Shown one piece after another: positions 1 to 50,575 of a stretch of 50,575 nucleotides of DNA. Positions within the stretch are counted from its first letter, which is position 1. Each line of letters starts with the position of its first letter. This DNA comes from Bacteroidota bacterium (GTDB lineage Bacteria > Bacteroidota > Bacteroidia > Bacteroidales > UBA12077). The notes below the pieces were generated by a model, which had not been told where the DNA came from, searched no databases, and saw only the letters and a program-made list of their open reading frames with translations. The stretch is taken from positions 1-50,575 of the forward strand of contig JAIFLC010000045.1 in NCBI GenBank assembly GCA_020049295.1, in the 5' to 3' direction. The translations under genes were made by a program, and so were the position numbers.

Positions 1-300
1 GAATGGGGAACTAAGGAAAACATGATGTATGTGGTTGGTGCAACCAAAGCAGAATCGTTTAAGGAAATACGTAAAATAGTTCCCGATCATTTTATACTCG
101 TTCCTGGTGTTGGGGCACAGGGCGGTGATTTGGAGCAAGTTGCAGAATACGGAATGAATAAATCCTGCGGTCTCCTTGTAAACTCCTCACGAGCGATCAT
201 TTTTGCTGACATTACAAAGCAATTTGATAAAGTTGCTGCAGAAAAAGCTAGAGAAATGCAACAACAAATGGATGTTTTATTACAAAAATCTGGGTTTTAA
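1..300 (+). CDS. pyrF: orotidine 5'-phosphate decarboxylase, C-terminal part
   Basis: This is the 3' end of a gene that starts before the window. The frame is open from base 1 (E-W-G-T-K-E-N-M-M) through the stop at 298-300. The visible ~99 residues carry the C-terminal part of a TIM barrel with the phosphate-gripping loop [11 protein letters not shown], followed by a late strand with [11 protein letters not shown]. This pattern is typical of the longer 'type 2' OMP decarboxylases, which convert OMP to UMP in the last step of de novo pyrimidine synthesis. The catalytic D-x-K-x-x-D motif would lie upstream and cannot be checked. No terminator follows; a small hairpin repeat lies just downstream. 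Confidence 0.9.
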
Positions 301-311
301 TTTTTCTATTT

Positions 312-358
312 ATCTGCGCTAACCCGCCTGCCATACGGGTAGGTCATAAAAATCTGCG
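312..358. repeat. short extragenic hairpin flanked by 7-bp direct repeats
   Basis: Two copies of ATCTGCG (312-318 and 352-358) flank a small hairpin. Its stem is CCTGCC (327-332) against GGTAGG (338-343), with one G-T pair and loop ATACG. The segment is more GC-rich than the surrounding DNA and lies between pyrF and the DUF2851 gene. There is no T-run, so it does not look like an intrinsic terminator. It may be a dispersed Bacteroidota intergenic element, but I see no second copy in this window. Confidence 0.4.
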
Positions 359-426
359 TCACTACCGTTCTATTTTAATTCTTTTATTACTTTTATAGGT
401 GAGAAATTTACCTTAAGTATTAGCCT

Positions 427-1695
427 ATGAAAGAAGAATTCCTGCATTATATCTGGAAATATAAATTATATATGTCCGGAAAACTCAAATCTACTTCAGA
501 TCAAAATATTGAAATTATTAAAACAGGAACACATAATTTCGATTCAGGTCCCGATTTTTTTAATGCCAAAATAAAAATTGATAATACAGTATGGGTTGGA
601 AATGTCGAGATTCACATTAATTCATCTGATTGGTTCAGTCATAATCATAATACCAACAAAGCATACGACAATGTGATTTTGCAGGTTGTTTATCATCACG
701 ACAAAGAGATTTTCAGAACAGATGGACAGTCTATTCCAACTCTTGAGTTAACGTTTGATAAGAAATTATTAGCCAATTACGAAAATCTGCTTCAAAACAA
801 ACTATGGATTCCTTGTGAGAAGGACATATCAAAAGTTGATTTCTTTATTATTGATCAATGGATAAGCAAACTAGCGATTGAACGATTAGTGGAAAAATCA
901 CTGCGCATTGATGATTTGTTACATCAATTTAATAATAATTGGGAGACTGCTTTTTATGTTCAGTTGGCTCATAATTTCGGGTTTAAGTTAAATAGTGAAC
1001 CATTCGAACTGCTTGCTAAATCATTACCGCTGAGTTACCTGGCAAAACATAAAAACAGTTTATTGCAAATTGAAGCATTGCTTTTTGGCCAGGCTGGATT
1101 TTTAAACGATACTAATGGGGATGATTATTACAAATCATTACAAAAGGAATATTTGTTTTTAAAGTCAAAGTTCAGTTTAAAGCCAGTTGAAAAACATCTT
1201 TGGAAATTTCTGCGGTCACGACCCGGAAACTTTCCAACCATCCGAATTGCCCAGTTTGCTATGCTGATTTATAAATCATCAACTCTTTTTTCGAAGATTA
1301 TTGAATCGAAGAATTTGGATGAAATAAAAGAACTTCTGCTTGTCGAACCATCAGAATACTGGATCAATCATTATTTGTTTAATAAAGAATCGGTTAAAAA
1401 GAAAAAAAGCCTTGGCGAGAGTTCTGTTGATATTTTAATAATTAATACTGTTATTCCATTTTTGTTCGTTTATGGTAAACAAACTGGCAGCGAAACTATT
1501 AAGCAAAGAGCCTTGGATTTTCTTGAAAAAATAAAAAGTGAAAAAAACAGTATTATTGATTCATGGAATAAGATTGGTATTCCTTCCGATAATTCACTTT
1601 CATCACAAGCATTGATTCATCTTAAAAACAATTACTGCAATACTAAAAACTGTCTGAACTGTCAGATTGGAAACAAAATTATTTTAATGGGTTGA
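427..1695 (+). CDS. DUF2851 family protein
   Basis: This 422-residue protein matches the Bacteroidota family DUF2851 along its length. It has the N-terminal block E-F-L-H-Y-I-W and then GTHNFDSGPDFFNAKIKIDN, followed by NVEIHINSSDWFSHNHN, which is the best-conserved part. The central half is helical. The C-terminus ends in a small cysteine cluster (C-x4-C-x2-C in NYCNTKNCLNC) that could bind metal. The acidic and histidine-rich N-terminal half looks nuclease-like to me, but that is inference and no activity is established. There is no signal peptide, so it should be cytoplasmic. The start is the ATG just after the leader; the gene stands alone between pyrF and rpsO. Confidence 0.85.
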   Translation: MKEEFLHYIWKYKLYMSGKLKSTSDQNIEIIKTGTHNFDSGPDFFNAKIKIDNTVWVGNVEIHINSSDWFSHNHNTNKAYDNVILQVVYHHDKEIFRTDGQSIPTLELTFDKKLLANYENLLQNKLWIPCEKDISKVDFFIIDQWISKLAIERLVEKSLRIDDLLHQFNNNWETAFYVQLAHNFGFKLNSEPFELLAKSLPLSYLAKHKNSLLQIEALLFGQAGFLNDTNGDDYYKSLQKEYLFLKSKFSLKPVEKHLWKFLRSRPGNFPTIRIAQFAMLIYKSSTLFSKIIESKNLDEIKELLLVEPSEYWINHYLFNKESVKKKKSLGESSVDILIINTVIPFLFVYGKQTGSETIKQRALDFLEKIKSEKNSIIDSWNKIGIPSDNSLSSQALIHLKNNYCNTKNCLNCQIGNKIILMG

Positions 1696-1773
1696 GTATT
1701 TATTAAAACTATTATTATTCATGCGAATTAGAATGGAATACAGGATAAAAAACAAACTTTTTTATCAATTTAT

Positions 1774-1804
1774 ATTGCTGATTTGAAAAAAATAGATACT
1801 TTTG
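1774..1804 (+). promoter_or_regulatory. promoter of rpsO
   Basis: A Bacteroidota -7 box TACTTTTG (TAnnTTTG) lies at 1797-1804. ATTG at 1774-1777 sits 19 bases upstream as a partial -33 box (consensus TTTG). Transcription would start near 1810, giving a leader of about 40 bases before rpsO. Confidence 0.6.
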
Positions 1805-1849
1805 CAAATCTTTAATATTCAAGATTAGATAAACTAATAAATAAAAAGT

Positions 1850-2122
1850 ATGAGCTATTTAACAGTAGAGAAAAAGCAGGAAATATTTAAGCAATTTGGG
1901 AAATCTGAAACAAACACAGGTTCAACGGAGGGTCAGATTGCACTTTACACTCATCGTATTGGTCATTTAACCGAACATTTAAAAATTAACAAGAAAGATT
2001 TTAGCACACAAAGAGCTCTTCTTAAGCTTGTTGGTCGTCGTAGAAGATTACTCGATTATTTAAAAGACCAGGATATAGAGAAATATCGTGGTTTGATTAA
2101 AGATCTAAATATCCGTAAATAA
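1850..2122 (+). CDS. rpsO: 30S ribosomal protein S15
   Basis: The 90-residue product has the usual S15 length (E. coli 89) and its conserved core: the helix with TGSTEGQIALYTHRI, which contacts 16S rRNA, then H-L-K-x-N-K-K-D and the basic LVGRRRRLLDYL. S15 is a primary binder of the central domain of 16S rRNA and starts assembly of the 30S platform. It lies directly upstream of pnp, as in many bacteria. Here a hairpin terminator separates the two genes, so pnp expression may depend on read-through or its own promoter. Confidence 0.98.
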   Translation: MSYLTVEKKQEIFKQFGKSETNTGSTEGQIALYTHRIGHLTEHLKINKKDFSTQRALLKLVGRRRRLLDYLKDQDIEKYRGLIKDLNIRK

Positions 2123-2128
2123 TACCAG

Positions 2129-2156
2129 AAAGGGCAATTTTCAGATTGCCTTTTTT
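2129..2156 (+). terminator. rho-independent terminator after rpsO
   Basis: GGCAAT (2133-2138) pairs with ATTGCC (2145-2150) around loop TTTCAG. Flanking A/T pairs extend the stem, and a T-run covers 2151-2156. It lies between rpsO and pnp and could limit transcription into pnp. Confidence 0.8.
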
Positions 2157-2199
2157 CTTATAATAAGGCAGGTATGCCATTTAATTTAATACAATATAT

Positions 2200-4338
2200 A
2201 TGTACAATTTAGTAGAAAAAACAATCGATCTGGGTGATGGACGTGTTATCACCATTGAAACAGGTAAATTGGCAAAACAAGCCGATGGATCGGTTGTAGT
2301 TAAAATGGGGCGCACAATGCTTTTGGCAACTGTTGTTTCGGCAAAAGAAGCAAAAGAGAATGTTGATTTTATGCCTCTTTCAGTAGAATACAAAGAAAAA
2401 TTTGCATCGTTTGGCAGATTCCCTGGTGGATTTCTTAAACGCGAAGCAAGACCATCTGATTATGAAATCCTTGTTTCGAGATTAATAGACAGGGCATTAC
2501 GCCCATTGTTCCCGGATAATTTTCATGCAGAAACATTCGTAAATGTTGACCTTATCTCTGCAGATAAAGATGCAATGCCCGATGCGTTGGCAGGTTTAGC
2601 TGCATCTGCTGCTCTTTGTGTTTCGAATATTCCTTTTAATGGACCAATCTCCGAAGCACGTGTTGCAAGGGTTGATGGTAAACTGGTTATTAATCCAACA
2701 TTTACCGAGCTCGAACGTGCCGATATAGACATTATGGTTGCTGCTACTTTCGACAATGTGATGATGGTCGAAGGCGAAATGAACGAAGTTTCTGAAACCG
2801 AAATGTTAGAGGCAATTAAATTTGCTCATCAAATAATTAAAGTTCAGTGCACTGCTCAGATCGAATTAGCCAAGCAATTAGGTGTTGTGAAACGCGAATA
2901 TTGCCACGAAACTAATGACGAAGTTCTTCGCGAAAGAATTAAAAAAGATCTTTACTCAAAAACATACGAAACAGCCAAAACTTTTAAAGCAAAGCACGAA
3001 CGATCTGATGCGTTTGATAAAATCAAAGCTGATTTTATTGAAATATTAAAAACAGAAAAACCCGAAGAAGTGCTTAATGAAGGATTAGTTGGAAGATACT
3101 TCCACGATGTGGAAAAAGAAGCTGTTCGAAATCTTATTTTAGACGAAGGAATTCGCCTTGATGGTAGAAAAACTGATGAAATTCGTCCTATCTGGAGCGA
3201 AATAGATTATCTGCCTGCAGCTCATGGTTCAGCTATCTTTACACGTGGCGAAACACAATCCTTAACAACAGTAACACTAGGAACAAAGCTTGACGAAAAA
3301 ATGATAGATCAGGTAATGGTTCGTGGTACCGAAAAGTTTGTTTTACATTATAATTTTCCGCCATTTTCAACCGGCGAAGCACGCCCACACAGAGGTACTG
3401 GTCGTCGCGAAATTGGACACGGAAATCTTGCTCACAGAGCTTTGAAAAGAATGATTCCAACAGGAGCAGAGAATCCTTATGCTATTCGTGTTGTATCTGA
3501 TATTTTAGAATCAAACGGATCATCATCAATGGCTACTGTTTGTGCAGGAACTCTTGCTCTAATGGATGCTGGTGTAAAAATAAAACGCCCTGTGTCTGGC
3601 ATTGCAATGGGTTTAATTACAGATACTAAATCAGGTAAGTTTGCTGTTTTGTCTGATATCCTTGGTGATGAAGACCATTTGGGTGATATGGACTTTAAAG
3701 TTACGGGTACTGTAAATGGTATCACGGCTTGCCAAATGGATATTAAAATTGAAGGTTTGTCTTACGAAATACTTAAAAAAGCATTAGAACAAGCAAATAA
3801 GGGCAGAGCGCATATTCTTAACAAAATACTTGAAACCATCTCTGAACCAAGAGCCGATTATAAACCACATACACCAAGAATAGTTCAGATTAGGATTCCA
3901 AAAGATATGATTGGTGCTGTTATCGGACCAGGTGGAAAAATAATCCAGGATATTCAGGAAAAAACAGGTTCTACAATTACAATTACTCAAGAAGGCGATA
4001 TAGGTATTGTTGATATTTTTGCTGATAACCTCGAAGCTATTGATAAAGCTTTATATAGAATTAATGGTATTGTTGAAGTGCCCGAAGTAGGGAAAGTATA
4101 TAATGGTATCGTTAAATCAATTGTTGCTTTCGGTGCATTTGTCGAGATTCTTCCTGGCAAAGATGGATTGCTTCATATCTCTGAAATAGATTGGAAACGT
4201 CTTGAAAAAGTTGAAGATGCCTTAAAAGAAGGTCAGGAAATAGAAGTAAAAGTGATCGAAATAGATCAGCGTAGCGGTAAACTTAAATTATCGCGAAAAG
4301 CATTACTTCCGAGACCCGAAAAGAAAAAAGAAGAATAA
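2200..4338 (+). CDS. pnp: polyribonucleotide nucleotidyltransferase (PNPase)
   Basis: The 712-residue protein has the full PNPase layout. A first RNase PH domain is followed by an all-helical linker and a second, catalytic RNase PH domain from about residue 340 ([11 protein letters not shown]). The acidic active-site motif [17 protein letters not shown] lies near residues 485-502. A KH domain starts near 565 with the [11 protein letters not shown] loop, and an S1 domain starts near 630 ([21 protein letters not shown]). The enzyme degrades mRNA 3' to 5' by phosphorolysis and is usually part of a degradosome-like complex. The linkage to rpsO is conserved across bacteria. A strong terminator follows. 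Confidence 0.98.
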
Positions 4339-4350
4339 ATTAGATAATTT

Positions 4351-4382
4351 AAAGACCTGATGAAAATCAGGTCTTTTTTTTT
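4351..4382 (+). terminator. rho-independent terminator after pnp
   Basis: A 10-bp perfect stem, AAAGACCTGA (4351-4360) with TCAGGTCTTT (4367-4376), encloses loop TGAAAA and is followed by a T-run to 4382. Confidence 0.9.
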
Positions 4383-4533
4383 ATAAAACTCATCGCTTTA
4401 ATACACATTTTGAAAACACTCATATCTTTATTAAATTTATAGGCAGAAATTTAATTTTTTTTAGTACTAATTAATTATCTTTATTAATTAATATAAAAAC
4501 GAATAGAACCAAACGACAATAAAACCTACCATT

Positions 4534-6651
4534 ATGATACGAAAAACATTTCCAATCTTTTTAATTGCAATTACTTTAATGATCTCATGCAATAAGCGAA
4601 CTATACAGTATCCCGAGACAAAAAAAGCAGATCAAAAGGATGTATATTTTGGAGTTGAAGTAAGTGATCCATACAGATGGCTCGAAGATGATAAATCGCA
4701 GGAAACAGAAGCCTGGGTAAAAGCCCAAAATGAAGTAACATTCTCTTATCTGTCACAGATTCCTTATCGTGACAAAATTAAGGAACGACTTACCAGTCTT
4801 TGGAACTTCGAAACTATGCAAGCCCCATTCAAAAAAGCTGGAAAATATTTCTTCTTCAAAAATAATGGTCTTCAAAATCAGGATGTATTATATATGCAAA
4901 ATTCCTTTACAGACGAACCAAAGATCTTACTTGACCCTAATTCCTTATCAGAAGATGGAACAATTGCTTTGGGAGGATATTCTGTATCTAATGATGGTAA
5001 ATATCTGGCCTATCAGATTTCAAAAGGTGGATCTGATTGGAATGAGATACTTGTTAAAGAAATTGAAACCGGAAAAGAACTTGAAGACCATATTAAATGG
5101 ATTAAATTTTCGGGTATTGCATGGTATAAGGATGGTTTCTTTTATAGCCGTTACGATGAACCTTCAAGTGGCTCAGAACTTTCAGGTGTGAATAAATATC
5201 ATAAAGTATTTTATCACAAGTTAGGCTCAATTGCTTCAAATGATGAGTTAATTTATCAAAATCCAGAATATCCATTAAGAAACTACCGGGCTCAGGTTTC
5301 TATAGATGAAAAATATCTTTTTATTTACGAAACACAATCTACAAACGGAAACAACTTGTATGTTAAAAACCTTCATAAAAAAGATAATTTTATAAAACTA
5401 ACAACAGGTTTTAACTACGATTATACAGTATTAGACCATGTAGATGATAATCTGATTGTAATTACAAACTACAATGCTCCAAAATATAAGCTTGTAAGAA
5501 TTAACGTAAACACACTTGAAATAGGAAATTGGATCGACATTATCCCTGAAAAGAAAGATGTGTTGGCAAGTTGCCGATTAGCTGGTGGGAAGGTTATTGC
5601 TTCTTATTTAAAAGATGCTCAAACCAAACTCGAAATATATAGCTTAAAGGGTGATTATTTGTCTGATATTGAATTGCCTGCAATTGGTACAGCAGGTCGA
5701 ATAAACAGTGTGTACTCAGAAAATGAAGTATTCTTTTCGTTCGTTTCTTTTACAGTGCCCAATACTGTTTTTATTTATAATACCGATGAAGGAGTTATAA
5801 AACCATTTTTTGAACCTAAACTGGATTTCGATTTTTCTAATTATGAAACCAAACAGGTATTTTATACAAGCAAAGATGGAACAAAAGTACCGATGTTTAT
5901 TGTACATAAAAAAGGACTTGAACTTAATGGTAAAAATACTACAATGCTATATGCCTATGGTGGTTTTAATATCAGTCAGCTGCCTTCATTTAGCTTAGAG
6001 CGATTGATTCTGCTTGAAAATGGAGGTGTTTTTGCTCTTGCAAATATACGAGGCGGTGGCGAGTATGGCGAAAATTGGCATAAAGCTGGAGTTGGACTTA
6101 ATAAGCAAAATGTTTTTGATGATTTTATTGCTGCATCTGAATATTTAATAAATGAAGGTTACACATCACCAAAAAAACTTACCATTAGAGGTGGATCAAA
6201 CGGTGGTTTATTAGTCGGTGCTGTAGTTAATCAAAGACCAGATCTATATGCTGTTGCATTTCCTGAGGTTGGTGTTATGGATATGTTACGTTATCATCAG
6301 TTTACTATTGGTTGGGCTTGGGTAGATGAGTATGGATCAAGTAAAGATTCAATTCACTTTGAAAATCTTTACCATTATTCACCATTACATAATATTAGCA
6401 ATGGTTTAAATTATCCTGCTACAATGGTAATTACTGCAGATCATGATGACAGAGTTGTGCCAGCTCACTCGTTTAAGTATATTGCAACATTGCAAGAAAA
6501 ATATATTGGCAAAAATCCTGTATTAATCCGTATTCAAACAAAAGCAGGACATGGTGGAGGTAAACCTACTGCAATGAGAATTGATGAGGCTGCAGACAGA
6601 TTGTCTTTTCTTTTTTACAATACAAACCTGAAACCAGTATATTCTGAATAA
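4534..6651 (+). CDS. prolyl oligopeptidase family serine peptidase (S9A), lipoprotein
   Basis: The 705-residue protein starts with a lipoprotein signal (M-I-R-K-T-F then L-M-I-S-C, cysteine at residue 19), so it should be exported and lipid-anchored. Residues from about 25 to 430 form the seven-bladed beta-propeller, opening with the S9A signature PYRWLEDDKSQETEAWV. The C-terminal alpha/beta hydrolase carries the triad Ser555 (RGGSNGG), Asp638 (ADHDDRVVP) and His673 (AGHGGGKP), with spacing close to that of mammalian prolyl oligopeptidase. It should cleave short peptides after proline. It has its own transcription unit, with a near-consensus -7 box TATCTTTA at 4476-4483. Confidence 0.95.
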   Translation: MIRKTFPIFLIAITLMISCNKRTIQYPETKKADQKDVYFGVEVSDPYRWLEDDKSQETEAWVKAQNEVTFSYLSQIPYRDKIKERLTSLWNFETMQAPFKKAGKYFFFKNNGLQNQDVLYMQNSFTDEPKILLDPNSLSEDGTIALGGYSVSNDGKYLAYQISKGGSDWNEILVKEIETGKELEDHIKWIKFSGIAWYKDGFFYSRYDEPSSGSELSGVNKYHKVFYHKLGSIASNDELIYQNPEYPLRNYRAQVSIDEKYLFIYETQSTNGNNLYVKNLHKKDNFIKLTTGFNYDYTVLDHVDDNLIVITNYNAPKYKLVRINVNTLEIGNWIDIIPEKKDVLASCRLAGGKVIASYLKDAQTKLEIYSLKGDYLSDIELPAIGTAGRINSVYSENEVFFSFVSFTVPNTVFIYNTDEGVIKPFFEPKLDFDFSNYETKQVFYTSKDGTKVPMFIVHKKGLELNGKNTTMLYAYGGFNISQLPSFSLERLILLENGGVFALANIRGGGEYGENWHKAGVGLNKQNVFDDFIAASEYLINEGYTSPKKLTIRGGSNGGLLVGAVVNQRPDLYAVAFPEVGVMDMLRYHQFTIGWAWVDEYGSSKDSIHFENLYHYSPLHNISNGLNYPATMVITADHDDRVVPAHSFKYIATLQEKYIGKNPVLIRIQTKAGHGGGKPTAMRIDEAADRLSFLFYNTNLKPVYSE

Positions 6652-6690
6652 TCTTAAGATTTGTTCATAAAATATTTTATGTAAAATTTC

Positions 6691-6734
6691 TTAAAGCTGT
6701 TTTGAAGTTTATCTTTGAAGCAGCTTTAATTTTT
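6691..6734 (+). terminator. probable terminator after the S9 peptidase gene
   Basis: TTAAAGCTG (6691-6699) pairs perfectly with CAGCTTTAA (6721-6729) across a 21-base loop, followed by TTTTT. The loop is long for a terminator. It contains TATCTTTG (6710-6717), a match to the -7 promoter consensus TAnnTTTG with TTTC 19 bases upstream, so the same stretch may also start transcription of the kinase gene downstream. Confidence 0.5.
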
Positions 6735-6748
6735 AATAATTAATTTGA

Positions 6749-7384
6749 GTGGATTTAAGTTATCTGGTAATAGAAGGAAACATTGGTGCAGGTAAAACAA
6801 GCTTTGCAAAAAAAATTTCATCTGAACTAAATGCAAAACTTATTCTTGAACAATTTGCTGATAATCCTTTCTTGCCAAAATTTTATAAAGAACCTGATAA
6901 ATACTCTTTTCAGCTCGAGCTATCATTTCTCGCCGAACGTTATCACCAGTTAAATAAAGAGTTAACTTCCCGTGATTTATTTAAAACGATTACAGTGGCC
7001 GATTACTATTTTATGAAATCCCTTATTTTTGCCAGATCAACTCTTAAGGATGATGAGTATAATCTCTATCGACAGATTTTTGATATCATTTATAAATCAA
7101 TTCCAAAACCTGACTTATATGTTTATCTGCATCAGGACATACCTCGTTTAAAGAAAAACATTAAGAAAAGAGGACGTGATTATGAGCAGGATATAAGCGA
7201 AGAATATCTCGAAAAACTGCAAAATGGCTATTTTGATTTTTTCAAAAAGCAAGAAGATATTGCTTTTTTAATAATTGATATTAATACATTGGATTTTGTT
7301 GAGAATCAAGACGATTATGAAAAGATTAAAAATGTAATTTTTCAGGAAAAATACAAGAAAGGAATCCACAGACAGATTATTTAA
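6749..7384 (+). CDS. deoxynucleoside kinase family protein
   Basis: The 211-residue protein starts at a GTG codon, the only start that keeps the full P-loop strand in place. Its Walker A motif GNIGAGKT is at residues 10-17. It continues with the family's LEQFADNPFLPKFYKEP, the LAERYHQL helix (E-R-Y replacing the D-R-S/E-R-S motif) and a basic lid KKRGRDYEQDISEEYLEKL. This is the bacterial deoxyadenosine/deoxyguanosine kinase group, which phosphorylates salvaged deoxynucleosides in the cytoplasm. Base specificity cannot be read with confidence. The gene appears monocistronic. Confidence 0.9.
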   Translation: MDLSYLVIEGNIGAGKTSFAKKISSELNAKLILEQFADNPFLPKFYKEPDKYSFQLELSFLAERYHQLNKELTSRDLFKTITVADYYFMKSLIFARSTLKDDEYNLYRQIFDIIYKSIPKPDLYVYLHQDIPRLKKNIKKRGRDYEQDISEEYLEKLQNGYFDFFKKQEDIAFLIIDINTLDFVENQDDYEKIKNVIFQEKYKKGIHRQII

Positions 7385-7438
7385 CCCACTAAAGTTAAAT
7401 ATTTTCCATGTATTTTTTTTTTTTTGATTAAACATTAG

Positions 7439-7446
7439 TAAGTTTG
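7439..7446 (+). promoter_or_regulatory. -7 promoter element of the OmpA/TPR lipoprotein gene
   Basis: TAAGTTTG matches TAnnTTTG, 53 bases before the start codon. The nearest TTTG (7423-7426) is only 12 bases upstream; the expected -33 position falls in a 15-base T-tract, so the upstream element is unclear. Confidence 0.45.
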
Positions 7447-7499
7447 TATATTGTATTGGATGAATAAACTAAAATTTTAAACAAATAATCAATCAAACT

Positions 7500-9218
7500 A
7501 TGAAAAGAATTAATTATTTTGCGTCTTTCTTATTCGTAGCAATTATTTTAAGTAGTTGCGGCGGACTAGATAAAATGAAAGAAGAAGCTTCAAACCTTAA
7601 GTATAATGTTACTCCAAAAATATTGGAAGTGCATGGAGGTATGGTAAAATACACTATAAATGGTGATATTCCTGCCGAATGGTTCAATAAAAGTGCAATT
7701 TGTGAGTTTACTCCTATTTATAAATACGATGGAGGCGAAGTTGTAGGTGAACCTAAAACTTATCAAGGCGAAAAAGTTGAAGCTAACAACAAAGTTATTG
7801 CCTTTGAAACAGGTGGTGCTATTGAATTGCCAGGTGAATTCAAGTACGAAGAAGCCATGAGAAAAGGTGAGCTTCAAGTTAAAGTTGTTGCTTCTGTAAA
7901 AGACAAATCATTAGAATTGGGTTCTTTAAAAGTTGCTGATGGTATTATAACCACTCCATTGTTAGTTCAAGTTGATCCTCAATCAATTACTTTTCCTGAT
8001 AATTTCCAGAGAATTAATGCTGAATCTAAAAATGCTGATATTCATTATGTGATTCAACGTTCAGATGTTCGCAAAACTGAATTAACTGCTCAGGATGTTG
8101 TAGAACTTGAGAAATTTGTTAAAGAAAGCCTTGAAACAGCAAATAAAAAATTCAAAGGAATTGAAATTTCATCATATGCTTCACCAGATGGACCTGAAGC
8201 TTTAAACGATAAATTGTCTGCTGAAAGAAAAAAATCTGCTGATCAGTATTTAGCTAAAGTAGTTGGCAAAACTAAAATGAGCAAAGAAGATGCAACTGCT
8301 ATTTATCAAATGAAATCAACTGCTGAAGATTGGGACGGATTTAAAAAACTAGTTGAAGCATCAACAATACAGGATAAAGACATCATTTTAAGAGTTCTTT
8401 CTATGTATTCAGATCCTATCGTTCGTGAAAAAGAAATAAAAAATATTTCTGCAACATATAAAGTATTAGCTGATGAAATTCTTCCTCAGTTAAGAAGATC
8501 AGAAATTGTTATTAATGTTGAAAAAACAGGATTTAGCGATGAACAGATTTTAGATTTTGCTATTAATAAACCTGATACTTTAAATGTTGAAGAATTATTA
8601 TATGCTGGTAAATTAGCTCAAACAAACGAAGAAAAAGCAAAAATTTACACTGCTGCTGCAGTTAAATATCCTGGTTGTTTCAGAGCTTGGAATAACTTAG
8701 GTTATGTAAACATTATGTTAAATAATGTTGCTGAAGCAAAAGCTAATTTCGAAAAAGCAAATGAAATAAAATCAGGTGATCCAATTATTACCAATAACTT
8801 AGGTGTAATTGCATTATTAAACGGTGATAAAGAAAATGCTCAGAAATTTTTCTTAGAAGCTACAGATGCTGGTAAAGCAGTTAATTATAATCTTGGTATT
8901 TTAAAAATAATGGATGGCGATTATGAAGCAGCTGTTAATTACTTCCAGGATTCTAAATCATTCAATACTGCTTTAGCTATGTTATTAGCAGGTAAAAATG
9001 ATTCTGCTATGAAAACTATCGATGCAGTTGAAGAAGATTGTGCAATGAATTACTATTTGAAAGCTGTTATTGCTGCAAGAATTGGTAACGAAGGCGTTGT
9101 TCTTGAAAGCTTAAAAACAGCGATTGCAAAAGATAAAGATCTAATAAAAATGGCAAAAACTGATTTAGAATTCAGAAGCTATTTTGAAAACGAACTTTTT
9201 AAAGCAATTATTGAATAA
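7500..9218 (+). CDS. lipoprotein with OmpA-like and TPR regions
   Basis: The 572-residue product begins with a lipoprotein signal (I-I-L-S-S-C, cysteine at residue 20). Residues ~30-170 are beta-rich and unassigned. About residues 175-260 resemble an OmpA-like fold (ISSYASPDGPEALNDKLSAE followed by RKKSADQYL), where the family's N-x-x-L-S-x-x-R pattern appears as N-D-K-L-S-A-E-R and could bind peptidoglycan. From ~380 to ~500 there are tetratricopeptide-like helical repeats (FRAWNNLGYVNIMLNN, ITNNLGVIALLNGD, VNYNLGILKIMDGD). It is probably an outer-membrane-anchored periplasmic scaffold. The domain mix recalls PorE of type IX secretion but lacks its other domains, so I do not assign that role. 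Confidence 0.75.
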   Translation: MKRINYFASFLFVAIILSSCGGLDKMKEEASNLKYNVTPKILEVHGGMVKYTINGDIPAEWFNKSAICEFTPIYKYDGGEVVGEPKTYQGEKVEANNKVIAFETGGAIELPGEFKYEEAMRKGELQVKVVASVKDKSLELGSLKVADGIITTPLLVQVDPQSITFPDNFQRINAESKNADIHYVIQRSDVRKTELTAQDVVELEKFVKESLETANKKFKGIEISSYASPDGPEALNDKLSAERKKSADQYLAKVVGKTKMSKEDATAIYQMKSTAEDWDGFKKLVEASTIQDKDIILRVLSMYSDPIVREKEIKNISATYKVLADEILPQLRRSEIVINVEKTGFSDEQILDFAINKPDTLNVEELLYAGKLAQTNEEKAKIYTAAAVKYPGCFRAWNNLGYVNIMLNNVAEAKANFEKANEIKSGDPIITNNLGVIALLNGDKENAQKFFLEATDAGKAVNYNLGILKIMDGDYEAAVNYFQDSKSFNTALAMLLAGKNDSAMKTIDAVEEDCAMNYYLKAVIAARIGNEGVVLESLKTAIAKDKDLIKMAKTDLEFRSYFENELFKAIIE

Positions 9219-9237
9219 ATCAATAATGAAGAAATAG

Positions 9238-9268
9238 AAAAGCGATTCATATGAATCGCTTTTTTTTG
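9238..9268. terminator. bidirectional terminator between convergent genes
   Basis: A perfect palindrome reading GCGATTCATATGAATCGC (9242-9259) is flanked by A-run and T-run, serving the lipoprotein gene from the left and the TrmH-type gene (minus strand) from the right. Confidence 0.85.
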
Positions 9269-9271
9269 TTT

Positions 9272-9802
9272 TTATAAATTGATCTTTTTGTACAATTCCC
9301 AAAGGACGATACCCGCGCTTACGGAAATGTTAAATGAATGCTTGGTTCCAAACTGAGGTATTTCAATACAAATGTCACTTTTATCAATAATTTCTTGTTG
9401 TACTCCTTTTACCTCATTGCCAAAAATTACAGCATACTTCTGGTTTTCTATAATTTCAAATCTTTCAAGTGAAACTGATCCTTCAACCTGTTCAATGGAA
9501 ATGATCTTGTATTGGTTTTCCTTTAATTCATTAATTGCATCAATGGCATTTGCGAAATACTTCCATTCTACAGATTCTGTGGCTCCTAGAGCTGTTTTTT
9601 GTATATCGCGATGAGGTGGAGTGGCTGTTATTCCGCATAAATATATTTTCTCTATAAGAAAAGCATCTGAAGTTCTGAAAACACTTCCAATGTTATTTAA
9701 GCTCCTTACATTATCAAGAACTACTATTAAAGGTGTTTTTTCTGAATTTTTAAATTCACTTACATCAAGCCTGTTTAGCTCACTATTCTTTAGTTTTCTC
9801 AT
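9272..9802 (-). CDS. TrmH/SpoU family RNA 2'-O-methyltransferase
   Basis: The 176-residue protein contains the SPOUT motifs: motif 1 VVLDNVRSLNNIGSVFRT (asparagine and arginine of the active site), motif 2 VIFGNEVKGV (SAM-binding knot) and motif 3 CIEIPQFGTKHSFNISVSAG. It is a minimal catalytic domain without the N-terminal RNA-binding extension of RlmB. It uses S-adenosylmethionine to methylate a ribose 2'-OH in tRNA or rRNA; the target nucleotide cannot be read from sequence. It is divergently oriented from sucC, 97 bp away. Confidence 0.9.
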   Translation of the reverse strand: MRKLKNSELNRLDVSEFKNSEKTPLIVVLDNVRSLNNIGSVFRTSDAFLIEKIYLCGITATPPHRDIQKTALGATESVEWKYFANAIDAINELKENQYKIISIEQVEGSVSLERFEIIENQKYAVIFGNEVKGVQQEIIDKSDICIEIPQFGTKHSFNISVSAGIVLWELYKKINL

Positions 9803-9833
9803 TTTCTTTATTAGGAAAATTCTGTAATAAAAA

Positions 9834-9865
9834 TTGGTTAAATGTATAAAAAATCGATAATTTCG
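9834..9865 (+). promoter_or_regulatory. candidate promoter of sucC
   Basis: TTGG (9834-9837) and TAATTTCG (9858-9865, one mismatch to TAnnTTTG) lie about 20 bases apart. The transcript would have a leader of roughly 30 bases. Confidence 0.35.
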
Positions 9866-9899
9866 TAAATACTAAAAACACTAAATTACAAATGATAGT

Positions 9900-11090
9900 A
9901 TGAATATACATGAATATCAAGCAAAAAGTATATTAAAGCAATTTGGAGTAGCTGTACCCGAGGGCATTGTTGCCGAAAATGTTGAAGAAGCAATTGAGGC
10001 GGCCAAAAAAATTAGAGAGAAAACAGGTGTTGAAACATGGGCAGTAAAAGCGCAAATACATGCTGGTGGGCGGGGCAAAGGAGGCGGTGTAAAGATTGCC
10101 AAGTCAATGGATGAAGTTAAAAAATATGCTGAAGATATAATCGGGATGAATCTTATTACTCATCAAACCGGACCTAAAGGGAAAAAGGTAAATAAGGTTT
10201 TAATCGAGCAAAGTATTTATTATCCTGGCGAAAGTAAGATTCAGGAGTTTTATATGAGTGTGTTGCTTAATAGAGCTGCTGGTAGAAATATTATCATGTA
10301 TTCTACTGAAGGAGGAATGGATATCGAAACGGTAGCTGAAAAAACACCTCATTTAATTTTTAAGGAAGAAATTGATCCGAAAGTTGGTATACAAGCTTTT
10401 CAGGCTCGAAAAATAGCATTTAATCTTGGCCTTGATGGAGCTGCATTTAAAGATATGGTTAAGTTTGTAATAGCACTTTACAATGCATACGAAAAAAGTG
10501 ATTCCTCTTTATTTGAGATTAATCCCGTATTCAAAACTTCTGATAATAAAATTTTTGCCGCTGATGCTAAGGTTAACCTTGATGATAATGCATTATATCG
10601 TCACCCGGACTATGCTATTATGCGTGATTTAGACGAAGAAGATCCAAATGAGATTGAAGCGGGTAAATATAATCTCAATTTTGTAAAGTTAGATGGCAAT
10701 GTGGGTTGTATGGTAAATGGCGCAGGTTTAGCAATGGCTACTATGGATATTATTAAACTTGCGGGTGGTGATCCGGCAAACTTTCTTGATGTTGGTGGTT
10801 CGGCTAATGCCCAAACAGTTGAAGCAGGTTTTAGAATTATTCTTAAAGATCCAAATGTAAAAGCAATTCTTATTAATATTTTCGGAGGGATTGTTCGTTG
10901 CGATCGTGTAGCACAGGGAGTTGTGGATGCATACAAAGCAATAGGAACAATTAATGTTCCTGTAATTGTTCGATTACAAGGAACCAATGCGGCTGAAGGA
11001 AAGATGTTGATAGATAAATCGGGACTTAAAGTGCATTCGGCAATTACCTTACAGGAAGCTGCCGATTTGGTTAAACAACTCGTTCAATAA
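9900..11090 (+). CDS. sucC: ADP-forming succinate-CoA ligase, beta subunit
   Basis: The 396-residue protein opens with the canonical MNIHEYQAKSILKQFGV and has an ATP-grasp domain with HAGGRGKGGGVK. The C-terminal CoA-ligase domain has FLDVGGSANAQTVEAGF and NIFGGIVRCDRVAQG. It is the nucleotide-binding subunit that couples succinyl-CoA to succinate with ATP formation in the TCA cycle. The alpha subunit gene sucD is not adjacent, unlike the sucCD operon of E. coli. Instead a beta-barrel gene follows after 6 bp, so the two are probably cotranscribed. Confidence 0.97.
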   Translation: MNIHEYQAKSILKQFGVAVPEGIVAENVEEAIEAAKKIREKTGVETWAVKAQIHAGGRGKGGGVKIAKSMDEVKKYAEDIIGMNLITHQTGPKGKKVNKVLIEQSIYYPGESKIQEFYMSVLLNRAAGRNIIMYSTEGGMDIETVAEKTPHLIFKEEIDPKVGIQAFQARKIAFNLGLDGAAFKDMVKFVIALYNAYEKSDSSLFEINPVFKTSDNKIFAADAKVNLDDNALYRHPDYAIMRDLDEEDPNEIEAGKYNLNFVKLDGNVGCMVNGAGLAMATMDIIKLAGGDPANFLDVGGSANAQTVEAGFRIILKDPNVKAILINIFGGIVRCDRVAQGVVDAYKAIGTINVPVIVRLQGTNAAEGKMLIDKSGLKVHSAITLQEAADLVKQLVQ

Positions 11091-11096
11091 TTAATA

Positions 11097-11645
11097 ATGC
11101 GAACAAAAGTTTTCTTTATTATATTATTTGTTACAACTGTTTTATTATTAAACGGAAATCAGCTTAAAGCCCAATCGAGTATTTCCGTTGGTTTTGGTAT
11201 ACCGGAGTATATAAATGTTGGCTACAAATGGCATAAAGATCAGTCTGGTTTTAGTTTTGCTGTTGGAACCCTTCCGGAAGGTGATAATTTTTTGATCTCA
11301 GCGAGGGCCGGATATCTTTATCATTTTATGGGAAGCAGGAAGCATTCGGAGATAAAACCCTGGTATATTAATCCCGGTTTTGCATATAATGGGATTATAT
11401 TAGATGCAGCTACAAATAATTATTTTATGACCGATTTGAGAATTGGTCGTGAATTTTCGATAAATCCCAACTGGGGTGTATTTACCGAATTAGGTTTTTT
11501 ATATATTTTTTGGAAGGGAAATGATATGGATACTTTTGACTTTACCTTTGATTATAAAAACCAACTATATCCTTCCCTGAATGTTGGTATTTATTATCGT
11601 TTTCATGAGGGATGCAATTGTCCTAAGATAAAAACTAAACCATAA
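11097..11645 (+). CDS. hypothetical exported beta-barrel protein
   Basis: The 182-residue product has a clear Sec signal peptide (about residues 1-25, ending K-A-Q). It is followed by alternating hydrophobic/aromatic strands and many glycines (SVGFGIPEYINVGYKW, FAVGTLPEG, WGVFTELGFLYIFW) and ends in a Y-Y-R-F strand. The pattern suggests a small outer-membrane barrel. The C-terminus has two cysteines (CNCPK). I do not recognise a named family. It starts 6 bp after sucC and is followed 27 bp later by a small lipoprotein gene, so the three probably form one transcript. Confidence 0.65.
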   Translation: MRTKVFFIILFVTTVLLLNGNQLKAQSSISVGFGIPEYINVGYKWHKDQSGFSFAVGTLPEGDNFLISARAGYLYHFMGSRKHSEIKPWYINPGFAYNGIILDAATNNYFMTDLRIGREFSINPNWGVFTELGFLYIFWKGNDMDTFDFTFDYKNQLYPSLNVGIYYRFHEGCNCPKIKTKP

Positions 11646-11672
11646 ATGGGAATCAACAAATAATTAAAAATT

Positions 11673-11990
11673 ATGAAAAAAATAAGTAGTACATTTTTTG
11701 TGGTAGCAGGATTGCTTATAATTGTTGTGTTAAGCAGTTGTTCAAATAAAGAAGTGATTGAAGCTTGCCTCGATGGTCATACCTTTGGATTCTGGGGTGG
11801 TTTATGGCATGGAGTTATTGCACCTATCGATTTTGTTCTAATGTTTTTCAGAGATGATATCACTATTTATGCACAGAATAATACTGGAGCCTGGTATGCA
11901 TTTGGATTTTTACTTGGCAGCGGTGGATGGGGTTTCCTAGGTGGAAAGGGAATAGGAAAGAAGAAAAAAAACTGTTGCGAAAATAATTAA
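11673..11990 (+). CDS. small hypothetical lipoprotein
   Basis: The 105-residue protein starts with a lipoprotein signal (V-V-L-S-S-C, cysteine at 23). It then has GFWGGLWHGVIAPIDFVLMFF, a second hydrophobic stretch (WYAFGFLLGSGGWGFLGG) and a basic tail with two cysteines. The W-H-G-V-I-A-P-I-D-F core is typical of a small Bacteroidota lipoprotein family of unknown function. The two hydrophobic stretches could span or dip into a membrane. It closes the sucC transcription unit, just before a terminator. Confidence 0.7.
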   Translation: MKKISSTFFVVAGLLIIVVLSSCSNKEVIEACLDGHTFGFWGGLWHGVIAPIDFVLMFFRDDITIYAQNNTGAWYAFGFLLGSGGWGFLGGKGIGKKKKNCCENN

Positions 11991-11994
11991 TAAA

Positions 11995-12029
11995 AAGAGG
12001 ATGCCATTGAAAGCATCCTCTTCTTTTTA
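11995..12029. terminator. bidirectional terminator
   Basis: AAGAGGATGC (11995-12004) pairs with GCATCCTCTT (12013-12022) around an 8-base loop. A T-rich tract follows on the right and A-run precedes on the left, so it serves both the sucC unit and the convergent arginine deiminase gene. Confidence 0.85.
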
Positions 12030-13313
12030 CCATTTTATTTGTTTTCTTCGGATAGGCATTGTCATACATCTTGCTCCACCACCACCTCTTGGTAACTCCG
12101 ATCCTTCGAGGGTAATTACATATTTTTTTAAGTTGGAAATGTCGGTTTTATTTTTAATAATATCACCAGCCTTAATAACTTCAAACCCATTTTTATTAAG
12201 TTCTTCAATAGTATATGCATTGCGTTCATAGCCAATTACTTTTCCCGGGCCAATAGCAAAAAAGTTAGCTCCACTGTGCCATTGTTCGCGCTCCTGAACC
12301 CATCTGTCTTTCATCCCACCACAACAAATTGGCTTTAAATCCATTCCAAGTTTTTTAAGGGCAGTAACCATATTCTCTTCATTAACAATTTTTGTTACTT
12401 TTCCATTTTCAATTTGAATATGGATGGTTTCAAATCTATTAGCCTGTAAAATCAATGGTTCGTAAACCATGCACGAGTCCTTGTCAAGAAATGTAAATAC
12501 CATATCGAGGTGAATAAATGATTCGGGCTTATAGGGTAGCTCCTGAACCAGAATATGATATTTTTTGTCTTTCTGTCTGACAAGTTTTTCAAGGATGAAG
12601 TCAATTCCTTGCGATGTAGTTCTTGTTCCCTGACCTATGCATAAAATATCATCACGAGCAATAAGAACATCACCTCCCTCAATAGTTGTTTGTGGAGTAA
12701 ATGTGTTGCTATTTAAAGGATTTATTGTTTTTGTCAGGAACAATTCATGGTAATCGAAAATAGCTTCCATTATTAATGATTCGCGCTCACGAATTGTATT
12801 AGCCATACGTGTAATCAATACATCATTGAGTATCGCTACTGCCGAATCTCGGGTAAAAAAGAAATTATGTAATGGTGCAAGCTCATAGCGTTCTTTACTT
12901 AAGTATTTTGTTAGGGTGTCTTTTTCTTGAATAACCCCTTCGATTAACTGTTGCGCAAGTTCTTTTGAATTAAGTGAAAGTAAATACTTATTCAAATGGC
13001 ATTTCTGTTCGTACTGACATATTTTCTGAACCAATGTCTCTTTGACTTTTTGATTTTCGAGAATATCAAATAGAAGATCTTTGACCTCAAAAGTTTTGGT
13101 GATTTTTTCCAGCACACCACTAAGCTGAGCGTATTCTTTTTTAGCTACTGAGAGATTAAGAATATCGCTATATAAAGCCCTTTCTGCGTTTTGAGGTGTC
13201 ATATTCTCTATTTCGCTACTGGGAGTATGCAAAATAACACCTTCAAGTTCTCCGATCTCTGAACGGACATCAACTTGTATTTTTGAAGCCATATTAATTG
13301 TTTTATTTGTCAT
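12027..13313 (-). CDS. arcA: arginine deiminase
   Basis: The 428-residue protein has the guanidino-hydrolase fold signatures: FFTRDSAVAI, TTIEGGDVLIA, HLDMVF with the catalytic histidine, and the C-terminal GGGGARCMTMP with nucleophile Cys416. It hydrolyses arginine to citrulline and ammonia. No ornithine carbamoyltransferase or carbamate kinase gene is adjacent, so the ATP-yielding ADI pathway is not shown here. The start chosen is the outer ATG (MTNKT); an internal ATG eight codons later (MASKIQVDVRSEIG) fits the family start about as well. It lies 92 bp downstream of the split LysO exporter on the same strand. Confidence 0.93.
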   Translation of the reverse strand: MTNKTINMASKIQVDVRSEIGELEGVILHTPSSEIENMTPQNAERALYSDILNLSVAKKEYAQLSGVLEKITKTFEVKDLLFDILENQKVKETLVQKICQYEQKCHLNKYLLSLNSKELAQQLIEGVIQEKDTLTKYLSKERYELAPLHNFFFTRDSAVAILNDVLITRMANTIRERESLIMEAIFDYHELFLTKTINPLNSNTFTPQTTIEGGDVLIARDDILCIGQGTRTTSQGIDFILEKLVRQKDKKYHILVQELPYKPESFIHLDMVFTFLDKDSCMVYEPLILQANRFETIHIQIENGKVTKIVNEENMVTALKKLGMDLKPICCGGMKDRWVQEREQWHSGANFFAIGPGKVIGYERNAYTIEELNKNGFEVIKAGDIIKNKTDISNLKKYVITLEGSELPRGGGGARCMTMPIRRKQIKW

Positions 13314-13405
13314 TGCTGATTGATGTAAAATTAATAATACTTGATGTATAATGTAAATAAAAGAGGAGTATAAATTTTTATAATTAGTAAAAGATAGTCA
13401 CTAGG

Positions 13406-14002
13406 TTAAAGGATAATTGCGATGAGAAATGGTACTAAAATGGTAAGAACTACTCCACTAAAAACTGAGATAATAGCATAATCGGAACCAATATATTTTG
13501 TTATTATTGGTAATGTAGTATCCATAGCAGTTGCTCCTCCTGATGCAATTGGAGCTAGTTTACCAAAGTATCTTGCAAAAACAGGAGTTAGAAGCAGAGT
13601 TACTATCTCGCGTGTAATGTTTGATAGCAGCGCTATAACTCCCAATGTTTCGCCCGAAACCTCTGTAATTAATACACTGGAAAGACTATAATACCCAAAT
13701 CCCGAACCTACAGCCAAAGATTCTAATAATGATAAATTATCCTGAATTAATGAAAAGATGGAAACGCCAATAAATGTACCTAAGATAATTGAAACAGGAA
13801 CTAATACTATTTTAAAATTTACTTCCTTAATCAGGTTGATGGCGTTTTTGTTGCTACCAACACCAATACCAACAAGAAACATTAGTAAATACAGGGCATA
13901 TAAACTGTAATCATTCTGCAGAAGTTGTTCTGGTAGTATCTTATAAAATCCTGCCAAAATACCTACAACAAAAAAAGCCAATATGATTAAACTTCCTTTC
14001 AT
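13406..14002 (-). CDS. LysO family amino acid exporter, C-terminal half
   Basis: The 198-residue membrane protein has about six hydrophobic segments and family blocks LMFLVGIGVGSN, AVGSGFGYYSLSSVLITE and ASGGATAMDTTLPIITKY. These match the second, larger part of LysO (E. coli YbjE, a lysine exporter). The N-terminal part is encoded by the preceding gene, which overlaps it by four bases (ATGA), so the halves are translated together. A split into two genes is common in Bacteroidota. The substrate here is not known; the neighbouring arginine deiminase gene hints at basic amino acids or citrulline. Confidence 0.85.
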   Translation of the reverse strand: MKGSLIILAFFVVGILAGFYKILPEQLLQNDYSLYALYLLMFLVGIGVGSNKNAINLIKEVNFKIVLVPVSIILGTFIGVSIFSLIQDNLSLLESLAVGSGFGYYSLSSVLITEVSGETLGVIALLSNITREIVTLLLTPVFARYFGKLAPIASGGATAMDTTLPIITKYIGSDYAIISVFSGVVLTILVPFLIAIIL

Positions 14003-14271
14003 CGCTTCTTAAAAAAAAGAGTATAGGTTAGCCAGGCAAAAAGGATACTTCCAATAACAGCAAATAATGTTAAAGTAATTGCCTGAAAACCAATTTTTCC
14101 AAAGTTGTTAAGGATTTTTTCATTCGTACCTACCGATAATCCAAGCATAAAAAGCAATGCATAAATTGCCCAATTAGTTAAGTAGCCTGTTGCTTTAAGG
14201 AATTTTTCTTTTGAATGAAAAATCCATCCAATAATTATTCCTGCCGACATAAGTAGAAGAACTGTAATCAT
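13999..14271 (-). CDS. LysO family amino acid exporter, N-terminal half
   Basis: The 90-residue protein has about three hydrophobic segments and contains LLFMLGLSVGTNEKIL. This mirrors LMFLVGIGVGSNKNA of the downstream gene, the internal repeat expected in LysO. It corresponds to the N-terminal part of the single-chain E. coli protein. It overlaps the upstream DUF454 gene and the downstream C-terminal gene by four bases each (ATGA), indicating translational coupling across all three. There is no sign of a recent frameshift: both halves have proper starts and stops. Confidence 0.83.
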   Translation of the reverse strand: MITVLLLMSAGIIIGWIFHSKEKFLKATGYLTNWAIYALLFMLGLSVGTNEKILNNFGKIGFQAITLTLFAVIGSILFAWLTYTLFFKKR

Positions 14272-14669
14272 TTCTTGTCTGCGGTTTTAAATGATAAAAT
14301 ATGCACCGTTACACCAATTGCAATTACTAATAGTAACAATTTAACTATTAAATGAGTAACTATATAAAAAGTTGAAAATAAGATAAAAATCCATAACAAA
14401 GAAATGGAATAGATTTTTGATTTTAAGGTTATTGTTTTATGAAACAGATAGTTCTTTATGTAATTGCCAAAGTATTTATGATTTAGTAACCAATTGTAAA
14501 GTCTTTTTGAGCTTCTTAAAAACAATGAAGCAGATAACAGAAAAAATGGAGTTGTTGGTAATAATGGCAAGAAAATCCCTAAAATCCCTAACCCTAATGA
14601 AATACATCCCAGCGATAGTAAAATGAGTTTAATAAACTTATTTTGCGAATGGTTTATTTTCTGCTCCAC
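14268..14669 (-). CDS. DUF454 (YbaN-like) inner membrane protein
   Basis: The 133-residue protein opens, after a GTG start, with a hydrophobic stretch and the family's signature LGIFLPLLPTTPFFLLSASL, followed by FLRSSKRLYNWLLNHKYFG. Two more hydrophobic segments follow near the C-terminus. This is the YbaN/DUF454 family, whose function is unknown. It lies 6 bp after the CDGSH gene and overlaps the LysO N-terminal gene by 4 bp, so it is the second gene of a tight operon. Confidence 0.88.
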   Translation of the reverse strand: MEQKINHSQNKFIKLILLSLGCISLGLGILGIFLPLLPTTPFFLLSASLFLRSSKRLYNWLLNHKYFGNYIKNYLFHKTITLKSKIYSISLLWIFILFSTFYIVTHLIVKLLLLVIAIGVTVHILSFKTADKK

Positions 14670-14675
14670 TTAGCC

Positions 14676-15140
14676 TTATCTTTTTTCAGTAAAACCTGAC
14701 TTGTTGTGTGATCCATCGCAAAAAGGCATATTGTTTGAATGACCACATCTGCATATCGCAATAGTATTTGCTTTGGCTAATTTATTGCCAGTTATATCTT
14801 TTATTACAAAATCACCAGAAATAATGGCTGGCCCATTCTGCATAATCTGGATTCTGGTTGATGGTTCTATCTCAATGTTTTCTTTGGGTTCTTCTTTTAT
14901 AGGTGTTTCTGTTTGTTTTAAATCTTTATTCCATGAAAATGTTAATGCGTCTGTAGGACAGTCATTTACAATTGCAATTATTTTGTCTGTCGAAGCCCCA
15001 TTCATATTTACCCAAGGTCGCTTAACAGGATCAAAAACGGATCTTAAGCGCGTATAGCAGATGGTAGAATGAATGCATTTGGATGGTTGCCAATAAACGG
15101 TTATTTCTCCATTGGTATAATCACGGTCGTGTTCTTCCAT
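14676..15140 (-). CDS. iron-sulfur protein with Fer4_19 and CDGSH domains
   Basis: The 154-residue protein joins two FeS modules. Residues ~12-75 resemble the mono-cluster ferredoxin-like domain (Fer4_19), with C22, C28 and a later C-P (VNDCPTDALTF). Residues ~100-150 form a CDGSH zinc-finger-like domain whose 2Fe-2S ligands are C130, C132, C141 and H145 (CRCGHSNNMPFCDGSH). It should be a cytoplasmic electron carrier or redox sensor. It is the first gene of the operon with DUF454 and LysO and is preceded by a good promoter. Confidence 0.9.
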   Translation of the reverse strand: MEEHDRDYTNGEITVYWQPSKCIHSTICYTRLRSVFDPVKRPWVNMNGASTDKIIAIVNDCPTDALTFSWNKDLKQTETPIKEEPKENIEIEPSTRIQIMQNGPAIISGDFVIKDITGNKLAKANTIAICRCGHSNNMPFCDGSHNKSGFTEKR

Positions 15141-15169
15141 ATTAGTACGAAATTTGTTCTAAAGATATA

Positions 15170-15199
15170 CAAAAATATATTTCTAAATGATACAACAAA
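15170..15199 (-). promoter_or_regulatory. promoter of the CDGSH-DUF454-LysO operon
   Basis: Read on the minus strand, TTTG (15196-15199) is followed after 18 bases by TATTTTTG (15170-15177), a full match to the Bacteroidota promoter. The leader to the start codon is about 25 bases. Confidence 0.65.
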
Positions 15200-15305
15200 A
15201 ATGCTGTTTTGTTTTACCTTTCTTCTCGAATTATATATAAACAATTCTAAATCCAAAACAATTTGTAAATTCATTCGTAATATTGTAAATTATTTATTCT
15301 GAGAA

Positions 15306-15908
15306 ATGAAAATTAGAGCCCTCATAATATTTATCTTAATTGCTGGAATTGGTATCAAGTCATTTTCGCAAAATAGTACTTTAAACTCTGATTCAATTAT
15401 TGTCACAAGAGCTATAATACTTGATGGAGACACCATCCCTAATATCTATTTGGAAGAAATTGTTATTTTTCCAGAGATTATTTTTAAAAGCAAACAAGAG
15501 GCAAGACGATATACAAAGTTAGTACGCGATTTAAAAAGGGTTTATCCCTATGCACGGCTTGCTAAGGATAAACTAGACGAACTAGAACGAGAATATGCTA
15601 AGCTTAAAACCGAGAAAGAACAAAAAGCATTTACTAAAACAATTGAACAACAATTACTTGATGAATTTGGTCCACAACTTAAAAAGCTAACCATAACTCA
15701 GGGTCGGTTGTTATTAAAATTAATTGATAGAGAAACGGGAAATACTTCATACGCATTACTTAAGGAGTTACGAGGTAGTTTTTCTGCTGTATTCTGGCAA
15801 GCTATTGCCCGGTTATTTGGTTCTGATTTAAAAACCGAATATGATGCCGATGGAGTTGATCAATATATAGAAAGAATAGTTATTCTTATCGAACATGGAC
15901 AAATATAA
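15306..15908 (+). CDS. DUF4294 domain-containing exported protein
   Basis: The 200-residue protein has a signal peptide (about residues 1-21, ending S-F-S-Q) followed by the DUF4294 core: AIILDGDTIPNIYLEEIVIF, RYTKLVRDLKRVYPYA, then LTITQGRLLLKLIDRETGNTS (T-Q-G-R-L-L-x-K-L-I-D-R-E). It ends with AVFWQAIARLFGSDLKTEYD. The family is restricted to Bacteroidota and has no known function; export suggests a cell-envelope role. It is convergent with elbB and shares a terminator that overlaps its stop codon. Confidence 0.88.
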   Translation: MKIRALIIFILIAGIGIKSFSQNSTLNSDSIIVTRAIILDGDTIPNIYLEEIVIFPEIIFKSKQEARRYTKLVRDLKRVYPYARLAKDKLDELEREYAKLKTEKEQKAFTKTIEQQLLDEFGPQLKKLTITQGRLLLKLIDRETGNTSYALLKELRGSFSAVFWQAIARLFGSDLKTEYDADGVDQYIERIVILIEHGQI

Positions 15909-15934
15909 AAGCTGCGTTTGCAGCTTTTATATTT
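15907..15934. terminator. bidirectional terminator
   Basis: AAAAGCTGC (15907-15915) and GCAGCTTTT (15920-15928) form a 9-bp stem with loop GTTT. It overlaps the stop codon of the DUF4294 gene and ends 6 bases before the end of elbB on the other strand. Confidence 0.8.
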
Positions 15935-16581
15935 TATATTAATTCAAAAATAGCTTTTACCAGGTTGTTTGCCCCATCGCCAATTTGAGCAATGGTTGCA
16001 TCGAGCATATAGCAAGGTGTGGTAACAATTTTATTTTTCTTATCAATTACCACCTCGCCGTGATTTGTTTCCTTGTGTGTAGCTCCAAATTTTCTAATAG
16101 CATCAGCAGTACCTTTGTCATGTCCAATAGTAAGTTCAATATGGCCAAGTACTTTTGCCAAAAGTACTGGCGAAATGCATAATGCACCAATTGGTTTTTT
16201 CTGCTCAAACATGTCGCGGATTGCTTTTTCAACATCCTTATTAACCTTACAGTCAATATTATCAAAAGCAAAGCTGCAAAGGTTTTTGGCTACTCCAAAA
16301 CCACCCGGAAAAATAAGTGCATCATAATCACCTGATTTAAAACTAGCAAGGTCTTTAATTTTCCCGCGTGCAATACGCGCTGACTCAACCAGTACATTTC
16401 TTTTTTCTGGCATTGTTTCGCCTGTAATATGATTAATTACATGGTGCTGTTCGATATTGGGAGCAAAGATCTCATAGGATCCACCATTTTTGACTATCGA
16501 GTAAAGGGTTAGGGTAGCTTCGTGAATTTCAGATCCATCGAAAACACCATTACCGGATAGTACAACAGCTACTTTTTTCAT
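15934..16581 (-). CDS. elbB: isoprenoid biosynthesis glyoxalase ElbB
   Basis: The 215-residue protein matches ElbB along its length: VVLSGNGVFDGSEIHEATLT, NHITGETMPEKRNVLVESARIARG, ALIFPGGFGVAKNL, and the nucleophile elbow PIGALCISPVLLA with the catalytic cysteine. It belongs to the DJ-1/PfpI class I amidotransferase-like fold. E. coli ElbB has weak glyoxalase activity and was linked to isoprenoid synthesis; its natural role is unsettled. It is convergent with the DUF4294 gene and divergent from thpR. Confidence 0.93.
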   Translation of the reverse strand: MKKVAVVLSGNGVFDGSEIHEATLTLYSIVKNGGSYEIFAPNIEQHHVINHITGETMPEKRNVLVESARIARGKIKDLASFKSGDYDALIFPGGFGVAKNLCSFAFDNIDCKVNKDVEKAIRDMFEQKKPIGALCISPVLLAKVLGHIELTIGHDKGTADAIRKFGATHKETNHGEVVIDKKNKIVTTPCYMLDATIAQIGDGANNLVKAIFELI

Positions 16582-16665
16582 AATAAACTGTTTTAATGTT
16601 TCTACTTTTTATTGACTAATTGTAAATATAGGGTTAATTTGTATTGATTTCAATATGTAATAGCT

Positions 16666-17241
16666 ATGAAACGTACTTTTATTGCTGTAAAATCAACTCT
16701 AATGGATGATAATAATAAATTATTTTCTGATCTTAAAATAAAATTTAAAGACTCATTAATTAATTGGGTTAATGCGGATAATATGCATTTAACCTTGTTT
16801 TTTCTTGGTGAGACTAGCGAAAATCAGATTGCTGATATTTGTAATAAACTAAGAGTACAATTGAAAGATACCAAGGTGTTTTCATTTACTCTAAAAAGAC
16901 TTGGTGTTTTTAAAAATATTCACGATCCCAGAGTTATATGGCTTGGTGTCGAAAATGTAGATAAACTGTATGAGGTAAAAAAATGCATTGATAGCGTGTT
17001 ATTGAAGTTCGATTTTCAGGTTGAAGAGAAGGAATTTAGGCCACACTTGACACTTGGAAGAATAAAACATCTTAAACAGAAAAATATTCTAAATGATCTC
17101 ATTGAAAAATACAATGACTATAAATTTCAGGAAGTGTTTGTTAATGAAATTGTCTTTTATGAAAGTGTTCTAACTCCAAATGGACCAATTTATAAAGTGA
17201 TTGATAAATTTGCGTTAACCCAATTAATGAATGGTGATTAA
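16666..17241 (+). CDS. thpR: RNA 2',3'-cyclic phosphodiesterase
   Basis: The 191-residue protein belongs to the 2H phosphoesterase superfamily and has both H-x-T/S-L motifs: MHLTLFFLGET and RPHLTLGRIK. It opens with the family's K-R-T-F-I-A-V-K. ThpR (LigT) hydrolyses 2',3'-cyclic phosphate ends of RNA to 2'-phosphates. The gene is convergent with the sugar transferase gene, and the two stop codons overlap within a single TTAA, leaving no room for a terminator between them. Confidence 0.93.
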   Translation: MKRTFIAVKSTLMDDNNKLFSDLKIKFKDSLINWVNADNMHLTLFFLGETSENQIADICNKLRVQLKDTKVFSFTLKRLGVFKNIHDPRVIWLGVENVDKLYEVKKCIDSVLLKFDFQVEEKEFRPHLTLGRIKHLKQKNILNDLIEKYNDYKFQEVFVNEIVFYESVLTPNGPIYKVIDKFALTQLMNGD

Positions 17242-18653
17242 ATATGTTGTCCTTTAAATATGGTTAATATGGTATAAATCATTATCTTAAAATCTACATA
17301 AAGCGACATGTTTTCGATATATAAGATATCGTATTTAAGCCTTTCTACCATCTGATCAACGCTTTCGGCATAACCATATTTTACCTGTCCCCATGATGTT
17401 ATTCCAGGTTTAACTTTTTGTAAATGCAAGTAATGTGGTGCTTTTTGAATAATCTGATCAATATAGTACTTGCGCTCAGGTCTTGGACCAACTAACGACA
17501 TATCACCCTTTAAAACATTATAAAAATTGGGTAATTCATCAAGTTTCGATTTACGCATAAACTTACCAAAAGGAGTTATCCTGTAATCATTTTTTGAAGA
17601 TAATGCTGGGCCATTTGTTTCTGCATCTTCCGCCATCGATCTGAATTTGTACAAGGTAAATGGTTTTCCGAATCGTCCAATTCTTTCGTGGCTATAAAGT
17701 ACTGGCCCTTTTGAAGTTAATTTTATACCAATGGCTAAAAACATGATGAGTGGTGATAAGATAACCAGAGCAATAAATGATAAAACAAAATCAATAGCTT
17801 GCTTGGTGTGTTCCTGCCATGTAGGCATCAAACTATGAGAAATCTGAATTAATGGTGTTCCATAAATCTGGGCCATTTTTACCTTACCCGTGAGTATATC
17901 ATACATGCTCGGAATCGCCTTGAGAATTACATCGTTGGTTTGAAGGTTGTTTATAATCTTTTCAATTTCTTTATGCTCATTCGATTCCAATGCTATTATT
18001 ATCTCTTCAATATGGTTTTCTTTTATAATCTGGTTGATTTGATTAAACGAACCGAGATTGGGAATATATTTTTCGAGTAAATAGCTTTCTTTTTGAATAA
18101 GATTTATAAAACCAATAAACTTATTACCGGTTGATTCTGTTTGGTTTTCGATATTCTTAAAAATTTCAACTGCTTTTTTGTTATCCCCAATAATCAGTGT
18201 GTTAAAACCATAAATTCGTTTATGAATTTTATTATTGGTTTGCGTTGTAATAATTAATCTAGGTATATAGGTAACAATAAAATGAATAATGAGCAATGCA
18301 AAAAATAAACGGTAATAATTCTGGTACGAAACAATTTCATCATCGAGTAATGAGGTAAAGAAAATAATAATAACCCCAATAATAGTAGTGAAAATTGTTT
18401 GACCAAGTTCTTTTAGTCTCGATTTACGATATATGTCTTTATAATAACCGGTTAAGTAATATAAAAATATCCAAAAGAAGGGGATTACGATTATCCCGAT
18501 ATAAAATCGTGATGTTAATTCGATGGGTATTTCGTAACCAAATTTCTGAGGTTCAATGTATAACTTGCGATAACTGTAAAATGCTGTCCAACTCAGAATA
18601 GCAGATAAAAAATCAAAAGCAATATACTTTAATGTGTGTAAAGTTTTATTCAT
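17238..18653 (-). CDS. exopolysaccharide polyprenyl glycosylphosphotransferase (WcaJ-like)
   Basis: The 471-residue protein has four N-terminal membrane helices (about residues 10-135), then a CoA-binding-like Rossmann region (LIIGDNKKAVEIFKNIE). The C-terminal bacterial sugar transferase domain starts near 285: KQAIDFVLSFIALVILSPL, LYSHERIGRFGKPFTLYKFRS, KLDELPNFYNVLKGDMSLVGPRPE. Such enzymes move a sugar-1-phosphate from a nucleotide sugar onto undecaprenyl phosphate, starting a repeat unit of capsule, exopolysaccharide or O-antigen. No Wzx/Wzy or glycosyltransferase cluster surrounds it, so the rest of the pathway lies elsewhere. A degenerate Gfo/Idh/MocA-like gene lies 81 bp upstream on the same strand. 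Confidence 0.93.
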   Translation of the reverse strand: MNKTLHTLKYIAFDFLSAILSWTAFYSYRKLYIEPQKFGYEIPIELTSRFYIGIIVIPFFWIFLYYLTGYYKDIYRKSRLKELGQTIFTTIIGVIIIFFTSLLDDEIVSYQNYYRLFFALLIIHFIVTYIPRLIITTQTNNKIHKRIYGFNTLIIGDNKKAVEIFKNIENQTESTGNKFIGFINLIQKESYLLEKYIPNLGSFNQINQIIKENHIEEIIIALESNEHKEIEKIINNLQTNDVILKAIPSMYDILTGKVKMAQIYGTPLIQISHSLMPTWQEHTKQAIDFVLSFIALVILSPLIMFLAIGIKLTSKGPVLYSHERIGRFGKPFTLYKFRSMAEDAETNGPALSSKNDYRITPFGKFMRKSKLDELPNFYNVLKGDMSLVGPRPERKYYIDQIIQKAPHYLHLQKVKPGITSWGQVKYGYAESVDQMVERLKYDILYIENMSLYVDFKIMIYTILTIFKGQHI

Positions 18654-18734
18654 GAAAAAATTGAAGTAAACAAGTAAGATTTACAACGCAAATAAAACAA
18701 AAATGTTGTTTTGGTAAAAATAATAAAACTACTG

Positions 18735-19667
18735 TTAATTATTATTCAGAAAAGTGGGATTTAATAATTGATAAAGCTTTTCCATTATGGTTTGTGTAAC
18801 CTGAATCATATACAATTCGTTGGGTGTTTCACTAATATTGGTATTGTTATCACTTTTAACTAAGTGCAGAAAGTGCTTTAACTCAATATCAATGGAGGAT
18901 TTTGTCTCTGTTTTAAAATCTGTTGTAATTATCTGACCATGAATTATATCCTGTTTCAAAGCAAGGTGATTCGAAAAATCAATTTTAATAAGTTGATTTG
19001 ATTGATAAAATGTTGCAGTATTTTGCTTGTCTTTAGAAATGTTATTGTATTTGATGGTTGTTTGACATCCATTGTCAAAATCAAGACGGATATAGATTAG
19101 ACTAAAATGATTTAAGTCAATAGGGATAGCATTTACAGATATTTTTTTTACTCCTGAACTAGCCGTCGTTATAGCCAGACTTACATCATTGAAAATTTCG
19201 TAGAAATAGTTTTTAGGTCTGAAAAAGAAATTTTGTTCCTGGTTTATTTCAATGAGCTGGGGCAAAGAAATTGATGAGGACGCAATAAGATATTCAGGTG
19301 CAAATAAATATGCATTTTTAATATGAATCTTGATTTGTGCTTCTAATGCTATTTTATAAATTTGTTTTATTTCTTCCAGGCTTAGCTCTGATATATCTTC
19401 AATGAATAAATAGCATGATTTTTTTAATGCATTTATTGCAAATTCAATATTTGGCTTTAAAGAATTAGCAAAATAAATAGCATCTACAGTTTCAAAAAGT
19501 AAATGGGCCGATGAAAAAAGGTCAAGATCAAATCGTTTGCTTAAGGGTAGAATTTCTTCTCTGTGAGGTGAGAAAATCCCATAAAGATTGCTTTCCAAGG
19601 AGTTTTTAAGCTGTTCAACTTTCGATTCTTCGGTCGATGAATTGATACCAATTATGCCAATTTTCAT
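18735..19667 (-). CDS. degenerate Gfo/Idh/MocA-like protein
   Basis: The 310-residue protein has the outline of a Gfo/Idh/MocA oxidoreductase: an N-terminal Rossmann strand MKIGIIGINSS, then YGIFSPHREEI, DAIYFANSLKPN and a short C-terminal beta domain. The motifs normally needed for function are weak or missing. The dinucleotide loop G-x-G-x-x-G is reduced to GIIGINSS, the E-K-P lysine position reads I-E-D-I-S, and no D-x-G-x-H is seen where catalysis usually occurs. It is probably a divergent or non-catalytic relative rather than a working dehydrogenase. It sits upstream of the sugar transferase gene on the same strand, suggesting an exopolysaccharide-related role. Confidence 0.6.
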   Translation of the reverse strand: MKIGIIGINSSTEESKVEQLKNSLESNLYGIFSPHREEILPLSKRFDLDLFSSAHLLFETVDAIYFANSLKPNIEFAINALKKSCYLFIEDISELSLEEIKQIYKIALEAQIKIHIKNAYLFAPEYLIASSSISLPQLIEINQEQNFFFRPKNYFYEIFNDVSLAITTASSGVKKISVNAIPIDLNHFSLIYIRLDFDNGCQTTIKYNNISKDKQNTATFYQSNQLIKIDFSNHLALKQDIIHGQIITTDFKTETKSSIDIELKHFLHLVKSDNNTNISETPNELYMIQVTQTIMEKLYQLLNPTFLNNN

Positions 19668-19688
19668 AATAAATCAGGGTTGTTTCTA

Positions 19689-19696
19689 CAAACTTA
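19689..19696 (-). promoter_or_regulatory. -7 promoter element of the Gfo/Idh/MocA-like gene
   Basis: The minus strand reads TAAGTTTG, an exact TAnnTTTG, 21 bases before the start codon. No clear TTTG is found at the right distance upstream. Confidence 0.4.
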
Positions 19697-19856
19697 GTTC
19701 ATTTAAAAAATTACAGTTCACAATCAGACAGCTATTTATCAACGTTATTGTGTTAATAACCAACATTGGTTTGTGTTATGTTGTTGTTATTTAGCAAATT
19801 ATCAATTATCAATGGGTAAATGACTATGGTCTTGTTTTATCAATCTAGATTGGAGC

Positions 19857-19888
19857 TTTGAAATTTGTGAATTGTTCTCTTATCTTTG
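19857..19888 (+). promoter_or_regulatory. promoter of pcm
   Basis: TTTG (19857-19860), 20 bases of spacer and TATCTTTG (19881-19888) make a full Bacteroidota promoter. The leader would be about 25 bases. The rest of the 253-base gap 19668-19920 holds only AT-rich sequence with a short GTTATT/AATAAC inverted repeat. Confidence 0.7.
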
Positions 19889-19920
19889 TTTTTTATTTTT
19901 TAATACCCGGAGAATATTAA

Positions 19921-20562
19921 ATGGTTGATTCGTACAGGCACAAAGGATTACGGCAGAAACTGGTTGAAACGATTAAGGAAAAAGGAATTAAAGATGTCCG
20001 AGTGCTTGAAGCTATTGGAAAAGTTCCACGGCATTGCTTTATGGATAGTGGATTTGTAGAATTTGCATATCGCGATCAGGCATTTCCGATTGCTGCCGGA
20101 CAAACTATTTCGCAACCCTATACTGTTGCATTTCAAACCGAATTGTTAGAAGTTAAAAAACACGATAAAATTCTTGAAGTAGGTACCGGATCGGGTTATC
20201 AGTGCGCCATATTGCTCGAGTTAGGTGCAAAAGTTCATACCATTGAACGTCACCGTGAGCTTTTCTTAAAAGCGAAAACAATACTTAACGAAATGGGTTA
20301 TAAACCTTATTTTTATTATGGTGATGGGTATCTTGGTCAACCATCACAAACTCCATTTGATAAGATTATTATAACTGCCGGAGCACCTGAAATTCCTAGA
20401 GAACTTCTAAAACAACTAAAGGTCGGAGGCAGAATGGTAATTCCTGTTGGAGGTTCATCAGGTCAGGTTATGATGACAATTGACAGAATCGACGAAGATG
20501 AATTTAAAGAAACAGAACATGGATATTTTGCATTTGTACCCATGCTTAAAGGAAAACAATAA
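19921..20562 (+). CDS. pcm: protein-L-isoaspartate O-methyltransferase
   Basis: The 213-residue protein has the PCMT sequence VLEAIGKVPRHCFM, then IAAGQTISQPYTVAFQTELL, the SAM-binding motif I ILEVGTGSGYQCAIL, motif II PFDKIIITAGAPEIPREL and the late LKVGGRMVIPVG. It methylates isoaspartyl residues in aged proteins, starting their repair to aspartate. Length is normal. The downstream metallo-hydrolase gene begins 15 bp after the stop, so they are probably cotranscribed. Confidence 0.97.
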   Translation: MVDSYRHKGLRQKLVETIKEKGIKDVRVLEAIGKVPRHCFMDSGFVEFAYRDQAFPIAAGQTISQPYTVAFQTELLEVKKHDKILEVGTGSGYQCAILLELGAKVHTIERHRELFLKAKTILNEMGYKPYFYYGDGYLGQPSQTPFDKIIITAGAPEIPRELLKQLKVGGRMVIPVGGSSGQVMMTIDRIDEDEFKETEHGYFAFVPMLKGKQ

Positions 20563-20577
20563 CCAAAATTATAACGA

Positions 20578-21222
20578 ATGACTCAGATAAAATCTTTTGT
20601 TTTTAATCCATTTCAGGAAAATACCTATATTTTGTTTGATGAAACAAACGAATGTGTTGTTATTGATGCTGGGTGTAATGATACGAATGAGCAGCTCCTA
20701 TTGATTACATTTATTGAAGAAAAAGGACTGAACGTAAAAAAGATTTTGAATACTCATTGTCATATCGATCATATATTGGGTAATGCTTTTTTAGTTGAAA
20801 AGTTTAATGTACCATCTATTGCTCATCAGGATGACTTACCATTGCTGCAGAGGGCAAATGACATGGCTATTGCATTTGGGTTTAATATTCAGAAACCACC
20901 AATGCCAACCGTTTGGGTTAATCATAACGATATTATTGAATTTGGAAATACGAAATTAAAAGTATTACATGTTCCCGGCCACTCACCTGGTTGCATTGCT
21001 TTTTATTGCGAAAAAGATGGATTTGTTATTGTCGGAGATGTCCTTTTTAAAGGAAGCATTGGCAGAACAGACCTTCCTGGGGGTGATTATGATACAATTA
21101 TTAATTCAATAGAACAGAATTTGTTTTCTTTACCAGAAAATGTGGTGGTTTATTCGGGTCATGGCGAAAAAACAACTATTGGTTTTGAAAAAAACACCAA
21201 CCCGTTTTTTACAAATCATTAA
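20578..21222 (+). CDS. metallo-beta-lactamase-fold hydrolase, glyoxalase II-like
   Basis: The 214-residue protein has the zinc ligands of the family: T-H-C-H-I-D-H (HxHxDH), HVPGHSPGC, the bridging aspartate in VIVGDVLFKGSIGRTDLPGG and the last histidine in VVYSGHGEKTTIGFEKNTNPF. This is the short YcbL-type group related to hydroxyacylglutathione hydrolase. It probably hydrolyses a thioester, but the substrate is not readable from sequence. It follows pcm by 15 bp. Confidence 0.92.
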   Translation: MTQIKSFVFNPFQENTYILFDETNECVVIDAGCNDTNEQLLLITFIEEKGLNVKKILNTHCHIDHILGNAFLVEKFNVPSIAHQDDLPLLQRANDMAIAFGFNIQKPPMPTVWVNHNDIIEFGNTKLKVLHVPGHSPGCIAFYCEKDGFVIVGDVLFKGSIGRTDLPGGDYDTIINSIEQNLFSLPENVVVYSGHGEKTTIGFEKNTNPFFTNH

Positions 21223-21321
21223 TAGTGGGCCCTAAACAAAGAGGATGAATTGTTGTTTTATAACATGCATTTTTAATTCATTACATGATATTTATTATGA
21301 TGATTCTTTTATCTAATTTTA

Positions 21322-21329
21322 TAATTTTG
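21322..21329 (+). promoter_or_regulatory. -7 promoter element of gcvP
   Basis: TAATTTTG is an exact TAnnTTTG, 45 bases before the gcvP start. No TTTG is found about 19 bases upstream, so the -33 part is weak. Confidence 0.45.
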
Positions 21330-21374
21330 AATGTTTTTTAAACTTCTAATACTAACTATTATAATATCCTAATT

Positions 21375-24269
21375 ATGGCTCTTGATAATTTTATTCAACG
21401 TCACAATGGTCCTCGCGATCATGAAATAGATTTAATGTTAAAGAAGATCGGGGTTTCAAACTTCGACGAACTAATTGATAAAACTGTTCCAAAAACAATT
21501 CGTCTTGAAAAGCCACTTAATTTACCAAAAGGAATTAGTGAGTATGAGTATCTGCAGAAATTAATGAAGATTGCTTCTAAAAATAAGCTTTTTAGAACAT
21601 TTATTGGTATGGGTTACTATGATACCATATTACCAGCAGTAATTCAACGCAATATTCTCGAAAATCCAAGCTGGTACACATCATATACTCCATATCAGGC
21701 AGAAATTTCACAAGGTCGATTGGAAGCATTGCTAAATTTCCAGACTGTTGTTATGGATCTTACTAAAATGGAAATTGCTAATGCATCATTACTCGATGAA
21801 GCAACTGCAGCTGCTGAAGCAATGATCATGTTCCATAATTCACGATCAAGAGCACAGGTTAAAAACGAAGCAAATATATTCTTCGTTGATGAAAATATCT
21901 TTCCACAAACGATTGATGTTATCGAAACTCGTGCAAATCCGCTCGGAATTGAAATTTTGAAAGGTAAATTTACAGATATTGCTTTTAATGATAAGGTATT
22001 TGGTGCAATCGTTCAATATCCTGCTGCTGATGGTAAGATTATAGATTATAAAGAATTTGTTGCCAAAGCTCATGAAAAAGAAATTGCTGTTGCAGTGGCA
22101 GCTGATATTATGAGCCTAGTTTTATTAACTCCTCCTGGCGAATGGGGTGCTGATGCCGTTATTGGTTCAACTCAGCGGTTTGGTATACCTATGGGTTATG
22201 GCGGTCCTCATGCTGGTTTCTTTGCAACAATGGATAAGTTTAAGAGAAGCATGCCAGGTCGTATAATTGGTGTTTCAAAAGATGCTCAGAATAAATTAGC
22301 ATTAAGAATGGCCTTGCAAACGCGCGAACAACATATTAAACGTGAGCGTGCTACTTCAAACATTTGTACTTCGCAAGCTTTATTAGCTAATATGGCCGGA
22401 ATGTATGCAGTTTATCATGGTGCCGAAGGATTAAAACGTATTGCAATGCATATTCATTCTATGGCAGTTACGTTAAATGAGAAACTACAGGCATTAGGAT
22501 ATAAACAAGAAAACAAAGACTTTTTCGATACATTAAGAATCGATCTGGGTAGTATAAAAGTCGCTGATATTAAAAAATTAGCTCTCGAAAAAGAAATCAA
22601 TTTTAACTATATCGATGAAAAAACAATTGGTATTAGTACCGATGAAACAACTCTTATTCAGGATGTAAACAATGCTATTGATGTTTTTGCTAAAGCTGCA
22701 GGTAAAAATGCTGAAAAATTAAATCAGACATCAACGACTATTGCTTTTGATAAAAAATTCGAACGCAAGAGCGATTTCTTAACCTTGGACGTATTTAAAA
22801 AATACCGTTCCGAAACTGAAATGATGCGATATATCAAGAAGCTTGAAAGAAAAGACTTCTCGTTAACTCATTCAATGATTTCACTTGGTTCATGCACAAT
22901 GAAACTGAATGCTGCAACTGAAATGTTTGCAATGAGCTGGCCACAATTTGGCGGAATGCATCCATTTGCACCTGCTGATCAGGCCGAAGGATACCATCAG
23001 TTAATTAGTGAACTTGAGGACGACCTAAAAGTAGTTACCGGATTTGAAGCAATTTCATTCCAGCCAAACTCAGGTGCTGCAGGTGAATATGCTGGTTTAA
23101 TGGTTATCCGTCAGTATCATATTGAACATGGTCAGGGTCATCGCACGGTTGCTCTTATTCCATCATCAGCTCATGGAACTAATCCTGCAAGTGCTGTTAT
23201 GGCGGGGATGAAAGTAATTGTTGTGGAGTGCGACAAAAACGGGAATATCGATGTTGATGATTTAAAGAAAAAAGCTGAAGAACACAAAGATGATTTGGCT
23301 GCTTTCATGGTTACTTATCCATCAACACACGGTGTTTTCGAAAGCCGTATTAAGGAAATGAATGAGATAATCCACAAAAATGGTGGTTTAGTATATATGG
23401 ATGGTGCAAATATGAATGCCCAGCTAGGATTAACAAATCCAGCAACTATTGGCGCTGATGTTTGCCATTTAAATTTACATAAAACATTTGCAATTCCTCA
23501 CGGCGGTGGTGGTCCTGGTGTTGGTCCAATTGGAGTAAATGCTAAGTTGAAACCATTTCTACCGTCGCATCCTGTTGTAAAAGTTGGTGGTGAAAAAGGT
23601 GTTAAAGCTGTTTCTGCAGCTCCCTGGGGCAGTGCAAGTGTTTTAACCATTTCTCACGCATTTATTAAAATGATGGGTGGCGAAGGACTAACAAGTGTTA
23701 GTAAAATGGCAATTCTAAATGCAAATTATCTGGCTGCATCACTTAAAAAGTATTACGATGTTGTGTATTCAGGCGAAACTGGTTTTGTTGCTCATGAAAT
23801 GATCTTTGAGTGTCGTAACTTTAAGCCAATGGCAAACATTACCGAAACCGATATATCTAAACGATTGATGGATTATGGGTTCCATGCTCCAACATTATCA
23901 TTTCCAGTGCATGGTACACTTATGGTGGAACCTACTGAAAGTGAATCATTACAAGAGCTAGATCGTTTTATTGAAACTATGATTGCAATATATAACGAAA
24001 TTATTGAAGTTAAAGATGGTAAAGTGGATCCAGAAAACAATGTTTTGAAAAATGCTCCTCATACTCAAGAGGTTGTTATTGCAGATAATTGGAACAGACC
24101 ATATGCAAGAGAAAAAGCTGCATTTCCATTAGCATGGATTCGCGAAAACAAATTCTGGCCAACAGTTAGCCGTATCGACGATGGTTATGGCGACCGCAAC
24201 CTGATTTGTACATGCGCTCCAATTGATGATTATCGTGAAGGTAAGTTTACTTTTGAATCAGTAAAATAA
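21375..24269 (+). CDS. gcvP: glycine dehydrogenase (decarboxylating), P protein
   Basis: The 964-residue protein is the single-chain P protein of the glycine cleavage system. It opens with [21 protein letters not shown]. The first half contains [20 protein letters not shown]; the second half carries [15 protein letters not shown] and the PLP lysine Lys703 in [18 protein letters not shown]. It decarboxylates glycine and passes the methylamine to the lipoyl H protein, feeding one-carbon metabolism. The T and H protein genes are not in the window. A strong palindromic terminator follows. Confidence 0.98.
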
Positions 24270-24287
24270 AAATCGCTTATAAAAATT

Positions 24288-24321
24288 AAAGAGCCTCAGT
24301 TTAAACTGAGGCTCTTTTTTT
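24288..24321. terminator. bidirectional terminator after gcvP
   Basis: A perfect 24-base palindrome (24291-24314, arms GAGCCTCAGTTT and its complement) is flanked by AAA and a T-run. It serves gcvP and the convergent hypothetical gene on the minus strand. Confidence 0.9.
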
Positions 24322-24796
24322 ATTTCTTTTTTATTGTTTCTTTACATTTTTCAATTGTTTTTAGCCATTTTTCAGCTATCTGAAACTCATTGTGCATAGT
24401 TAAACCATCGTGTTCAGAGTTGTAAAACTCTATCTTACTGTTTGTTGATTTATTCAAAAACGAAAACTCCAAAACCAAACTTTCATTATCTGTTTCTGTG
24501 TTTCGAATATTAGAAATTTTACAAGCCTGAACCTGCAATAAATCAACTTCCTGAAACTCCTTGTTTTTGTCTAATGATGAGAAATAATAAACTCTTCTTG
24601 CATTGGAATCTATTCCAATTGCATAATTATTCCAGTATTCATATTCTGTTATTTTACCATTATTTTTATTTGCCTGTGACTGGATTTTTGAAAGTATTTT
24701 TTGCCCTTTTCTTTTTCTTGAAAGATTAAGTAAGAAAATGGGTGCAATTATTAGGGCCAAACAAATTATTCCGATTAAAATTGATGTTGTTTCCAT
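24320..24796 (-). CDS. hypothetical membrane-anchored protein
   Basis: The 158-residue protein has one N-terminal membrane helix (about residues 5-25), a basic segment LSRKRKGQK, then a soluble domain with beta strands (YAIGIDSNARRVYYFSS and VDLLQVQACKISN) and a helical end. The arrangement, one helix plus a small PH-like beta domain, is seen in several uncharacterised Bacteroidota proteins; I do not recognise a named family. It is convergent with gcvP and followed by the shared palindromic terminator. Confidence 0.65.
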   Translation of the reverse strand: METTSILIGIICLALIIAPIFLLNLSRKRKGQKILSKIQSQANKNNGKITEYEYWNNYAIGIDSNARRVYYFSSLDKNKEFQEVDLLQVQACKISNIRNTETDNESLVLEFSFLNKSTNSKIEFYNSEHDGLTMHNEFQIAEKWLKTIEKCKETIKKK

Positions 24797-24889
24797 AAAT
24801 ATTTCTGTATTATATATAATTATTTATTACTCCGGCTGGGTAAAGCAGAGATAATTTTTACTAAAAACTTTTATTTTCAAAGATTATAA

Positions 24890-25264
24890 TTACCAGAAAT
24901 AATGAAAGGGGAAAACGACTTTTATAGAATTAAAGCTAAACAGAATAATATCAGAAGCAGATACTAGTTCTGATAACTTATTTTCGTTCAGAAATTCAAT
25001 TAGTTTCTCCTGAAAAGAGAAATCAGTTAAATGCTTTTTGTAAAGCAAGGAGTAATTAATTGATATGTAATTTGTTATCTGTTCTTTTTGCAGAGTCGAA
25101 CAGAATAAATCTAAGTTTTCATTTAAAAAATATTGACTTGGATCTTCCTGTAGTGGCTTCTGTTGATTTGTAATTAATGAAAAATTAGTACAGTTTATAT
25201 AAATAATAAATAATGAAATAAGCAGTAATGTCGATTTTTCAATATTTAGTACCATTTTCTTCAT
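24890..25264 (-). CDS. hypothetical exported protein
   Basis: The 124-residue product has a hydrophobic N-terminus (STLLLISLFIIYINC) that could be a signal peptide or a lipoprotein signal, although the lipobox is poor. The rest is polar, rich in asparagine, serine and leucine, with aromatic residues at the end (FPFHYFW). I do not recognise it. It has an ATG start and lies between the 24320 gene and the molybdoenzyme operon, on the same strand as both. Confidence 0.45.
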   Translation of the reverse strand: MKKMVLNIEKSTLLLISLFIIYINCTNFSLITNQQKPLQEDPSQYFLNENLDLFCSTLQKEQITNYISINYSLLYKKHLTDFSFQEKLIEFLNENKLSELVSASDIILFSFNSIKVVFPFHYFW

Positions 25265-25323
25265 TCGACAATATTATGAAATTTTCAAAGACTAAATTTG
25301 TTTTAGATGGGTTTAATTTATTT

Positions 25324-26613
25324 CTAAGTTATACTGAGTTCAAATTTTGGATCAGGAACGGTTAACTCATTATAAAACTCAATACGGTCTCTAATTTCTC
25401 CAATTAAAACAGTAGCAATGATGTAATAAATGGATTGTTCAAAATATAATAATACCAATCCAGCTAATGCGAATGTAATTCTTAAGGTAGAGATTATCCA
25501 TTGTGGATTCTTGTATTTTATCTTTCGATAGATATAAAGGATTGTTTTAAAAATAATTATACCTGCAAATAGCTCAAACCAGTTAACAAATAATGCATAA
25601 AATGTGATTCCAATTAATAGTGTTTGTGCTGAATGAATTCTTATTGGCCAACGCCAGTGTGCGAGCCTGTAAATCATATCTATAGCAAAAAGAAAAAGAA
25701 TACCAATAAACGAGATAATGAAATTGGGGATATCATAAATAAAGAAATCACAGAATACTCCGGTAAAAAACAAGGAGAATAAAACAATTTCTCTGCTAAG
25801 CCAAGAGCTGCGTATGTTTGTTACGGATCGCCAGGCTCTGTTTTTTTTTCCAAGATGCAACATACTGAGCATAGCACTTAAGACCCCAAAAAACAGATAG
25901 GTAATTTTATAACTAAAAGTAAAACTATTTGTTAATTCGGCAGCATAAATACTTACAAGCAGAGCCGAAAGTATTGTAAAAATAATCAAAGGCCATTCTT
26001 CGTGTGCAGTTATTTTCTTCTTAGGTTCATGCTTAATTTGTTCTGTCTGATCTGTAAATAGGTTCAAATCCATTTCTGGTCCATTTTCCTTTCGTAATTT
26101 GTTGATTTTTATACTTGAACCGACATTAACAGGAACAGGGCTTGATTCTATGGATTCTTCTCTTGAAAATTCCAGGTTAACAAAATCCAATGCACCAACC
26201 GGGCACTGATTGGCACAGGCTGGCTTTAAATTTTCCTCAATTCTATGATTACAGAATGTGCATTTTTCGATAACTCCTATTTTTGCATTAAACGTTGGAG
26301 CATCATACGGACATGCCCATGTGCAATATTTACATCCAATGCATTTTTCGGGATGATGAATAATAGCTCCTGTTTTTTCATCGCGCGAGTAGGCGAGGGC
26401 AGGGCAGTTTTTTAAGCAAGGTGCATCTTCACAATGATTGCATGCCAATGATAGATAGAATAATGGTAAATTTGGGAAATGGAAATCCTGAGATTGGAGA
26501 ATATTTCTCCATTGATTTGGCGACTGAAAACCATTTTCATTCATACATGCAACAACGCAGGCATGACAACCCACACATTTGTTCTGATCGAATATGAAAA
26601 TGTTTCGCACCAT
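25324..26613 (-). CDS. fused 4Fe-4S electron transfer and membrane anchor protein (DmsB-DmsC-like)
   Basis: The 429-residue protein joins two subunits that are separate in E. coli DMSO reductase. Residues 1-150 are DmsB-like with sixteen cysteines for four 4Fe-4S clusters: 13/16/19/23, 58/61/66/70, 91/94/97/101 and 118/121/133/137. Residues from about 205 to 415 contain eight hydrophobic helices like DmsC, which passes electrons from menaquinol. There is no signal peptide, so the FeS domain should face the cytoplasm. Its ATG overlaps the stop of the molybdoenzyme gene by one base (TAATG), so both are made together. Confidence 0.9.
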   Translation of the reverse strand: MVRNIFIFDQNKCVGCHACVVACMNENGFQSPNQWRNILQSQDFHFPNLPLFYLSLACNHCEDAPCLKNCPALAYSRDEKTGAIIHHPEKCIGCKYCTWACPYDAPTFNAKIGVIEKCTFCNHRIEENLKPACANQCPVGALDFVNLEFSREESIESSPVPVNVGSSIKINKLRKENGPEMDLNLFTDQTEQIKHEPKKKITAHEEWPLIIFTILSALLVSIYAAELTNSFTFSYKITYLFFGVLSAMLSMLHLGKKNRAWRSVTNIRSSWLSREIVLFSLFFTGVFCDFFIYDIPNFIISFIGILFLFAIDMIYRLAHWRWPIRIHSAQTLLIGITFYALFVNWFELFAGIIIFKTILYIYRKIKYKNPQWIISTLRITFALAGLVLLYFEQSIYYIIATVLIGEIRDRIEFYNELTVPDPKFELSIT

Positions 26614-28667
26614 TATTTATTTACCTTTTCGTAATCTACCATATTATCGTGAAAAGCTGATCCGTGGCCCATATCGGTTTCGCGACCTTTTGACAGAGCA
26701 TTTGGACACGATCCTTCCTGGTGCCAATATCCATTAATAATTACAATATTTCCAGGTCGCAAACTGGCATCAATTCGTGCTTTTATGGTTAGTTCTCCAC
26801 GATCATTAAAAACCCTGATAATATCATTATCGTTAATTCCTTTTTTCTGAGCATCGCCAAGATTAATGGTAGCAAATGGTTCCGGGTCAACCGCCTTAAT
26901 GCTTTCAAGATTTCCAAATTGCGAATGAATCCTGTTTTTTGTATTGGGCGACATTAGGTTAAATGGGTATTTTGAACCTATACTTTGTTTTCCTTCAACC
27001 ATTTTCTCGTATGTTGGCAACGGATTAACACCCCAATTTTTGTGTGCGGTTTCGCAATTCAACTCAATTTTACCCGATGGAGTATTAAATTTGTAATCGG
27101 AGAATGCAATTTCCTGCAAAACTGGTGTTAAAACCGGACCTTGTTTTAGTTTTTCGAGTGTAATCTCAGGAAAAGGTTTCAGTTTCTCGGTTAACCATTG
27201 TTCAATTGCTTCATCCGAAGGATAGGGAATGTTTTTTTCAATCTCGGAATCCGGAAATCCCATTTTTTTTGCAAGCAGATAATAAATTTCTGTTTCGGGT
27301 TTTACTTCTCCAAGTGGTTGAATAACTTTTTGTCGTAACTGAACATAAGGATTCCAGTACGATGAAATAATATCCGATTGTTCAAACATAGTTTTTGCCG
27401 GTAATACAATATCTGCTTCCTGAGCAGTATCGGTTAAAAATTGCTCAACAACAACTCTGAACTCAAGTTTTCTGAATGCTTCTTTTACTTTGTTGCTATC
27501 CGGATTTTGGGTTACAGGATTTCCTCTTTCTACCCAAGCCATTTTTAATTCAGGATTTGTTAACCGAAGCATGTCTTCACCTAGCTTTGCAGTTGCTATT
27601 TCACGACGAAAAATACCATCAGGTTTTTTGGGTGGAAAATAATTCAAAGGTTCTTTTACATCACTGAAAATATCTCCCTGCAAATCGGCATAATGCCAGC
27701 ATGCTCCAATTTTACCAATATTTCCAGTGATAATCGATAATGCTAATAAACAACGGGTTGTTTGTCCGCCATTTGAATAGCGTTGCATTCCATAACCCGG
27801 AATTAAAGTCATTGGTTTTATCGTTCCAATAAAATTTGCCAGTTTTTCGATGAAAGGTACCGAAACTCCGCATACCTGACTTGCCTCTTCTATAGTTGTT
27901 TTTTCGAGTGATTTTTTAAATTCATCAAATCCCAAAACATAGTTTTTAATAAATTTATGATCAATCTGATCTTTCTCAATCAGTATTTTTGCAATAGCTA
28001 AAGCTAGAATTCCATCTGTTCCCGGAATCGGCTGAACCAATAAATCTGATCTTTCTGATGAAGCCGTTCTGCGGGGATCGATAAAGATTAATTTTGCACC
28101 TTTCTGCTGCGCTCTTTCAATCGGAATCATTTGCTGAATATTCGATTCAGCAGGATTTTTACCCCAAACAACAATAAGTTTGGCATTTTCCAAATCCCAT
28201 GGTACATTATGCTTGGCTTCACCAAGGGTTAAACGGGTAGCTTCTAACCCGGCAGGCCAGCATAAGTTGCCATAAACGGTAGTTGCTCCGCCATACATTC
28301 GCCAGAAATTCATGCTTACAGAATTTAATAAACCTGACATTCCGCTGGCATAATAAAATAATACAGATTGTGGACTGAAATTAGATTTGTAGTAGGTAAG
28401 TTTTTCTGCAATTTCGTTTAATGCTTCGTCCCAGGAAATTTGAATAAATTGGCCGTTCATCTTTTTTAATGGATGCAAAATCCTTTTAGGCGAATTAACA
28501 CGCTCAACATAACTCAAACCTTTTAGACATATACCTTCAGGAGTTGCCAGGTTTAAAGGCTCTGGATCAATATTTATAACTTTCCCGTCATCAGTCCATA
28601 CTTTAAATGAGCAAGTGCTGTAGCAATTTCGTGGGCAGGCAGTCGTATATACCTTTTTTAATCCCAT
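26613..28667 (-). CDS. molybdopterin-dependent oxidoreductase, catalytic subunit
   Basis: The 684-residue protein belongs to the DMSO reductase family. The N-terminal cluster site is C11-x3-C15-x3-C19-x27-C47, for one 4Fe-4S cluster. Bis-MGD contact blocks follow: LIVVWGKNPAESN, LIFIDPRRTASS, VVVEQFLTDTAQEADIVLPA and, at the end, the molydopterin-binding region with RIHSQFGNL and GDAQKKGINDNDIIRVFNDRG. C136 in GNLCWPAG is the likely molybdenum ligand. No twin-arginine signal is present, so it should be cytoplasmic. The substrate (S-oxide, N-oxide, thiosulfate-like or other) cannot be told. The gene is coupled by TAATG overlaps to ddl upstream and to the electron-transfer subunit downstream. 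Confidence 0.92.
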   Translation of the reverse strand: MGLKKVYTTACPRNCYSTCSFKVWTDDGKVINIDPEPLNLATPEGICLKGLSYVERVNSPKRILHPLKKMNGQFIQISWDEALNEIAEKLTYYKSNFSPQSVLFYYASGMSGLLNSVSMNFWRMYGGATTVYGNLCWPAGLEATRLTLGEAKHNVPWDLENAKLIVVWGKNPAESNIQQMIPIERAQQKGAKLIFIDPRRTASSERSDLLVQPIPGTDGILALAIAKILIEKDQIDHKFIKNYVLGFDEFKKSLEKTTIEEASQVCGVSVPFIEKLANFIGTIKPMTLIPGYGMQRYSNGGQTTRCLLALSIITGNIGKIGACWHYADLQGDIFSDVKEPLNYFPPKKPDGIFRREIATAKLGEDMLRLTNPELKMAWVERGNPVTQNPDSNKVKEAFRKLEFRVVVEQFLTDTAQEADIVLPAKTMFEQSDIISSYWNPYVQLRQKVIQPLGEVKPETEIYYLLAKKMGFPDSEIEKNIPYPSDEAIEQWLTEKLKPFPEITLEKLKQGPVLTPVLQEIAFSDYKFNTPSGKIELNCETAHKNWGVNPLPTYEKMVEGKQSIGSKYPFNLMSPNTKNRIHSQFGNLESIKAVDPEPFATINLGDAQKKGINDNDIIRVFNDRGELTIKARIDASLRPGNIVIINGYWHQEGSCPNALSKGRETDMGHGSAFHDNMVDYEKVNK

Positions 28668-29656
28668 TATTTATGATGTCGGTTTAATGAGTCTTCAATT
28701 ACAAGAGTAAACAAATCTTTCATTTCTATTCCCATGGCTCCTGCTTGCTTTGGTACTATGCTTGCAGCACTCATTCCCGGTGCTGTATTTACTTCCATAA
28801 AGTATAATTTGTTTTTCGAGTATATATAATCAATTCGCACAATACCGCTCAGTTGAAGGATATCATAAATCTGTGATGAGAGTTGCTGAATTTCTTGGGT
28901 AAGCTCAGCAGAAATTCTTGCAGGTGTTATCTCCTCACACATTCCATCGGTATATTTTGCTTCGTAATCAAAGAACTCTGTTTTGCTTACAATCTCAGTT
29001 GGTGGAAAAATAATTGTTTGTTCTTTTGTTTTTAGTAATCCGCAAGTTAGTTCAGTTCCTGGTAAAAATTCTTCAATAATTACTTCGTTATCCTCCTTAT
29101 ATGCAAATTCAATGGCTTCAAAAAGCTTTTCTTTGTCTTTAACTTTTGAAACACCAAAACTGGAACCACCGCAATTTGGTTTGACAAAGCAAGGTAATCC
29201 GGTAACTTCAATAATCTTATCGGCATCAATTATATCTCCCTTTTTAAGGGTAATAAAATTAGCGAGGGGAATATTAAAAGGCTTAAGATAATTTTTGCTA
29301 AAAACCTTATTAAATGTAATTGCCGAAGCCAAAACATTCGATGTAGTATACGGAATATGCAATGTGTCAAAGTAACCCTGCATTTTTCCATCTTCACCAG
29401 GGGTTCCATGTATCGTAATTAGGGCACAATCGAATGTGGTTTTTTGATTATTTAATGAAAAGCTGAAATCATCTTTGTTTACAATAAGATCGCAAAATGA
29501 ATCACTTTTTATAATCCATTCGGTACCTCTGGCTAAAATGGTATATACATTATATTTTTCTTTATCAATCCATTTGGCAATCTGCTCGGCGCTTTTTAAC
29601 GAAATAACATATTCCGACGAGTCGCCACCTGCAACTATAGCAATATTCTTTTTCAT
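28667..29656 (-). CDS. ddl: D-alanine--D-alanine ligase
   Basis: The 329-residue protein is an ATP-grasp enzyme with the Ddl motifs: IAIVAGGDSSEYVISLKSAE at the N-terminus, TIHGTPGEDGKMQGYFD, FVKPNCGGSSFGVSKV, IIEEFLPGTELTCG, RIDYIYSKNKLYFMEVNTAPG and GMSAASIVPKQ. It joins two D-alanines for the peptidoglycan stem. It is the first gene of a unit whose next gene, a molybdopterin oxidoreductase, begins within its stop codon (TAATG). There are no other cell-wall genes next to it. Confidence 0.95.
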   Translation of the reverse strand: MKKNIAIVAGGDSSEYVISLKSAEQIAKWIDKEKYNVYTILARGTEWIIKSDSFCDLIVNKDDFSFSLNNQKTTFDCALITIHGTPGEDGKMQGYFDTLHIPYTTSNVLASAITFNKVFSKNYLKPFNIPLANFITLKKGDIIDADKIIEVTGLPCFVKPNCGGSSFGVSKVKDKEKLFEAIEFAYKEDNEVIIEEFLPGTELTCGLLKTKEQTIIFPPTEIVSKTEFFDYEAKYTDGMCEEITPARISAELTQEIQQLSSQIYDILQLSGIVRIDYIYSKNKLYFMEVNTAPGMSAASIVPKQAGAMGIEMKDLFTLVIEDSLNRHHK

Positions 29657-29683
29657 AGTGATTATACCCTATTTAATATTTAT

Positions 29684-29691
29684 CAAAAATA
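29684..29691 (-). promoter_or_regulatory. -7 promoter element of the ddl operon
   Basis: The minus strand reads TATTTTTG, an exact TAnnTTTG, 27 bases before the ddl start. The upstream -33 element is not clear. Confidence 0.4.
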
Positions 29692-29752
29692 AGATTTATG
29701 GCAATATAGTGGAAGGAACTTATGAAGAATCTTTATATAATTTTTTTTAAAG

Positions 29753-29840
29753 AATGGGCTAAAACCCATTAATATGATAACAATAACCCTAGCCTTAAGG
29801 CTGGGGTTATTGAACTGCTAAAAATTTGGACTTTAGTCCA
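29753..29840. repeat. three-hairpin REP-like intergenic element
   Basis: Three hairpins occur in a row. The first is AATGGG/CCCATT (29753-29758 and 29765-29770). The second is a long stem AATAACCC-T-AGCC against GGCT-G-GGGTTATT (29782-29794 and 29799-29811, loop TTAA, one T-G pair). The third is the palindrome TGGACTTTAGTCCA (29827-29840). The outer hairpins share the ending CCATTAAT and a GGxCT core. The element lies between the end of the beta-barrel gene and the ddl promoter. The form recalls REP/RAYT-type elements of Bacteroidota; no transposase is in the window. Confidence 0.65.
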
Positions 29841-29892
29841 TTAATTTAAGTAATCAAGCAGATTTAATTAGTTCTATTTCAATTTAAGGACT

Positions 29893-30492
29893 CTATTTAA
29901 ACCATCCGAATTTTAGGCTTACATTACCTCCGAAGCCCGAAAAATCATTATCGTTATAACCTGCAACCTGATCAACATCAAAAGCAAAATTGTAATTTAC
30001 ACCCACACCTACGCGAAAAAAGCGAAATAGATTTATTTCAGCTTCAACCATCGGGTTTAGGTTTAAAATTAGATCATCCTTTACCCAATCTTCGGTAAGA
30101 TCATCATAAACTTCAAGGCTTCCTCTACCTGCTAGTAAATTTGCCGTAAAATGCAACATTTTTTTTGGCATTATAATATAGCCAAAAGAAATACCCTGAT
30201 GCTGAAAATTCATATCTGCTCCAAGATAATTATCATTGTTTGAGATCATTGATGTTTCGAGTGTCTGGCTGTAGAAACCGAATAGAACCTTATCATTAAA
30301 GATTCCTGAAGCAGTAAATCCCGAAATATAAGCAAATTCTCCATCTATAGTTGTATAATTCATTAAAGGTCCTACGTAACCTCTTATTTTAGATGGAGCT
30401 TTAATAAGAGTCTGCATTTTTTCTTCATCTTCCTGTGCATAAGATAATCCTGCAACAAATAAAATTAACAGGGCTAATATTACTTTTTTCAT
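29893..30492 (-). CDS. hypothetical outer membrane beta-barrel protein
   Basis: The 199-residue protein has a signal peptide (MKKVILALLILFVAGLSYAQ) and strand-rich sequence with alternating aromatics (GYVGPLMNYTTIDGEFAYI, VLFGFYSQTLE, ISFGYIIMPKKMLHFTANLL, FFRVGVGVNYNFAFD). It ends with the outer-membrane-type VSLKFGWFK. It probably forms a small barrel in the outer membrane; the role is unknown. It stands alone on the minus strand after the NUMOD4-HNH gene and its terminator. A near-match -7 (TAGCTTTC) is seen upstream. Confidence 0.7.
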   Translation of the reverse strand: MKKVILALLILFVAGLSYAQEDEEKMQTLIKAPSKIRGYVGPLMNYTTIDGEFAYISGFTASGIFNDKVLFGFYSQTLETSMISNNDNYLGADMNFQHQGISFGYIIMPKKMLHFTANLLAGRGSLEVYDDLTEDWVKDDLILNLNPMVEAEINLFRFFRVGVGVNYNFAFDVDQVAGYNDNDFSGFGGNVSLKFGWFK

Positions 30493-30572
30493 AATTGTAA
30501 GATTTTAATTTTATTATTTAACAACGTCGAAAGCTATACAAATAGTTTGCCAAAGAGATTATTACATATAAA

Positions 30573-30597
30573 AAAACGCCGCAGAACGCGGCGTTTT
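30573..30597 (-). terminator. terminator after the NUMOD4-HNH gene
   Basis: AACGCCGC (30575-30582) pairs with GCGGCGTT (30588-30595). On the minus strand the stem is followed by seven or more T residues, so it ends transcription of the HNH gene before the barrel gene. Confidence 0.85.
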
Positions 30598-30615
30598 TCA
30601 TCGTGTTTAAATAAA

Positions 30616-31170
30616 TCAGGCATTTGCCTTGATTTTTGCCCAATTTTCCCCTCTCTTTATTCTTGTTACCTGCATCTCGCTTATCGAGAACAGTTTAGCA
30701 ATAACATTCTGTTTTATTCCTTTTTCGAGCATCGATTTTAATCGTTCAACATCTTCGGGTTTCAGTTTTGAGTTACGAACAATACCTTTGTTTTTAATTT
30801 TATTGATTTCCTGTAAACGCGGCATTATTCGATCGTAAGCGTCCTGTCGTGTAACCCATTTTAAATTTGAATAATGATTGTTGCGTTTGTTCCAGTCGAG
30901 ATGAATAACAATGGCTTGTTCATCATTGTCCTTATTAACAAACATCATAGCTACCAGTTTATGAACCAAGAATGTTTTCTTATTGCCTTCGGTTTTAAAG
31001 GTAACGGTATGAAATCCTTTGGTTAATCCTGGTCTGAGAATTTTCCCTCCATTCTTGCTGTAACAAAAGCTTTTTACCCGGCCATAACTGCTTACCTCAT
31101 ATCTTTTATCAGCAAAAGGAATTTCTCTCCACTCCTCATCATCAATTTTTCTTAAGTTGCGTTGTGTCAT
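30616..31170 (-). CDS. NUMOD4-HNH protein with C-terminal helix-turn-helix
   Basis: The 184-residue protein begins at the ATG at 31170 (M-T-Q-R-N-L-R-K-I-D). An upstream TTG would add 32 unlikely residues. Residues ~12-35 are a NUMOD4 motif (W14-R-E-I...YEVSSYGRVKS), and ~55-107 form an HNH_3-like nuclease region with H70, H90, N94 and N97/98 (VIHLDWNKRNN...LKWVT). The aspartate usually just before the second histidine is isoleucine. Residues ~130-180 look like a helix-turn-helix with Q-N-V-I-A-K-L-F-S-I-S. It may be a homing-type nuclease or a domesticated DNA-binding protein. It is a free-standing gene with its own terminator. Confidence 0.8.
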   Translation of the reverse strand: MTQRNLRKIDDEEWREIPFADKRYEVSSYGRVKSFCYSKNGGKILRPGLTKGFHTVTFKTEGNKKTFLVHKLVAMMFVNKDNDEQAIVIHLDWNKRNNHYSNLKWVTRQDAYDRIMPRLQEINKIKNKGIVRNSKLKPEDVERLKSMLEKGIKQNVIAKLFSISEMQVTRIKRGENWAKIKANA

Positions 31171-31371
31171 ATCTTTTTGTAATATTATAACGGTTATTAT
31201 ACTGGTTTTGAATATAATTACGGATTGTTTTTCTTTTTGTTCTAACGTTCTGACGAACGAATCCAAACTATTGACAAGTAATTAATATAGCACGACAAAC
31301 GTTATTTGGGTGCTCGTTTGCCTGAATTGATGAAAAAATTATTTGAGGGTTGATATAATTTGCAACAAAGT

Positions 31372-31899
31372 TTAATGAACAGTTCTGACTAAAAGATCAG
31401 TTATAAAGTCTTGTTCTTTTAGTCTGCTAATAATTTGCTGATAAGTACTTTCGTCCAATTGTGTTGTACGTGATAATATCCAAAGATATTTTCGATTTGG
31501 ATGTCCAATTACTGCATAACTATAATCTGGCGCTAGATCAATAATCCAATACTTTGCTTTTATGGGCCAAAAAAACTGAACTGTTAGCTTTGAGTTATTT
31601 GAGTTTTTGACAACAAACGCTTTTCCTTCGATTTGAGTTACAGAACCATTTACAGAATCTTTTTTGCATGAATTAAGTACTTTTACAAAATCCTTATCTG
31701 TAAGAGTATATTCGGCAGTTGTACAATGACAACCTTTCTGAAAGCGTTGTGGAATAGTCGAAATCTCGTACCATTTTCCCATATACTTTTCAATATCAAC
31801 AGAAGATACTGTATTTAATGGTTTGTAGTGATTACAACCACAAAAGATTCCTATACACATAATCATAATAGATTTTAGTAATACCGAATTTGATTTCAT
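31372..31899 (-). CDS. blc: lipocalin family lipoprotein (Blc-like)
   Basis: The 175-residue protein has a lipoprotein signal ending F-C-G-C (cysteine at 22) and the lipocalin motif MGKWYEISTIPQRFQKGC. It continues with the bacterial lipocalin pattern: VQFFWPIKAKYWIIDLAPDYSYAVIGHPNRKYLWILSRT contains the second and third conserved regions. Blc-type lipocalins sit in the outer membrane and bind lysophospholipids or other lipids, often under envelope stress. It lies 81 bp downstream of rluD on the same strand; whether they share a transcript is unclear. Confidence 0.93.
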   Translation of the reverse strand: MKSNSVLLKSIMIMCIGIFCGCNHYKPLNTVSSVDIEKYMGKWYEISTIPQRFQKGCHCTTAEYTLTDKDFVKVLNSCKKDSVNGSVTQIEGKAFVVKNSNNSKLTVQFFWPIKAKYWIIDLAPDYSYAVIGHPNRKYLWILSRTTQLDESTYQQIISRLKEQDFITDLLVRTVH

Positions 31900-31980
31900 A
31901 ATGAAATATATTATACAGCAAATTACAAAAAATAGATGTTGGATTAAACGAAAGATTGTAGTTTTTTAAATTTTCAATCT

Positions 31981-33030
31981 TTAAATTTCCCGCCCAGAAA
32001 TATATCGTCTCCATTTTTCGATTACTTGTACCATATCACTGGGCAATTCGGAGTCAAATTGCATAAATTTACCGGTAGCAGGATGTTTAAAACCCAGCGT
32101 TTTTGCATGCAATGCTTGACGAGGAAGAATATCAAAGCAGTTTTTTACAAATTGTTTGTACTTTGTAAATGTTGTTCCTTTTAAAATTTGATCACCACCA
32201 TATTCATTATCATTAAACAATGGATGGCCAATATGCTGAAAATGAACTCTTATCTGATGGGTTCTGCCAGTTTCGAGTTTACACTCTACTAATGTAACAT
32301 AACCGAGTTCTTCCAATACTTTATAATGGGTAACTGCATGTTTACCTTGCGTATCATCAGGTAAAACCTGCATAATCTTACGATTTCGGATGTTTCGTCC
32401 AATATTACCTGTAATAGTGCCTTCTTTTTCAGTGAAAGAGCCCCATACCAGGGCGTTATAAGTTCTTTCTGATGTTTTCTCAAAAAATTGCTTTGCCAGT
32501 TTATTTAAAGCTTGTTCTGTTTTAGCAATAACAAGTAATCCCGATGTGTTTTTGTCAATACGATGAACTAAACCTGGCCGCATTTCTCCGGTATTGAATA
32601 AGGGATTGTCCTTTAAATGATACATTAATGCATTAACCAGCGTTCCTGTGTAATGACCATAGGCTGGATGAACAACCATTTCGGGTGTTTTATTTACAAT
32701 AATCAGGAAATCATCTTCGTAAACTATATTTAAAGGAATATTTTCCGGTATTAATTCAATTTCTCTTGGCGGATGAGGCATTACAACCGAAATAACATCA
32801 CCAGGTTTAACTCTGTAGTTTGATTTTACTGGTTTATTATTCACTAAAATACAATCAGCATCAGCAGCACTTTGTATCTTGCTGCGCGAAGCGTTTTCAA
32901 TTCGATTAGATAAAAACTTATCGATCCGCAATAAACTCTGGCCTGGATCTGCAACTAATCTATAATGCTCAAATAGCTCCTGATCATCATTTTCCGGCAA
33001 GTCATTCCCGATTACTTCTTCTTCTTTCAT
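31981..33030 (-). CDS. rluD: RluA family pseudouridine synthase (RluD-like)
   Basis: The 349-residue protein has an N-terminal S4 RNA-binding domain (LRIDKFLSNRIENASRSKIQ) and a catalytic domain with the conserved aspartate in RPGLVHRIDKNTSGLLVIAK. The C-terminal part has VECKLETGRTHQIRVHFQHIGHPLFND. The full S4 plus RluA architecture and length fit RluD, which makes pseudouridines at helix 69 of 23S rRNA; RluC-like specificity is possible. It is the last gene of the PASTA-T9SS cargo-rluD unit, 11 bp after the preceding gene. Confidence 0.9.
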   Translation of the reverse strand: MKEEEVIGNDLPENDDQELFEHYRLVADPGQSLLRIDKFLSNRIENASRSKIQSAADADCILVNNKPVKSNYRVKPGDVISVVMPHPPREIELIPENIPLNIVYEDDFLIIVNKTPEMVVHPAYGHYTGTLVNALMYHLKDNPLFNTGEMRPGLVHRIDKNTSGLLVIAKTEQALNKLAKQFFEKTSERTYNALVWGSFTEKEGTITGNIGRNIRNRKIMQVLPDDTQGKHAVTHYKVLEELGYVTLVECKLETGRTHQIRVHFQHIGHPLFNDNEYGGDQILKGTTFTKYKQFVKNCFDILPRQALHAKTLGFKHPATGKFMQFDSELPSDMVQVIEKWRRYISGREI

Positions 33031-33041
33031 TTCTTCTTTAA

Positions 33042-35000
33042 TTACCGGATTACAATGAACTTTTTTGTACCTGATGGTCCGTTGGATTTAATTATTCGTA
33101 TATAGTAAATGCCTGATGGTAAACCTGATATGTCGATGTCAGAATTGGTATATAGCTGGTTAGTATAAATACGACCATGCATGTCAAAAATTGAATAATG
33201 TATTTCGGAAGAATAATCTATGTCGATATCAATGTTTATATTATTCTTTGCCGGGTTTGGATAAACTCCAAAATCGATTTTTTCCTTTATTATTGGCTGA
33301 GTTATATCTGTAACTACATTAATTTTTTCTCCGAACATCGGTCTTATCATTACGGTTCCATCAACAACTGATGATTCCCATGTTCCTGCAAAATTTTTAA
33401 AGAGCTTATCTTTATTATTTCTATTCAGATCAAAACCAACGTTTAATGATGTAGCGTAAACTTTTTGCCATCCTATATAAAAGTTATTTTCCAGCACTAT
33501 TGTGGTATCGAAAATATAATTAGTAAACTTATTCAGACTATCCTCAAAAACTGGTTTAATATTATCTTTAATATAGATTATAGAGCCTGGCTTATTGTCT
33601 ATTTCATTCCAGATTACCAGTTTAAAATATTTTTCATTCACATTATCCAAAGACCGATTAAAGTAGATCTGAATTCCTCTTAAGGTATCTTTCTTATAAG
33701 TTTTAAATCGCATAGCAACCATTCCGTTTTCTGTACCATCCCCACTAAGATCGTAACCCATTTCTGAAGTTCCATCGTCGTAGGCATAGTAGTTATAAAA
33801 TCGCTGCAAGTATCTCAACGTATCATTCCACCTATATTGTTCCCTAATTTTAAACGTATCGGTTACAAGATAGCTTCTTATCTCAAATAAGGCGGAGTCG
33901 TTTGCTGGATTATAAGGAAAAATATAGTTTGTCTTTGCTTTATAGGTTTCGGTAGTAAATGGATCAATATTGTCTCCTGTTCCACCAGTAAATGCTTCAG
34001 TTCCCGTGCCACCCCATATATCTTCTATTTCAAATTCACGATTTCCGGTGTTTCTTATTTTGTTGCTACGATTGGCATAGACAATTGTTATACTATCGCC
34101 CATTTCGAAAGCATTTGCTCTTGAAAAATGTGACCATGGAAGTGATTCGTAATTATTTAAGAGTGATCCTAAAGGCTTAACGAAACACAAATCATCTATA
34201 ATAGTGTCGGTAATAGTTCTGGCAGTATCAAGTCGCACAAAATCGATATGCCATTGATCGCTATTGCCTGCAACAAGTGGCGTGTTTCCTGTATTAGCCA
34301 TACTGGCTTTGTTACGAAAACGAAATTGAAAATTGTTTTTCAGAAATTGATCCTCTTTAACAGGAAGAATAACTGGTGTAAAGCTTATAAAGGTTGGTTT
34401 TTCTGAATTCTTTGTAATTTTTGTGGTTGAATTGTAGTAATAATACTCTGTGAGAGATGAATCCGTTTTACTAAAACTACCATTCCATACTGGAAACCAT
34501 TTTGCTGAGTCGGGCGAATAATAATCGACATAGAGTTTATCTTCTGATTCGGGAATATCACCCAATCCGCCAGGTTGAATAAAGAAACTTAGAAAAATAC
34601 TCGTATCACCGGGAAAATTTAGATTTATAGGTTGCGAGGTCAATGTGTCAGCGCCAAAAGGCACAATGCTTGCATTTGCATATAACGAGCCTGTTTCATT
34701 TAGTGGATCAAATGTTGCTACACCAACTGATACCGGTTCGTATGGGAATGAGTTATTGATAAAAACATTATTATCTATCCATTTTTCTGCATCAGGATAT
34801 CCATTAGATTTTGCAAAATCATCAATAAATGGAAGTTCGTAAGATGCTTTTGGGGTATTACTATTAGCTTTTATAAATTGCTTTGACAATTTTTCGATTT
34901 CAGGATTGGATATCAGATTTGTAAGAGTTTCTTGTGCTAAAAGATTAACCCCAATAAATAATAAATAAGTAAAAATAATATAACTCTTAATATGCTTCAA
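33042..35000 (-). CDS. exported protein with T9SS type A sorting domain
   Basis: The 652-residue protein has a signal peptide (about residues 1-22, L-L-A-Q) and a C-terminal type IX secretion signal: a DFGVYPNPAKNNINIDI strand pattern, then IFDMHGRIYTNQ, DISGLPSGIYYIRI and a basic end KKFIVIR. The middle has beta-sandwich-like stretches with no enzyme motif that I recognise. It should pass the outer membrane by T9SS and be attached to the cell surface or released. The start is a TTG four bases after the PASTA gene stop; no ATG is suitably placed. It is sandwiched between a PASTA gene and rluD. Confidence 0.85.
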   Translation of the reverse strand: MKHIKSYIIFTYLLFIGVNLLAQETLTNLISNPEIEKLSKQFIKANSNTPKASYELPFIDDFAKSNGYPDAEKWIDNNVFINNSFPYEPVSVGVATFDPLNETGSLYANASIVPFGADTLTSQPINLNFPGDTSIFLSFFIQPGGLGDIPESEDKLYVDYYSPDSAKWFPVWNGSFSKTDSSLTEYYYYNSTTKITKNSEKPTFISFTPVILPVKEDQFLKNNFQFRFRNKASMANTGNTPLVAGNSDQWHIDFVRLDTARTITDTIIDDLCFVKPLGSLLNNYESLPWSHFSRANAFEMGDSITIVYANRSNKIRNTGNREFEIEDIWGGTGTEAFTGGTGDNIDPFTTETYKAKTNYIFPYNPANDSALFEIRSYLVTDTFKIREQYRWNDTLRYLQRFYNYYAYDDGTSEMGYDLSGDGTENGMVAMRFKTYKKDTLRGIQIYFNRSLDNVNEKYFKLVIWNEIDNKPGSIIYIKDNIKPVFEDSLNKFTNYIFDTTIVLENNFYIGWQKVYATSLNVGFDLNRNNKDKLFKNFAGTWESSVVDGTVMIRPMFGEKINVVTDITQPIIKEKIDFGVYPNPAKNNINIDIDIDYSSEIHYSIFDMHGRIYTNQLYTNSDIDISGLPSGIYYIRIIKSNGPSGTKKFIVIR

Positions 35001-35004
35001 TAGT

Positions 35005-35817
35005 TTACTGATTTAGATAAAGTGTATCTGTTTTTAAAAACTTAAGAGAATCAACACTTAACCAAATGTCAATTGTTGATCCTAAATTGAGTAATTTATT
35101 GTCTTCATACGAAGGATATTGTCTCCATACCTTTGCATTTATTGAGTCTGTTCCATCCAAAATGGATTGATCATAAATTACAGCTCCTATGTTAAATGCA
35201 GACTGTAAGATACGACTTTTTGCATCCATTAACCTGGATTCAAAGAGGTTAGGTATCTGTGTTTTTTGATCACTCAAACCCCTTCCTAAAACAAGATCAA
35301 TTTTTGAGCCTTTGGGAATTAAATCCCCTTCAAGTATTTCAGCACCATTGAATCGTTGTTTAAGCACATTATTTATAGCAATGTCGGGTACATGAATAAG
35401 CTTGCCAATCTCGAGTCCTAAGTTTTTTAACATTGCTTCTGCTTGGCGATGCGATACACCTACTGTATTTGGCATTTTTACACTTTCAGGATTTACAGCA
35501 TTTAGAATTACGAATACTCTCCTTTTCTTTTTTACTTTTGATCCTGGCATAGGATTTTGTTCAATAATAGTGCCCTTCGGAAGATCATTATTAAAAACAG
35601 AATCGGCTACTTCTATTCTAAATTGGTTCTTTTTTGTTAATATTTTTGCTTCATCAACTGTTAATCCAGCCAAATCGGGTACAGCAATTGCCTGTCCGTG
35701 ATGGGTGTATATTCTTATTACGATAAAGAAAATAAGAAAAAAGCCTAATAACAATGCTACAGCATATAATAGGTTTTTTAGAAATAGCTTGCTTATTAAA
35801 AATTTTAAAAACGTCAT
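35005..35817 (-). CDS. PASTA domain-containing membrane protein
   Basis: The 270-residue protein has one membrane helix near residues 13-35. Three PASTA-type domains follow: VPDLAGLTVDEAKILTKKN near 41, MPNTVGVSHRQAEAMLKNLG near 115 and IPNLFESRLMDAKSRILQSA near 193. PASTA domains in other bacteria bind peptidoglycan or penicillin-related ligands and are found on Ser/Thr kinases and PBPs; this one has no kinase or transpeptidase part. It is the first gene of the unit with the T9SS cargo and rluD. Confidence 0.88.
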   Translation of the reverse strand: MTFLKFLISKLFLKNLLYAVALLLGFFLIFFIVIRIYTHHGQAIAVPDLAGLTVDEAKILTKKNQFRIEVADSVFNNDLPKGTIIEQNPMPGSKVKKKRRVFVILNAVNPESVKMPNTVGVSHRQAEAMLKNLGLEIGKLIHVPDIAINNVLKQRFNGAEILEGDLIPKGSKIDLVLGRGLSDQKTQIPNLFESRLMDAKSRILQSAFNIGAVIYDQSILDGTDSINAKVWRQYPSYEDNKLLNLGSTIDIWLSVDSLKFLKTDTLYLNQ

Positions 35818-35862
35818 TTTGGATGTAGCTTAATTAAAACATCAATAACATTAACGATATGG

Positions 35863-35870
35863 CAAATATA
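35863..35870 (-). promoter_or_regulatory. -7 promoter element of the PASTA operon
   Basis: The minus strand reads TATATTTG, an exact TAnnTTTG, 45 bases before the PASTA start codon. The -33 element is not clear. Confidence 0.4.
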
Positions 35871-35917
35871 AAATTATGTATGGATAAACTAAAATTAATT
35901 TTATACTAAATAAAGGG

Positions 35918-37030
35918 TTAGTACTCGCGAATAATATTATATAACGTGTCTCTTTCGACGGGTAATTTCTGTGCATTTTTTATCAGATCAATAATTTCAG
36001 AGGTTGTCATGGTAGGTTTTTTGTCTTCGGCCCCAGCCATTGAATAGATCTTTGTTGAGTCGTCAATAGTTCCATCAATATCATCAACTCCAAATGACAA
36101 TGAAATTTGAGAAATATCTTTACCCAGCATTGGCCAGTATGCTTTAATATGATCGAAATTATCAAGATATATTCGCGATACAGCAAAGTTTTTCAAATCT
36201 TCAAGTGTATTTACTTCACCAATATATGAAAGGGAATTATTTTGTTTTTTGTATTTTAAAGGAATAAATGTATTAAATCCTTTCGTTTTGTCTTGTAACT
36301 CTCGTAATTTATCAAGATGCTCAATTCGATGCAAAGGTGTTTCGATATGACCATAAAGCATAGTTGCATTTGAAGCTAGTCCTACGTTATGCGCTGTTTC
36401 ATGAATTAAAAGCCATTGTTCTGCAGTTGATTTTTCGTGACAAACCATTTTTCTGATTTCTGAATTGAATATTTCAGCTCCTCCTCCAGGAATACTGCCA
36501 AGACCATATTCCTTTAATTTAATCAGACCTTCTTCCAATTTCAGACCGGCCTTTTTAATCATAAAATCAAGTTCAACAGCTGTAAATGCTTTTATATGCA
36601 CATGAGGCAGAATGTTTTTGATTTGCTGTATCATCGATCCATAGTAGTCGAGATCACGATGCGGATGTACACCTCCTACAATATGTATTTCAGTAATGTC
36701 GCTGTCTTTATAAGGCCTAACTTTTTCTAAGATATCATCAATTGAGTATTCCCAGCTCCCTTCTTCACCAAATTTGCGATGGTATGAACAAAATTTGCAG
36801 TTATAAATGCAAATATTTGTAGGTTCAATATGGATATTTTTATTGAAATATACTCTGTTCTGGTTTTTTTGATAGTTTATAGAGGAAGCAATTATTCCTA
36901 AAACGCCCAGATCGAGATTAAACAATTCCATTCCCTCAGAGATTGAAAGTCTTTTATTTTCAATAACTTTCTCAATAACTTTTTTTTGCTCAGCCGAAAT
37001 GGAGTTTAGATATAATAAATCTTGAATCAA
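35918..37030 (-). CDS. mqnE: aminofutalosine synthase MqnE (radical SAM)
   Basis: The 370-residue protein is a radical SAM enzyme with the CxxxCxxC motif at C74/C78/C81 (HIEPTNICIYNCKFCSY). The family pattern continues with TEIHIVGGVHPHRDLDYY, IKAFTAVELDFM, NATMLYGHIETPLHRIEHL and SLSFGVDDIDGTIDDSTKIY. MqnE joins 3-enolpyruvoyl-benzoate to SAM to give aminofutalosine, an early step of the alternative menaquinone pathway. The nearest alternative, MqnC, has a different cluster context. The start is TTG, because the first ATG would remove 33 N-terminal residues typical of the family. No other mqn genes are nearby. Confidence 0.93.
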   Translation of the reverse strand: MIQDLLYLNSISAEQKKVIEKVIENKRLSISEGMELFNLDLGVLGIIASSINYQKNQNRVYFNKNIHIEPTNICIYNCKFCSYHRKFGEEGSWEYSIDDILEKVRPYKDSDITEIHIVGGVHPHRDLDYYGSMIQQIKNILPHVHIKAFTAVELDFMIKKAGLKLEEGLIKLKEYGLGSIPGGGAEIFNSEIRKMVCHEKSTAEQWLLIHETAHNVGLASNATMLYGHIETPLHRIEHLDKLRELQDKTKGFNTFIPLKYKKQNNSLSYIGEVNTLEDLKNFAVSRIYLDNFDHIKAYWPMLGKDISQISLSFGVDDIDGTIDDSTKIYSMAGAEDKKPTMTTSEIIDLIKNAQKLPVERDTLYNIIREY

Positions 37031-37126
37031 GGTATATTTTTTTGAATGTTTAAAAATAGTATTTTTTAATAAGATTTTATTCAGAAACAGATTATTTCTG
37101 GAATTGTTTATATGGGTATAAAAACA

Positions 37127-37165
37127 AAAAAGTAAAGGACAATAAAAAATTATCCTTTACTTTTT
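37127..37165 (-). terminator. terminator after rpmH
   Basis: Read on the minus strand, AAAAAGTAAAGGA pairs with TCCTTTACTTTTT (37127-37139 and 37153-37165) around a 13-base loop, and is followed by T residues. It lies just past the end of rpmH. Confidence 0.75.
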
Positions 37166-37185
37166 ATAAAAATATTTTGTAAAAA

Positions 37186-37344
37186 CTATTTATCCTGAGT
37201 GTACTCGTCAGATACAGTTAATTTTTTTCTTCCTTTAGCTCTTCGTGAAGCAAGTACTCTTCTACCATTAGCAGTTGCCATTCGCTCGCGAAATCCGTGC
37301 TTGTTTTTTCTTTTCCTGTTCGAAGGTTGAAATGTCCTTTTCAT
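37186..37344 (-). CDS. rpmH: 50S ribosomal protein L34
   Basis: This short gene encodes 52 residues, beginning [20 protein letters not shown] and continuing [22 protein letters not shown]. That is the complete L34 signature, with a short acidic tail ending Y-T-Q-D-K. L34 is a basic protein of the large ribosomal subunit. It has its own strong promoter and terminator. It lies next to rsmG, but dnaA, rnpA and yidC, its usual neighbours in many bacteria, are not here. Confidence 0.97.
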
Positions 37345-37392
37345 CTTAGAAACGTTTTATATGTTGTTATTTTATTTTCAATTTTGGAATTG

Positions 37393-37422
37393 CAAAAGTA
37401 ATGTTTTTTTCTTTTCTACAAA
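37393..37422 (-). promoter_or_regulatory. promoter of rpmH
   Basis: On the minus strand TTTG (37419-37422), an 18-base spacer and TACTTTTG (37393-37400) form a full Bacteroidota consensus promoter. It lies between rsmG and rpmH, with a leader of about 40 bases. Confidence 0.75.
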
Positions 37423-37435
37423 ATGAATTCGGAAA

Positions 37436-38056
37436 TTAAATTGGTAGGTATACAATTTTTTTTGTTTCAAAGAATTCTTCTTCAAAGAAATCGGCTATTC
37501 TAATAATTCTTACCTTGGTAAAAAAATCTTTTAGTTCTTCGTTCAGATCACCACCTTTTAAATAAATTATTCCGTTTTTTAACTCATTTACAGAAGTGGT
37601 ATTAATCTTTTGCCTAACCCATTGATAAAATTCTGGAAATGAAGTTACTGCTCTGCTTACAACAAAGTCATATTTGTTGGTAAGTTGCTCTACTCTAGCA
37701 TGTTTTGTAGTAATATTTTTAAGTTGCAGGGCTTTTGAAACTTCATTAACAACCGTTATTTTTTTGCCGATTGAATCAACTAAATGAAATTTGCATTCAG
37801 GAAAAATAATAGCCAGTGGAATTCCAGGAAAACCTCCTCCTGTTCCAACATCAAGTATTGACGTATCGTTCTTAAATGAGATAATTTTGGCTATTGCTAG
37901 CGAGTGCAAAACATGCCGTTCGTATAAATGGTCAATGTCCTTGCGTGAAATTACATTTATTTTAGTATTCCAATCAGAATAAAGGTGTTGTAATGAGTTA
38001 AACTGATCAATCTGGCTTCCGGAAAGATTAGAAAAATATTTTTCTATTAATTCCAT
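37436..38056 (-). CDS. rsmG: 16S rRNA (guanine527-N7)-methyltransferase RsmG
   Basis: The 206-residue protein has the GidB/RsmG pattern: NVISRKDIDHLYERHVLHSLAI near the N-terminus, the SAM-binding ILDVGTGGGFPGIPLAI and VDSIGKKITVVNEV, then FVVSRAVTSFPEF. RsmG methylates G527 in the decoding region of 16S rRNA; loss gives low-level streptomycin resistance in other bacteria. It starts 4 bases after the sigma factor stop, so it is in the same operon as the sigma factor and the glycosyltransferase. Confidence 0.95.
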   Translation of the reverse strand: MELIEKYFSNLSGSQIDQFNSLQHLYSDWNTKINVISRKDIDHLYERHVLHSLAIAKIISFKNDTSILDVGTGGGFPGIPLAIIFPECKFHLVDSIGKKITVVNEVSKALQLKNITTKHARVEQLTNKYDFVVSRAVTSFPEFYQWVRQKINTTSVNELKNGIIYLKGGDLNEELKDFFTKVRIIRIADFFEEEFFETKKIVYLPI

Positions 38057-38060
38057 TGAT

Positions 38061-38663
38061 TTACTTGATGTTTGGATTACAGTTTTTTAGGATGTTGTAA
38101 AGTAATTCACGTGCTCTGAATAATTGGGCTTTAACGGTTCCGATGGGAAGGCCAAGTTCATCTGCAATTTCTTCGTAGGAAAATTCTCGAAAATAGCGAA
38201 GTTCAATAAGCGTTCTGTATCTGGGTTTAAGTTTGCTTACTACATCTCTCATTAGTGCAACACGTTGACTCTTAATCATATCTTCTTCAGGATCAGGAGA
38301 GTCGGATTGCAAAGGAGTGCCTAAATTATCCTGGTCGTCGGCGTTTTGATCAAGCGAAATGAGGTTTGCTTTTTTCTTTCGAATAAAATCGATACAATTA
38401 TTGGTTGCAATTTTGAATAACCATGTACTAAATGCGTAGTTAGGGGTGTATTGTTCTATGCTTTTAAATGCTTTCCCAAATGCTTCAATGGTTAAATCCT
38501 CAGCATCGCTTTTGTTATTAACCATCTTAAGTAGCATATAATAAATTGCATCCTTATACCTGTCTAGCAATTCAGCATAAGCTTTTTCATTGCCTTTTAA
38601 AGCTAAAAGCACAAGCTTATAGTCGTGCTTCCCTTTTTCAGAGAGATTAGGATTTATTTCCAT
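38061..38663 (-). CDS. RNA polymerase sigma factor, ECF-like
   Basis: The 200-residue protein has sigma region 2 (YAELLDRYKDAIYYMLLKMV, then DAEDLTIEAFGKAFKSIEQY and FSTWLFKIATNNCIDFIRKK) and region 4 (KPRYRTLIELRYFREFSYEE followed by IADELGLPIGTVKAQLFRAR). An acidic linker separates them (SDSPDPEEDM). It should direct RNA polymerase to a special promoter set. No anti-sigma gene is adjacent, so its activity may be controlled in another way. Its start overlaps the upstream glycosyltransferase gene by 10 bases, and rsmG follows 4 bases later. Confidence 0.93.
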   Translation of the reverse strand: MEINPNLSEKGKHDYKLVLLALKGNEKAYAELLDRYKDAIYYMLLKMVNNKSDAEDLTIEAFGKAFKSIEQYTPNYAFSTWLFKIATNNCIDFIRKKKANLISLDQNADDQDNLGTPLQSDSPDPEEDMIKSQRVALMRDVVSKLKPRYRTLIELRYFREFSYEEIADELGLPIGTVKAQLFRARELLYNILKNCNPNIK

Positions 38664-39796
38664 TTAACCTGTTTTGTTGAGAAAATATTTGAAACATAGA
38701 ATGCAATACCCAAAAAAGGTAAAATTATATCATAAAACAACGAAGGTAATAATAAATATTTTTCCTTCAAATGATTAATAGCAACTTTATAAATTATTAA
38801 CTGCATAATCATCCTAAAAACAAAAACACCTAATATATAAGGATAAAAAGGTGTATACCATATTAGTGTTAAAACAAATAATATGTAAAATAACACACGG
38901 CTGAAAGGCTCAAAAAATAATCTGATTTTATTACTAAACGTATAATATTTGCTGGTTGTTGTATGACGTTTTTTTTGTTTAAACCATTCATTAAAACTCT
39001 CTTTTGCAAAAGTTCTGGTTATCGATTCATGAGATATTTCCCAATTGGTATTCGTTTTTGTAGCTGCTTCATTAATAAAAAGATCGTCATCACCCGAAAT
39101 AATCTTATAATGACTAGCAAATCCTTTATTTTTAAAGAATAAGGATTTTCTATAGGCCAGGTTTCTTCCAACACCCATATATGGTTTCCGAGCCATGGCA
39201 AATGTTAAGTATTGCAAAGCAATAAAAAGCGCATCAAAACGGATAAGGTTGTTTAGCAAACCTTCTTTATACACAAATCCTCCATATCCAAGAACTATTT
39301 CTGTTTTTTCGGTAAATTTTCGCTGCATCCTTTCGATCCATTTTGGACTTTCGGCAAAACAGTCGGCATCGGTTAGCAAAAGCCATTCGTATTTTGCAGC
39401 TTTAATCCCTATGGTTAATGCAAGTTTTTTGCTGTGTATAAATTTTTCGTCTTGCTTTATTGTAGTAACCTTAAGGTGGGTATATTTTTTTTGTAATTGA
39501 TCGAGATAAAACTCCGATTCGTCTTCAGAACAATCGTTAACTACAATTACCTCGTAATTCGGATAATCCTGATTAAGGAAACTTATAAGATTCTTTTTTA
39601 GATTTTCTTCTTCATTGCGCGCGCAAATGATAATTGAAACGGGTTCGTTTATTCCGGTAACCCTATGTACCTGTTTTACAAATAATATCCTTGAGTAATA
39701 ATAGCTGTAATAAAAAAACTGTATTAAAAACATCAGTAAAAATAATCCAGGAATTAATATAAGTGGATCATTTGCAATAATTTCGATAATTTTCAC
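38654..39796 (-). CDS. glycosyltransferase family 2 protein
   Basis: The 380-residue protein has an N-terminal membrane helix, then a GT-A domain: PVSIIICARNEEENLKKNLI, VIVVNDCSEDESEFYL, WLLLTDADCFAESPKWIERM (the D-x-D metal site), and a later acceptor region with ISGDDDLFINEAA. Three or so membrane helices form the C-terminus, so it is a membrane GT2 enzyme acting on a lipid or polysaccharide. The Q-x-x-R-W motif is not present in standard form (FKQKKRHTTTSKYY lies in its place). The start is GTG. The gene overlaps the sigma factor gene by 10 bases. Confidence 0.88.
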   Translation of the reverse strand: MKIIEIIANDPLILIPGLFLLMFLIQFFYYSYYYSRILFVKQVHRVTGINEPVSIIICARNEEENLKKNLISFLNQDYPNYEVIVVNDCSEDESEFYLDQLQKKYTHLKVTTIKQDEKFIHSKKLALTIGIKAAKYEWLLLTDADCFAESPKWIERMQRKFTEKTEIVLGYGGFVYKEGLLNNLIRFDALFIALQYLTFAMARKPYMGVGRNLAYRKSLFFKNKGFASHYKIISGDDDLFINEAATKTNTNWEISHESITRTFAKESFNEWFKQKKRHTTTSKYYTFSNKIRLFFEPFSRVLFYILFVLTLIWYTPFYPYILGVFVFRMIMQLIIYKVAINHLKEKYLLLPSLFYDIILPFLGIAFYVSNIFSTKQVKWK

Positions 39797-39900
39797 TGTT
39801 GGTATATTTCTAAATTGAATTAATTGGCAATTTTATTAAAGTTTTTTGGGTAAAACAAGAATTGTGAATTGAAGAAATGAATTATTTATTCACATTTGGT

Positions 39901-39908
39901 TATCTTTG
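39901..39908 (+). promoter_or_regulatory. -7 promoter element of tgt
   Basis: TATCTTTG is an exact TAnnTTTG, 19 bases before the tgt start codon, giving a very short leader. No good TTTG is found at the right distance upstream. Confidence 0.5.
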
Positions 39909-39927
39909 AGCCGAAATTTATTTTTTT

Positions 39928-41058
39928 ATGAAGTTTGAAATTTGTGCAAAGGATTCGAAAACCAAGGCTAGGGCAGGGGAGATTTTAACTGATCATGGTA
40001 AAATACAAACTCCAATTTTTATGCCCGTAGGTACTGCGGGTAGTGTAAAAGGAGTTAATCAGCGTGATTTAATTGATGATGTAGGGGCACAAATAATTCT
40101 TGGAAATACCTATCATTTGTACCTTAGGCCTGGAATGGAAACAATGAGCCTTGCAGGTGGTTTGCATAAATTTATAAGCTGGGATCGTCCAATTTTAACG
40201 GATAGTGGTGGTTATCAGGTTTTTTCGTTGGCCGATAATAGAAAGTTGAAAGACGATGGAGCACATTTTAGTTCTCATATCGATGGGTCAAAACATCTCT
40301 TTACTCCAGAAAATATTGTAGACATTCAGCGAATAATTGGAGCCGATATTATTATGGCTTTTGATGAATGTACGCCGTTTCCGTGCGATTATAAATATGC
40401 CAAAAATTCGATGGATTTAACGCATAAATGGTTAAAACGTGGATTGAAACATTTTGATTCAACAGAACCTTTATACGGTCATTCGCAAACTTTTTTTCCA
40501 ATTGTACAGGGTAGTGTATTTAAAGACCTTCGAATAGAATCAGCCCAAACAATTGTTTCGCATAATCGCGATGGATATGCAATTGGTGGACTTTCGGTTG
40601 GTGAACCAGAGCAGGAAATGTACGATATGATTGAAGTTGTGAATGAAATTCTGCCACAGGATAAGCCTAGATATCTGATGGGAGTGGGTACACCAGTTAA
40701 TATTCTCGAAGGAATTACCCGCGGAATTGATATGTTCGATTGTGTTATGCCAACACGTAATGGACGAAATGGTATGCTATTTACGAGCGAAGGGATTATT
40801 AATATTAAAAACGTAAAATGGAAGAATGATTTTTCACCAATCGATGAAAATGGCTTGTCTTTTGTGGATATGAAATTCTCAAAAGCATATCTTCGACATT
40901 TGATAATTGCGAAAGAAATATTAGGAGCACAAATTGCTAGTTTACATAATTTAAGCTTTTATTTGTGGTTAGTTAAAGAATCACGAAAAAGGATAATCGA
41001 AGGTTCATTTCTTAGTTGGAAAAATATGATGATTGAAAAACTGTCAGTAAGACTATGA
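39928..41058 (+). CDS. tgt: tRNA-guanine transglycosylase (queuine tRNA-ribosyltransferase)
   Basis: The 376-residue TIM-barrel protein has the Tgt motifs: TPIFMPVGTAGSVKGV, RPILTDSGGYQVFSL with the substrate-site aspartate, AFDECTPFP, IGGLSVGEP and GIDMFDCVMPTRNGRNG with the nucleophile aspartate. It exchanges guanine 34 for preQ1 in the anticodon of tRNAs for Asp, Asn, His and Tyr. The zinc site is odd: the three cysteines are G309, S311 and D314, while the histidine H340 is kept. I recall the same in Bacteroides Tgt. It overlaps the LptF/G gene by 4 bases (ATGA). Confidence 0.95.
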   Translation: MKFEICAKDSKTKARAGEILTDHGKIQTPIFMPVGTAGSVKGVNQRDLIDDVGAQIILGNTYHLYLRPGMETMSLAGGLHKFISWDRPILTDSGGYQVFSLADNRKLKDDGAHFSSHIDGSKHLFTPENIVDIQRIIGADIIMAFDECTPFPCDYKYAKNSMDLTHKWLKRGLKHFDSTEPLYGHSQTFFPIVQGSVFKDLRIESAQTIVSHNRDGYAIGGLSVGEPEQEMYDMIEVVNEILPQDKPRYLMGVGTPVNILEGITRGIDMFDCVMPTRNGRNGMLFTSEGIINIKNVKWKNDFSPIDENGLSFVDMKFSKAYLRHLIIAKEILGAQIASLHNLSFYLWLVKESRKRIIEGSFLSWKNMMIEKLSVRL

Positions 41059-42146
41059 GCATAAACGGGCTTAAAAAGTTAGATATTTATATTATTAAAA
41101 AGTTTCTAGGAACTTATTTCTTTGCCATTGCTTTAATAATAAGTATAGCAGTAGTTTTTGATTTGTCAGAAAAAGTTGAGGATTTTCTCGAAAAAGAAGC
41201 ACCCCTTAAAGCGATTATTTTCGATTATTATATGAATTTCATCCCCTATTTTGCCAATCTGTTCAGCTCACTTTTTACATTTATTGCTGTTATTTTCTTT
41301 ACCTCAAAAATGGCTTATAATACTGAGATTATAGCTATGTTGAGCGCAGGTATTAGTTTTAGAAGGATTATGCTTCCTTATTTTATATCAGCTTTCATAA
41401 TTGCTTTGTTTTCTTTCGTTTTAATGGCCTATGTTATTCCACCTGCCAATTCTGTGAGACTTGATTTTACTTATAAATATATAAAAAGTCCAGTTAATAA
41501 TTCTGAACGTGATATCCACCGGCAGATTGAACCAGGTCTTTTTATTTATATGCAGAGTTATAATATTGAAAGTGACATAGGATATAAGTTTTCAATGGAA
41601 CGATTCGAGGATGGTGAGTTGAAATCAAAATTAATGTCGGAATATATTAAATGGGATACAACCAGCAATAAATGGACAATTAAAAATTACTATATACGCG
41701 ATATTGATAGTATTGATGAAAAGATAACCCAGGGAGTTGCTATTGATACCGTATTAAACTTGCAACCTGAAGACTTTAAGCGTTATGCCCAATTTGTTGA
41801 AACGATGAGTTTGCCTGTATTGAATGATTATATAGAAGAACAGAAGATGCAAGGTGCCGATAATGTGGTTAGCTTATTAATTGAAAAATACAGTCGTTTT
41901 GCATATCCCTTTTCTACATTTATTCTTACATTGATTGGAGTTGCATTGTCTTCGCGAAAAGTTAAAGGAGGAATTGGTATGCATGTCGGATTAGGGTTAT
42001 TACTTAGCTTTTCGTTTATTTTATTTATGAGATTTGCCACCATGTTTGCAATAAGCGGAAGCATGAAACCTTTATTAGCGGTTTGGTTACCCAATATTTT
42101 ATATATGTTTATTGCCCTGTTTCTCTATCGTATAGCACCAAAATAG
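41055..42146 (+). CDS. LptF/LptG family permease
   Basis: The 363-residue protein has the layout of LptF/LptG: membrane helices near residues 12-33, 52-75 and 95-120, a large periplasmic domain (~130-270) and three more helices at the end. Sequence features are LDIYIIKKFLGTYFFAI at the start and ISFRRIMLPYF in the coupling region. LptF and LptG, with the ATPase LptB, pull lipopolysaccharide out of the inner membrane. Which of the two this is cannot be told. It overlaps tgt by 4 bases (ATGA), a pairing seen often in Bacteroidota. Confidence 0.9.
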   Translation: MSINGLKKLDIYIIKKFLGTYFFAIALIISIAVVFDLSEKVEDFLEKEAPLKAIIFDYYMNFIPYFANLFSSLFTFIAVIFFTSKMAYNTEIIAMLSAGISFRRIMLPYFISAFIIALFSFVLMAYVIPPANSVRLDFTYKYIKSPVNNSERDIHRQIEPGLFIYMQSYNIESDIGYKFSMERFEDGELKSKLMSEYIKWDTTSNKWTIKNYYIRDIDSIDEKITQGVAIDTVLNLQPEDFKRYAQFVETMSLPVLNDYIEEQKMQGADNVVSLLIEKYSRFAYPFSTFILTLIGVALSSRKVKGGIGMHVGLGLLLSFSFILFMRFATMFAISGSMKPLLAVWLPNILYMFIALFLYRIAPK

Positions 42147-42150
42147 CCTG

Positions 42151-42181
42151 TTTGTTTGTAATCTAAAATTTACTACTTTTA
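42151..42181 (+). promoter_or_regulatory. candidate promoter of the acyl-CoA carboxylase genes
   Basis: TTTG (42151-42154), 19 bases and TACTTTTA (42174-42181, one mismatch to TAnnTTTG) lie in the 221-base gap after the LptF/G gene. The leader would be long, about 180 bases, and I see no obvious riboswitch in it. Confidence 0.35.
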
Positions 42182-42367
42182 CATTTATGTCTGAGAATAG
42201 TGTGCTGAATTATTGAATTGGTTTGCAATAATTTAAAATTACTGTCTGCTGAATGTTACCAATAAATTTTTATTAGTAAAATTCATTTTGTAACGTTGCA
42301 GTTAAATTTTTTTTAAAAAACGGCTTTTGATATTATCAAAGGTTATTATTAACTAAATGTACAAGAT

Positions 42368-43915
42368 ATGTCTTTGAAAAGAAAAATTCTTGAACTCCAA
42401 ATGAAGCGAGAAAAAGCTCTTCAGGGAGGTGGTGAAAAAGCTATCGAAAAGCAGGTTGCCATGGGCAAAATGACTGCTCGCGAAAGAATCATTACTCTGC
42501 TTGATGAAAACTCATTTCATGAGTATGATCTTTTTGTTGAGCATGAGGCTCGCGATTTCGGAATGGATGGAAAAATTTTACAAGGCGATGGTGTAATTAC
42601 AGGAACAGGAACAATTTATGGTGCACCAATTTGTATCTATGCCCAAGACTTCACAGTTGCTGGTGGATCTTTGGGCTTGATGCACGCACGTAAAATTACC
42701 AAAATCATGGATCATGCCATGAAAATGCGTGTACCAATCATTGGTATTAACGACTCTGGTGGTGCCCGTATTCAGGAAGGAGTAAACTCATTAGCCGGTT
42801 ATGGTGAGATATTCTACCGTAATACTATGGCTTCAGGAGTTATCCCTCAAATTTCGGTTATCCTCGGTCCTTGTGCTGGTGGTGCTGTTTATTCTCCAGC
42901 TCTTACCGATTTTGTTTTTGTGGTTGAAAATATATCAAAAATGTTTATTACCGGACCGGAAGTTATTAAAACTGTTCTTGGTGAAGAGATATCAATGGAA
43001 GATCTTGGTGGTGCAAGAGTTCATAGCGAAATTACTGGTAATGCGCATTTCTTCGCCGAAAGCGAAATCGAATGTTTCGATCAGATTAAAAAGTTGATCA
43101 CCTATATTCCATGGAATAATGGCCAAAAGGCACGTCCATTTGAATTAAAAGAACCATTACATAGTAAATACAAAATTGACGAAATTGTTCCCGGAAATCC
43201 AAAAGAACCTTATGATGTACGTGATGTAATTAAAGCAATTACTGATGGATCGGAATTTTTCGAAATAATGGAATTATGGGCCAGAAATATTGTTATTGGT
43301 TTTGGTCGTATGAATGGCGAAACAATTGGCTTTGTTGCTAATCAACCTATGTATCTTGCTGGGGTTCTTGATGTTGATTCATCAGATAAAGCAGCACGCT
43401 TTATACGTTATTGCGATGCATTCCAGATCCCAATTGTTACATTAGTTGATCTTCCTGGTTATTTGCCAGGAGTTGATCAGGAACATGCCGGAGTTATCAG
43501 ACATGGAGCTAAATTATTATATGCTTATTCTGAAGCTAATGTTCCAAAAATGACAGTTATACTTCGTAAAGCTTATGGTGGAGGTTATATTGCAATGAAT
43601 TCACGTCACCTGAATGCTGATTTCGTTTTTGCATGGCCAGGAGCCGAAATTGCAGTTATGGGACCCGAAGGTGCTGCTAATATTATCTTCCGTAAAGAAA
43701 TTACCGAAGCAAAAGATCCTGAAAAAATGCGTAAGCAAAAAGTTAAGGAATACAAAGAAAAGTTCGCTAATCCTTATGTTGCTGCTGCTAAAGGTTATGT
43801 TGATTCTGTTATTGAACCTAAAGAAACACGCAAATTCCTATTGCATGGTATCGAAGTTTCTAAAAATAAAGTCGACAGAAAACCTATTAAGAAACATGGT
43901 ATTCCTCCTTTTTAA
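42368..43915 (+). CDS. acyl-CoA carboxylase, carboxyltransferase subunit
   Basis: The 515-residue protein has the two-halved crotonase-like carboxyltransferase fold. The first half contains GDGVITGTGTIYGAPICIYA, IIGINDSGGARIQEGVNSLA and the CoA-binding LGPCAGGAVYSPAL. The second has IPIVTLVDLPGYLPGVDQEH, KMTVILRKAYGGGYIAM and WPGAEIAVMGPEGAANIIF. Length and motifs fit propionyl-CoA carboxylase beta or methylmalonyl-CoA decarboxylase alpha (MmdA). The next gene is a biotin carrier protein; there is no biotin carboxylase gene in the pair and no oadB/oadG-type membrane gene nearby, so the reaction direction remains open. Confidence 0.92.
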   Translation: MSLKRKILELQMKREKALQGGGEKAIEKQVAMGKMTARERIITLLDENSFHEYDLFVEHEARDFGMDGKILQGDGVITGTGTIYGAPICIYAQDFTVAGGSLGLMHARKITKIMDHAMKMRVPIIGINDSGGARIQEGVNSLAGYGEIFYRNTMASGVIPQISVILGPCAGGAVYSPALTDFVFVVENISKMFITGPEVIKTVLGEEISMEDLGGARVHSEITGNAHFFAESEIECFDQIKKLITYIPWNNGQKARPFELKEPLHSKYKIDEIVPGNPKEPYDVRDVIKAITDGSEFFEIMELWARNIVIGFGRMNGETIGFVANQPMYLAGVLDVDSSDKAARFIRYCDAFQIPIVTLVDLPGYLPGVDQEHAGVIRHGAKLLYAYSEANVPKMTVILRKAYGGGYIAMNSRHLNADFVFAWPGAEIAVMGPEGAANIIFRKEITEAKDPEKMRKQKVKEYKEKFANPYVAAAKGYVDSVIEPKETRKFLLHGIEVSKNKVDRKPIKKHGIPPF

Positions 43916-43926
43916 TCTTTAAAATT

Positions 43927-44304
43927 ATGACTAAAAAATCGAAAACAACAAAAGAAGTAATCGAAGAACCGGTTATAAATGCAGAGGAATCCTTAAAAGA
44001 ACGGTTTCGTACAATTTGTATTGATGGGGATAAGTACAAAACACTTTATACCGAGAAGTACAAGAAAAGAATTAATTATGAAATACCTAACTTTAAGAAA
44101 ATATATTCTGAAATTCCTGGAACAGTCATAAAAATACATGTTACCGAGGGTCAGAAAGTTAACGAAGGTGATCTTATGCTAGTTCTTGACGCGATGAAAA
44201 TGAAGAATAAATTAATATTTCCAATTGGTGGAACTGTTAAGAAAATACATGTTTTGGAAAATGAAAAAATTCCAAAAAGACATCTGATGATTGAATTAAA
44301 GTAA
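43927..44304 (+). CDS. biotin carboxyl carrier protein
   Basis: The 125-residue protein has a biotinyl domain at its end with the modified lysine at residue 91 in VLDAMKMKNK. The lead-in is PGTVIKIHVTEGQKVNEGD and the close is GGTVKKIHVLENEKIPK. The N-terminal ~50 residues are charged and probably bind the partner subunit. It begins 11 bp after the carboxyltransferase gene, so the two are one unit. It carries carboxylated biotin between a carboxylase and the carboxyltransferase; the biotin carboxylase must be coded elsewhere, if the complex is a carboxylase. Confidence 0.93.
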   Translation: MTKKSKTTKEVIEEPVINAEESLKERFRTICIDGDKYKTLYTEKYKKRINYEIPNFKKIYSEIPGTVIKIHVTEGQKVNEGDLMLVLDAMKMKNKLIFPIGGTVKKIHVLENEKIPKRHLMIELK

Positions 44305-44315
44305 TTCATAAAATA

Positions 44316-44346
44316 AAAAAATCCGGAATAATTTCCGGATTTTTTA
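44316..44346. terminator. bidirectional terminator
   Basis: AAAAATCCGGAA (44317-44328) pairs with TTCCGGATTTTT (44333-44344) around loop TAAT. It lies between the biotin carrier gene and the convergent ispE gene and covers the ispE stop. Confidence 0.88.
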
Positions 44347-45156
44347 TAATTGTTCTTCCCAGATTACTTGATTTCCAAAGATTTCTTTCAATTGAGGTTT
44401 GTCTTTATATAACCCGAAAACAGAAGATCCACTGCCTGACATTGATGCATATACTGCACCTGTGCTATATAAAGTCTGCTTTATTTCTTCAATCTGTGGA
44501 AAATCATTAAAAATGATCGGTTCAAAGTCATTAAAAATGGTATTTTCCCAGTTTTCAACTGGTTTTTCAATCAATTTTTTTAGTGATTGTTTTGGTTTTA
44601 CAGGTTTTATTTGTGAATATGCTTTGGCTGTATTTATATGTAATCCCGGGTTAACAATTACTAAGTAAAATCCTTTTAGATTAATATTTATAGATTCGAA
44701 AATATTACCTGTTCCACTAGCAAATACAGGCTTATTCAAAATAAAGAAAGGACAGTCGCTTCCAAGATTTTTAGCATATTCAATTAAAATTGAATGATCT
44801 ATATTTAAGTTTTGAAGATTATTAATTGCTTGCAAAGTAAATGATCCATCTGAAGATCCTCCTCCAAGTCCTGCTCCTATTGGAATTTGTTTGTGTAAAT
44901 GAATATTTACAGGATTTATAGAGTGATTTTGCTTTAGTAGGTTATAGGCCTTATAGCAAAGATTATTATCAGCATTACCTTGTTCAATAATTATTCCTGT
45001 ATTAGTAAATGAAAAATCCTTTCGACTGTTGTTAATTTCTAATATATCGGAGAGACCCGTAGGGAAAAAAACAGTTTCAATATTATGAAATCCGTCAGGT
45101 CTTTTTTCAACAACATTTAATCCAATATTTATTTTGGCATTCGGAAATACAATCAT
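44344..45156 (-). CDS. ispE: 4-diphosphocytidyl-2-C-methyl-D-erythritol kinase
   Basis: The 270-residue protein is a GHMP kinase with FPNAKINIGLNVVEKRPDGFH at the start, the ATP loop IPIGAGLGGGSSDGSF and the end motif YASMSGSGSSVFGLY. It phosphorylates CDP-methylerythritol in the MEP route to isoprenoids. The ATG at 45156 begins M-I-V-F-P-N-A-K-I-N, which is where the family normally starts. A longer frame beginning with ATT is not a good start. It is convergent with the biotin carrier gene. Confidence 0.95.
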   Translation of the reverse strand: MIVFPNAKINIGLNVVEKRPDGFHNIETVFFPTGLSDILEINNSRKDFSFTNTGIIIEQGNADNNLCYKAYNLLKQNHSINPVNIHLHKQIPIGAGLGGGSSDGSFTLQAINNLQNLNIDHSILIEYAKNLGSDCPFFILNKPVFASGTGNIFESININLKGFYLVIVNPGLHINTAKAYSQIKPVKPKQSLKKLIEKPVENWENTIFNDFEPIIFNDFPQIEEIKQTLYSTGAVYASMSGSGSSVFGLYKDKPQLKEIFGNQVIWEEQL

Positions 45157-45328
45157 GAATAAATTTTTAATGGATAAAATTAGCAATTATTAATGAAAAG
45201 GATAATAAATATGAAGTCTTTTAGCATACGTTGAATAATGAAGAATAATTAACAATTGTTAATAACTGTCGTTAAAAAAAACACTAAAATTATAATTCTA
45301 AAAAGGTTTTTTTTGACTTGTGTATTAT

Positions 45329-45336
45329 TACCTTTG
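45329..45336 (+). promoter_or_regulatory. -7 promoter element of dnaB
   Basis: TACCTTTG is an exact TAnnTTTG, 24 bases before the dnaB ATG. A TTTG at 45312-45315 is 13 bases upstream, closer than usual. Confidence 0.5.
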
Positions 45337-45359
45337 ATTCCCTAAAAAATGAATCGAAG

Positions 45360-46901
45360 ATGGTAGCCAATACAAAAAATACGAAAAAGGCTGTGCAGAA
45401 AGCAGTTCCCAATAGTGAGTACGGAAAATTACCACCACAGGCATTAGACCTTGAAGAAGCAGTTCTTGGTGCGATAATGCTTGAGAAAGATGCAATTATA
45501 TCAGTGATGGATATTATTCGTCCAGACAGTTTTTATAAAGATTCACATCAGAAGATTTTTAGTGCTGTACTCGATCTTTCGCAAGCCTTGCAGCCTATAG
45601 ATATTCTTACAGTTACCGAAGAGCTTCGAAGAAGAGATCAGTTAGATGAAGTTGGTGGTCCATTTTATATAACTACTCTTACTAGTAAGGTAGCTTCGGC
45701 TGCTCATATTGAATATCATGCACGTATTATTGCTCAAAAATATATTCAACGCGAACTTATTCGTGTTTCTTCCGAAATTCAAACGAAAGCCTATGACGAT
45801 AGTTTGGATGTTAATGATCTAATTGATTTTTCTGAATCAGAATTATTTAAGGTAGCTGAGGGAAATATTAAAAAGGAAACTACAAAAATAAATATTCTTA
45901 TCCAGGAAGCCATCAGTCAAATTGAAGAAGCCGCAAAACGTGAAGATGGACTTAGTGGTGTTCCATCAGGATTTACCAAACTCGACAGGGTTACTTCAGG
46001 ATGGCAAAAATCAGATTTGGTTATTATCGCAGCTCGCCCATCAATGGGTAAAACGGCCTTTGTATTGTCTATGGCAAAAAATATGGCTGTTGATCATAAC
46101 CGAAGTGTTGCATTGTTTTCATTAGAGATGTCTTCGGTTCAATTGGTAAACCGTTTAATTGTAAGTGAAACAGAGCTTCCCTCAGATAAAATCAGAAATG
46201 GTCGTCTCGAACCATTTGAATGGGAGCAATTGGAATACCGAATAAAAAAACTGGTTGAAGCTCCAATTTATATTGATGATACGCCTGCTATTTCTGTATT
46301 TGAGCTTCGTGCAAAATGCCGTAGGTTAATGAGTCAGCAAAAAATTGATATTATTATTATCGATTATCTTCAGTTGATGACAGGAACGAATGATAATAAA
46401 GGTAATCGCGAACAAGAAGTAAGTTTGATTTCCAGGTCGCTTAAAGGAATAGCTAAGGAGCTAAATGTGCCAATACTTGCTCTTTCGCAGCTTAATCGTT
46501 CTGTTGAGCTTCGTTCCGGTACAAAACGACCACAATTATCTGACTTGCGTGAATCAGGAGCTATTGAGCAGGATGCCGATATGGTATTATTTATTCATCG
46601 CCCTGAGAAATATGGCCTTACCGAGGATGAAGATGGAAATTCGCTTATCGGAATGGCCGAAATAATTTTGGCAAAACATCGTAATGGAGCCCTGGCGGAT
46701 ATTAAGCTTAAATTTAGAAATGAGTTGGCTAAATTCGAAGACTATGAGGATGATTATGCTGCTGTTACTGCCGATGAAAGTCTTAAGAATGGAGGCGCAT
46801 TAACCTTTGGTTCAAAGATGAACAAGGATAAAGATTCGAAGAATAAGGATATTTTTGGATTAGGACATAATAGTAACTTTGACAACGAAGCACCATTTTA
46901 G
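45360..46901 (+). CDS. dnaB: replicative DNA helicase DnaB
   Basis: The 513-residue protein has the N-terminal DnaB domain (PPQALDLEEAVLGAIMLEKD near residues 28-47) and a RecA-like ATPase domain with Walker A RPSMGKTAFVL, the Walker B IIIIDYLQLM and the DnaB motif SQLNRSVELRSGTKRPQLSD. The hexamer unwinds DNA at the replication fork. The ATG at 45360 (M-V-A-N-T-K-N) is preferred over an upstream TTG because a -7 promoter box lies between them. The C-terminal tail is long and asparagine-rich. Confidence 0.97.
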   Translation: MVANTKNTKKAVQKAVPNSEYGKLPPQALDLEEAVLGAIMLEKDAIISVMDIIRPDSFYKDSHQKIFSAVLDLSQALQPIDILTVTEELRRRDQLDEVGGPFYITTLTSKVASAAHIEYHARIIAQKYIQRELIRVSSEIQTKAYDDSLDVNDLIDFSESELFKVAEGNIKKETTKINILIQEAISQIEEAAKREDGLSGVPSGFTKLDRVTSGWQKSDLVIIAARPSMGKTAFVLSMAKNMAVDHNRSVALFSLEMSSVQLVNRLIVSETELPSDKIRNGRLEPFEWEQLEYRIKKLVEAPIYIDDTPAISVFELRAKCRRLMSQQKIDIIIIDYLQLMTGTNDNKGNREQEVSLISRSLKGIAKELNVPILALSQLNRSVELRSGTKRPQLSDLRESGAIEQDADMVLFIHRPEKYGLTEDEDGNSLIGMAEIILAKHRNGALADIKLKFRNELAKFEDYEDDYAAVTADESLKNGGALTFGSKMNKDKDSKNKDIFGLGHNSNFDNEAPF

Positions 46902-46919
46902 TCGATTATATTACCTAAT

Positions 46920-47618
46920 TTATAGAATGTCTTTTAATTCGTTGAGCGATGTTATCTCAAAGGTAATATCTTCGCTATGTTGAATATTATCAGAATTAAA
47001 GAAAACCTGGTCAATACCCGTGTTTTTTGCACCTAAAATATCAGTTTCGAGATCATCACCAATCATCAAACATTCATTTTTTTGGGCATTAGATAATCTT
47101 AATGCATGCTCAAAAATTATCGGACTGGGTTTTTGTGCACCAGCATCTTCGGATGTAATAATTCCTTTAAAATACTGATCAAGATTGCAGTTTTTTAATT
47201 TATCAGATTGGATTTCACTAAAACCATTGGTAATTATATAAAGCGTGTACTTGTTTTTTAGGTATGACAAAGCTTCGTGTGTGTAAGGAAACAACTGTTT
47301 TTTAGTTGGACTGATATTTACGTAATCATCACCAATTTGTTGGGCAAGCTTTTCGTCATAAATTCCAAATTCTTCAAGGGTTAAAGCAAATCGCTTCCAA
47401 CGCAAAATTGATTTTTCAATTTTGTTTTCGCGATAATCTTTCCAGAGAATATCATTATGTTTATTATACGCTGTATAAAATGTCTCGAACGAACTAAAAA
47501 TTGAACCGAGGTTTCGATTTTGGTATATCTCAAGAAATGTTTCTTTGGCATTATTATCGAAATCCCAAAGGGTTCGGTCAAGATCAAAATAGATATATTT
47601 ATACTTTTCCAATTTCAT
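46920..47618 (-). CDS. YjjG family HAD phosphatase (noncanonical pyrimidine nucleotidase)
   Basis: The 232-residue protein has the HAD motifs: DLDRTLWDF (first D nucleophile) with the YjjG-like W-D-F, ITNGF for motif II, K near QKPSP, and GDDLETDILGA for motifs III/IV. The helical cap comes between. E. coli YjjG dephosphorylates 5'-monophosphates of odd pyrimidine nucleotides. It is convergent with dnaB, 18 bp away, and divergent from the NTF2-like gene. Confidence 0.9.
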   Translation of the reverse strand: MKLEKYKYIYFDLDRTLWDFDNNAKETFLEIYQNRNLGSIFSSFETFYTAYNKHNDILWKDYRENKIEKSILRWKRFALTLEEFGIYDEKLAQQIGDDYVNISPTKKQLFPYTHEALSYLKNKYTLYIITNGFSEIQSDKLKNCNLDQYFKGIITSEDAGAQKPSPIIFEHALRLSNAQKNECLMIGDDLETDILGAKNTGIDQVFFNSDNIQHSEDITFEITSLNELKDIL

Positions 47619-47639
47619 TTAGAAGTTATGATCGGTTGA

Positions 47640-47666
47640 CAAAAATATACTTTTTGATTTTACAAT
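47640..47666 (-). promoter_or_regulatory. promoter of the YjjG-like gene
   Basis: The minus strand reads ATTG (47663-47666), 15 bases, then TATTTTTG (47640-47647), an exact -7 match. The spacing is short. Confidence 0.45.
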
Positions 47667-47728
47667 TGATTTTTTATAAGATGTTTTAAAATAGATTAAA
47701 TTGTAGCATCAATTTAAAATCTAATAAT

Positions 47729-48205
47729 ATGATAAAATCATTATTTCTACTTGTATTTATTGCTGTATTATTTGCTTGTACGGAAAAATCTACTTTTAAC
47801 AAAGAGTCTGCCATTGTTGAACTCAATGCTGTTATGGACAACTGGCATCTGTCTGCTGCGATAGCCGATGAGGATGTGTTCTTTAATAGTATGGACTCCA
47901 ATGCCGTTTATTTAGGTACTGATCCAAAAGAGAGGTGGTTAAAACATGAGTTTGAAACATGGGCTATGCCTTATTTTCAGAGAGATGTTGCTTGGGCCTT
48001 TAAACCCTATAACCGTTACTGGGAATTTTCAAATAATGGCGAAATAGCTTGGTTCGACGAGCTTCTCGAAACTCACATGGGCGTTTGCAGAGGATCCGGT
48101 GTACTCCAGAAATATGAAAATGGATGGAGAATTAAGCATTATAATCTCGCACTTACGCTTCCAAATGAAAAAATGAAAGAATTCAGGTTGATTCAAGGAA
48201 TTTAA
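47729..48205 (+). CDS. NTF2-like (SnoaL/DUF4440-type) lipoprotein
   Basis: The 158-residue protein has a lipoprotein signal (V-L-F-A-C, cysteine at 17). It has a cone-shaped NTF2-like fold outline: VMDNWHLSAAIADEDVFFNSM, then DSNAVYLGTDPKERW, and the closing strands NGEIAWFDELLETHMGVCRG and VLQKYENGWRIKHYNLAL. Such domains bind or turn over small molecules, and no substrate can be inferred. It lies 85 bp before the amidotransferase-like lipoprotein gene on the same strand. Confidence 0.85.
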   Translation: MIKSLFLLVFIAVLFACTEKSTFNKESAIVELNAVMDNWHLSAAIADEDVFFNSMDSNAVYLGTDPKERWLKHEFETWAMPYFQRDVAWAFKPYNRYWEFSNNGEIAWFDELLETHMGVCRGSGVLQKYENGWRIKHYNLALTLPNEKMKEFRLIQGI

Positions 48206-48290
48206 TAGGGTTGATTTGGTCTATTTAAAACTTTAGTTTTCAAAAATAAATCCGTACTTTTATTAGCTGGTTAACTAAAAATTGTATCAC

Positions 48291-49448
48291 ATGAAAAAAT
48301 TATATATACCTCTGGCAATAATAGTTTTGGTGGTACTTGTGGGTTTAATGGGATGCAAGGATGATACCAATAAACGTTCCTATTTCAGAAAACTGGAAAG
48401 AAGCCGAGAAACTATAGCGGTTGGAATTTATAAAACGACAAATCCAAATCTGATTAATATTGCAAATATTATTGAAGCACTTAAAATTGATGGCGATATT
48501 GTTGCCGTTACACTTACTGATGAAGATATTTTAAGATCTGAACTAGAAAATATTGATGTTTTACTTTTTCCAGGGCTAGATTCAGAGGACCTTAATGATT
48601 CTATTAACGGCAAGGTATTACAGATTATACGTAATTTCACAGTAGAACGCGGAAAAGGAACTATAGGTATATGCGGCGGTAGTAATATATTTTCTAAGCT
48701 GGACAATGATTGCGAAACAATAAACCTCCTTGGTATTCAAAATATCCAGATGAAGAAGAGTAAAAGAACTCCTGGAATAATTAAAATTGATGTGAGCGAA
48801 CGTGGTTCTGCCATTTTTCCTGAACTGACAGATTCTCTGGGCGCTTTTATTGATTACCATGGTGATCTTATTTTTGATACAGATAGTAGCATTAATTCTA
48901 ATTTACAAAATGTTATTCATCACACATATGGTGAAAATTCACAAACATTGTTTATTACCTTAAATATTGGAAAAGGGAGAGCTTTTCTCGCTGCTAGTCA
49001 CCCCGAATCAACACCAGGCATGCGCTGGATGTTACCCCGAATGGTTCGATGGGTTATGGGTCGCGAATTAATAACTTACAATAACCTGGTGATGAAACCA
49101 GAATATTTTAATAGCGAGATACTTTATAATAAAGAATATACTAATCGCTTTGAATATCTTATAAATCAGCTTGATGAGAAAAGAAAAAAGGATCGCTTAC
49201 TTGCTTTGGAAGAGTTACAAGAGAAATATCCATGGTTTGCAGCAGAAAAGGTAAGACAACTTCTAACTGATAAAAACTCCGAGGTACGATTAAGGGCTGC
49301 ACAATACTTGAGTGATATAGGTTATACCATTGCGATTGAAGATTTGGAGACCACTATTGATAAAGAAAGAAATAAAAAAAACAAAGAGAAATTTAAAGAA
49401 TATTTAAAAAACCTGGAACAAATGATTGGTCAGGACTCTAGTATATAA
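48291..49448 (+). CDS. lipoprotein with BPL_N-like amidotransferase domain and HEAT-like repeats
   Basis: The 385-residue protein has a lipoprotein signal ending L-M-G-C (cysteine 22). Residues ~40-250 resemble the class I amidotransferase-like domain of biotin-protein ligase N-terminal type (BPL_N). They have a nucleophile-type elbow TIGICGGSNIF with C128 and the pair H237/E239 in SHPESTPGMRW, so a full Cys-His-Glu triad is possible. The C-terminal ~100 residues look like HEAT repeats (VRQLLTDKNSEVRLRAAQYL). ATG at 48291 is preferred to a TTG three codons earlier. RmuC begins 8 bp after its stop. The role is unknown. Confidence 0.72.
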   Translation: MKKLYIPLAIIVLVVLVGLMGCKDDTNKRSYFRKLERSRETIAVGIYKTTNPNLINIANIIEALKIDGDIVAVTLTDEDILRSELENIDVLLFPGLDSEDLNDSINGKVLQIIRNFTVERGKGTIGICGGSNIFSKLDNDCETINLLGIQNIQMKKSKRTPGIIKIDVSERGSAIFPELTDSLGAFIDYHGDLIFDTDSSINSNLQNVIHHTYGENSQTLFITLNIGKGRAFLAASHPESTPGMRWMLPRMVRWVMGRELITYNNLVMKPEYFNSEILYNKEYTNRFEYLINQLDEKRKKDRLLALEELQEKYPWFAAEKVRQLLTDKNSEVRLRAAQYLSDIGYTIAIEDLETTIDKERNKKNKEKFKEYLKNLEQMIGQDSSI

Positions 49449-49456
49449 CAAAACAA

Positions 49457-50575
49457 ATGAATAATATCCTATTTATAATTATAGCTGCTGCTGCGGGATT
49501 CGCAGCAGCTTGGTTTATTAGCAGGTTGGTTTTTAACAGAAATATGGGTTTATCGAAAGATGAATCTGAAATTCTGCAACAAGATTTGATCAATACTACT
49601 ACAGAAATTAAGGTAAAAGAAGAGAGATTAAATATGATTAGCGAGAACTTACAAGCTTTAAAAACTGAGAATGATTATAAGGATTCTCAAATAATGAGTT
49701 TGCAAAAGCTAATTACTAGTAAAGAATCAGATCTTAAGCATATTACAGAACGACTGAATGAACAAAAAAAGGAGGTTGATGAGCTGCAGCAAAAGTTTAT
49801 TAAAGAGTTCGAAAATCTTGCCAATAAAATCCTCGAAGAAAAAACAGGAAAATTTACAGAACAGAACAAAACGAATCTTGATGCAATACTAAAACCATTG
49901 CAGGAAAAGATTAAAGATTTTGAGAAGCGTGTTGAGGAAACCCATAAAAAAGATATTGAAGATAGAGCTTCTATTCAGGAGCGAATACGTAACCTGATTG
50001 AATCGAGCAATAAGATTAGTGAAGAAGCCAATAATCTTACAAAAGCGCTAAAAGGCGAATCAAAAACACAAGGAAACTGGGGAGAACTAATTCTGGAAAA
50101 TATTCTTCAAAAATCGGGATTGGTTAAAGATCGTGAATATTTTGTTCAGCCGTCGTTCAAAACCGAAGACGGTAATCGTTTTCAGCCCGATGTTGTTGTA
50201 AAGTTTCCTGATAATAGAAATATTATAATAGATTCTAAGGTTTCGTTAGTTGCTTACGAGAGATTTGTTACCGCAGATAATCAGGAAAAACAGGAAAGAG
50301 CATTGAATGAGCATTTAATATCAATAAAAAATCACATAAAACAATTGAGTGAAAAGAAATATCAAGATCTAGTTGATATTAATTCGTTAGATTTTGTAAT
50401 GTTGTTCATGCCAATTGAACCATCATTCCTTATTGCAATTCAAAAGGATCCAGAACTATGGAACTATGCTTATGAAAGAGGAATAATACTGATTAGTCCA
50501 ACAAATTTAATTGCTGTTCTAAAAATGGCTTCTAATTTTTGGGAACAGGATAAACAAAATAAGAATGTTATGGAA
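49457..50575 (+). CDS. rmuC: DNA recombination protein RmuC, N-terminal part
   Basis: The gene runs off the window end; 373 codons are visible. The N-terminus has one membrane helix (about residues 3-25, rich in alanine), then a long coiled coil to ~190. The RmuC domain has SKTQGNWGELILENILQKSG, then QPDVVVKFPDNRNIIIDSKVSLVAYE and DFVMLFMPIEPSFLIAIQKD. The last visible part is IILISPTNLIAVLKMASNFWEQ. RmuC limits inversion at short repeats and carries an endonuclease-like domain. It starts 8 bp after the amidotransferase-like lipoprotein gene and is likely cotranscribed. Confidence 0.95.
   Translation, partial: MNNILFIIIAAAAGFAAAWFISRLVFNRNMGLSKDESEILQQDLINTTTEIKVKEERLNMISENLQALKTENDYKDSQIMSLQKLITSKESDLKHITERLNEQKKEVDELQQKFIKEFENLANKILEEKTGKFTEQNKTNLDAILKPLQEKIKDFEKRVEETHKKDIEDRASIQERIRNLIESSNKISEEANNLTKALKGESKTQGNWGELILENILQKSGLVKDREYFVQPSFKTEDGNRFQPDVVVKFPDNRNIIIDSKVSLVAYERFVTADNQEKQERALNEHLISIKNHIKQLSEKKYQDLVDINSLDFVMLFMPIEPSFLIAIQKDPELWNYAYERGIILISPTNLIAVLKMASNFWEQDKQNKNVME

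Follow-up and report, generated by a model that had tools for sequence, protein, structure and literature searches.

A predicted lipoprotein with a degenerate class I amidotransferase-like domain and a HEAT tail encoded next to rmuC in Bacteroidales

The window analysed here, i.e., the whole stretch of 50,575 nucleotides of the Bacteroidota contig JAIFLC010000045.1, carries towards its end an ORF (nt 48291–49448, + strand, ATG to stop, 385 aa) coding for a predicted lipoprotein with a degenerate class I glutamine amidotransferase (GATase)-like domain followed by a HEAT domain. The reading we favour, with moderate confidence, is that of a pseudo-amidotransferase, a lipid-anchored binding scaffold derived from an exported enzyme. 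The form here called canonical, with its full Cys-His-Glu triad and oxyanion glycines, is probably a hydrolase of amide bonds in the periplasm, with a link to C45 Ntn-hydrolases, and the window protein would belong to a genus-restricted paralogue of this exported GATase-like/HEAT family (the window clade), whose active-site region has decayed and where catalysis is most likely gone. The scaffold would share its transcript with rmuC and bind a partner by means of the HEAT tail and of a single conserved surface on the GATase domain. It is indeed the decay of the active site, while the tail is kept, that points to a probably non-catalytic binding protein. The common view of class I amidotransferases is that of cytoplasmic, glutamine-hydrolysing partners of synthases.

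Export signal, fold and layout

The ORF proposed in the initial annotation is real, and C128, H237 and E239 are present with the numbering given there. The export signal it had read was also confirmed: the lipoprotein signal peptide (nt 48291–48356, + strand) has an LMGC lipobox with a predicted lipidated Cys22, which is invariant in 24 aligned relatives. The lipobox pattern occurs in 16 of the 17 other clade rows of our alignment and, among the 63 canonical rows, in 47; by eye it was recognised in more, including four further canonical rows (L050, L060, L089 and L097). Some of the remaining canonical rows carry an ordinary signal peptide or were cut at the start. The window protein would reside on the periplasmic side.

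An AlphaFold2 model of the window protein, obtained from a 62-row alignment (the alignments for structure prediction held 62 and 47 of the 81 available rows), has a GATase core, with mean pLDDT of 87.3 and pTM of 0.86. The GATase-like domain spans residues 41–260 (nt 48411–49070, + strand). C128 (nt 48672–48674, + strand) is placed by the model at a strand-helix elbow (strand 123–127, helix 128–134), i.e., at the nucleophile-elbow position, while H237 and E239, in the H237-P-E239-S-TPGMRW246 stretch (nt 48999–49028, + strand), follow the strand 229–234. When the model was compared with known structures by VIA-align, PdxT/Pdx2 ranked first (2nv2_F, Z 19.8, rmsd 2.5 Å over 185 residues, model residues 41–259), and HisH (Z 17.9) and 4e5v_A (Z 17.0) were also matched; by Foldseek the best match was the ThuA-like 1t0b_A (2.1e-8), then HisH 7ac8_F (5.4e-8). 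The model of a canonical relative (L075, pLDDT 93.6) also matches PdxT (Z 21.6). In a profile comparison with seven HisH sequences, the GIC of the window protein pairs with the GIC of HisH; since that alignment stops short of the HxE end, the equivalence of H237 and E239 relies on the HPE motif and on where the two residues sit, past the final strand of the core. According to the model, the flavodoxin-like GATase fold and the nucleophile elbow place the window protein in the class I glutamine amidotransferase superfamily.

The amidotransferase-like fold assigned at first stands in the structure prediction. BPL_N (PF09825) is the best Pfam match for the GATase part (residues 72–131) but at 19.6 bits it lies under the gathering cut-off of 24.2, so that Pfam alone would make no such call, and the window protein lacks a biotin-ligase domain. 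The same cut-off is passed by all four canonical relatives tested (L042, L060, L066 and L075). The top NCBIfam match of the window protein is HisH, a weak one (20.4 bits, cut-off 105.4). DJ-1/PfpI (PF01965) gave no match to it at E up to 1, and is passed by the canonical L075 (27.1 bits, cut-off 26.6) but not by L042, L060 and L066; when the window model was compared with known structures, the 50 matches listed by either program included no DJ-1 chain, which excludes nothing. PdxT/Pdx2 and HisH glutaminase subunits share with residues 41–259 of the window protein the fold, as well as the HPE motif, and the GIC at the nucleophile elbow pairs with that of HisH; unlike them, the window protein adds a lipobox and a HEAT tail and has lost residues of the canonical site, and no synthase partner was found at the window locus. 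ThuA-like proteins (1t0b; 4e5v from Parabacteroides) are structurally alike, and the window protein differs from them in the HEAT tail and in the HPE-type site. The HEAT-like tail noticed initially is borne out by Pfam, HEAT_2 (PF13646) being over its cut-off at residues 288–362 (32.5 vs. 27.7 bits), and by the helices that span residues 281 to 377 in the model; we delimit this domain at residues 281–380 (nt 49131–49430, + strand). Among the four canonical relatives, L042 and L066 pass the HEAT_2 cut-off and L060 and L075 fail it.

The combination of the two domains, regarded as unusual in the initial annotation, turned out to be the common layout of a family. A contig scan retrieved 112 relatives, of which the best 80, from Bacteroidota, Chlorobiota, Acidobacteriota and KSB1, were kept, and all 80 have the GATase-like part followed by a filled HEAT stretch. 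On the other hand, a sample of 395 Bacteroidota genomes gave, at E up to 1e-20, two matches besides the window's own, both of the GATase part only (profile positions 28–260 and 9–261 of 382), and no second full GATase-HEAT layout was seen in these genomes among the matches listed, with at most four candidates per genome. Given the spread over four phyla and the few matches in the 395 genomes, the family looks broad but patchy. No treatment of it was apparent in the titles and abstracts listed by full-text literature searches, in which PF09825 turned up in a single paper, a Pantoea genome comparison (PMC4428218).

Active-site residues and shift of constraint

In a tree of 77 of the 81 rows, L089, L095, L052 and L071 having been dropped as truncated or near-copies, the window protein and 17 of the 80 kept relatives lie on one side of a branch with SH-aLRT of 100 and length of 0.94. 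These 17 relatives are all from metagenome-assembled Bacteroidetes/Bacteroidales/Marinilabiliales. The clade has so far been found in one genus only, with an orthologue in 18 of its 20 genomes, including that of the window, where (79% complete) the focal gene is single copy. In this genus, the canonical copy stands alone in two genomes (G008 and G014) and coexists with a clade copy in three (G006, G012 and G017).

The full triad reported for the window protein is confirmed in this protein and in its sublineage (the window protein, L026, L027 and L028), where C, H and E are kept in four out of four, but it does not extend to the clade as a whole. Over 18 clade and 59 canonical rows (the same four rows being left out), C128 is kept in 13 of the 18 clade members, H237 in 10 and both in 8, with at least four changes of C128 and at least three of H237 counted within the clade on a tree that includes those two columns. 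Conservation of the Cys-His-Glu triad, as for a class I GATase enzyme, is consequently lacking across the clade orthologues, and the condition that the initial annotation had set against its own reading, non-conservation of the three residues, holds across the clade for two of them, C128 and H237. E239, instead, is conserved in 18 of 18 as part of the ExTPGMRW motif (T-x-GMRW in 18 of 18), even in rows without C and H. All the 63 canonical relatives have the full triad, and the positions P84, G85, G86, G96, C118, A119, H145, Y178, G181, P182, H236 and E238 (L075 numbering) are identical in every one of them.

When all 18 clade and 63 canonical rows were considered, five residues (G86, G96, A119, H145 and G149, L075 numbering) were found in none of the clade members and in 63 of 63 canonical rows; D202 and H204 are likewise absent from the clade, their stretch being a gap in 18 of 18, and present in 61 and 56 of the 63 canonical rows, respectively. 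Several of the first five are predicted to lie in the oxyanion and active-site loops. The window protein, its triad present, has nevertheless these seven residues changed or deleted as in the rest of the clade. On the contrary, TPGMRW, R250, R253, Y263, A336, D351 and E359 (window numbering; the last six corresponding to R249, R252, Y262, A334, D349 and E357 in L075) are kept in 17–18 of the 18 clade members and in 63 of 63 canonical relatives, which share with the window protein the GATase-HEAT layout, the ExTPGMRW motif and this R/R/Y/A/D/E framework. Judging from the alignment, the residues lost in the clade look like an active-site region, and would line the pocket, while those retained look like a framework, in which the Arg and Tyr residues and the Asp and Glu of the HEAT domain may hold the two domains together. 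The pattern suggests a loss of activity in the clade. Orthologues at one locus that retain three, two or one of the triad residues would constitute a natural experiment in the passage from enzyme to scaffold.

Since the window sublineage keeps the triad in all its members, surviving activity is the main rival to this interpretation: the protein would still work there as an exported cysteine amidohydrolase, on a new substrate and with its pocket rebuilt, and other members of the genus would have lost this activity. We regard this as unlikely, though it is the alternative to be taken most seriously. The presence of C128, H237 and E239 in the four members and the location of C128 on the nucleophile elbow of the model speak in its favour, and so does HisH, an active GATase, whose seven sequences read PGVG or PGQG where the window protein reads PGLD, so that lack of the second Gly does not in itself preclude activity. 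Against it, the window protein shares the substitution or deletion of seven residues found in 56–63 of the 63 canonical rows, C and H were lost repeatedly among its close kin, and the rate of the GATase domain, taken relative to that of the HEAT domain, is higher than in the canonical relatives.

This last point comes from tree lengths estimated on a fixed tree with 15 clade and 59 canonical rows (seven rows dropped): the HEAT/GATase ratio is 0.79 (0.60–0.90) in the clade vs. 1.55 (1.32–1.97) in the canonical relatives, and the clade value is the lower one in 40 of 40 column bootstraps. In pairwise comparisons (15 clade and 53 canonical rows, three near-identical clade rows and ten canonical ones being left out), 81 of the 105 clade pairs are more alike in the HEAT than in the GATase domain, vs. 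6 of the 1378 canonical pairs. The shift is due partly to a looser region 146–228 (identity of 0.31 in the clade vs. 0.50 in the canonical relatives, the loosest in the clade of seven segments compared) and partly to a tighter HEAT domain in the clade (0.51 vs. 0.38). In the clade, constraint has thus measurably shifted away from the catalytic domain and onto the repeats, which fits a passage from catalysis to binding.

A degenerate pocket could also serve as a ligand sensor, binding a small molecule without turnover while the HEAT tail relays the signal. Such a role would agree with the good fold that the GATase domain retains in the model, with the purifying selection acting on the gene, and with residues 66–94 of this domain, where 15 positions are conserved at 90% or more within the clade, seven of them in the clade only. 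However, the region 146–228, to which several of the lost residues belong, varies more within the clade than any other segment compared, so that no newly fixed pocket is evident there, and we consider a sensor improbable, more so than surviving activity.

In four close pairs of genomes, which represent one related group where H237 is already lost, dN/dS of the focal gene is 0.13, 0.15, 0.17 and 0.20, and it is 0.21 for L039/L076; for the same four pairs the values are 0.04–0.07 for the neighbouring HAD gene, 0.04–0.11 for rmuC and 0.13–0.31 for the SnoaL gene. Considering the five pairs with dS under 1, the focal gene ranges from 0.13 to 0.21 and SnoaL from 0.10 to 0.31. In the window sublineage dS is at least 1.68 in the computed pairs, and its dN/dS values (0.08–0.15) are therefore unsure. 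These ratios show a focal gene under purifying selection, which evolves faster than HAD and rmuC and about like SnoaL. That it is simply a pseudogene in progress might be argued from its dN/dS being above that of HAD and rmuC in the same pairs and from its absence in 2 of the 20 genomes of the genus, one of which is 93% complete; nevertheless, values of 0.13–0.21 comparable to those of SnoaL largely refute decay, all 17 clade members retrieved by the contig scan have a full-length open frame, and the HEAT domain and the ExTPGMRW motif are conserved, which makes this reading very improbable indeed. Readthrough or recoding was also considered for the single inner stop of five rows (TGA in L005, L006, L007 and L010; TAA in L013) and rejected because the alignment merely runs past the true C-terminal stop codons of these genes.

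The dnaB-rmuC locus

The gene neighbours named in the initial annotation are confirmed and prove to be conserved. A SnoaL_3/NTF2-like lipoprotein gene (nt 47729–48205, + strand; SnoaL_3, 7.3e-18; its lipobox read by eye) lies upstream, and rmuC (nt 49457–50575, + strand; PF02646, 8.1e-87), which runs off the window, begins 8 bp downstream of the focal gene; the locus is flanked by dnaB (nt 45318–46901, + strand) and by a HAD hydrolase gene (nt 46920–47618, − strand), both identified by family search and synteny. The usual order in the genus is dnaB, HAD (on the minus strand), SnoaL, focal gene and rmuC. The SnoaL orthologue adjoins the focal gene in 15 of the 17 clade loci of the contig scan, and an rmuC-family gene starts between −14 and 11 bp after the focal stop in 15 of the 16 loci having a readable downstream sequence; L032 has the focal gene without an adjoining rmuC, and the sequence of L028 ends before the rmuC slot. 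Further upstream in the window (nt 42368–44304), genes for a carboxyl transferase (PF01039) and then for a biotin carrier protein make up an ordinary acyl-CoA carboxylase pair.

The rmuC slot is occupied by two types of rmuC-family genes. Six loci have a gene 66–76% identical to the window rmuC, and nine (L029–L031, L033–L035, L038, L039 and L076) have another type, 25–27% identical to it in five loci and sub-threshold in four, with PF02646 at 1.8e-74 for L031. As two so different types are found in the same slot, the gene arrangement outlives changes in the rmuC gene. The focal gene is probably co-transcribed with rmuC. The nuclease-like domain of RmuC is expected to be cytoplasmic, so a direct contact with the lipoprotein across the membrane is doubtful. 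In G014, no frame of at least 60 codons exists on the rmuC strand in the 546 bp before rmuC, and a search of the whole genome found the canonical copy only and no clade-type gene.

SnoaL was evaluated as an obligate partner and discarded as such: it occurs in 16 of the 20 genomes, all with the focal gene, and is absent from G016 and G009 despite the focal gene being there. Its absence also from G008 and G014, both without the focal gene, leaves the association suggestive, though non-obligate. It was not found in five genomes of a sister genus, in a search run there without a positive control.

The clade might have arisen in place, out of a canonical copy residing at the dnaB-HAD locus. In the canonical L042 locus, dnaB and HAD are followed by a gene that by eye looks helicase-like and then by the canonical gene, and in topology tests the grouping of the clade with L042 is not rejected (p-AU 0.054), while that with L060 is rejected (p-AU 0.0002). 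In G010, dnaB is reduced to a fragment behind an apparent transposase start, as seen by eye (L035:1353–1999), due to either an insertion or an assembly break.

Canonical relatives and the C45 Ntn-hydrolase link

The canonical relatives differ from the window protein not only in the full triad but also in their gene context. A C45/AAT-type gene, belonging to one blastp cluster, is located upstream of the canonical gene in 22 of the 63 loci, directly in 20 of them and separated by one opposite-strand ORF in L044 and L084. The gap between the two genes is −4 to 39 bp in 16 loci, about 110 bp in L068, L070 and L071, and 414 bp in L091. The two cluster members tested, from L097 and L099, score over the PF03417 (AAT) cut-off, and their match to NF040521 (C45 family) is under the cut-off of that family. 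In three more loci a secreted protein of the C45/AAT type and the canonical protein are fused into one reading frame, as found by family search in KSB1 (L066:4780–7059, 759 aa) and by eye in Acidobacteriota (L093:1595–4039, 814 aa; L096:4729–7059, 776 aa). Homologues of C45 were detected in 9 of the 20 genomes of the genus, namely in all five with a canonical copy (G006, G008, G012, G014 and G017) and in 4 of the 15 with the degenerate copy only. The C45 enzyme was considered as a partner for the clade too, and rejected, as none of the ten matches in the genus is at the clade locus.

The canonical form would be an exported amide hydrolase that works with the Ntn-hydrolase on acyl- or amide-bearing nutrients. 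An exported HEAT-tailed family, fused to an Ntn-hydrolase in some phyla, points to an unstudied periplasmic amide chemistry, and this broader family with its C45 link seems a more interesting lead than the window clade. We tentatively propose, at somewhat less than even confidence, an undescribed exported system of two enzymes, a C45-type Ntn-hydrolase and a GATase-like/HEAT hydrolase encoded as neighbours or fused; one genus would have recruited a paralogue of the second enzyme, deprived of its active site, as a membrane-anchored HEAT scaffold in the rmuC operon. If true, the two-enzyme system would span Bacteroidota, Chlorobiota, Acidobacteriota and KSB1, and the window clade would be a periplasmic pseudo-amidotransferase midway in the loss of its catalysis, orthologues with and without the triad being found at one syntenic locus.

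Other canonical copies have different neighbours. SusD-like and TonB-dependent-receptor-like genes, recognised by eye, lie ahead of either the canonical gene or its pair with C45 in L054, L070, L083, L097 and L104, which suggests, on gene order, a nutrient-uptake operon. In 13 Marinifilaceae loci (L043, L045–L047, L049–L051, L057, L059, L067, L069, L075 and L078), cobD- and cobU-type genes lie upstream of the canonical copy (Pfam assignment in L049 only), and in nine of these loci the copy is followed by a cobT-type gene (DBI_PRT), as it is in L074, whose upstream side is cut. Beyond this cobT-type pair, cobS- and cobC-like genes were recognised by eye, which would place an amidotransferase-fold lipoprotein inside a cobalamin assembly operon. 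Finally, G004 encodes a distant relative (L025:518–1567, − strand) with a GICAGA site, where a T9SS type A sorting tail (TIGR04183) replaces the HEAT domain; by its sequence, this is another exported GATase-like protein.
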